Position numbers and translations under genes: made by a program. The notes under the pieces were generated by a model. The model saw only the letters and a program-made list of their open reading frames with translations, did not search any database and was not told the DNA's origin. Below, in pieces: positions 1-42,076 of a DNA stretch of 42,076 nucleotides (position 1 is its first letter; each line of letters begins with the position of its first letter). Location of the stretch: assembly GCA_025455395.1 (NCBI GenBank), contig JALOMO010000012.1:1-42076 (forward strand). The letters are read 5' to 3'. The DNA comes from Bacteroidales bacterium. Its GTDB lineage: Bacteria; Bacteroidota; Bacteroidia; Bacteroidales; VadinHA17.

Positions 1-291
1 AAAGATACGACCACAAAATATATAAACACACAAACTAACAAAATAACCAAACACTACCATCATCAGAAAATGAGTGCCGGCACGGCTCCCGACGAGCCCC
101 TTGATATAATGACCGATCTCGAGCGGCAGAGCGCAACCAGCGTCAGGCTCTCATACTTCAACCAGTTCACGTCACTGTGGGCATTCAGGGTGGGAGCAGG
201 CTATTCATATGAGAAGTATGACGAGACAAGTTACCGTAACAGGTTTGAGGGGGGGGTAAGCATCATCCGTGGCATTGGAAAGACAAAATGA
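1..291 (+). CDS. C-terminal fragment of a protein, possibly an outer-membrane beta-barrel (YaiO-like)
   Basis: Frame is open from the window edge to the stop at 291; alternating aromatic/polar C-terminus (LWAFRVGAGYSYEKYDETSYRNRFEGGVSIIRG) followed by SPOR/HEAT and GT2 genes. Family assignment is weak. Confidence 0.4.
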   Translation, partial: KDTTTKYINTQTNKITKHYHHQKMSAGTAPDEPLDIMTDLERQSATSVRLSYFNQFTSLWAFRVGAGYSYEKYDETSYRNRFEGGVSIIRGIGKTK

Positions 292-1964
292 GACTGCTGG
301 TAACCATATGGCTCTCATTTTCAATATGGCATGCAGGGGCTGCCGTTGCGGTTGAAAGATCGGTATCTGACATCGTGGCTGACAAGCCCGAGACACCCTC
401 TGCCACGGCCCCGGCCGTGACTTCATTCCCCGGTGAGCTCACTGTTGAAGGGCTGATTTCTCTTTCCAACGGCAACTTTTGCATTCAGATGGGCTCATTC
501 ACCCGCCGCGACTATGCAGAGTCTCTCAGCGCAAAACTGGCTGAGATGGCCGGTCTGAGTGTAGATGTTATAGCGGAAAACGGACTCTTCAAAGTATTTA
601 TCAACAGCAGCCTCAGAGGCAGTGCACCCTGCCTCTACATACCCGTTTCTTTTCCGGTGACTTCCGTAAGCAAAAGGAGGAAGGAAGATAATCATATGCC
701 GGATGGCAACTCCGTTACCGTGGCCGCAGTGACGCAGACAGACAGCGTGCCTCAGCAGAAGGAAGAAAAGGTGCACCGGGCTGACACGATAATAATAGAA
801 CCTGATCAGCAGGAGCAGGATTCGATGCATGACGGGAGCCACAGCAGAGCCTTTAAAAATATGTTCTTCCTCAGGGGAGACAGCCCCTGGCTGACAAAGT
901 ATAACTACTTCGGGAAGTCGGTAGCCCTGGTGAATGCCTTGATAATCACCATAGTATTTTCAGTTGCCAGTATGATAATCCTTCTTGTCGTGATACTTCT
1001 GAACAGGACGAGAATGGAGAAGGAGGCAAAGCTGCGACAGTACCTGATGGAGCAATACCAATCACTTATTATTGACTACCTGTTTGGTGACGCTGGCTAC
1101 GAGATATTCAAGCCTATCGCCTCAGATTTTTACAGGAGGCAAGTGCTTGTTGATCAAATGATTGACGTAAGTGTGAACCTCAAGGGTGATACAGGCGTGA
1201 AGCTCACAAAGCTCTACAGGGACCTTGATCTTGATAAAGATTCGGTACATCGTGCACGAAGCCGCCAGTGGCATTTGAAGATCAAAGGTTTCCGTGAGCT
1301 TGCCTTCATGAACATTAAGGAGGCAAACGATGAGATGTACAAAGCGATTAACTCGAAGAATGAGATACTAAGGATGGAGGCGCAGATTGCGCTTGTGAGG
1401 CTGAGCGATAAGGAACCGTTTGAGTTCCTCTCACATCTTGTAAGGCCATTCTCGCTATGGGAACAGATAACGCTTCATGATCTGATAATCCAGCATGATA
1501 TTCCGGTTCCCGATTTCAGCAGGTGGCTCAGCTCTCCTAACCCGACCGTTGTAATGTTTGCACTCCGAATGATCAGGGAGTTTAAACAAAAGCAGGCAGA
1601 ACCGGAGTTGAGAAAAGCACTTCTTCATCGTGATGCACGTGTGAGCCAGCTTGCTGTGCAGGTTGCCGGTGACCTTGATATGCGGGCAACGCTTGAGACC
1701 ATGAAAAGGATGTACAAATTCCAGGAGTACAATAACTGTCTCGAAATAGTCAGGGCAATGGGTAAGATGCCGGATGAGTCAATGATGGGATTCCTGAAGC
1801 TGGTACTAGACAAAGAGGACGATGTACAGCTCCAGATCGAAGCTGTTAAGGCTATTGAAAACATGGGAGAGGAGGGAGTCAAAGCACTCGTAAAGATCAT
1901 GAAGTCAGAATATAAGAATTATAATATTATTGTCAGGCACGTGCTTGACAGAAGGATATACTGA
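288..1964 (+). CDS. Signal peptide/SPOR-like domain, transmembrane helix and HEAT-repeat protein
   Basis: N-terminal signal sequence, SPOR-like segment NFCIQMGSFTRRDYAESLSAKL, single TM (ALIITIVFSVASMIILLVVILL), C-terminal HEAT-like helical repeats. 4-bp overlap with the upstream ORF. Confidence 0.75.
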   Translation: MRLLVTIWLSFSIWHAGAAVAVERSVSDIVADKPETPSATAPAVTSFPGELTVEGLISLSNGNFCIQMGSFTRRDYAESLSAKLAEMAGLSVDVIAENGLFKVFINSSLRGSAPCLYIPVSFPVTSVSKRRKEDNHMPDGNSVTVAAVTQTDSVPQQKEEKVHRADTIIIEPDQQEQDSMHDGSHSRAFKNMFFLRGDSPWLTKYNYFGKSVALVNALIITIVFSVASMIILLVVILLNRTRMEKEAKLRQYLMEQYQSLIIDYLFGDAGYEIFKPIASDFYRRQVLVDQMIDVSVNLKGDTGVKLTKLYRDLDLDKDSVHRARSRQWHLKIKGFRELAFMNIKEANDEMYKAINSKNEILRMEAQIALVRLSDKEPFEFLSHLVRPFSLWEQITLHDLIIQHDIPVPDFSRWLSSPNPTVVMFALRMIREFKQKQAEPELRKALLHRDARVSQLAVQVAGDLDMRATLETMKRMYKFQEYNNCLEIVRAMGKMPDESMMGFLKLVLDKEDDVQLQIEAVKAIENMGEEGVKALVKIMKSEYKNYNIIVRHVLDRRIY

Positions 1965-1969
1965 GTACC

Positions 1970-3385
1970 ATGGGATTCATATTTGCATACCTGATCTTCT
2001 ATCTCACCATCGTCATTTTCACGACGTATGTTCTTCTTGGCATTCACTCAGCCCTGTCTCTGAGAAAATACCTGCGCAAGAACAGCTATGTGAACTATAA
2101 TTCACTTGTTCTCTCTCCGCTCAGCCCCAAAATTACAATTGTAGCACCTGCCTTCAATGAAAGCAAGACTATAATTGACAACGTACGTACACTTATTTCA
2201 CTGTACTACAATAACTTTGAGGTAATCATTGTAAATGATGGATCGACCGACAACACTTTTGACAAGATCAGAGATGCATACGACCTTGTAAGAGTCAATT
2301 ATTACTTTGATTATCGCATACCGTGTGAGAGGATCAGAGGTGTTTACAAATCCAAGGATCCTGCCTATAACCGTCTTACGGTGATTGACAAGAACAATGG
2401 CGGCAAGGCTGACTCGCTTAATGCAGGAATAAATATCAGCCGAAGCAACATGATTGTCTCCATTGATGCTGATTCAATCATAGAGCCTGACTCCATCCTG
2501 AAGCTCATTAAGCCCTTCCTTGAGGAAAAGGAGAAGAAGGTTATCGGTACCGGTGGTGTGATACGAATAGTCAATTCATGTGATATCGAACGTGGTCACA
2601 TACGTGAAATTAATCTTCCTGTTAATTTTCTGCCAAGGCTTCAGGTTCTTGACTATACTCGGGCTTTCCTCCTTGGACGAATGGCATGGAGCCACCTTGA
2701 CGGGCTTATGCTTATATCAGGAGCAATGGGCATGTTTGACCGTGAGACACTTATCAAAGCCGGAGGATACAGTACGAAAACCGTGGGTGAGGATATGGAA
2801 CTGGTGCTCAGGATGAGACGTTATATGGCTGAGCATAATGAGAACTATGAGGTGACCTACATTCCTGACCCGCTCTGCTGGACCGAGGTGCCCTCAGACC
2901 TTAAATCGATGCGCAAGCAGAGAACACGCTGGACGAGAGGCCTTATAGAGTCACTATGGGTGCATCGCAGGATGCTGTTCAACAGGCGATACGGAAGGCT
3001 GGGTATGCTGGGCTATCCCTACTGGCTGCTATTCGAATGGGCAGCACCACTGATAGCATTCATGGGTTTTGTTTACACTATTTACCTGGTCATCACCGGG
3101 TCACTTAACCTGCCATTTTTCATTCTGCTATTCCTCTTTGTCTATACCTTTGCAGTCAGTCTTTCAACCTGGGCAGTGCTCTTTGAAGAGATCACCTTCC
3201 ACAAATACCGCAAGAAGCGTGATGTACTCAGACTTATCGGTACAGCACTTCTGGAACCGTTCTTTTATCCGGTTCACACCTATTTTGCAGTCAGAGGCAA
3301 TCTTGAGGTCATGCGTGGCAAGAAGGGGTGGGGTAAAGCTGAACGAAGCGGTTTTCAGAAGAAAAAGAGCAGAAAGTCTGCCTGA
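1970..3385 (+). CDS. Processive family 2 glycosyltransferase (BcsA/IcaA-like polysaccharide synthase)
   Basis: APAFNES, VNDGSTDNT, SIDADS, GEDMEL and QRTRW motifs plus C-terminal TM helices. Confidence 0.9.
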   Translation: MGFIFAYLIFYLTIVIFTTYVLLGIHSALSLRKYLRKNSYVNYNSLVLSPLSPKITIVAPAFNESKTIIDNVRTLISLYYNNFEVIIVNDGSTDNTFDKIRDAYDLVRVNYYFDYRIPCERIRGVYKSKDPAYNRLTVIDKNNGGKADSLNAGINISRSNMIVSIDADSIIEPDSILKLIKPFLEEKEKKVIGTGGVIRIVNSCDIERGHIREINLPVNFLPRLQVLDYTRAFLLGRMAWSHLDGLMLISGAMGMFDRETLIKAGGYSTKTVGEDMELVLRMRRYMAEHNENYEVTYIPDPLCWTEVPSDLKSMRKQRTRWTRGLIESLWVHRRMLFNRRYGRLGMLGYPYWLLFEWAAPLIAFMGFVYTIYLVITGSLNLPFFILLFLFVYTFAVSLSTWAVLFEEITFHKYRKKRDVLRLIGTALLEPFFYPVHTYFAVRGNLEVMRGKKGWGKAERSGFQKKKSRKSA

Positions 3386-3395
3386 CAAGCCGGAA

Positions 3396-6170
3396 CTAAT
3401 CGATATAATCAGGTATCAGACTGAAGCCCTCTTTGATAATACTGAGTGAAGCCTTCTCCCTCTCTGTGGTCTGTGGCACTATAAGCCATGTCGGCCAGCG
3501 ATAGCGGCTTGTACTGTTTATCAAAACTCCCTTATGTGCAACTGAGACGGCAATACCGTCGGATGCGGAGGTTAAGATTTCAAAGTTATACCCTCCGTCG
3601 TATGATACTGCTCCGTCATTTACTCTCATCTGAGTCGGATCATTGAAATAGAGCATGGTCCAAGGCAATCTTATCTTTATGCTATTACCGTTCCATGCCA
3701 CTGAGGCACGATTACCAGGGCTGAAGTCAGCTGCTTGCTCCAGAGGAACTCTTCCTATTTCATCCTCTGTAAGTTCAAAGCCGTCATTGATCCATTTCAT
3801 TAATTTCCAGGGCTCCCCGTTGGTGATTGTGCTCCTGTATTTCTGAACTGATGGGTCAGTCAGGTTGAACCTTACCGTCAGGCCATTCATGTCATAAGCA
3901 GCAGTAACGTGGTGCAAAGCTGAATCTTCTGACAGGTCGAGCGTAAGAAGGAATTCCGCCCTGTTTGATATTATTGTTCCATCGGGAAGCTGTGATTCAC
4001 CGGTTCCGCTCAGGTATGTGTCGAAAGCTATCATCATGTCATCCTCTTCGGTAAGGGCGGATGCAGTATTGATCTCCAGGTAGAAGAATCCTTCGTCATG
4101 AGTCGCCCTGACAGATGTCACCGGCCCTGATGGTGTATCGAAGGCGTAGGGTACAAACGAATCCCTCTCCTTCTGGTCAAATGCAAGCAGTCCGAAGCAT
4201 TGCTCCGGTGAAGTCTCGTTATGCCACAGCTGCCGGGTAGGGATGATCTCTGATCCTGACTCAATGCCATACGCTTCAAGATACAATACGATCCAGGTTC
4301 TTTTGAACCACTCATCCATCCAGGCGAACATAAAGCCTCCTGCACAGCCTGCGTCAAGGATATTATTCATCAGGCGCATATTCTTTTCGCCCTGCTGTAT
4401 CTCCGAGTAACTGCCGTGGTGCATGTCACTGAATGACTGATGGGCGCTGCCCCAGCTCGAAGGAACACCAAACTCACCTATCAGCAGCGGTATGCCACTG
4501 TAGTGGTTTTTCATTGCCGTTATATAGCCGAGATAACTGTTTGGACCATAGATATCACTGTATGCAAGATATTCAGGCTGTTGGCTGATGAAATTCGGGT
4601 AATAAGGATAAGCGTGGTAACTGGCAAAGAGACCTGCATTCTGAGTGGCGCCAACGATCTTTGTAATATCGAAAGATGCAACATCTTCATCGGTGTGGAT
4701 TTCAGTGGGGTGGTCCAGCGGATCAAGGGTTGGCCAGCTGGAGAAACTGACTGGCCTTGATACAGAATAGCCTGTTGATTCATAGGTTACCACTTTATCA
4801 AGCATTTCTGTGACGAACGTCTCTGTTGCGGAGCCTCCGGTTATGCTGAACTGTGTACCTGTAAAGGAACTGACAGCGGGGTGAAATTTGTTGGTGGTGT
4901 CAACCTCCTGGGGAGCCACTTCACGACCGATAATATATCCCGCCGTCCACTGTGAAATGTCTGACTTGTATATACCGTAAGCTTTTCCGTACCTGAAGGG
5001 TATATTGCCGTTGCCATTAACACAGTTTACAACTTCCTCTATCTCGCTTCTGAATGAGGGTTTGCGGTTTAGCAGGTCGTAAGCTCCGGGGTCATGCGCA
5101 TCTTCCACTTCCTCGAGCCATATACCCTGAAAGAGGAGTAAAGGATTATCCGGGTGTCTCTGATTGTAGTTTGCCAGCTTCTCATAGAATACAGGAGGAT
5201 GAAGGGTATAAACCCTGATGGCGTTGAAGCCGGCATCACTGATATGGTTGATCCACCTCTCGTAAGTCTCGGGAGTAATAGCATAGGCAATTTCTCCCGG
5301 AAAATACCCTGGAGGAGAGGAACCAAGGTTAATGCCTTTGAGAATCATTCTACGGTACCCTGTTTTCTCATGCCGTGCGATATAATTCCCCGACACCTTG
5401 AATGGCAATGACTGACTCCGGGTCAGGGTGAAGTCAACAACAGTGTCGCTTGAAACAGTTATATCGGTCAGTCTGACAGGATAAAATCCTGAACTGGTAA
5501 CTTCAGCGATCACGCTGAATCGCATCGGCTGGTCTGTGACCGGCGGTTGAGGAGGCATCATAACAGGCTCAAGGCCTGAGGGAGAAGACCAGGAAGATGG
5601 TCCGGTTCCTTTTATCAATCTGCCGCCATACGTCTTACCTTTGAATGAGATAGCATAAACATAAAAACCGGGTCGCTGTGGCGAGCCGTTCTGGCTGCAG
5701 CCATCCCAGATCACATTATAGCTTCCGGCATTGACACCATTGAATTGCATTACCCTGATCTTCTGACCGGAAACATTGTAAACGATGAATGTCAGGTCAC
5801 CGTCACTGTTAATTACAAAAGGGATATTTACTGAATAGGTGAAAGGAACCGGGTATGCAGTGCCGGCTTTAAAATCACCGGCGACATCACTGTATGTGCC
5901 GGATATCCTGACAGAATATCTTCCGTCGGGGCCTGTTACATTGGAATACTCCCTGGTATTTAGATAGAAAGTGACCCTTGTGTTCATAAGCAAGGCGCCG
6001 GCATCATCACTCACTGTCCCTTCAATGAGGATATCTTTAGCTGCAGACCTGAACCCTGATGCCATCGTAAAGATGGTCATCAGCAGTAGAGTAATGATGT
6101 GCCTGCCTCTAATGTTCATTCTTCTGTTCTCCCTGTCTACCGTAAAGATGGTCATGGCCAAAAATAGCAA
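3396..6170 (-). CDS. Secreted multidomain TIM-barrel glycoside hydrolase-like protein with carboxypeptidase-regulatory-like and FlgD/T9SS-CTD-like modules
   Basis: Signal-peptide-like start (better start MNIRGRHI..., about 6119); TVSDDAGALLMNTRVTFYLN module; YNVSGQKIRVMQFNG...RPGFYVYAISFKGKTYGGRLIK module; TIM-barrel motifs including LLIGEFGVPSSWG. Confidence 0.7.
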   Translation of the reverse strand: MLFLAMTIFTVDRENRRMNIRGRHIITLLLMTIFTMASGFRSAAKDILIEGTVSDDAGALLMNTRVTFYLNTREYSNVTGPDGRYSVRISGTYSDVAGDFKAGTAYPVPFTYSVNIPFVINSDGDLTFIVYNVSGQKIRVMQFNGVNAGSYNVIWDGCSQNGSPQRPGFYVYAISFKGKTYGGRLIKGTGPSSWSSPSGLEPVMMPPQPPVTDQPMRFSVIAEVTSSGFYPVRLTDITVSSDTVVDFTLTRSQSLPFKVSGNYIARHEKTGYRRMILKGINLGSSPPGYFPGEIAYAITPETYERWINHISDAGFNAIRVYTLHPPVFYEKLANYNQRHPDNPLLLFQGIWLEEVEDAHDPGAYDLLNRKPSFRSEIEEVVNCVNGNGNIPFRYGKAYGIYKSDISQWTAGYIIGREVAPQEVDTTNKFHPAVSSFTGTQFSITGGSATETFVTEMLDKVVTYESTGYSVSRPVSFSSWPTLDPLDHPTEIHTDEDVASFDITKIVGATQNAGLFASYHAYPYYPNFISQQPEYLAYSDIYGPNSYLGYITAMKNHYSGIPLLIGEFGVPSSWGSAHQSFSDMHHGSYSEIQQGEKNMRLMNNILDAGCAGGFMFAWMDEWFKRTWIVLYLEAYGIESGSEIIPTRQLWHNETSPEQCFGLLAFDQKERDSFVPYAFDTPSGPVTSVRATHDEGFFYLEINTASALTEEDDMMIAFDTYLSGTGESQLPDGTIISNRAEFLLTLDLSEDSALHHVTAAYDMNGLTVRFNLTDPSVQKYRSTITNGEPWKLMKWINDGFELTEDEIGRVPLEQAADFSPGNRASVAWNGNSIKIRLPWTMLYFNDPTQMRVNDGAVSYDGGYNFEILTSASDGIAVSVAHKGVLINSTSRYRWPTWLIVPQTTEREKASLSIIKEGFSLIPDYID

Positions 6171-6268
6171 AAAGCGGCATAAAATATCAGGATTAATTAA
6201 ATGAGTGACTTTTAAACTTGTCTAATTACGTTAAAAAATCTACATTTATACTCTTCTGCTTTGGTACT

Positions 6269-6652
6269 ATGGAGAAGTTTGTAATTAAAGAGACAGCTAA
6301 AACTCCGTCAATAAACTTTGATCCGGAGCGTGGCCTGTTTGAAATTAAAGGAAAGTCGATTCCTGAAAACTCTATGGAATTCTATAATCCTCTTCTTGAA
6401 TTTATTGAAGGATACAGCACCCAGCCTGCTTCACGAACGATTCTGAATATGAAGTTTGAGTTTTTCAATACAAGCTCCTCAAACAGGATACATGCATTGT
6501 TAAGGAAATTTGAGAAGCTTTATGAGGGTAACAGCGAGGTTCTTATCCGTTGGTTCTGCGAGAACGGTGATGAGAATATGCTCGATGCCGGTGTCGATTT
6601 CAAGGCCATCCTCAGGGTACCTTTTGAGATTATTGAGGTCGAAGAGCTCTGA
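6269..6652 (+). CDS. DUF1987/SiaC-family regulatory phosphoprotein
   Basis: Start at MEKFVIKETAKTPSINFDPERGLFEIKGKSIPENSMEFYNPLLEFIEGY, typical of SiaC/DUF1987 proteins; in-frame within the 6218-6652 ORF. Confidence 0.8.
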   Translation: MEKFVIKETAKTPSINFDPERGLFEIKGKSIPENSMEFYNPLLEFIEGYSTQPASRTILNMKFEFFNTSSSNRIHALLRKFEKLYEGNSEVLIRWFCENGDENMLDAGVDFKAILRVPFEIIEVEEL

Positions 6653-6717
6653 ACATATCATTCTGAGGGTAGTTTTGATTTTTTTCCCTACTTTTAGTCT
6701 GTCACAACGATTACACA

Positions 6718-7950
6718 ATGGTATTAAACTATATCTGGATTGCCTTTTTCCTTATCGGGTTTATCTTCGCCCTGGCCCAGCTTCTCTTCAGCGGAGATAC
6801 TGATGTCTTCAACAGGCTGATTGAATCAACCTTCAGCAGTGCCAAGACTGGCTTTGAGATTTCGCTTGGTCTTACTGGTGTGCTTACTCTCTGGATGGGG
6901 CTGATGAGGGTTGGTGAGAGGGGCGGAGTAGTAACAATACTTTCAAGAGCTATAGGGCCGCTTTTCAGCAGGCTCTTTCCTTCGCTCCCGAAGGATAGCC
7001 CGGCCCATGGCTCCATGATGCTGAATGTGGCAGCCAACATGCTTGGACTTGACAATGCGGCCACCCCTATGGGACTGAAGGCGATGAAAGAGATGCAGGA
7101 TGCTAACCCTGAAAAGGAAACCGCTTCAGATGCGCAGATAATGTTCCTTGTACTTAATGCTTCAGGTCTGACAATCATCCCGGTGAGCATCATGGTATAT
7201 CGTGCACAGCTTGGAGCTGCCAATCCTGCCGATGTATTCATTCCGATACTTATAGCAACATTTGTAGCAACAATAGCAGGACTTGTAAGTGTTGCCATAG
7301 TTCAGAAGATCAATCTCCTTAACAGGGTGGTGCTTGCATATCTTGGCAGTCTGACTGCAATAATCGCCGGCCTGGTATGGTATTTCAGCACACTTCCCCA
7401 GGATAGGATTACTTCTGTCTCAACTTTTGCTGCAAACTTTACCCTGTTTGTTATTATCATTTCGTTTATACTTCTTGCCGCATTAAGGAGGGTGAATGTA
7501 TATGATGCCTTCATTGAAGGAGCCAAGGAAGGGTTTACGACAGCAATAAAGATTATCCCTTTCCTCGTTGCCATTCTTGTGGCTATTGGAGTATTCAGGG
7601 CTTCAGGTGCCATGGATATGATGGTAGACGGTATCGCATCATTCTTCTCCTGGCTTGGTTTCGACACAAAGTTTGCAGACGCCCTACCCACTGCGTTCAT
7701 GAAACCGCTGAGCGGCAGCGGCTCACGGGGACTCATGATTGATGCAATGACAACCTATGGCGCAGACTCATTTGTCGGCCGCCTCGCATGCACTGTTCAG
7801 GGATCAACTGATACCACCTTTTATATTCTCGCAGTCTATTTCGGGTCAGTTGGAGTAAGGAATTCAAGGTATGCAGTTGTCTGCGCTTTGATTGCCGACT
7901 TCACAGGTGTAATAGCCAGTATATTGATTGCATATCTCTTCTTTACATAA
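6718..7950 (+). CDS. Nucleoside-recognition/spore maturation SpmA-SpmB fusion-type membrane protein
   Basis: Two Gate-like halves: MLNVAANMLGLDNAATPMGLKAMKEMQ (SpmA-like) and FMKPLSGSGSRGLMID...QGSTDTTFYILAVYFG (SpmB-like). Confidence 0.85.
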   Translation: MVLNYIWIAFFLIGFIFALAQLLFSGDTDVFNRLIESTFSSAKTGFEISLGLTGVLTLWMGLMRVGERGGVVTILSRAIGPLFSRLFPSLPKDSPAHGSMMLNVAANMLGLDNAATPMGLKAMKEMQDANPEKETASDAQIMFLVLNASGLTIIPVSIMVYRAQLGAANPADVFIPILIATFVATIAGLVSVAIVQKINLLNRVVLAYLGSLTAIIAGLVWYFSTLPQDRITSVSTFAANFTLFVIIISFILLAALRRVNVYDAFIEGAKEGFTTAIKIIPFLVAILVAIGVFRASGAMDMMVDGIASFFSWLGFDTKFADALPTAFMKPLSGSGSRGLMIDAMTTYGADSFVGRLACTVQGSTDTTFYILAVYFGSVGVRNSRYAVVCALIADFTGVIASILIAYLFFT

Positions 7951-7996
7951 CCGAAAAAATATTCTGCAGTAGAAGCATAATTTACCCGCCAGGTTG

Positions 7997-8004
7997 TATT
8001 TTTG
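7997..8004 (+). promoter_or_regulatory. Possible Bacteroidetes -7 element (TATTTTTG) upstream of yebC
   Basis: Exact TAnnTTTG match; no convincing -33 partner. Confidence 0.35.
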
Positions 8005-8028
8005 CCCCCTGATTACAATAACCTTTTA

Positions 8029-8077
8029 ACTTTTGACTTTCGACTTTAACCTTTAACCTTTAACCTTTAACCTTTCT
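8029..8077. repeat. Heptamer array (acttttg/actttcg/actttaa/cctttaa x3/cctttct) directly upstream of yebC
   Basis: Seven contiguous 7-bp units read directly. Confidence 0.85.
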
Positions 8078-8082
8078 TTTCC

Positions 8083-8793
8083 ATGGGACGCGCATTTGAA
8101 TACAGAAGAGCCTCCAAGGAGGCCAGGTGGGACAAGATGTCAAAAATCTTTCCTAAACTAGCCAAGGCAATAACAATGGCGGCCAAAGAAGGTGGCTCTG
8201 ATCCTCTCATGAACCCCAGGCTCAGGACTGCCATATTGAACGCCAAAGCCCAGAATATGCCAAAAGACAATATCGAGGCGGCAATCAAACGGGCTGCAGG
8301 CAAAGACACTGCAAACTATTCTGAGGTCATATACGAAGGTAAAGGCCCGCACGGCGTGCTTATTGTAGTTGAGGCAGCAACAGACAATAATACACGTACT
8401 GTTGCTAATGTCAAGGCATATTTCAACAAGAACGGAGGTTCTCTTGCCCCGACCGGCTCTCTTGAGTTCATGTTTGCGCATAAGGCAGTTTTCGAGCTTG
8501 AAAAACCTCAGGGCCTTTCAATTGACGATCTTGAACTGGACCTTATCGAACATGGTCTGGAATCTATTGAGAGTTATGATGAGGATGTATTCATCTACGG
8601 CGACTATACCAATTTCGGATCTCTGTCCAAGGCCCTGGAAGACAAGGGTATAGCTGTTAAGAAGGCCTCCCTTAAGAGGATTCCCTCCAGCCCGATAGAG
8701 CTGAGCGAGGAGCAGATGGCTGATGTCGAGAAGCTGCTTGACAGGCTCGAGGATGACGATGATATCCAGGCTGTCTTTACCAATATTGCCTGA
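8083..8793 (+). CDS. yebC: YebC/PmpR-family protein
   Basis: [38 protein letters not shown]...[28 protein letters not shown]. Confidence 0.93.
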
Positions 8794-8847
8794 CAGACTA
8801 TCCCTTTTATATAACACATTTGTATGTAAAACTTTCAGAAAACAGGT

Positions 8848-11094
8848 ATGACCATGAAAAAGACTATCAGATCATTAATAATTGTATCCTTGCTTTTTAT
8901 AACAGTCTGTACGGCAGGGCAGGAGGGTATACTTACTCTTGAAGATATCTTTACAAAAGGAGTTTACAGGTCGGAGTATTTCGGACCCGCACGTTGGATT
9001 GACGCCGGAGCAGGATATACAACACTTGAGCGCTCCGCCGACGGAAAGGGAAGGGATATTGTCAGATATGATTCAAAGACAGGTGCAAGGTCGGTCATTG
9101 TAGCTGCTTCTGATTTAATTCCCGCAGGCACTGAAGAACCCTTGCTGATAGACGATTATTCATGGTCACCTGACAACACAATGCTGCTTGTCTTCACAAA
9201 CACCTCAAGAGTATGGCGTTATAACACCAGGGGCGACTACTGGTTATTCAACACTTTAACGGGGAAACTCGTTCAATTGGGTGCGGAAATGGCTCCATCG
9301 TCAATGATGTTTGCCAAATTCTCTCCTGATGGCACAAAAGTCGCATACGTATGCTCAAGAAACATCTTCGTTGAAGATCTCCTTTCAAGTGAGACAAAAC
9401 AGTTAACGTTTGACGGCAGCGATAAAATAATCAACGGAACATTCGACTGGGTCTACGAGGAAGAGCTTGACTGCCGTGATGGCTTCCGGTGGAGTCCTGA
9501 CTCAAAGCACATAGCCTACTGGCAACTTGATACAGATGGCACAGATCTCTTCTACCTTATAAACAATACTGATTCCATCTATCCTAAAATCACGGCAATT
9601 CCCTATCCGAAGGTCGGGCGTCCAGGCTCTGCTGCCAGGATAGGCGTGATACCCTCCGGCGGAGGTGAAACAGTCTGGATGAAAACAGAAGGCGATAAGA
9701 GAGACAACTACCTGGCAAGGATGGAATTCGCAGCATCCTCTGACCAGATTGTCATCCAGCAGATCAACCGGCTGCAGAATAACAACAAGGTGGTAATCGC
9801 TGACATTGCTGATGGAGAGGTTTCAGCAGTCTTTACAGATAGCGATGAAGCCTGGGTAAATGTCTGTGACGACATGATCTGGCTCGAAAACGGAAATTGG
9901 TTCACATTCATGAGTGAACGGGGAGGATGGAGACAGTTATACAAGGTTTCACGTGACGGAACCATGGTGATCAACCTCACACCGGGTGAATATGATATTA
10001 TAAGCCTTATATCTGTGAATGAGAAGTCAGGGTATCTCTATTTTACAGCATCTCCTGATGATCCCACCGCACGATATCTCTACAGGGTCAGACTCGACGG
10101 AAAAGGTAAGGCGGAGAGGCTGACACCCTCTGACATGACAGGGCATAACTCGTACCAGATATCACCTGACACCAGGTATGCACTGCATACATATTCAAGT
10201 GCTGCCGTACCTAACCGTATCAATATCATTTCGTTACCTGATCATAAAACTATCCGTCAACTTGTTGACAATGAGTCATTGACTAAGAGTTACTCCGCAC
10301 TCAGGATCAGACCTAAGGAGTTCTTTACAGTTGACATAGGTGAGGGTGTCAGCCTCCATTGCTGGATGATCAGACCCTTTGACTTTGATCCTGCAAAGAA
10401 ATATCCTGTTATTTTTCATGTCTATGGTGAGCCGGCCGGCTCCACGGTGCAGAATAGCTTTGGAGGCGGGGATCTCTGGCATCAGTTCCTGGCTCAACAG
10501 GGTTATATTGTCATGAGCGTTGACAACCGGGGTACAGCCATGTTTCGCGGACGCGAATGGCGCAAATGTATCTACGGTCAGATTGGCATCATGGCTACAC
10601 ATGATCAGGCAAAGGCAGCACAGGAGATAATAGAAACCTACAGCTTCGTCGATCCGGAGCGCATTGGAATATGGGGCTGGAGCGGGGGCGGTTCCATGAC
10701 TCTTAACTGCATGTTTCGGTACCCGCAAATTTATAGTACAGGTATAGCAATTGCTTTTGTCAGCAATCAGAAATTCTACGACTCCATTTACCAGGAGCGT
10801 TACATGGGTCTTCCTGACAGCAACGCGGATGGTTATCGCGACGGATCACCTGTGACACATGTTGCCGGGTTGAAAGGAAATCTTCTTCTCATTCACGGTT
10901 CAGGTGATGATAACGTTCATTACCAGAATATGGAATATCTCGTTAACGAGCTGATCAGACAGAACAAGATCTTTTCAATGATTGAGTATCCTAACAGATC
11001 CCACGGAATATATGAAGGACCCAATACTACCAGGCACCTTTACGAGACGATGTTCTGGTATCTTAAGAAAAACCTTCCTGCCGGAGGGAGGTAG
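8848..11094 (+). CDS. S9 family peptidase (dipeptidyl peptidase IV-like)
   Basis: Beta-propeller N-terminus, DWVYEEELDCRDGFRWSPDSKHIAYWQLDTD, catalytic GWSGGGSM, C-terminal Asp and His regions (GSGDDNVHYQN, NRSHGI). Confidence 0.92.
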   Translation: MTMKKTIRSLIIVSLLFITVCTAGQEGILTLEDIFTKGVYRSEYFGPARWIDAGAGYTTLERSADGKGRDIVRYDSKTGARSVIVAASDLIPAGTEEPLLIDDYSWSPDNTMLLVFTNTSRVWRYNTRGDYWLFNTLTGKLVQLGAEMAPSSMMFAKFSPDGTKVAYVCSRNIFVEDLLSSETKQLTFDGSDKIINGTFDWVYEEELDCRDGFRWSPDSKHIAYWQLDTDGTDLFYLINNTDSIYPKITAIPYPKVGRPGSAARIGVIPSGGGETVWMKTEGDKRDNYLARMEFAASSDQIVIQQINRLQNNNKVVIADIADGEVSAVFTDSDEAWVNVCDDMIWLENGNWFTFMSERGGWRQLYKVSRDGTMVINLTPGEYDIISLISVNEKSGYLYFTASPDDPTARYLYRVRLDGKGKAERLTPSDMTGHNSYQISPDTRYALHTYSSAAVPNRINIISLPDHKTIRQLVDNESLTKSYSALRIRPKEFFTVDIGEGVSLHCWMIRPFDFDPAKKYPVIFHVYGEPAGSTVQNSFGGGDLWHQFLAQQGYIVMSVDNRGTAMFRGREWRKCIYGQIGIMATHDQAKAAQEIIETYSFVDPERIGIWGWSGGGSMTLNCMFRYPQIYSTGIAIAFVSNQKFYDSIYQERYMGLPDSNADGYRDGSPVTHVAGLKGNLLLIHGSGDDNVHYQNMEYLVNELIRQNKIFSMIEYPNRSHGIYEGPNTTRHLYETMFWYLKKNLPAGGR

Positions 11095-11123
11095 GCAGAA
11101 TCAGAGGTGTTATCCACCACCCC

Positions 11124-11167
11124 CTCACTGGCGATGGCCAGTGAGACCCCTCCTGTCTCAGGAGGGG
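11124..11167. repeat. Two adjacent perfect 9-bp-stem hairpins between convergent genes
   Basis: CTCACTGGC-GATG-GCCAGTGAG (11124-11145) and CCCCTCCTG-TCT-CAGGAGGGG (11147-11167). Confidence 0.85.
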
Positions 11168-11222
11168 AAATAACATTTTAACATTACTCCTTAACCTCCC
11201 TGCTCCTGGCTCCATGCCATTG

Positions 11223-11924
11223 TTAGGCTATGCTGCTGAGCCTGCTCCGCAGCTGTTTGTAGTCAGGAATTATGCTCTCAAGAAGCTGATAATACTGTCT
11301 GCTGTGGTTATGATGAACGAGGTGACATAGCTCATGGATAATTACATAGTCAATGAGCTCCGGATCTTTCTTGATCAACTCCCTGTTTAACCATATAGTG
11401 CCATTGGTACGGCATGTGCCCCAGCGCCGCTTCATCTTCCTGGCGCCAATTGACTCTGGTGCAGGCAGCAGGGATTGATGCTTCGCAACCAGCTCGCTTG
11501 TACGAGCAAGAAAGAATTTCTTTGCCTCACTCAGATACCAGGCATCAACCGAAGCAGCGATCTTTCCGGGAACCGGTACAGGAAGCATGAGATGCAGCTC
11601 GTCACCCACAAACTCAACCCTGCTGCGTGCCGACGGGCTCACTTTTAACTTCAGGTTCCTTCCCAGGAATGGAATATGACTGCCATCTTCAACAGGATTA
11701 ATCTCAGCTGCGGGTCTGATATCCTTCATCTTCTCCCTCTGCCTGATGATCCAGCCCGTCTTCTCCCTGACAAACTGCATCAAAGAGTAAAGAGGGATAT
11801 ACCATGGTGCCCTGATCATCAGTGTGCCACCTGGCTTAACATATAGTGCTACCGTTCTTCTTGATGACCTTACAATATCAATTTCAACCTCCTCGGAGGC
11901 AATACTGACGGTTCGTTTCTTCAT
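11223..11924 (-). CDS. YgjP-like/M48-type metallopeptidase (DUF45)
   Basis: VIIHELCHLVHHNHSRQYYQLLESIIPDYK and KMKRRWGTCRTNGTIWLN. Confidence 0.88.
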   Translation of the reverse strand: MKKRTVSIASEEVEIDIVRSSRRTVALYVKPGGTLMIRAPWYIPLYSLMQFVREKTGWIIRQREKMKDIRPAAEINPVEDGSHIPFLGRNLKLKVSPSARSRVEFVGDELHLMLPVPVPGKIAASVDAWYLSEAKKFFLARTSELVAKHQSLLPAPESIGARKMKRRWGTCRTNGTIWLNRELIKKDPELIDYVIIHELCHLVHHNHSRQYYQLLESIIPDYKQLRSRLSSIA

Positions 11925-11939
11925 GAGAAGACCGTCCGG

Positions 11940-13526
11940 CTATTGCTTAACGGGTTTGTCTATAACAGGCCTCTCATGGCTGGAGGCAAGTTTATAACCT
12001 GTTAAGAACCCGGCTTTTGAGACTTTAATCAGCTTGTCAAAGTCTATGAATTCATAATCATCAGTATGCTGGTGATAGTCGCGGTGTATTCCGGTAAAGA
12101 AGAAGATTGCCGGTATTCCTTTCTTATGGAAGGGATAATGGTCTGAACCGGAGAAGTAAGCACCCTTGCCTTCGTCGACAGGATAGATGGCTGATTTCAG
12201 ACATGCTTCTTTTGCAAGGGCCACGAATGCTGTACTTTCTCCTGCTGAGATGATCTTGATGGTGTCAGGTCCGGTTATATCAATCTTACCGTTATGCGAG
12301 GCTCCTGTATCAGACTCCCTGCGTGACCTGGCAATCATGTCAAAGTTGATGTTGGCAATGGTGTTTTCAAGTGGAAAGAGCGGATTATCAGTATAATAGT
12401 TTGAACCGTGCAATCCCTCTTCCTCTCCTGTAGTCCAGAAGAAGAGTATGCTCCTGAGAGGCTTTTTGTCGAGTGAGGTGAAGGCGCGGGCAATGCCCAG
12501 AAGCCCTGTCGAGCCGGATGCATTGTCGTTGGCACCATTAAGAACCCTTCCTGAAATATCAAATCCGGAATGGTCATAGTGTGCAGTGTAAATGACACAT
12601 TCATTTTTTAGTTTCGGATCTGATCCTTCAATGTAACCGACAATATTAAAGCTTGTTACAGTGTCTTTTGAAACATTTATTTTTACGTCGGCCTTCAGTC
12701 CGGGGACGATGAATGAAGCAGGTTTTTTTGAGGTTGCAATACTGTCCTGCATCTCAGCCAGCGTCACTCCTGCATTTTTCAGCAGAAGGTCTGCAGTCTC
12801 CCTGGTGATCGAATAAGCGTTAAGGTTGAAGTTAAATGACTGGTTTTTGAACAGAGGTACAAGCTGGTAACTGCTTCCCAAGGAAAGCGTAGAAGGTGAG
12901 ATGTCAGTCCCAAGGGCTGGGTCGGCAACATAAAAAATTGCCTTGGCTTTCTGAAGCATCAACATTGGCAGCTTGCGAAATTCTGCACTTTCGTTTACAA
13001 CTTCACCTGTGGCCGGCATGCCGCTACCATGAAGATCGGGTTTCCTTGTCATTATGATCACAATGCGGTCAGTCAATGATACACCGGAGAAATCATTGTA
13101 TTTAACTTCAGAATTATTATATCCGTATCCGGCAAAGACAATCTCGCCACTGAAGCTTACATTGTCAGAGGGGGTTATCAACGGGAAAATATCAGCTGTT
13201 ACCTGATTATTCTCCACAGAATCGGTCAGTGTGACGGTTGACTCACCGGGAACGGACGAGACCTTAAGGTAGGTGAGAGGCTGATAGAGATCAATCTGGC
13301 CGGGAAGAGGCTTAATACCCATCTCAAGAGCTGATGAACTGATATATTCCGCAGCCCTTATATTACCATCGCTTCCCGTCCTTCTCCCTTCGAGGGCATC
13401 GGATGCCAGATACTTCATGTGTTTCTGTGCTTCACCGAGAGTTATCTGGTTGAGTTCTTTTTTCTGTGAATAAGATGAGGTTGCCACAAAAATAGTGGTA
13501 GCCAGTAATAATAATCTAATTTTCAT
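11940..13526 (-). CDS. M28 family metallopeptidase, secreted
   Basis: Signal peptide; YTAHYDHSG, NGANDNASGSTGLL, TTGEEEGLHGS, NFDMIAR, SGSDHYPFHKKGIPAIFFFTG. Confidence 0.92.
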   Translation of the reverse strand: MKIRLLLLATTIFVATSSYSQKKELNQITLGEAQKHMKYLASDALEGRRTGSDGNIRAAEYISSSALEMGIKPLPGQIDLYQPLTYLKVSSVPGESTVTLTDSVENNQVTADIFPLITPSDNVSFSGEIVFAGYGYNNSEVKYNDFSGVSLTDRIVIIMTRKPDLHGSGMPATGEVVNESAEFRKLPMLMLQKAKAIFYVADPALGTDISPSTLSLGSSYQLVPLFKNQSFNFNLNAYSITRETADLLLKNAGVTLAEMQDSIATSKKPASFIVPGLKADVKINVSKDTVTSFNIVGYIEGSDPKLKNECVIYTAHYDHSGFDISGRVLNGANDNASGSTGLLGIARAFTSLDKKPLRSILFFWTTGEEEGLHGSNYYTDNPLFPLENTIANINFDMIARSRRESDTGASHNGKIDITGPDTIKIISAGESTAFVALAKEACLKSAIYPVDEGKGAYFSGSDHYPFHKKGIPAIFFFTGIHRDYHQHTDDYEFIDFDKLIKVSKAGFLTGYKLASSHERPVIDKPVKQ

Positions 13527-13617
13527 GTTTGTCAGGCGGTTGAACGAAGCAATCAGTTTGCAAAAAAGGTAACTACAAAGTTATTTGATTTTTATTCAAA
13601 ATTCAAACCGGAAGCTT

Positions 13618-14817
13618 TTATTCCTGTCTGAGGGTTAAGACAATGATTTCAGGTGGCATAAAGATCCTCGCTGCCATCCCCATAGTTCCAAGTCCGGTCG
13701 TAACAAAGAGGTATGAATTCTCCCTGCTGTACAGACCTCTCCAGTATTCATGTATCGCTGAGGCAGGAGAGATATATCCACCCGGGGCAGGAAGGCCTAT
13801 CTGCATCCCATGTGTATGGCCTGAGAGTGTGAGATCAGGCAGCCTGCCATTTTCTGAAGCAGCTTTCCACCCGGCCGGGTCATGTACAAGTAAAAGATTG
13901 AAAAGTGAATCGTCATACTGATCCATCACCTTATCAAAGTCTCCAAAGCGCATATTTAGGCGATGACCGTGAGTGACCACCCCGGAGACTGATAATTGTG
14001 CCCCGTTATGCGTTATGAGAACAGTTGTGTCATTAAGGAGAGTATATCCTGAGGCCCTGATCTTGTCTGAGACCTTATCCATACACTCCCGGCCGTACTC
14101 TTCGTCATAATCGGGCATGTAAGTACCATCATCATGATTGCCGATTACCGCAAATGATCCGCCTGTTGCAGTGGCATTCTTCAGGATGGTATCACACATT
14201 CCGAATTCCTTCCAGCCAAACGTTACGAAGTCACCAGTATTTATCAGTAAATCAGGTTTTTCTGAGTTGATTAAATTAACTGCTTCAACCAGTTTCCCGT
14301 AATGCCGGTGGTATGAAGAGAGATGGAGGTCTGATATCAGGATGATCTTCATTCCGTCAAGCCTGCTGTCGAGACCCCTGAAGGGTATCTCCTCCCTGAT
14401 GATCCTCACATCGAACCTCTGCCTGAAATAACCATCTGCAAACAGAAATATCAGAATTCCGGAAAGAATGATATTTGTAATAACCAGCCCTGACATTTTC
14501 CTTCGCAGAATCCTTCCTGCCAGTCGTGTCACAATACTTAATCCCAGGTAAACTGAACCTACTGCAATGATAAGTATGTTGATCACTCCGAAGGCTATGT
14601 ATCTGAATGCGTTTGCCGGATCATCAAATTCACCTTTGTACGTAACAAGCCGTGCTACCAGGTATATGAGCACTATTGAAAGTGCAGTCTTAAAGGTGAA
14701 TGAAATTAACCTTAGCACAATGTTGCGCTTGCGCAGGTCCGTCACAAGGCGCCACCATATGTACAGGTCAATGAGAACTAGTGTAATAAAGATCCACATA
14801 TGGTTACTTTGGTTCAA
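13618..14817 (-). CDS. Membrane-associated metallophosphoesterase (YaeI-like)
   Basis: N-terminal TM helices; ISDLHLSSYH, NTGDFV, GNHDDG, LSGHTHGMQIGLP. Confidence 0.9.
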   Translation of the reverse strand: MNQSNHMWIFITLVLIDLYIWWRLVTDLRKRNIVLRLISFTFKTALSIVLIYLVARLVTYKGEFDDPANAFRYIAFGVINILIIAVGSVYLGLSIVTRLAGRILRRKMSGLVITNIILSGILIFLFADGYFRQRFDVRIIREEIPFRGLDSRLDGMKIILISDLHLSSYHRHYGKLVEAVNLINSEKPDLLINTGDFVTFGWKEFGMCDTILKNATATGGSFAVIGNHDDGTYMPDYDEEYGRECMDKVSDKIRASGYTLLNDTTVLITHNGAQLSVSGVVTHGHRLNMRFGDFDKVMDQYDDSLFNLLLVHDPAGWKAASENGRLPDLTLSGHTHGMQIGLPAPGGYISPASAIHEYWRGLYSRENSYLFVTTGLGTMGMAARIFMPPEIIVLTLRQE

Positions 14818-14875
14818 AAATAATACTTTAAGACGATCATCTGGATAGCAATTACTTTTTGGATATTTTTGTGAT

Positions 14876-15307
14876 ATGATAACAGTTCAGCTTATTAATA
14901 GAGATTCAGTGCTGCAGGATCTATCATATGTTGTCATTGCTGCCAGGTATAAACAGGGATGGCTTTTCATAAAGCACAGGAAAAGAGGAGGCTACGAGCT
15001 TCCGGCCGGGCATCCTGACCAAGGCGAGAGCAGTGAGGCCGCCGCAGCCCGGGAGCTGTCAGAAGAGACGGGAGCAAAAGATTTCACCATTGAGCCGGTA
15101 TCATACTATTCGGTTGACTCAGGAGCAGGGATCCAATACGGAAGACTTTTCCTTGCCGAGGTGCGATTGCTGGGAGAAATTACTGACAGCAATGAAATTG
15201 AGGAAGTAGGGATATTCAGCGAGCTGCCCGGCGAATTGTCACTTAGGGAGGTGATGACATTCCTTTTTCTCAGGGCGGAGGAGTATTTCAGATATAGTCG
15301 ATACTGA
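14876..15307 (+). CDS. NUDIX hydrolase
   Basis: Nudix box-like GHPDQGESSEAAAARELSEETGA. Confidence 0.85.
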   Translation: MITVQLINRDSVLQDLSYVVIAARYKQGWLFIKHRKRGGYELPAGHPDQGESSEAAAARELSEETGAKDFTIEPVSYYSVDSGAGIQYGRLFLAEVRLLGEITDSNEIEEVGIFSELPGELSLREVMTFLFLRAEEYFRYSRY

Positions 15308-16469
15308 TAAGCTTAAGCCACTTGTCTTCAAGAAGCCGTGCTATCCTCTTGACCACCGTACGGCGTATCTCAAGGTCAACAGGCAGAGTCGGGTCCTGGT
15401 GAGCAACATTTATGCGTGTCCCGACAATGAAGTTGATCTCGTCGCTATCCATTATCAATTTGACAATTTTATCAGCAGGACCTTTTCCCAGTTTAACGGA
15501 GTTATTATATTTTTTGACTAACTCATTGACTTTCTGAAGTGTAAGTATTCCCTCGGTAACCAGGTCAATACCCTCCATGAAGCTCTCTGGGGGCAGATCA
15601 GGATCTTCAAAGATGAGCTCGTCCACGATCTTTCTGTTAAGTTCCCTGGCAATAATATCTGCTGTTGTGCCTCCGCAGAGAATGACCTTTCCTTTGTATT
15701 CTTTGACCTTCTCTGCCAGGAGACTATCCTTTTCCTTGTCATACGGTGGCCCTGAGCAGATAAGCAGCTTGCGGGGTTCCCTGAAATAGATTATTGCACA
15801 TGATATATCATCTTTGGCCTCATACCGGTCATGTTTATAAGCCATAGTGACAATCTTGCCGGCAAGCGAATGAGCTGAAATTGATGTCTCGCTGTTAACG
15901 AGAGAGAGGGCATATTGCATAACATTTTCCCTTTCCCATCCAAGCGGCCAGGCATTGCTACCCATTCCGCTCTGGGCAACGCCATCCGACATCAGTATTA
16001 TTCTGTCTTCCTTTTCCGGGTAGAAGCTGCACTTTCTGAGCCTCTTTCCGGCATTCCTCCCCTTGTCAAGGATGACATCCTTCCAGTCTGGTTCAAAGAG
16101 CTGATTGCCTCTGAGTATTATGCATTTCGGATTGTCATATTCAAGTATGTTTGCACGCCCGTCACTCTCAATATCAACTATCGAAAAGGTGGCATAACTT
16201 ACCTTTCTTACAGAACATACCGGAAGGGTATTCATTATTATTTCTGCAATCCTGTCCGGTTCCTTGTGTTCGCGTGTGAAGTTAAGGGCCATTGTAGAGG
16301 TAAGTGTTGCAAGTATGTTTGCCTTGACACCACTCCCCATACCGTCAGAGAGAACCGTTATTATGCGGTTCTCTTCACGTACATTGACTGAAAGGAAGAC
16401 ATCACCGCATATTCGTTCACCGTGGTGATTTCGCTGCTGGCTGTTGACCTCTATAAAGAAATCCCTCTC
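15288..16469 (-). CDS. SpoIIE/PP2C-type serine phosphatase with uncharacterised C-terminal domain
   Basis: ICGDVFLSVNV, VLSDGMGSGVKANILATL, LMSDGVAQSG, KDDISCAIIYF; about 150-aa extra C-terminal domain. Start taken at MERDFFIEV rather than the longer ORF (16523). Confidence 0.88.
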   Translation of the reverse strand, partial: ERDFFIEVNSQQRNHHGERICGDVFLSVNVREENRIITVLSDGMGSGVKANILATLTSTMALNFTREHKEPDRIAEIIMNTLPVCSVRKVSYATFSIVDIESDGRANILEYDNPKCIILRGNQLFEPDWKDVILDKGRNAGKRLRKCSFYPEKEDRIILMSDGVAQSGMGSNAWPLGWERENVMQYALSLVNSETSISAHSLAGKIVTMAYKHDRYEAKDDISCAIIYFREPRKLLICSGPPYDKEKDSLLAEKVKEYKGKVILCGGTTADIIARELNRKIVDELIFEDPDLPPESFMEGIDLVTEGILTLQKVNELVKKYNNSVKLGKGPADKIVKLIMDSDEINFIVGTRINVAHQDPTLPVDLEIRRTVVKRIARLLEDKWLKLISIDYI

Positions 16470-16473
16470 CATT

Positions 16474-18360
16474 CTATTTTCCGGGCTTCTTATCAGTCTC
16501 CTTCTGCTTACGGAAAGACTCAAGAATTGAATTCAGCATCTTTTCAGTGTCTGAAGCCCCCTCGCCCAGAAGAAAGCCTATCTTCTGCACCATTTCGAGG
16601 TTTTTGTCTATTACGTCTGAGACCCTTGTTATAACCTCCTCGCGCTGTACTTCAGGTGAGAAGAGGTCACGGATCACTGCACCTGCAATTCTGTTCTGCC
16701 GGATGGGAAATATAGAGATATTGAACATCCTGTTCTCAAGCTGTACATCCCTGCTAATGACGGATTCATTTTCGCCAAGCACAAAAGAGAAGATGTTATA
16801 CACGTTGAATGGCAGAAGCGTTTTCAGGTCAGCGCCGCGAAGTCCCGGGATGATCTCTGCAATAGACCTGGCGTCTTCACCGATAATGTTTATAAAGCTT
16901 TCATTCGAGTGCAATATTTTAAGTTCATTGTCAACGATTACTACCCCGTTTGGGAGTTTATCGAGCATACTGTTCATTGTCTCCGATGCATTCTGTGCTG
17001 CATCTTTCTCCCTCATTGCCTGCTCTTCCGATTCTTTCAGTGCCTTTTTGGTTTCAGAGAGTTTCTTGTTGGTCTGCCGGAGTGTCTCAATATATTCCTG
17101 TTTGTTGCGCAGGTTATAGGTATGACACATCTCCGGCACAGCCAGCCCTTTGGCTACCGTTGAGGCAAACTCGCGGCACGATCTGTATCCGCAGGCATTA
17201 CAGTTTATCTCATCGGCACGCCTGTCTTTACCTATGATCTTCAGCACCTCCTGAACAGCCTCTTCTGACGGTTCAGGTATCCGCTGGTCATTTGCATTGA
17301 AGGTCCTCGAGAGATCAAGGTTTGACCAGCGTTCCATGTCTTTCCTCCACTGCTCCTTGTCGAGTGCCTCTACCCGTTTTTCTGCAAATTGTTTTACCAG
17401 TGAACGCCTTCTGAATCTCTCATCATGCCTTATCATACCAGGGCCAAGCATGCATCCCGGACAGAAGAAGAGGTTGAAATGATGTTTTATAGTGTCTATA
17501 TGATGGTTGAAGTCATTTATTGCCTCCATTATATCTTCCTTTCCTGAAGCGGTGATGACCTGGCTTGAGACCAGGTCACGCTTGATGCCGGCAGCCTGCA
17601 GAATACCTGCAGGGTAAGGGTACAGTGCTCCCCAGTTACCGAAAGGAGGATCAAATTCTGACATCTTAACTACCTTTTCCTGTATCTCGTTCTCTTCGAA
17701 GAGCTGCCTTATCTCAATAAAGGTAAGGACGGCTTCAATGAGTCTTTTGTCATTGTAAATACCAGCCTCAGCTTTGGTGTCAATGCATGGCCCGATGAAT
17801 ACGTTCGCCACCTCCTCCCCGTAAAGATCACGTGTGACCATGGCCGTGGCAACCATGGGTGAGACAATGGGAGAGAGGTTGGAAACTAGTCCCGGGTTGT
17901 ACTTCTCAATAATTTCAACAATTGAAGGGCAGTTGGCAGTTATATAATACTTCCCGCTGGACTCCTCAAAGAGGGTCTTATATGCAAAGGCAACCAGATC
18001 TACACCAAAGGAGACCTCATGAACATAATCGAACCCCAGTTTCCTGATCATCCCGACAAACTTGCGGTAGTCAGTGATGTCATCAAACTCTGAAGCGATA
18101 CTGGGGGCAATAAGAGCTGCTGTCTTCCGGCCCGAAGCCAGCAGTTGCTTTACGACCCCGATAGAGTTCTTAAACTCAATTGCTCCCGGAGTGCATGAGA
18201 GAAAACAGAGCCCGCATCCGATGCATCTGTCAGCAATGATGACCGGGTGATTTCTCTCAGGCTTCACTTCAATGGCGTTGACAGGGCAAGCCCTGACACA
18301 CGAGTAGGAGTTGCGGCACTTCTCCTCACTTATGTATATAACCTGGTCAGTAACATTCAT
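16474..18360 (-). CDS. Putative sensory [FeFe]-hydrogenase (group C-like): 2[4Fe-4S] ferredoxin, H-domain, PF04060-like Fe-S domain, PAS domain
   Basis: CRNSYSCVRACP and CIGCGLCFLSC clusters; H-domain motifs ITANCPSIV, FIGPCIDTKAE, FFCPGCMLGPGM; CNACGYRSCREFASTVAKGLAVPEMC; coiled coil plus PAS (MLDKLPNGVVIVDNELKILHSNESF). Start chosen at MNVTDQVIYI. Confidence 0.88.
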   Translation of the reverse strand: MNVTDQVIYISEEKCRNSYSCVRACPVNAIEVKPERNHPVIIADRCIGCGLCFLSCTPGAIEFKNSIGVVKQLLASGRKTAALIAPSIASEFDDITDYRKFVGMIRKLGFDYVHEVSFGVDLVAFAYKTLFEESSGKYYITANCPSIVEIIEKYNPGLVSNLSPIVSPMVATAMVTRDLYGEEVANVFIGPCIDTKAEAGIYNDKRLIEAVLTFIEIRQLFEENEIQEKVVKMSEFDPPFGNWGALYPYPAGILQAAGIKRDLVSSQVITASGKEDIMEAINDFNHHIDTIKHHFNLFFCPGCMLGPGMIRHDERFRRRSLVKQFAEKRVEALDKEQWRKDMERWSNLDLSRTFNANDQRIPEPSEEAVQEVLKIIGKDRRADEINCNACGYRSCREFASTVAKGLAVPEMCHTYNLRNKQEYIETLRQTNKKLSETKKALKESEEQAMREKDAAQNASETMNSMLDKLPNGVVIVDNELKILHSNESFINIIGEDARSIAEIIPGLRGADLKTLLPFNVYNIFSFVLGENESVISRDVQLENRMFNISIFPIRQNRIAGAVIRDLFSPEVQREEVITRVSDVIDKNLEMVQKIGFLLGEGASDTEKMLNSILESFRKQKETDKKPGK

Positions 18361-18376
18361 AATCAATGCATTAGTG

Positions 18377-18634
18377 TCATCTTCCCGGTTCAGCCAACTC
18401 CCTGTCAAGAATCTTTTCTATTTCTGTAAGAGTCGTCTGAATGAAGGTCTTGCCATTTATTGTAAGAAACGGACCTTCACTGCAACGGTCCATACATCTC
18501 GCTCCTTTTAAGAGTACTTTATCATCAAGGTGGTTCTTTCGGAGATAATCACGTATGACCTGCACCACCTCCCTGTTGCCTCTTGAAAAACAAGAGCTTC
18601 CGAGGCATATCTCTATTTCATATGACTGTTTCAA
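18377..18634 (-). CDS. Stand-alone thioredoxin-like [2Fe-2S] ferredoxin
   Basis: CLGSSC...ARCMDRCSEGP, four-Cys pattern. Apparent TTG start. Confidence 0.8.
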   Translation of the reverse strand: MKQSYEIEICLGSSCFSRGNREVVQVIRDYLRKNHLDDKVLLKGARCMDRCSEGPFLTINGKTFIQTTLTEIEKILDRELAEPGR

Positions 18635-18661
18635 ATCATTGCCTGTTATTCACACTTTTTT

Positions 18662-18692
18662 CAAAAGTACAACATTTTTTCTCCCCTTCAAT
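18662..18692 (-). promoter_or_regulatory. Putative Bacteroidetes promoter for the ferredoxin/H-domain/SpoIIE operon
   Basis: On minus strand: -7 TACTTTTG (18669-18662), 19-bp spacer, -33-like ATTG (18692-18689). Confidence 0.5.
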
Positions 18693-18719
18693 CACTATAC
18701 CGGCTATTTCATCTATTTA

Positions 18720-18737
18720 TTGTTATTTAAATAACAT
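18720..18737. promoter_or_regulatory. Putative Rex operator 1
   Basis: TTGTTATTTAAATAACAT; inner 16 bp TGTTATTTAAATAACA is a perfect palindrome resembling TTGTTA-N6-TAACAA Rex sites. Confidence 0.6.
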
Positions 18738-18754
18738 TGTTTTTGAAATAACAA
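18737..18754. promoter_or_regulatory. Putative Rex operator 2
   Basis: TTGTTTTTGAAATAACAA; 11 of 12 fixed positions match TTGTTA-N6-TAACAA; abuts and shares one base with operator 1. Confidence 0.55.
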
Positions 18755-18772
18755 TAAAACAAGTTATTTTTG
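18742..18772 (+). promoter_or_regulatory. Putative Bacteroidetes promoter for the nuoE-like/nuoF-like/hydA-like operon
   Basis: TTTG (18742-18745), 19-bp spacer, TATTTTTG (18765-18772): exact TTTG-N19-TAnnTTTG. Confidence 0.65.
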
Positions 18773-18803
18773 CCTTTGTCATAAATGTGGCATTGATTGA
18801 GAG

Positions 18804-19271
18804 ATGAGTAAGATTGAAGATATTCTCACCCGTTACAGGTCGGGAAGTCATGAGAGCCTGATACCCATTCTGCAGGATGTGCAGGCAGAGGAGGGCTATT
18901 TGTCTGAGGAGGCTGTTGTTAATATTGGCCGGTTTCTGGGTATGTCAACAACAAAAATATACGGTCTTGCGACATTTTATGACCAGTTCAGGTTTGTACC
19001 TGCCGGCAGGATTCATCTCAGGATATGTAACGGTACAACATGCTTTATCAACGGTTCAGGGAAGCTTATTGCCGCATTGAAAGAAACGTTAGGGGTCGAG
19101 CCTGACCAGCCTACCCGTGACGGGAGATTCAGCTATGAACTTGTGGCATGTATGGGCGGGTGCAATGATGGACCTGTAGTATGTTCAGGTGACTCTTTCT
19201 ATACTCATGTCAGGGCTGAAGATATTCCGGAAATGATAAAAAAACTTAAAGTTCTGGCAGATCTGAAATGA
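18804..19271 (+). CDS. NuoE-like [2Fe-2S] subunit of hydrogenase complex (HydC/HndA-like)
   Basis: LPILQDVQAEEGYLSEEAV-type fold; CNGTTC...VACMGGC four-Cys motif intact. Confidence 0.92.
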   Translation: MSKIEDILTRYRSGSHESLIPILQDVQAEEGYLSEEAVVNIGRFLGMSTTKIYGLATFYDQFRFVPAGRIHLRICNGTTCFINGSGKLIAALKETLGVEPDQPTRDGRFSYELVACMGGCNDGPVVCSGDSFYTHVRAEDIPEMIKKLKVLADLK

Positions 19272-21217
19272 AAAGGGTAGAAAACGATGAAATCAGGAAT
19301 TTCCTGGTTGCAGAGGTTCTGAAGCACGGCTCAGATAAGTTACCCTCAGCAACTGAGAAGCGTCTGGCGGAGATTCGTCGAGACAAACCATCGGTGCCTG
19401 TTATATATATCTCTTCCGGTTCGGCAGGCGTGATTGCAGGTAGCAAGAAATCGGCTTCGGCAGCAGAAGAGTACATCAGCGAGACGGGGATAAAAGCTAT
19501 TGTGGTTAAGACGGGATGTCATGGTCCTGCTGTCTTCGAGCCGCTGATATGCATCCACCTTCCCGGTAAGAATAAACTGATATTCAGAAATATTACAGAA
19601 GACAGGATTGAATCGCTGCTGAATGGCGTTTTTCATAATGACATGCCTGCAGAGGATCTTGTAGGGCAATCAGGATCAACCGGTTTCGAAGCATGGAACG
19701 GGGTGCCTTTCATTGATGAACTTCCATGGTTCAGACTTCAGAAGCGAGTTGTCCTGAGCAACTGTGGCTGCTATGATCCTGAATCTGTTGAGGAGTATAT
19801 AGCCCGAGGAGGATACAGGTCATTCCTAAAGACCATCCGTAACTACACGCATGAGGAGGTATGTGATATCATTGAGCGCAGCGGCCTTCGCGGACGCAGT
19901 GGCGGAGGGTTTGTCACAGGTCTGAAATGGAAGTACGCCCTCAACTCAGCCTCTGACAACAGGTATATTATTTGCAATGCCAAGGAGAGTGATCCGGGCG
20001 CATATACAGACAGGGCAGTGCTTGAGGGTGATCCTCACCGACTTATTGAAGGCATCTGCATTGCAGCATACGGCACCGGGGCATCAAATGCTGTCATTTA
20101 CCTCAAATCCGCCTCGGCTCTCCCTCTGAGGTTGCTGGAAAAGGCTATTGCTGATGCACGGCGATATGGGATCATTGGGCATAACATCTACTCCAGCGGG
20201 TATAATCTTGATATAATAATCAGACAGGAGGCTGGTGCATTTGTCTGCGGAGAGGAGACAGCACTTATAGGCAGCCTTGAAGGCAGGCGCGGCATGCCTG
20301 AGCTGAAGCCGCCATATCCTACAACAAGCGGCCTTTACGGCAAGCCTACCGTAATTAACAATGTTGAAACGCTCATGAACGTGCCCCTGATCATGGAGCG
20401 CGGTCCTGAATGGTTCCGAACAATGGGCACCACCGGAAGCAAAGGCACAAAACTCTTCTATTTGAGTGGCAGAGGTCGCCTTACTGGTCTCATTGAAGTG
20501 GAGATGGGAACCACATTCAGGACTATTGTAGAGGGTATTGCTGATGGTCTCCGTGACTCACGCGCTTTCAAGACTCTCCAGATCGGAGGGCCTTCGGGCA
20601 CTTTCATTACGGAAAACGACCTTGACCTTACTGTTGATTATGAAATTCTCCGGGAAAAGGGTATCGCCATGGGGTCAGGCGGACTGATAGTTATAGATGA
20701 GACAACCTGTATGGTTGATTTTGTAAGATACTACATGTCATTCATTCATAAGGAGAGCTGTGGCAAATGCATTCCGTGCAGGGAAGGCACAGGACGCATG
20801 CTTGAGATTCTTGAAAACGTCATCCGCAAGCCCATGACAGAGGATTCCAATGCCACTCTTGAGAGGTTTAAGGGGGTGATGCAGCTCGAGACCATTGCCA
20901 CGGTGATGAAAGACACTTCGCTCTGCGGGCTCGGACAGACAGCACCCAACCCGTTCATGAGTGCACTGAACAAATACCGTGAGGAGTTTGAAGAGCATAT
21001 CTTTGACCGTCGTTGTCGGGCTAACGTTTGCCGGGGTCTGAGAACGTTCAGTATCGATGTTGATAAGTGCACGGGTTGTACCGTATGTGCCTCCAAATGC
21101 CCTGTTAATGCCATTTATGGAACCCGTCTTCAGCCATTCTTCATCGTTGATGACAAGTGTATCGGATGCGGGATATGTTTTGATGTTTGTAAGTTCAGTG
21201 CCGTAACAGTCAGATAG
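19268..21217 (+). CDS. NuoF-like flavin/Fe-S subunit (HydB/HndC-like) with degenerate N-terminal ferredoxin domain and C-terminal 2[4Fe-4S]
   Basis: GLRGRSGGGF, SCGKCIPCREGTGRM, LCGLGQTAPNP, CTGCTVCASKCP, CIGCGICFDVC. Confidence 0.92.
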   Translation: MKRVENDEIRNFLVAEVLKHGSDKLPSATEKRLAEIRRDKPSVPVIYISSGSAGVIAGSKKSASAAEEYISETGIKAIVVKTGCHGPAVFEPLICIHLPGKNKLIFRNITEDRIESLLNGVFHNDMPAEDLVGQSGSTGFEAWNGVPFIDELPWFRLQKRVVLSNCGCYDPESVEEYIARGGYRSFLKTIRNYTHEEVCDIIERSGLRGRSGGGFVTGLKWKYALNSASDNRYIICNAKESDPGAYTDRAVLEGDPHRLIEGICIAAYGTGASNAVIYLKSASALPLRLLEKAIADARRYGIIGHNIYSSGYNLDIIIRQEAGAFVCGEETALIGSLEGRRGMPELKPPYPTTSGLYGKPTVINNVETLMNVPLIMERGPEWFRTMGTTGSKGTKLFYLSGRGRLTGLIEVEMGTTFRTIVEGIADGLRDSRAFKTLQIGGPSGTFITENDLDLTVDYEILREKGIAMGSGGLIVIDETTCMVDFVRYYMSFIHKESCGKCIPCREGTGRMLEILENVIRKPMTEDSNATLERFKGVMQLETIATVMKDTSLCGLGQTAPNPFMSALNKYREEFEEHIFDRRCRANVCRGLRTFSIDVDKCTGCTVCASKCPVNAIYGTRLQPFFIVDDKCIGCGICFDVCKFSAVTVR

Positions 21218-21220
21218 ATC

Positions 21221-22936
21221 ATGCAGTTCACAATTGAAGTAAACAGCAAGAGTATAAGGGCCGAGAAGGGAGAGACAATCCTTTCAGCACTCAACCGCAA
21301 TGGCATAATGATACCGACACTCTGCCGCATGCAGGAATTTACACCCACTGGTGCATGCAGAATGTGTGTGGTTGAGGTGGAAGGCCGTGACCGGCTGGTC
21401 ACTGCCTGTTCAGCGCTTGTGGAAGAATGGATGAAGATACGCACTCACTCGCCACGGGTTATAAAGGCAAGGAAGACAATAGTAGAACTGTTGCTCTCAA
21501 ATCATCCTGATGATTGTCTTTATTGCGACCGTAATCTTGACTGTGAACTGCAGAAGCTGTCAGACCAGCTACAGGTTAGAGAGAGGCGTATACGGGGAAG
21601 CAAGATAAAACCACGACGCGATCAGTCGAGCCCTGCAATCGTCAGGGAGCTCTCAAAGTGCATTCTGTGCGGCCGCTGCATCAGAGTGTGTGAGGAGGTT
21701 GTTACTGCCACCTCAATCGATTTTATCGGCAGAGGCCGGGCAACTCATGTCGGCCCTGCCATGGACCGCGATCTGAACTTCTCAAGCTGTATCCATTGCG
21801 GACAATGTATCCTCGTTTGTCCGACAGGTGCACTGCATGAAAGACACTATGTCACAGAGGTGCAGGAACAACTGAGCAAGAACGATGTCACCCTCGTGAT
21901 ACAGTATTCACCCCTGGTGCCCTTTGCCCTTGCAGATGAACTTGGAGTAAAGTATCAGCGTGACTTTGACAGGGTCCTTAATGCCGCCCTTAGAAAGATT
22001 GGATTCGATAAGGTCTTCCTCTCAGGTGCCGGTACTGACATCCTAATAACAGAGCTCGCAGATGCTGTAACAGCAGCCAGAACAACCGGTGAAACCAAAC
22101 CAGTTGTCATAACTGCATGTCCGGCATGGGTCAAATACTGTGAACAGTTCTTCCCCGAATTCCTGCCTATGCTCTCAACACTTAAAACACCACAGCAGAT
22201 ATCAGGTGCGATAATCAAATCGACATTGCCTCCAAAAGATCAGAACTCCGGGGTTTATACTGTCTCAGTGTCGCCATGTACAGCAATGAAGTTTGAAGCC
22301 CGGCGTGACAGCATGACACGTAAGGGTATCAGTGATATTGATACAGTGCTCACCGTAAGAGAGCTGGCCCGTCTGATAGTGTTGTACGGAATTGACGTTA
22401 CAAACATCGACCCGGAGCCTGCTGACGAGCCTATGTCACAACGCAGCTCTGCAGCTTTGCTGGCAGAGACTTCCGGCGGTCTGACAGAATCAGTGCTTCG
22501 CTCGCTTACCCTCAGGGCAGGAGGAATGGAGTCAGACAAAAGTGCTGTGAAGAAACTTCGGTCAGTCGGTTCATTCAGGGAAGCAACTGTTACAGATGGC
22601 AAGGTAACATATTCATTTGCAGTGGTTGACGGGCTAAATGGATTTGAGAAACTGAGAGAGAGGCTTGAAAAAGGATCGGTATACGACCTGATAGAGGTGA
22701 TGGCCTGTCCTGGCGGATGCGTAAACGGAGGAGGGATGATTCCGGCAGGGTCCAAAGAGGCTGTACGCCAGCGGTCAAGGTTCATCTATCAGGCTGATGA
22801 GCAGGATGCAATGAGAGGCCCGGAGAACTCTGCTACTGTATCGATGCTGTACGATGACACATTTAAAGAGTGTCAAGATCTGACTGACAAGCACTTGTTT
22901 CATACACACTTCTCCAGGAGGGATGTATTGCTATAA
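21221..22936 (+). CDS. HydA-like [FeFe]-hydrogenase large subunit (M3-type accessory clusters) with atypical active-site motifs
   Basis: N-terminal 2Fe-2S (CRMQEFTPTGACRMC), NHPDDCLYCDRNLDCELQ, two 4Fe-4S, H-domain motifs TACPAW / SPCTAMKFE / EVMACPGGCVNGGG, SSU-like C-terminus. Confidence 0.92.
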   Translation: MQFTIEVNSKSIRAEKGETILSALNRNGIMIPTLCRMQEFTPTGACRMCVVEVEGRDRLVTACSALVEEWMKIRTHSPRVIKARKTIVELLLSNHPDDCLYCDRNLDCELQKLSDQLQVRERRIRGSKIKPRRDQSSPAIVRELSKCILCGRCIRVCEEVVTATSIDFIGRGRATHVGPAMDRDLNFSSCIHCGQCILVCPTGALHERHYVTEVQEQLSKNDVTLVIQYSPLVPFALADELGVKYQRDFDRVLNAALRKIGFDKVFLSGAGTDILITELADAVTAARTTGETKPVVITACPAWVKYCEQFFPEFLPMLSTLKTPQQISGAIIKSTLPPKDQNSGVYTVSVSPCTAMKFEARRDSMTRKGISDIDTVLTVRELARLIVLYGIDVTNIDPEPADEPMSQRSSAALLAETSGGLTESVLRSLTLRAGGMESDKSAVKKLRSVGSFREATVTDGKVTYSFAVVDGLNGFEKLRERLEKGSVYDLIEVMACPGGCVNGGGMIPAGSKEAVRQRSRFIYQADEQDAMRGPENSATVSMLYDDTFKECQDLTDKHLFHTHFSRRDVLL

Positions 22937-22948
22937 TATTTAGAGGAG

Positions 22949-24913
22949 ATGCTTGTATATACTATTAAAGAGTTATGTCGCACATGCTACACATGTGTGA
23001 GAGAGTGCCCTGCACGTGCAATACGTATTGTCGGGGGTCAGGCTGAGGTGATTACCGAGCGGTGCATCGCATGCGGCAACTGCACCAAGGTATGCAGCCA
23101 GGGTGCAAAGGTTTTTACCAACACTATTGATCATGTCAGCAAGCTGCTTGAAAAACAGGGCAAAGTAGCGGCAATCGTTGCACCAAGTTTCCCGGCAGAG
23201 TTTTTTGACTTTGATGATCACAGGCTGATTGTTGGCATGATCAGGGCACTTGGCTTCAGCCATGTGGCAGAGGTCTCTTTCGGTGCTGACCTTGTGGCGC
23301 ACCGATACCGCGATATGATCAACAGCGCTGAAGGAAAGAACTATATCTCTTCTGACTGTCCTGCTATTGTCAGTTTCATAAGATTTTACCATCCTGATCT
23401 TACAGATAACCTCATGCCTGTTGTCTCTCCCATGGTTGCTATGTCCAGGGTAATGAGGAAGAAGTATGGAGAAGACATCTCAGTGGTATTCATCGGCCCC
23501 TGCGTTGCGAAAAAGTCTGAAAACCCGGAGGTAGATGCCGCGATCACCTTTCTCGAGTTAAGGGAGATGATCGATGCAGCAGGTATCACTCCCGGTTCTG
23601 TCACACCTTCAGAGTTTGACCCGCCTCTCGGCGGACGGGGTGCTATCTTCCCGGTTACCAGAGGGCTGCTGCAGACTGCCGGAGTAAATGATGATGCCAT
23701 AAGCGGGAATATAATTGCTGCTGAAGGAAGGATTGACTTTCAGGAGGCCATCAAGGAGTTTGAGGAGGGTATGATAGGAGGCCAGCATCTTGAACTGCTC
23801 TGTTGTGAGGGTTGTATAATGGGTCCTGGGATGAGCAAGGGGGGCAAACAGTACAACAGGAGAGCCCTTGTAAGCAGTTATGCTCAGCAGAAGATGGACG
23901 GGCTTGACATGAATGATTGGAAAAAAAACCTTGAGACATATGACCGGCTTGACCTTTCAGTCCGTTTCCGGCCGGAGGATATGCGCAGGCATCTGCCTGA
24001 AGAGGAGGAGGTCAACAGAGTCCTTGCATCTATGGGTAAGGTTACGGCGAAGGATCACCTCGACTGCGGTGCGTGCGGCTACGAAACATGTCTTGAACAT
24101 GCAACTGCTATTGTCAAGGGACTTGCTGAAGAGGAGATGTGTCTCCCTTATACCATCGAAAAACTGCATCGCTCCGTCAAAGACCTGGCACTATCAAATG
24201 CCAAGCTTACAACAATGCAGAATGCCCTCAAGCAATCGGAGAAGCTCGCCCACATGGGACAACTGTCGGCAGGTATAGCCCATGAGCTTAATAATCCGCT
24301 TGGAGTGGTAATTATGTACAGCAACATATTGCTGGATGAGTGCACTCCCGACAATCCTGTCAGAGAGGATCTGGTGCTGATAGCCGAACAGGCTGCACGA
24401 TGTAAGAAGATTGTTGCCGGTCTGCTCAATTTCGCGAGGAAAAACCAGGTTAACCATCAGTATATTGACATCAGAAAGCTCACAGAGAGCAGCGTGGCAG
24501 GTGTGGTCTTCCCTGAAAACATTAATACGGTAATAGTCGACCGCACAACAAACCCTGATGCTTCAATTGATGCAGAACAGATGACACAGGTGCTTACCAA
24601 CCTTTTCAGGAATGCTATCGATGCAATGCCCGATGGAGGTACACTCGAGATTTGCCTTGAGGATACTGTCAGTGACGTCATCTTCAACGTTACAGATAGC
24701 GGCACAGGAATCAGGGAAGAAGACAAGCCAAAAATATTTGAACCCTTCTTTACCACCAAGGGAATAGGAAAGGGTACCGGTCTTGGCCTGGCAACAACCT
24801 ACGGAATAGTTAAGATGCACAAGGGACAGATAACCGTGGAGACAAATGCTGATCCCGGAAAGGGAACCACAGGAACAAAGTTCAGGATAATATTGCCGAG
24901 AAGGCCTGAGTAA
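22949..24913 (+). CDS. Putative H2-sensing histidine kinase: ferredoxin, H-domain (group C-like), Fe-S domain, HisKA, HATPase
   Basis: [114 protein letters not shown]. Confidence 0.92.
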
Positions 24914-24973
24914 GTTCTAATATTTATCATTTATAATAGTTGATAATGAGTTAATTTTAATATTTGTTGATTA

Positions 24974-25369
24974 ATGAGCAATAAGAAATACACGGTCCTG
25001 GTTGCTGACGATGATCCGGATTATCTCTTTCAGGTGGCTTATCACCTCAGGAATTGCGGATATGAGGTCATGGCTGTTGAGAGTCAGGCGGAAGCAGAGC
25101 AGGTCTTTTCGAAGATGAAGCCTGACATTGCTCTCTTTGACCTTATGATGGAGAGCGATGACAGTGGTTTCATTCTTAGCTACAAACTCAAGAGACTCTA
25201 TCCCGATGTGCCGGTGATACTGGCTACTGCTGTTGCCCGTGAGACAGGTGTAACCTTTGGTCTCAGCAGCGAACAGGAGCGCGACTGGATAAGGGCTGAC
25301 CTGTACCTGGAAAAAGGTGTCAGGCCTGAGCAGCTTGACCAGGCTATAAAAAAACTGTTGAAAATATAA
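24974..25369 (+). CDS. Single-domain response regulator receiver
   Basis: VLVADDDPD...ALFDLMME...VILATA pattern; no output domain. Confidence 0.88.
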   Translation: MSNKKYTVLVADDDPDYLFQVAYHLRNCGYEVMAVESQAEAEQVFSKMKPDIALFDLMMESDDSGFILSYKLKRLYPDVPVILATAVARETGVTFGLSSEQERDWIRADLYLEKGVRPEQLDQAIKKLLKI

Positions 25370-25371
25370 CC

Positions 25372-26517
25372 ATGGCACAGCTGAAAGTACTGGTTGTTGA
25401 TGATGAGCCCGGAATAAGGTCGGGGGTCTCAAGGATACTCCGTACCTTTCATGTCACTTATCCCTTCATGGATGAGGATTATACATTTGAGGTACTGGAG
25501 GCAGCAACGGGTGAGGAGGGAATAGAAATCATTGACAGGGAGATGCCTGACATCCTGTTGCTTGATAATAAACTTCCTGGAATACAGGGTGTTGAGGTTC
25601 TGGAATATGTTCGCAAAAAGAGTTATGACATTGTGGTGGCTATGATCACATCGTATGCCTCACTCGATGTTGCAGTAAAAGCACATAATGACGGAGCAAT
25701 AGATTTCATCCCCAAGCCGTTCACTCCGCAGGAGCTTAAAGCCTCCATTGAGCAGATAACCAAGCAGCAGTATCTCAGGAGGATAACACACAAGCTCAAG
25801 GTGGAGGGAAGAAAGGTTAGGTTTCAGTTCCTGTCAGTGCTTTCACATGAACTGAAAGCTCCGTTGAATGCCATTGAGGGATATCTCAGAATGATGCAGG
25901 AAAGACAGATGGGAGACTCGATGCAGGAGTATGCCTCTGCCATAGACAGGTCGCTGCAACGTATTGAGGGAATGCGAAACCTGATCATGGATCTGCTTGA
26001 CTTTACAAAAGTGAGTTTCGAGAGACAGGTGGAGAAGATGCAGGAGATTGACCTCCGGGAGATGGCATCCCTGGCAGTGATTACCGTCAGCCCTTATGCC
26101 ATTCACAAGGATATACACTTTGTTACTGACATTAGTGGTTGCGGTAAGATTTGGGCAGACCCTAATGATTTTGAGATAATATTCAACAACCTTGTATCAA
26201 ATGCTGTAAAGTATAACAAGCCTGGAGGCACTGTAACCATCAGTGTCAGCTGTGACGATAGTGATTTTAAGCTCTCGGTTGAAGATACAGGAATTGGCAT
26301 GAACACCGATGAGTGCGGGATGCTCTTTGAAGCCTTCTCGAGAATAAAGAATGACAAGACCAGGAATATCAGCGGAAGCGGGCTTGGCCTCTCAATCGTT
26401 AAAAAGGTTGTCGAGCTCTATCATGGTATCATTAATGTGGAGAGCGTTCCGGATAAAGGATCGGTTTTCAGTGTTATAATTCCAAAAGTTCAGGTTACCC
26501 ACAAAAAGGCAGAATAA
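25372..26517 (+). CDS. Receiver-histidine kinase (REC-HisKA-HATPase) hybrid
   Basis: VLVVDDEPGIRSG, LLLDNKLPG, KPFTPQEL; LSVLSHELKAPLNAIEGY; NLVSNAVKYNKPGG; SGSGLGLSIVKK. Confidence 0.9.
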   Translation: MAQLKVLVVDDEPGIRSGVSRILRTFHVTYPFMDEDYTFEVLEAATGEEGIEIIDREMPDILLLDNKLPGIQGVEVLEYVRKKSYDIVVAMITSYASLDVAVKAHNDGAIDFIPKPFTPQELKASIEQITKQQYLRRITHKLKVEGRKVRFQFLSVLSHELKAPLNAIEGYLRMMQERQMGDSMQEYASAIDRSLQRIEGMRNLIMDLLDFTKVSFERQVEKMQEIDLREMASLAVITVSPYAIHKDIHFVTDISGCGKIWADPNDFEIIFNNLVSNAVKYNKPGGTVTISVSCDDSDFKLSVEDTGIGMNTDECGMLFEAFSRIKNDKTRNISGSGLGLSIVKKVVELYHGIINVESVPDKGSVFSVIIPKVQVTHKKAE

Positions 26518-27140
26518 TGAAAAAACTACCAGGTAAAACCGTTGAGCGCCTCAGTGAATACAGGCGCGCCCTTTTAGGGTCATTCGCAGAGAAGAGAAGT
26601 TATATTTTTTCGCATGAGCTGGCTGCACTGTTGCACATCACAGCCGTACAGGTCAGACGCGACCTGATGCTTATAGGTTATGGAAGCGTTATGCGCAAGG
26701 GATATGATATCAGGGAACTGATAAAGACAATCGGTGAGATCATTGATGCCCCGAGCGGTCTTAATGTGGCTATCATCGGCATGGGAAACCTTGGCAGGGC
26801 AATAACAGGGTATTTCATGGGTAAGAGGACCAAGCTGAATGTAGTGGCTGCCTTTGACATTGACCCGCAGAAGGTTGACAAGGTTGTGTCGGGTGTTAAA
26901 TGTTATCATTTTGACAGTTTCAAGAGGTTAAGGAATGAACTGGATATTAGTATCGGGATTCTGACCGTACCTCCTGACCAGGGAAAGACCGTTGCTGCCC
27001 AGCTCGTAAGCCACGGCGTCAAGGGTATCCTGAACTTTACGACGGTGTCGCTTAACGTACCTGAAAATGTCTATCTCGAGGAGTTTGATATGATAACGTC
27101 TATTGAGAAAGTTGCATACTTTGTCAAGGAGAACCAGTAG
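26517..27140 (+). CDS. rex: Redox-sensing transcriptional repressor Rex
   Basis: N-terminal winged helix (LLHITAVQVRRDLMLIGYGSVMRKGYDIREL), Rossmann GMGNLGRAITGY. Confidence 0.93.
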   Translation: MKKLPGKTVERLSEYRRALLGSFAEKRSYIFSHELAALLHITAVQVRRDLMLIGYGSVMRKGYDIRELIKTIGEIIDAPSGLNVAIIGMGNLGRAITGYFMGKRTKLNVVAAFDIDPQKVDKVVSGVKCYHFDSFKRLRNELDISIGILTVPPDQGKTVAAQLVSHGVKGILNFTTVSLNVPENVYLEEFDMITSIEKVAYFVKENQ

Positions 27141-27152
27141 AGCAGGCTGTTA

Positions 27153-28064
27153 ATGAGGATTTTCAGGAGTTTTGAAGAGGCAGCAGCAATCCCTTCACCG
27201 GTAATAACAACCGGGACATTTGACGGAGTACATATAGGTCATAAGACAATTCTTCGCAGGCTTAAGAATCTCGCCTCCCTCTATGGCGGCGAATCAGCCC
27301 TTATAACATTTCACCCCCATCCGCGTGCAGTGCTGTACCCTGAAACCGTTGGCAGGGGTCTGAAACTTATCTGCTCACAGGAAGAGAAGACAGAACTCCT
27401 GAGAAAGGCAGGTCTTGATAATCTGATCATAATTGATTTTACAAGGGAGTTTTCGCATATCACGGGGGAGGAATTTGTCAGGGATATACTCTGTGGCATC
27501 ATGAAGGCTAAGGTCATTGTGGTAGGGCAAAATCACCATTTCGGGTTCAACCAGGAGGGTGACTATCGTAAATTGTGGCAATGGAGGGGTCTCTACAGGT
27601 TTGAAGCAGAGGAGATACCGATGCAGGAGGTACAGAATGAGACCGTCAGCTCAACACGGATACGTCAGGCATTATCGGAGGGATATATTCAGAGAGCAAA
27701 CGCATACCTTGACCATTTTTATATTATAATAGGTGTTCTGTCAGCTGAGAAGGCCGCTTTTTCCAACGAGGTGCCTATGTTCAGAGTACCTGTCTCTGAG
27801 ATTACGAAGCTCGTTCCTCCACCCGGATTGTATGCGGTCTCCTGTGCTGCCGACACTTACTATTCAAGGGGTATGGTTTACATCCCCGGCATCGGTACTG
27901 ACCTCCCTGAGGTATGGCTGCATCCTGAGAATTATGAAGATGACCTCCCCGGTAAAAGGATAACCCTGTTCTTCCATAAGCGTCTTTCAGCCTACGCGCC
28001 TGATAAAAAAGCCGGGGGATTCCTTTCCGATGGTCTTGAGGAGATGAAGGAGCTTATTTTTTGA
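27153..28064 (+). CDS. RibF-like FAD synthetase; riboflavin kinase domain appears degenerate
   Basis: GTFDGVHIGHKTIL, ITFHPHPRAVLYP, SSTRIRQALSEG; no recognisable G.GFPTAN flavokinase motif. Confidence 0.82.
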   Translation: MRIFRSFEEAAAIPSPVITTGTFDGVHIGHKTILRRLKNLASLYGGESALITFHPHPRAVLYPETVGRGLKLICSQEEKTELLRKAGLDNLIIIDFTREFSHITGEEFVRDILCGIMKAKVIVVGQNHHFGFNQEGDYRKLWQWRGLYRFEAEEIPMQEVQNETVSSTRIRQALSEGYIQRANAYLDHFYIIIGVLSAEKAAFSNEVPMFRVPVSEITKLVPPPGLYAVSCAADTYYSRGMVYIPGIGTDLPEVWLHPENYEDDLPGKRITLFFHKRLSAYAPDKKAGGFLSDGLEEMKELIF

Positions 28065-28096
28065 GTTAAATCATATATCCTGAGAATCCTAATAGC

Positions 28097-28104
28097 TATC
28101 TTTG
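28097..28104 (+). promoter_or_regulatory. Possible -7 element (TATCTTTG) upstream of hydG
   Basis: Exact TAnnTTTG; no well-spaced -33 TTTG found. Confidence 0.35.
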
Positions 28105-28142
28105 TATGATAGTTTGAGGGGAATAAATTTAAAAGTTCTATA

Positions 28143-29564
28143 ATGAAATTTAATCCGGAAAAGTGTGCTGTCCCGGACCTCCGGATGGAGCCATTTATTG
28201 ATCCTGCAGAGATATGGTCTCACCTGAACGGCGCTCTGCCCGACAGGAGCAGGGTAAGGGAGATAATAGCCAAATCGCTCTCCAAGGAACGCCTCACTCT
28301 CTCTGAGACAGCCGTGCTTATCAATGCCGGCCCGGATCTGGTTGAGGAGATAAAAGAGGGAGCAAGGGAGCTTAAGAAAAAAGTGTATGGCAACAGAATT
28401 GTATTGTTTGCACCGCTCTACATAGGCAATAAATGCAGCAATAACTGCACATATTGCGGGTTCAGGGTTACCAACACATCCGCAAAGAGAAAGACACTTA
28501 GTGATGAGGAGATCATTGATGAGGTTGAGGCTCTGGAGGACAACGGGCAGAAAAGACTGATACTTGTTTACGGTGAGCATCCGGAATATAACCCGGATTA
28601 CATTGCTCATACTGTTAAGCTTGTTTATTCAGTAAAGAAAGGAAGGGGGGAGATACGCAGGGTAAATATCAATGCTGCACCGCTCGATATCGACGGATTC
28701 CGTATCGTAGGAAGATCAGGCATCGGGACCTTTCAGATTTTTCAGGAGACATACGACCCTGAGGCTTATAAGTTATATCACCTGGGGGGCAGGAAAAAAG
28801 ACTATGCCTGGAGACTCACTGCCCTTGACAGGGCGCAGGAAGCCGGCATAGATGATGTTGGTATAGGAGCTCTCTTTGGTCTTTACGACTGGCGGTTTGA
28901 GGTTATGGGGCTGGTCCGCCATACCAATCACCTCGAGGCATGTTACAATGTCGGTCCTCATACAATCTCCTTCCCGAGGATCAAGGATGCCTCAGCGCTT
29001 AACATGAACGGCCGGTACCAGGTAAACGATGAGGATTTCAAGAAGCTGATTGCCATTCTCCGGCTTGCAGTGCCTTACACGGGTCTTATACTGACAGCCC
29101 GTGAGACCCCTGATGTGAGGTCAGAGACAATGGCTTTCGGTGTATCACAGATAGATGGCGGAACCAAGATTGAGCTCGGAGGTTATTCTGCATCACGGAA
29201 TGAGGAGCAGAACCTGAACCGCGAACAATTCAGGATAAGTGATGAGAGATCACTGGCGGAAGTAATTGATGAACTGATCGACAATGATTACATGCCTTCA
29301 TTCTGCACTGCCTGCTACCGCCTCGGACGAACTGGTGAACATTTCATGGAATTCTCAGTCCCGGGATTCATTAAACGCTATTGTACTCCTAACGCAGTTC
29401 TTACACTTGCAGAGTATATCGTTGATTATGCTTCTCCTGAGCTTGCCGAGAAGGGCTGGAGGGCAATTGAGAAGAACATGACGGCTCTTGATGAGAACCT
29501 GAGGGAAAGTGTAAGGAATAAAATTGACCGTATCAGGAACGGAGAAAGAGATCTTTACTACTAA
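28143..29564 (+). CDS. hydG: [FeFe]-hydrogenase H-cluster radical SAM maturase HydG
   Basis: CSNNCTYCGF radical SAM motif, C-terminal FCTACYRLGRTGEHFME; genomic context. Confidence 0.94.
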   Translation: MKFNPEKCAVPDLRMEPFIDPAEIWSHLNGALPDRSRVREIIAKSLSKERLTLSETAVLINAGPDLVEEIKEGARELKKKVYGNRIVLFAPLYIGNKCSNNCTYCGFRVTNTSAKRKTLSDEEIIDEVEALEDNGQKRLILVYGEHPEYNPDYIAHTVKLVYSVKKGRGEIRRVNINAAPLDIDGFRIVGRSGIGTFQIFQETYDPEAYKLYHLGGRKKDYAWRLTALDRAQEAGIDDVGIGALFGLYDWRFEVMGLVRHTNHLEACYNVGPHTISFPRIKDASALNMNGRYQVNDEDFKKLIAILRLAVPYTGLILTARETPDVRSETMAFGVSQIDGGTKIELGGYSASRNEEQNLNREQFRISDERSLAEVIDELIDNDYMPSFCTACYRLGRTGEHFMEFSVPGFIKRYCTPNAVLTLAEYIVDYASPELAEKGWRAIEKNMTALDENLRESVRNKIDRIRNGERDLYY

Positions 29565-29575
29565 CATGACTGGAT

Positions 29576-30100
29576 ATGGTAAGAGTATTAGGTATTAAGA
29601 TCATTGACAGGATTAAAGAAGCCGGGCTTCTGCAAAAAATACTGTCGGAACATGCCGGTGTCATAAGCACCCGTTTTGGATTTCATGAATTGAGCGATGA
29701 AATATGCAGCCGTGAAGGATTTATAATTATACATCTTGCGGGCGACAATGATGAGTGCGATATGCTGGCAGCAAAGCTCAAGAAGGCAGAGGGCTTAATA
29801 ACAAGAGAGATGGCTTTTTCTCATGGCCTCTCTGATGCCCCTGCCGAGTGCAATGGTGTTACATTGCTTGGAATTCTCGTGCCAAAGCGTGATGACCTGG
29901 GGATACATGTCCAGAAAATTTTTACCACTTTCGGTTGTATCATACGCACACGACTCGGGGTAAATGAGGTTTACTTTGGTGAATCAGCAGGCCTGATTAT
30001 TCTTGAGCTGGCAGGTGACAGAAGACAGTTCATCTCGCTCGAGAGCAGTCTGCGCGAGATAGAGGATATCGCTATAGGTCGTATCTGCTTTCCTGCCTGA
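29576..30100 (+). CDS. Tandem TM1266-like (iron-only hydrogenase system regulator, ACT-like) protein
   Basis: Two similar ~80-aa halves (RVLGIKIID...ISTRFGF...REGFIIIHLAG and TLLGILVPK...IRTRLGV...GLIILELAG) directly after hydG. Confidence 0.75.
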   Translation: MVRVLGIKIIDRIKEAGLLQKILSEHAGVISTRFGFHELSDEICSREGFIIIHLAGDNDECDMLAAKLKKAEGLITREMAFSHGLSDAPAECNGVTLLGILVPKRDDLGIHVQKIFTTFGCIIRTRLGVNEVYFGESAGLIILELAGDRRQFISLESSLREIEDIAIGRICFPA

Positions 30101-32642
30101 GTATCTGACCGAAAAAGATTGCGTTGACAAATAGCTTGCTAGTCCCGTACCAGATTGCCCTGAAGTTGGTGTCATCATAGATCGAGATCACCCTCCCGGT
30201 TGAGGAGTGAACACTGACAAAAGCACTGTTCTTTATCCTTTCTATATTCTCCGGAGTGCAATAACCGCTCAGCAATGGCGCTGCTGTGTGTTTGACCGGG
30301 TTCCCATATTGATTGGCGTTCACCTTAACAGCAGTTGTTTCACTCTTGAAGACAGGCAACAAAGGCTTGCGGTATCCGTAACAGAGGGGGTGGGTCAGAT
30401 CAAGGCGTGTCTCGAATATTGAACCGGGAATCTGGTGAAGGGCTCTCTCCTTTGACCTGTCAATATATCTCCTTTCAGCACCTTCAGGAAGTACAGCACC
30501 TTCAAGGTAGTTTATCTCAGCAAATTTATTCGCTGAAACCCATCTGTTACCATCTTTATAAGCGATAATCGTTCCGCCTGTTTTGTTCCACTCCCTTACT
30601 CTTTCCACCGCGGGACCTGACATGTTAGGATTGCCGGCGATGATTATTACGTTGTACCTCGAAAGGTTGGCAGATGCAACTCTTGATGCAGGCATCATTG
30701 TGACAGGGATCTTGTAATGCACATCAAGCAGATGCCAGATCTCACCAGCCTCACCTGAAGGGATACCTTCATCAATGAGCAGGAGTACGGATGGTATTGT
30801 AAGGGCTATCAACTCGTTGCTGCCCAGGTCAATACCGGAGGATGTGAGACCTGTAGAGGCACCATGTATCTCTATGCCGCATTCTGCAGCTACTGCATTC
30901 ATTATTGTTCTTACCTCTTCTGCAGACATCTTGTTTTCCGGTGAATGGACCATAATGGTTCCATAACCGTAGTCTCTGGAAGAACCGTTCTCAGTCAGCC
31001 GGAAGGGTTTTGCCGCTACCCTGGCTGTCAGTCCTGCTTTCTGTAACATATACAGAGCCCGGGGAGCGAGATATTCATTCCATTCAAAGAGCCAGGCATA
31101 AGGTTTATCTGCCCCGGTAACCTTTCCGGCAGGAAAAGGTGGTTCCTTTACCTGAGAGGCTGCCATTCCTGAAGCTTCCGTAGTGGTAAGGGCGGCATAG
31201 CTTATGTTGAAAGACATGGGTAAAACCCATGTGGAGATATCATAAAAGACAGTGTCGGCAAACCGGGTGACAGGTTCGAAAAGACTTCTGACAAACCTGT
31301 ACTCTTTCTGTTTCGAGGGGACAAAATAGCTGTCTGCGCTGCTGTACGTCTCACCGTTCTTTGAAATTGTCTTGCCACACTGATATACTTCAATCTTGTG
31401 CCTCAGGAGGTTCTCGATGAACTTGCCCCCTGCAGTGCGATCATGCCTTATGCTGAATAGATATCCTTTGACAGGTGAGGCGTCTGCTTCGCGCAGTGCT
31501 GTCTGATAAAAATTCCTTTGCATGTTCAGCAGCTTGACTCTCAAGTCAAGACCTGCCTCAATGGTTGAAAGGGTAACGGTGAATTGGTTCCTTATCGCAA
31601 AAGGAAAGGTGATAATTCCTCCGGGTACCTCACGCTGATGTCCTTTAAGGCCTGCCTGTTCGAACAGAATACCAATTGAGCCGTGAACATCCGGATAGGC
31701 CGAGCCCTTCCCAAGGTAGAAGTCGTCAAAGCTCTCCTCAGTATAATAAAGACTACCTATACTGTCAAGGTGTCTGGCATGATACTTTCCGATAAGAGCC
31801 GTGATCTCCTGGTTTTCAAGAGGCACAACAGGGTTATTTCGTGTCTGCACTCCCGGTTGAAAGAAGAACGTTGAGTTGGCCCCCATCTCATGGTGATCGG
31901 TGTTGATGTTGGGCATCCACCTGTGGAATGCCTCCACCCGTCCGACGGTCTCGGGTTGCTGAAGCATGATGTAATCACGGTTGAGGTCAAACCAGTAGTG
32001 GTTGGTTCTTCCGCCGGGCCATGCCTCACTGAACTCGCGGCTGGAAGGATCAGTCGTAAGCGTCATGCCACGGTACATGTTAACCCAGGTGGAATGTCTC
32101 TGCATACCGTCGGGGTTAAGAGAGGGATCGAGAAGGATAACTGAATTTTCGAGTATATTCTCTATCTCAGGGCCTTCTCCGGCAATGAGATAATATGCCG
32201 AGATCAATGATGCGTTCTGCGCGCTTGACTCGTTGCCGTGAACACCATAGCCCAACTTGATTATTATGGGCATGGATGACACATCTGAAGCAGATGAGCT
32301 TGCAGGGTCAGATATCCTTAAATGCTCAAGCCTTATTTCTTCAATCCTTTGAATATTTGCCGGAGAAGAAATGATAAGATTACCGAGTGGTCGTCCTTCC
32401 CAGCTCTTCCCGTATTCTTCCCATACAGCCCTGTCTGATGTTTCGGCAAGAAGCCTCATGTAACCCACCAGCTTGTCGTGAGTCACATGCCACTCACCAA
32501 CCTCATGACCTATATAGGAAGCAGGTGTCGGTATCCCTTTGTTATATACAATTCCTGCCGGTAAATAGTAATCGAGAGTTGTCTGGGCATTAAGCGTAAT
32601 ACCGGCCAAGATTACCAGTGCATAGAGGAGCATTCTTTTCAT
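30072..32642 (-). CDS. M14 family zinc carboxypeptidase, secreted
   Basis: Signal peptide; YGVHGNESSAQNASL; DPSLNPDGMQRHSTW; NTDHHEMGANSTFFF. Confidence 0.9.
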   Translation of the reverse strand: MKRMLLYALVILAGITLNAQTTLDYYLPAGIVYNKGIPTPASYIGHEVGEWHVTHDKLVGYMRLLAETSDRAVWEEYGKSWEGRPLGNLIISSPANIQRIEEIRLEHLRISDPASSSASDVSSMPIIIKLGYGVHGNESSAQNASLISAYYLIAGEGPEIENILENSVILLDPSLNPDGMQRHSTWVNMYRGMTLTTDPSSREFSEAWPGGRTNHYWFDLNRDYIMLQQPETVGRVEAFHRWMPNINTDHHEMGANSTFFFQPGVQTRNNPVVPLENQEITALIGKYHARHLDSIGSLYYTEESFDDFYLGKGSAYPDVHGSIGILFEQAGLKGHQREVPGGIITFPFAIRNQFTVTLSTIEAGLDLRVKLLNMQRNFYQTALREADASPVKGYLFSIRHDRTAGGKFIENLLRHKIEVYQCGKTISKNGETYSSADSYFVPSKQKEYRFVRSLFEPVTRFADTVFYDISTWVLPMSFNISYAALTTTEASGMAASQVKEPPFPAGKVTGADKPYAWLFEWNEYLAPRALYMLQKAGLTARVAAKPFRLTENGSSRDYGYGTIMVHSPENKMSAEEVRTIMNAVAAECGIEIHGASTGLTSSGIDLGSNELIALTIPSVLLLIDEGIPSGEAGEIWHLLDVHYKIPVTMMPASRVASANLSRYNVIIIAGNPNMSGPAVERVREWNKTGGTIIAYKDGNRWVSANKFAEINYLEGAVLPEGAERRYIDRSKERALHQIPGSIFETRLDLTHPLCYGYRKPLLPVFKSETTAVKVNANQYGNPVKHTAAPLLSGYCTPENIERIKNSAFVSVHSSTGRVISIYDDTNFRAIWYGTSKLFVNAIFFGQILRQESRYDL

Positions 32643-32721
32643 GATTCTGAGTTGAGAACGGAAGGCAATTTCGCAAAAAATGAGCTTGGTTGTTACATAG
32701 CAATCTTGTTATGCAACATAA

Positions 32722-33810
32722 TCATGATTTTGTCCTCCGCTTATTGAAGTGAGGAGCGTCGCCCCAGATGCCTAAACCTATTGCTGTACCCGGGATCAGA
32801 TCCATATTAAGGCCGCTTACGTTGACCTCCTCCACCTCCTTGTAGCCGGGCTTACCTTCATAGATGCGGTATCCTGCCCTGTATCTCTCAGGAGTAAGGT
32901 TGGGCATTATGACGTTTGCCCCGCAGGCTATGGCCTTCTCACGTCCGAAAGATTGGATGGTCTGCATTGCTGTTGAGGCGACAATATTAATATCCTTCAT
33001 CACAATACGTGCAATGGCAATCATTCTGAGAGTAAGGTTAAAACGCTCTTTCAGGAAGAGGTTCTCCGTTCCGTTCTTTCCCAGAGGAGTATCTGAGTGC
33101 TCAATAAACGGACCCATGCCACACATGTCAATATCAAAATCACGCATGAACAAGATATCATCAGCAAGATGATTCAGCGTCTGACACGGAAGGCCGATCA
33201 TCACCCCGGTGCCTGTCTGATAACCTTCTTCCTTAAGGGTCTGCAGACATTCGAGTCTGTTGTAATAATTATGCATCTCGTCATCCGGGTGTGCCTTGCG
33301 ATAGAGGTCAGGACTTGAAGCCTCAATCCTGAGGAGGTATCTGTGTGCACCTGCCTCAAACCAGCGCCTGTAGGTCTCTCTCTTCTGCTCACCCAGGGAG
33401 AGAGTGATGCCGAGTCGACCGTCAGTCATTTTTTTAATTGTAGTTACGAGTCCTTCGATATTCGAGATAAATGATTCAGATGTGTTCTCCCCTGACTGTA
33501 TTGCAATTGATCCGAAATTCAATTTGTAAGCTGTCAAGGCGGCCTTGATCACCTCATCATTCGAGAGGGTATAGTGTTCAACCTTCCGGTTCTCACGCCT
33601 GATACCACAGTAGAGACAGTTCTTTCCGCAGAGATTTGAGTATTCTATGAGGCCTCTCAGATAAACTATGTTACCCAGGTACCTGTCTCTTACCTCGGCT
33701 GCCTTGCGGTAAAGCAAAGGTGCCTCCTCATCACTGCATCTCAACAGTTCAATTATATCAGATCTTTCATGATACTCTTTTTCGAGTATCGTCTGTATTC
33801 CGGAGGTCAT
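32722..33810 (-). CDS. hydE: [FeFe]-hydrogenase H-cluster radical SAM maturase HydE
   Basis: LIEYSNLCGKNCLYCGIRRENRKVEHYTLS, IQSGE, SLGEQKRETYRRWFEAGAHRYLLRIE. ATG start preferred to the GTG at 33816. Confidence 0.92.
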   Translation of the reverse strand: MTSGIQTILEKEYHERSDIIELLRCSDEEAPLLYRKAAEVRDRYLGNIVYLRGLIEYSNLCGKNCLYCGIRRENRKVEHYTLSNDEVIKAALTAYKLNFGSIAIQSGENTSESFISNIEGLVTTIKKMTDGRLGITLSLGEQKRETYRRWFEAGAHRYLLRIEASSPDLYRKAHPDDEMHNYYNRLECLQTLKEEGYQTGTGVMIGLPCQTLNHLADDILFMRDFDIDMCGMGPFIEHSDTPLGKNGTENLFLKERFNLTLRMIAIARIVMKDINIVASTAMQTIQSFGREKAIACGANVIMPNLTPERYRAGYRIYEGKPGYKEVEEVNVSGLNMDLIPGTAIGLGIWGDAPHFNKRRTKS

Positions 33811-33880
33811 ATACACAGTTAGGCTTGTAACCTATAACAAGTATTCACGATATACTGTTCAGCATTTCTGATTTTTTTGA

Positions 33881-35506
33881 TCAGAATCCTCTGCCGAACA
33901 TTCCCCAGAGGGTACGCTTCATCTCCTGCCAGCGGTTCATTGCAGCGAGAGCAAAAGAGTTGGTATACTCTGTGACAATTCTGGCTGCCTCCTCATTTTT
34001 GTCCTGGGTTACAAGATCTTTCACCCTCTCCTCCAGTGCCGGCATCTCGCTCAAGGCTTTCATTTCCATCTCTGCCACCGCCGGTTCGATGAGTTTTCTT
34101 CCGCGATCCCAGTTTACCGTCGCAAGCCTGTTGGCCTCACGAAATGACCATATTGCAGCATCCTCGCGGTAGCGGTGCTGACCGCAAATACGGAAGCTTT
34201 CAGGCAGCGACATTGTTCCCGAGAAGATGGGAATACGCGGGCTCTGACCAGGGTTGTCAAATGAGAACCATGCCACAGCGCCAACCTCGTCGGGCAGCCA
34301 GTCGCGGCACTGTATTACGTGAGAGTATGAGCAACCGGCAATGGCAATAGTTCTCTGTCTCTCAATGGTTCCGGGTTTAAGTTCATTGATAAGGGTCCGG
34401 AGGTCTGCATTCATCCAGTTTGAAACAACCGGGGTCTTTATAGTGTCGGTATATTCCACCCCTGCCTCGTCCTTCTTCGTCACCTTCACCAGGAGATTTT
34501 GTGTCATGTCATATGGCGTGCCTTCGTAGGTCTCACGGAAGAGAGCCATCACGTCACTGACGGATAGTTTCTTCTCCGGCTTGACTGAGAAGGGCAGTTC
34601 TTCCATCTCCATTGTTAGTCCAAGCTCAGGTGCCAGTTTGTCAAGCACATAGAACTCCCTTATTGCGTAGGGTTTGCCAGTGCCAATAACCTTGTAGAAT
34701 TTGAAGGGTTCCTTTCCGTCCCAATAGCCCAGCTCCTTTGCCTTCTTGCGCAGCTCCTTTGAAGTCATGAATTGATCAGGGTCATTGAACTTCACGTCGG
34801 ATATTCTTGGTATGTTGGCAGCAATACCCACATGGTCGTCGGGGATCCTCTGGGCGACCCACAGTGAAGAGGGTTTGCCAGGTCCTGACCCTGCTATTTC
34901 CAGTTGCCACACCTCTTTCGGATCTGCTATCGTTATGCATTCTGCAAGGTCGCCATAACCGTACTGCTCTGCCAGTGATCCGATGAGCTCAATCGCCTGC
35001 CGTGCCGTGGTGCAGCGCTGAAGGGCTATTTTCTCAAGCTCCTCAATGAGAAAAAGACCGTCGGTATTGATCAGTTCCTTGCGGCCGTATATTGTTGTTT
35101 CGCCAATAGCCAGCTGCTTCTCGTTGAGGCATGGATAGGCAGTGCTGAGAAAGGCAAAGGTGGAGGAGGCTTCCGGTATCTCTCCCTTGAGGGTAACCTT
35201 TGTCATATCCCATGCTGCCTCGGTATGCAGTGTGCCCCAGTAAATGGGTCGCATAGAATCCTTTTCAGGTGTTCCGGAGGGCACAACCTCAAGCCATGTG
35301 CGGTAGTTTCCGTCGCAGGTATGTGAAGTCATTACCGATCCGTCTGCCGATGCCAGCTTCCCGACCATAATGCTGGTGCAGTTCTCGGCATAACCCGGGC
35401 CGTCAGGGTCGATGTCGCTGTATTGTGCGTTAAGGATCGGACCCGAAAGAGTCAGCAGCAAGGTCAATGCGGCTGCGATCATTAAAAGACTATTGGTTTT
35501 TTTCAT
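33881..35506 (-). CDS. C69 family dipeptidase
   Basis: Signal peptide then NCTSIMVGKLASADGSVMTSHTCDGNYRTWLEVVPSG with the family N-terminal Cys. Confidence 0.9.
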   Translation of the reverse strand: MKKTNSLLMIAAALTLLLTLSGPILNAQYSDIDPDGPGYAENCTSIMVGKLASADGSVMTSHTCDGNYRTWLEVVPSGTPEKDSMRPIYWGTLHTEAAWDMTKVTLKGEIPEASSTFAFLSTAYPCLNEKQLAIGETTIYGRKELINTDGLFLIEELEKIALQRCTTARQAIELIGSLAEQYGYGDLAECITIADPKEVWQLEIAGSGPGKPSSLWVAQRIPDDHVGIAANIPRISDVKFNDPDQFMTSKELRKKAKELGYWDGKEPFKFYKVIGTGKPYAIREFYVLDKLAPELGLTMEMEELPFSVKPEKKLSVSDVMALFRETYEGTPYDMTQNLLVKVTKKDEAGVEYTDTIKTPVVSNWMNADLRTLINELKPGTIERQRTIAIAGCSYSHVIQCRDWLPDEVGAVAWFSFDNPGQSPRIPIFSGTMSLPESFRICGQHRYREDAAIWSFREANRLATVNWDRGRKLIEPAVAEMEMKALSEMPALEERVKDLVTQDKNEEAARIVTEYTNSFALAAMNRWQEMKRTLWGMFGRGF

Positions 35507-35600
35507 ATGAGATCAGTTTTTGAATTGTCAAATTTAAGATTCCCTTTATAATAGCGGTGTTCAAATATAATATTATGCAGCATAATTATTCATAAGAGGT

Positions 35601-35719
35601 ACAAGGAGCAAGGTACAAGGTACAAGGTGCAAGGTACAAGGTGCAAGGTGCAAGGTGCAAGGAGCAAGGTGCAGGGAGCAAGGAGCAAGGGGCATGGGGC
35701 ATGGAGCAAGGGGCTGGGA
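35601..35719. repeat. 17-unit heptamer array, consensus RCAAGGN
   Basis: 119 bp divides exactly into 17 x 7-bp units (acaagga gcaaggt acaaggt ... gctggga). Confidence 0.95.
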
Positions 35720-35739
35720 GAATTTGCGATTTGCGATTT

Positions 35740-35774
35740 GAAGACGGAAGACGGAAGACGGAAGACCGAAGACG
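35740..35774. repeat. 5-unit heptamer array GAAGACS
   Basis: GAAGACG x3, GAAGACC, GAAGACG; preceded by two to three GATTTGC-like heptamers (35721-35739). Confidence 0.9.
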
Positions 35775-35784
35775 GAAAAAAGAA

Positions 35785-35848
35785 GATTGCATGATTGCAT
35801 GATTGCATGATTGCATGATTGCATGATTGCACGATCGCACGATCGCAA
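35785..35848. repeat. 8-unit octamer array GATTGCAT / GATCGCAC
   Basis: GATTGCAT x5, GATTGCAC, GATCGCAC, GATCGCAA. Confidence 0.95.
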
Positions 35849-35920
35849 GACGGAGCGAAGCGTATCATTTGTTATATTTCAAAATGTTTCTACCTTTAGA
35901 AATGAACACAAAGCAGGAAA

Positions 35921-37978
35921 ATGATAAGTGATAAGCTTCTGAATCCCAAGACTATCGCAGTTATTGGAGGCTCTGATGACGTAACCAAGGCCGGGGGCAA
36001 GGTTTTAAAAAACCTTCTGGGCTGCGGATTCACGGGAGAGATATTTGTTGTCAATCCCAAGGCCCGGGTTGTGCAGGGTATCAGTTCCTTTCCTGATGTC
36101 TCTATGCTGCCGCAGACAGATATGGCAGTGATTGCTGTTGCTGCACGCTTCTGCCCGGATATTGTCAGGACTCTCGCAAATGAGAAGAAGACTGGCGGAT
36201 TTATAATCCTTTCTGCCGGCTTCAGCGAGGAGAGCAAAGAGGGTGCAGCCCTGGAACATGAGATAGTAGATATCATTAACAGTACAGGCGGAACCCTGAT
36301 TGGTCCCAACTGTATCGGTTTCCTGAACATAAATTATTATGGTGTCTTTACGGAGCCGCTACCACCCCTGTCACCAACCGGTGTTGATTTCATCTCGGGA
36401 TCAGGGGCTACGGCAGTATTTATAATGGAGGCTGCCATTCCTGGTGGATTGCGGTTCTCGAGTGTATGGTCAGTGGGAAACAGCGCCCAGACAGGTGTTG
36501 AGGATGTCCTTGAGCACCTTGATCTGACCTTCGATCCGGAAAAGAGTTCGAGGATCAAACTTCTTTACGCAGAGAGCATCTCTGACCCTGCAAGGTTACT
36601 GAGGCATGCCTCATCACTGATCAGGAAAGGATGTCGCATTGCTGCAATAAAGGCTGGCACCTCTGAGGCAGGCTCAAGGGCAGCCTCATCACATACGGGT
36701 GCCATGGCCTCGCCTGACAGCGCTGTGGAAGCTCTCTTCCGCAAAGCCGGCATCGTCAGATGCTTCAGCCGCACCGAGCTGGCAACGGTGGCCTCACTCT
36801 TCACCTACAAACCGCTTACAGGCAACAGGATTGCCGTTGTAACACATGCCGGCGGACCGGCCGTGATGCTCACCGATGCCCTGAGTGAAGGAGGGCTTTC
36901 GGTACCGGGAATATCCGGGGAGGCTGCCGCAAGACTGCTTACGAAACTATATCCGGGGTCATCAGTTGCCAATCCGATAGACTTCCTGGCTACGGGCACT
37001 GCCGAACAACTTGAGCATATCATCGAGGCCTGTGAAAACGAGTTTAAAGATATTGATGCTGTTGCCGTGATCTTCGGTAGCCCCGGTCTCTTCCCGGTGG
37101 ATGATGTCTATGATCTGTTACACAATAAGATACGGACATGTCGTAAACCGGTTTATCCTATAATGCCTTCAGTGATGAATGTTAAAAGGGAAATTGCGGA
37201 TTTTGCTGCGAAGGGCAATACAATGTTTTTTGATGAGGTGCTATTCGCAAGAGCCCTTTGCAGAATATTTTACACGCCCCAACCGGCATCGGATGAGCAG
37301 CGCAGGCAAGAAATAGATTATTCAAGGGTAAGATCTGTAATTGACCATGCAGACAACGGTTACCTCACACCGGGAAAGGTTACTGAATTGCTCGATGCTG
37401 CTGGAATTGCAAGGGTGCCTGAAGCATTAGTCCTTTCCGCCGGTGAGGCGGCAGCAGAAGCTCAACGAATGGGATTCCCGGTTGTGATGAAGGTGGTGGG
37501 ACCGGTGCATAAATCAGACATTGGAGGTGTTACATTGAACATTGGCAGTGACGAGCAGGTCAGGGAGGAATTTTCCCGGATGTTGGCATTACCCGACGTT
37601 TCTGCCGTCATGATACAAAAGATGATCAGCGGGAGGGAGCTTTTCTGCGGTGCCACCCGGGAAGGCCGTTTCGGCCACCTCGTCATGGCTGGTATGGGCG
37701 GCATCTTCATCGAGGTCTTCAGAGATGTGGCTAAGGCACTGGTTCCTGTGACCGAGAAGGAGGCCTTTGAAATGATAAAGTCGCTGAAGTCATACAAGAT
37801 AATTAAAGGGATCCGTGGTGCCTCAGGTGTCGATGAGAAATCATTTGCCAGGGTGATCACATCCCTCTCAGACCTCCTCTCCACCGCACCGGAAATTGCC
37901 GAGATGGATATTAACCCTCTGCTGGCTGAGGGTGAGAACATAATTGCGGTTGATGCCCGAGTCAGGATTGAGAAGTGA
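35921..37978 (+). CDS. ADP-forming acyl-CoA (acetyl-CoA) synthetase, fused alpha-beta type
   Basis: CoA-binding domain (IAVIGGSDDVTKAGGKVLKNLL), SHTGAMAS, ATP-grasp domain (GFPVVMKVVGPVHKSDIGGV). Confidence 0.9.
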   Translation: MISDKLLNPKTIAVIGGSDDVTKAGGKVLKNLLGCGFTGEIFVVNPKARVVQGISSFPDVSMLPQTDMAVIAVAARFCPDIVRTLANEKKTGGFIILSAGFSEESKEGAALEHEIVDIINSTGGTLIGPNCIGFLNINYYGVFTEPLPPLSPTGVDFISGSGATAVFIMEAAIPGGLRFSSVWSVGNSAQTGVEDVLEHLDLTFDPEKSSRIKLLYAESISDPARLLRHASSLIRKGCRIAAIKAGTSEAGSRAASSHTGAMASPDSAVEALFRKAGIVRCFSRTELATVASLFTYKPLTGNRIAVVTHAGGPAVMLTDALSEGGLSVPGISGEAAARLLTKLYPGSSVANPIDFLATGTAEQLEHIIEACENEFKDIDAVAVIFGSPGLFPVDDVYDLLHNKIRTCRKPVYPIMPSVMNVKREIADFAAKGNTMFFDEVLFARALCRIFYTPQPASDEQRRQEIDYSRVRSVIDHADNGYLTPGKVTELLDAAGIARVPEALVLSAGEAAAEAQRMGFPVVMKVVGPVHKSDIGGVTLNIGSDEQVREEFSRMLALPDVSAVMIQKMISGRELFCGATREGRFGHLVMAGMGGIFIEVFRDVAKALVPVTEKEAFEMIKSLKSYKIIKGIRGASGVDEKSFARVITSLSDLLSTAPEIAEMDINPLLAEGENIIAVDARVRIEK

Positions 37979-38016
37979 GGTGTGAGGTTATCGGTTATCA
38001 GTTATCTGTAATCGGT
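37975..38016. repeat. Six-unit heptamer array beginning at the stop codon of the acyl-CoA synthetase gene
   Basis: GTGAGGT x2, TATCGGT, TATCAGT, TATCTGT, AATCGGT. Confidence 0.75.
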
Positions 38017-38021
38017 AGTAC

Positions 38022-38037
38022 GATTGCATGATTGCAT
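38022..38037. repeat. Two GATTGCAT octamers, same unit as 35785-35848
   Basis: gattgcatgattgcat read directly. Confidence 0.85.
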
Positions 38038-38075
38038 GATCTCAAGCCCCGAGAAATTAGAAGTAACAATCGATA

Positions 38076-38768
38076 ATGAAAAAGAGAGATTTAATTTTCA
38101 TAGCAGGTTTTACAGCGGTTTTCGTTCCATTCTTTATTTCCGAGAAGCTGTATGATTTCTTCTTATGGTTCAGCGGAGAGTGGGCTTTCACGGCAAGCTT
38201 CATAAAGTTTGCCATCCTCGCCACCATGGGTGAGATGCTCGGCAGCAGGATCAGGGCAGGAATCTACCTGCCTGAGGGTTTTGCGCTATTGTACCGGGCT
38301 GCAGTCTGGGGATTTCTAGGTATGACTGTCAAAGCTGCATTTATGATATTTGGCGGAGGGACAACACTGATAATGGAACACCTGGGCATGGAGAATGCGG
38401 CAGCGGTCATGGCTGGTCCGGTTACCGGCGCCAGGGTGCTCCTTGCCCTGGCAATAAGCACCTTCCTTAATCTCTTCTATGCACCTGTGCTGATGGTGAC
38501 GCACAGAGTGAGCGACCTCCACATAGCAGCCGCAGCAGGCGACCGGAAAAAGTTGTTTACAGCACCAGACGTCACAAGGCTGCTGGCATCAATCGACTGG
38601 AACAGCATGTGGGGAATTGTGCTGAAAAAAAGCATCCCCCTCTTCTGGATACCGGCACAGACTCTGAATTTCTTGCTGCCGGAGGAGTTCAGGATACTCG
38701 TTGCCGCACTATACAGTACCGTGCTAGGGGTGATATTGGCACTTGCAGCGGGAGCTGGAAAAGACTGA
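38076..38768 (+). CDS. Integral membrane protein, possibly Mpv17/PMP22-like
   Basis: Several TM helices; C-terminal KSIPLFWIPAQTLNFLLPEEFRIL resembles the Mpv17 W-P-Q-NF-P-R signature; low-certainty family call. Confidence 0.5.
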   Translation: MKKRDLIFIAGFTAVFVPFFISEKLYDFFLWFSGEWAFTASFIKFAILATMGEMLGSRIRAGIYLPEGFALLYRAAVWGFLGMTVKAAFMIFGGGTTLIMEHLGMENAAAVMAGPVTGARVLLALAISTFLNLFYAPVLMVTHRVSDLHIAAAAGDRKKLFTAPDVTRLLASIDWNSMWGIVLKKSIPLFWIPAQTLNFLLPEEFRILVAALYSTVLGVILALAAGAGKD

Positions 38769-38829
38769 AGACCGAAGACTGAAGACCGAAGACCGAAGAC
38801 TGAAGACTGAAGACCGAAGACCGAAGACC
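38767..38829. repeat. Nine-unit heptamer array GAAGACY overlapping a stop codon
   Basis: GAAGACC/GAAGACT units; the first unit overlaps the TGA at 38766-38768. Same core unit as 35740-35774. Confidence 0.92.
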
Positions 38830-38932
38830 GCAGGACCGCAAGACTTTTAACAAATATGACTAATAACAGTAAACCTTATCTTATAAAATTTCTATCTTGG
38901 TGCCACAGATGAGGGCCCTAAATGGAAAATTT

Positions 38933-40255
38933 ATGAAAAATTCCCCCATTAACAGGAAAACCGTAAGCAATGCTATTGTCTCCAGTGGCATCACTGACCT
39001 CGGATATGCGAGCATCAGGGAGATCGTGAAACTGGTAAATATACTCAGCAGCGAGACCGGTGTTGAGTTCATCAGGATGGAGATGGGCGTCCCGGGTTTG
39101 CCATCGGCAGAGGTAGGAGTAGATGCCGAAATAGAAGCACTCAGAAGAGGAGTTGCTTCAATATATCCTGACATTGAAGGATTGCCTGAGTTCAAGACAG
39201 AAGCTTCCAGGTTTATAAAGTTGTTTCTTGACATTGACGTAAATCCTGACTGCTGTGTTCCCACAGCCGGATCAATGATGGGCGGTATGGCAAGCTTTAT
39301 GGTAGCCAACAGGAATGACCGTACAAAGGAAGGAACACTCTTCATTGACCCGGGCTTCCCGGTGCAGAAGACACAGACCAGGATACTGGGGCAGGATTAC
39401 AGATCATTTGACGTTTACGACTATCGTGGTAAAAAGCTGGGACCTAAACTCGAATCGATGCTTGAATGTGGTAAAGTATCCACAATACTCTATTCGAACC
39501 CAAATAATCCTTCATGGATATGTTTCACTGAAGAAGAGCTTCGTACCATAGGCATGCTTGCCGCCAGATACGATGTGATAGTTGTGGAGGATCTTGCCTA
39601 TTTCGGGATGGACTTCCGGAGCGACTACTCCCGTCCGGGGGTGCCGCCCTACCAGCCTACTGTGGCAAAATACTGCGATGACTACATACTTCTTATATCG
39701 GGCTCAAAGGTATTCAGCTATGCCGGACAACGTGCCGGCCTTCTTGCAATGTCTGATCATCTTTACAACCGCCGCTACCCCGATCTCCTGAGATACTATT
39801 CATCGGATCTCTTCGGCAGGGCAATGATCTTTGGCGCACTCTACGCTCTGTCATCCGGAGTGGCACATTCTGTACAATACGGTTTTACTGCAATTCTTAA
39901 GGCTGTTAATGACGGGATTTATAACTTTGTCGAGAACACGAAAGAGTATGGCCTTAAGGCCGCAGTCATGAAAGACCTCTTCATAAAATATGGTTTCACA
40001 ATAGTATATGACAGGGATATTGAAAAGCCGCTTGCCGATGGGTTCTATTTCACAATCTCATACCCGGGTTTCAGCGGAGCATCATTGTTGCAGGAACTGC
40101 TTGCATACGGGATCGCAGCCATCACCCTTAACATAACAGGGAGTGAGAGGACCGAGGGCCTCAGAGCCTGCGTTTCACAGGTGAAGAGGGAGCAGATGCC
40201 TTTGCTTGAAGAGAGGCTTAGGCTTTTCAGAGAGAACAATCCTGTATTAAGTTGA
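38933..40255 (+). CDS. PLP-dependent class I/II aminotransferase
   Basis: Fold-type I pattern: YSNPNNPSWICFTEEEL, VEDLAYFGMD, SGSKVFSYAGQRAG. Start at MKNSPINRKTV chosen over the longer ORF. Confidence 0.85.
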   Translation: MKNSPINRKTVSNAIVSSGITDLGYASIREIVKLVNILSSETGVEFIRMEMGVPGLPSAEVGVDAEIEALRRGVASIYPDIEGLPEFKTEASRFIKLFLDIDVNPDCCVPTAGSMMGGMASFMVANRNDRTKEGTLFIDPGFPVQKTQTRILGQDYRSFDVYDYRGKKLGPKLESMLECGKVSTILYSNPNNPSWICFTEEELRTIGMLAARYDVIVVEDLAYFGMDFRSDYSRPGVPPYQPTVAKYCDDYILLISGSKVFSYAGQRAGLLAMSDHLYNRRYPDLLRYYSSDLFGRAMIFGALYALSSGVAHSVQYGFTAILKAVNDGIYNFVENTKEYGLKAAVMKDLFIKYGFTIVYDRDIEKPLADGFYFTISYPGFSGASLLQELLAYGIAAITLNITGSERTEGLRACVSQVKREQMPLLEERLRLFRENNPVLS

Positions 40256-40288
40256 TTATCAATTATTAATATAAAGAAAATTAAAGAT

Positions 40289-40516
40289 ATGGCTAAGATA
40301 AAAGGTGCTGTGGTAGTTGACAGGGAGAGGTGCAAGGGGTGTGAGGTTTGTGTCGTCACATGTCCCACTCAGACTCTGGCCCTCTCGCCTGAGGTTAACG
40401 GCAAAGGGTATCACTTCTCTTTCCCGGTTAATCCTGATGCATGTATCGGATGCACCAATTGTGCAGTAGTATGCCCAGACGGTGTAATTACGGTCTATAA
40501 GGTAAAAGTGGGTTAG
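40289..40516 (+). CDS. 2[4Fe-4S] ferredoxin subunit of 2-oxoacid:ferredoxin oxidoreductase (KorD/VorD-like)
   Basis: CKGCEVCVVTCP and CIGCTNCAVVCP, followed by alpha and beta subunit genes. Confidence 0.9.
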   Translation: MAKIKGAVVVDRERCKGCEVCVVTCPTQTLALSPEVNGKGYHFSFPVNPDACIGCTNCAVVCPDGVITVYKVKVG

Positions 40517-40544
40517 CTGATTACGAAATACCAGAATGATATAA

Positions 40545-41612
40545 ATGAAAAAGGAACTGAGATTAATGAAGGGCAATGAAGCTATCGCCGAGGCGGCGAT
40601 ACGCGTCGGCGCCGATGGTTATTTCGGGTATCCCATCACTCCGCAGAGTGAGATACTTGAATATCTAATGGAGGCTAACCCCCAGGCCCGTACGGGTATG
40701 GTAGTGCTTCAGGCCGAAAGCGAAGTCGCTGCGATAAATATGGTGTATGGTGGTGCAGCCTGCGGCAAAAAGGTTCTTACCTCCTCCTCGTCACCCGGCA
40801 TAAGCCTGAAGCAGGAGGGTATTACATATATAGCAGGGGCCGAACTGCCCTGCCTTATTGTAAACGTTGTTCGGGGCGGCCCCGGGCTAGGAACAATACA
40901 ACCTGCCCAGAGTGATTATTTCCAGGCTGTGAAAGGAGGCGGACACGGCGATTATCATCTTATTGTGCTGGCCCCCTCATCGGTTCAGGAAATGGCCGAC
41001 TTCGTCGAACTGGGTTTTGACCTTGCATTCAAATACAGGAATCCCGTGATGATACTCTCTGACGGAGCAATTGGACAGATGATGGAGAAGGTCTATCTGA
41101 AGCCGCAGCAGGAGAGATCAACAGAGATTTTGCCCTGGGCTACAACAGGAAAACCTGATACACGAGAGCGCAATATCATCACTTCGCTTGACCTTGACGC
41201 CTCACGCCAGGAGAAATTCAACCTGAAACTCGTGGCCAAATACAATGAGATTAAGGAGAAGGAGGTACGCCTCGAGGAGTTTGAAACGGATGATGCTGAG
41301 TATATCCTGGTTGCCTATGGCACCAGCGCAAGAATATGTCAGAAAGCCATTAAGCTTGCAAGAGCAGAGGGAATAAAGGTAGGGTTGTTGCGTCCGATAA
41401 CACTGTTTCCCTACCCGGCCCGCAGGCTGAATGAACTGGCCTCGAATGTCAAGGGTATGCTCGCAGTTGAGATGAGCACAGGCCAGATGGTTGAAGATGT
41501 GATGCTGGCAGTCAATGGCAAGACACGTGTTGCACATTACGGAAGGATGGGAGGAATAATACCGACACCTGAAGAGGTTGTTGAGAACCTGAAGAAATTT
41601 ATAAAAGGATAA
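40545..41612 (+). CDS. 2-oxoacid:ferredoxin oxidoreductase subunit alpha (VorB/KorA-like)
   Basis: MKGNEAIAEAAIRVGADGYFGYPITPQSEILEYL; SSSPGISLKQEGI. Confidence 0.92.
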   Translation: MKKELRLMKGNEAIAEAAIRVGADGYFGYPITPQSEILEYLMEANPQARTGMVVLQAESEVAAINMVYGGAACGKKVLTSSSSPGISLKQEGITYIAGAELPCLIVNVVRGGPGLGTIQPAQSDYFQAVKGGGHGDYHLIVLAPSSVQEMADFVELGFDLAFKYRNPVMILSDGAIGQMMEKVYLKPQQERSTEILPWATTGKPDTRERNIITSLDLDASRQEKFNLKLVAKYNEIKEKEVRLEEFETDDAEYILVAYGTSARICQKAIKLARAEGIKVGLLRPITLFPYPARRLNELASNVKGMLAVEMSTGQMVEDVMLAVNGKTRVAHYGRMGGIIPTPEEVVENLKKFIKG

Positions 41613-41618
41613 CAGACC

Positions 41619-42076
41619 ATGGCAGAAATTAAATTCAATGATATAATTAAACCTGAGAATCTTGTCTACAAGAGATCAAAGGTTCTCACTGACAATGTGA
41701 TGAGTTACTGCCCTGGATGCGGCCATGGTACTGTACACAATGTCCTGGCCGAGGTGATAGAAGAGGAGGGTCTGCAGAGCAGGGCCATCGGTATAACACC
41801 TGTAGGTTGCTCGGTGCTGATGTACAATTATCTGAATATTGATTTCCAGGAGGCAGCTCATGGCAGGGCGCCAGCTGTGGCAACAGCGGTAAAACGTCTC
41901 ATGCCAGATAAGTTTGTGTTTAGCTACCAGGGTGACGGCGACCTGGCAGCAATAGGCACTGCAGAAACTATTCACACTTGCAACAGGGGAGAGAATATTC
42001 TCATGCTGTTCATCAACAACGGGATATATGGTATGACAGGCGGACAGATGGCCCCGACAACACTGCCCGGAATGAA
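41619..42076 (+). CDS. 2-oxoacid:ferredoxin oxidoreductase subunit beta (TPP-binding), truncated by window end
   Basis: Manual translation from ATG at 41619: MAEIKFNDIIKPENLVYKRSKVLTDNVMSYCPGCGHGTVHNVL...GDGDLAAIGTAETIH; not in the supplied ORF track because no stop lies in the window. Confidence 0.92.
   Translation, partial: MAEIKFNDIIKPENLVYKRSKVLTDNVMSYCPGCGHGTVHNVLAEVIEEEGLQSRAIGITPVGCSVLMYNYLNIDFQEAAHGRAPAVATAVKRLMPDKFVFSYQGDGDLAAIGTAETIHTCNRGENILMLFINNGIYGMTGGQMAPTTLPGM

Follow-up and report, generated by a model that had tools for sequence, protein, structure and literature searches.

The HydA subunit encoded in the Bacteroidales DNA analysed here (42,076 nucleotides, hereafter the window) belongs to a set of HydABC-type [FeFe]-hydrogenases in which the pocket around the H-cluster has been reset, the new residues at positions 299, 353, 358, 417 and 418 being nearly fixed, beyond chance, across 62 relatives. 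Together with conserved changes in the flavin subunit, this new pocket, kept in dozens of genomes of uncultured relatives, suggests that the complex has undergone a change of job, perhaps from fast H2 turnover to slow H2/redox sensing, rather than decay.

The hydA open reading frame (21221–22936, + strand) encodes 571 amino acids of a group A, M3-type [FeFe]-hydrogenase catalytic subunit. Its Pfam matches are Fe_hyd_lg_C (1.2e-63), Fer2_4, NADH-G_4Fe-4S_3 and Fe_hyd_SSU, and its top NCBIfam model is NF040763 ('group A6'), with a score of 557 bits that lies below the model cutoff of 765. The M3 layout comprises 2Fe-2S, His-Cys 4Fe-4S and two 4Fe-4S sites followed by the H-domain and the small-subunit domain, and the ligand columns are invariant; the C-terminal end is Fe_hyd_SSU, and the C-terminal FeS motif of group C and a PAS or kinase domain are both absent. 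Among PDB sequences it best matches the HydA1 proteins of T. kivui and A. woodii and T. maritima HydA, followed by CpI. An AlphaFold2 model, for which 57 aligned sequences were the input, had a mean pLDDT of 81 (~90 across the H-domain), and a Foldseek search with this model ranked the T. kivui HydABC first (8a6t_A, TM 0.87). Upstream of hydA lie hydC (NuoE-like; 18804–19271, +) and hydB (NuoF-like, the FMN/NADH subunit; 19268–21217, +), i.e. the same three-subunit gene order as in the group A3/BfuABC enzymes of T. kivui, A. woodii and T. maritima (8a6t, 7q4v, 7p5h), with which the locus also shares the M3 HydA, the HydB FeS motifs B1–B4 and the HydC site C1. An earlier note on this DNA had proposed an A3/HydABC-type complex from the M3 architecture and the NuoE/NuoF partners, and these results support a HydABC origin.

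We aligned HydA to CpI, whose residue numbering is used here, and to HydA of T. kivui, A. woodii and T. maritima, and checked the codon positions of the features in hydA against the sequence. The replacements found were C299A, E279L, E282A, R286A, M353S, K358M, S323T, F417A and G418E, while all four H-cluster Cys (C300, C355, C499 and C503) are retained together with S319, Q325 and M497. On the + strand, the altered proton-path segment ILITELADA (E279 to L, E282 to A) is encoded at 22040–22066; A299-C300, in which the relay Cys299 has become Ala next to the retained H-cluster ligand, at 22115–22120; SPCTAM (M353S, C355 retained, K358M) at 22271–22288; and, from column comparison, A417-E418 (F417-G418 in CpI) at 22463–22468 and the retained M497, C499 and C503 at 22700–22720. 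HydA consequently fails the L1 and L2 motifs of group A3/BfuABC, having ITACP instead of TSC(C/S)P and SPCTAMK instead of MPCxxKK. The alignment bears out the non-canonical pocket described in the earlier note (C299A, M353S, K358M, E279L, E282A and KSPQ to KTPQ), as well as the retention of the H-cluster Cys ligands. The F417L replacement that it listed was rejected as a register slip: the ungapped alignment of IFGATGG with LLAETSGG gives F417A and G418E, and F417 is a residue in direct contact with the diiron site (PMC5954619).

Conservation was followed in 80 loci fetched from named genomes and 30 from relatives of the source genome. The rebuilt set was defined as HydA sequences with A299 and M358, and contained 62 sequences once duplicates had been removed. 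Position 353 is Thr in 56 of these and Ser in six, position 417 is nearly always small (Ala in 54), and position 418 is Glu in 59/61 and Asp in 2/61; Q325 (62/62), M497 (61/61), K359, E361 and G421/G422 are invariant. E279, E282 and R286 are variable across the 62 sequences in a manner indicative of drift, and the outer proton path thus appears to have drifted while the pocket was reset. When the 62 rebuilt sequences were compared with 26 canonical ones, 11 of the 572 HydA columns were conserved in both sets yet different between them, and five of the 11 were positions 299, 353, 358, 417 and 418. Positions 299 and 358 define the two sets and were therefore left out of the enrichment test; three of the nine remaining switched columns fall within 18 positions that we take to make up the pocket around the H-cluster (hypergeometric p ~0.002). 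Pairwise dN/dS values for hydA were 0.03–0.06 in seven pairs, like those of hydB and the other cluster genes, with several dS values near saturation. A related HydA, free of internal stops in every match, occurs in 78 of 117 genomes of the assigned family, the rebuilt pocket having been checked in only some of them. The earlier note proposed that the pocket is tuned to a purpose other than fast canonical turnover, and these data support the proposal well, as purifying selection holds the replacements fixed and, in CpI, C299A and E279A/Q leave <1% of activity (R286A and E282A are mild; PMC6226526).

Damage limited to HydA was rejected, since HydB is also changed in its B5 site, FMN loops and AFM motif. 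Two of the three conserved Cys of the N-terminal [2Fe-2S] (B5) region of hydB (19412–19543, +) are lost, and in the FMN loops (19883–20014, +) GRGG has become GRSG, NADE has become NAKE and AFM has become AYT. The same is seen in the relatives that carry the rebuilt HydA pocket: B5 ligands are lost in nearly all members of the clade, usually leaving one of the three conserved Cys, GRSG replaces GRGG in 52/52, NAKE replaces NADE in 51/52, the AFM motif reads (A/S)(F/Y)(T/S/A/C) with loss of the Met, and fixation is likewise complete or almost complete for G321E, A370M and C446F. The locus therefore differs from group A3/BfuABC at HydA 299, 353, 358, 417 and 418 and in the B5 ligands, AFM motif and FMN loops of HydB. 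Still present are B1, B2 (His and Cys), B3 and B4, the C1 [2Fe-2S] ligands of HydC, the GEE loop, the FeS chain from the H-cluster to FMN, and K, N and E at the positions equivalent to the FMN contacts Lys177, Asn194 and Glu197 (A. mobile numbering). B5 has been stated to be conserved in all Bfu enzymes, with a proposed role in bifurcation (PMC9304861), and AFM is listed as one of the motifs by which bifurcating enzymes can be told from non-bifurcating ones, in a paper that also gives Lys177, Asn194 and Glu197 as FMN contacts (PMC8880783). Loss of bifurcation is therefore a fair prediction, whereas loss of FMN is not, because B5 and AFM have been lost but the three FMN contacts have been kept.

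An unrooted HydA tree was built without the trait columns. The rebuilt HydA sequences form one clade (support 100/96), with the canonical members of the same gene cluster falling outside it; a faster tree recovered the same main grouping with support of only 81 for this clade. A sister group of three (L024/L116, L025/L117 and L029/L120) joins the rebuilt clade with support of 100/100, and its HydA has C299H and K358A, a partly shared pocket and, in two of the three, E418. This group constitutes a second rebuilt pocket type, in which the B5 positions of HydB are without Cys and an FMN loop is altered. Scattered losses of C299 (to S, D, Y or H) are found in other Bacteroidales HydA. C299 and K358 change several times on the tree and the HydB flavin-site traits once. 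An independent-pairs test of HydA against HydB had too few independent changes; the HydA–HydB link is not statistically independent, because all of the changes may trace to one deep branch. As the tree is unrooted, we take the canonical HydA state to be ancestral because it is present in other phyla and in the characterised enzymes. The hydC-hydB-hydA-hydHK-receiver part of the cluster, as far as each contig reaches, occurs in Elusimicrobia (L102), Melainabacteria (L101), Aminicenantes (L103) and Bdellovibrionales (L109), where HydA is canonical except for Ser at position 300 in some. This Ser, which takes the place of the ligand C300 and is also found in A. woodii HydA1, is part of a TSCSP motif (TTCSP in L103) seen in HydA of L001, L098, L101, L103, L108, L109, L111 and L112. 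At least one canonical group A HydA also accompanies the module in every module-bearing genome of the genus (19/19), which means that the rebuilt HydA need not carry the bulk H2 chemistry. Two such paralogues are present in the same genome as the window (G000:C121:39234-41003 and G000:C84:42176-43909).

The gene cluster has a layout common to the relatives, in which genes for SpoIIE, a HydS-like protein and a 2Fe-2S protein are divergent from hydC, hydB, hydA, hydHK, receiver, receiver-kinase, rex and ribF. Domain searches and motif comparison identified hydHK (22949–24913, +) as encoding a group C-like H-cluster domain and FeS motif joined to HisKA and HATPase domains, i.e. the sensory layout of group C. 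It is followed on the + strand by a single-domain response regulator (24974–25369), a receiver-histidine kinase hybrid (25372–26517) and the redox-sensing repressor Rex (26517–27140; domain and NCBIfam-type family searches). The divergent genes on the - strand encode a thioredoxin-like [2Fe-2S] protein (18377–18634), a HydS-like H-cluster protein with a PAS-like region (16474–18408; domain and family searches, motif comparison) and a SpoIIE-type phosphatase (15288–16523). The earlier note had missed the histidine kinase with an H-cluster domain downstream, the remodelled HydB and the canonical HydA in the same cluster of other phyla. Within the divergent promoter, the palindrome TGTTATTTAAATAACA (TGTTA-N6-TAACA, 18721–18736) recurs in most of the rebuilt loci and resembles what we take to be a Rex site; no match to the strict operator TTGT-N8-ACAA was found near the operon. 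The maturase genes hydG (28143–29564, +) and hydE (32722–33816, -) are also in the window, and HydF is encoded elsewhere in the source genome. The HydS-like protein of L104–L106, L110 and L113, which are outside the rebuilt clade and have mostly canonical HydA, is without the H-cluster ligand C499 (YDDGC, YNDGC or similar), unlike that of the rebuilt clade, which, counted by class, retains CxxC at this site.

The association of BfuABC with a kinase is already known. In the sections of PMC11406978 considered here, BfuABC sub-type V (Hydrogenedentota, Caldithrix) is described as having a kinase-type BfuT after bfuA, with a double-BfuT arrangement in three Bacteroidota (Tenuifilum, Williamwhitmania and Perlabentimonas). 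The locus likewise has bfuCBA followed by a gene for a kinase-fused H-cluster protein and, as in the Bacteroidota, a second H-cluster protein gene upstream of hydC, a likeness based on gene order. These sections give TSC and MPC..KK as general BfuA motifs and do not describe the rebuilt pocket and HydB. A literature search that covered few subscription journals found no description of this variant.

The analogy with T. maritima HydS drawn in the earlier note holds in part. Ala 299, a small residue at 353 in place of Met and the H-cluster Cys are common to HydA and group C TmHydS (PMC10055695), but TmHydS has Gly 353, Tyr 417, Ser 497, a PAS domain and a C-terminal FeS site where HydA has T/S353, A417, E418, M497 and an M3 rather than a HydS layout. 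Group D TamHydS (M2e; PMC8163306, PMC10407848) also has Ala 299 and Ser/Thr 353, but it has Leu 497 and the two group D relatives compared keep K358, whereas HydA has Met 497, Met 358 and Glu 418; K358M, A417 and E418 are thus unlike either group. TmHydS and TamHydS, both with Ala at 299, are slow enzymes, and the proton relay of TamHydS is a Glu, E252 (PMC10055695, PMC10407848). We placed E252 by the residue spacing of two group D plasmid-record sequences (54/62/38 and 53/66/37, compared with 54/61/37 in TamHydS), which puts it just after the GG pair at ~CpI 423, where HydA is hydrophobic; equivalence of E418 with E252 was therefore rejected. E418 is next to position 417, and for that reason may nevertheless be a candidate relay.

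We tentatively favour, with considerable reservation, the reading of a BfuABC-type complex remodelled into an H2/redox-responsive enzyme that is slow, probably non-bifurcating and likely to be regulatory. A HydC-HydB-HydA complex of BfuABC/HydABC type would have been rebuilt on one Bacteroidales branch, where, as the sequences show, the group A proton path and the diiron-lining C299, K358, M353 and F417 have given way to a new conserved set, i.e. A, M, T/S and a small residue, with E/D at 418 in addition; E418 is a candidate substitute proton relay. HydA would still bear an H-cluster and turn over H2 slowly, would no longer bifurcate electrons, and would act mainly as an H2/redox-responsive member of an H2-signalling operon, with one or two canonical HydA doing the bulk chemistry. 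The sensor role is suggested by the operon context and the resemblance to HydS. However, the regulators of the operon do not by themselves make HydA a sensor, because HydA is canonical in outgroup operons that carry this kinase, and the lack of a PAS or kinase domain in HydA argues against this role. The retention in HydB of Lys, Asn and Glu for FMN binding and of the His/Cys ligands of B2 also counts against the favoured reading. The evidence for the rebuilt locus consists of sequences from MAGs. A more specific version is possible but doubtful: in a lineage with separate canonical hydrogenases, a complete HydABC would have turned from a catalyst into a complex that slowly senses both H2 and redox state, its group A pocket being rebuilt around M358/T353/A417/E418 and its protons taking a new route.

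We consider it rather unlikely that the complex is instead a slow or biased metabolic hydrogenase, i.e. an NAD(P)H-linked, non-bifurcating enzyme with an alternative proton route (e.g. E418) that, controlled by Rex, takes up H2 or balances redox at low flux. The retained FMN ligand equivalents, GEE loop and FeS chain would be expected of such an enzyme, as would the Rex-like site upstream, and TamHydS, working via a different Glu relay, demonstrates that an alternative route is possible; however, the FMN/NADH site carries the NADE to NAKE and GRGG to GRSG changes, canonical HydA enzymes coexist in the genome, and K358 has been lost even though the group C-like hydHK and the group D sequences compared keep it. 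Loss of both K358 and C299 could also mean that HydA binds just the [4Fe-4S] half of the H-cluster, with no diiron site, leaving a pseudo-hydrogenase that acts as an NADH/ferredoxin redox relay or scaffold. Changes near the site often block H-cluster formation in group A (PMC10407848), and the four retained Cys do not prove the presence of the diiron site, because the same Cys also ligate the cubane. We regard this as improbable, since Q325, M497 and G421/G422 are invariant, the diiron-side residues are newly fixed rather than free to vary, and hydG adjoins the module in 23 of the 31 remodelled loci of at least 17 kb. The lost proton path, small residue at 417 and new acidic cavity residue would leave room for a ligand other than H2/H+, but the operon holds no accessory enzyme gene pointing to another substrate and we know of no precedent for an H-cluster with one, making this reading very improbable. 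Relaxed selection on a decaying hydA, which the redundant canonical HydA and the different substitutions (C299H, K358A) of the sister group might have implied, is rejected by the dN/dS of 0.03–0.06, the lack of stops in dozens of genomes and the fixation of the new residues.

Single mutations of C299, M353 and E279 have cost model hydrogenases part or all of their activity. The rebuilt locus provides a group A scaffold in which these three residues together with K358 and F417 have changed in nature, beside canonical members of the same cluster. Matched rebuilt/canonical pairs would allow second-shell control of rate, bias and inhibitor response to be tested, as well as whether an H-cluster works without K358 and C299 and by what means B5 and the AFM motif can be dispensed with in a bifurcating complex. 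Such work would also reveal whether [FeFe]-hydrogenases gave rise to sensing on more than one occasion.

Two further genes in the window were noted. Directly after hydG is a gene for a TM1266-like 'iron-only hydrogenase system regulator' (29576–30100), which is kept in most relatives with an adjacent hydG, and near the end of the window lies a gene for a pyruvate/2-oxoacid:ferredoxin oxidoreductase subunit (40545–41612).
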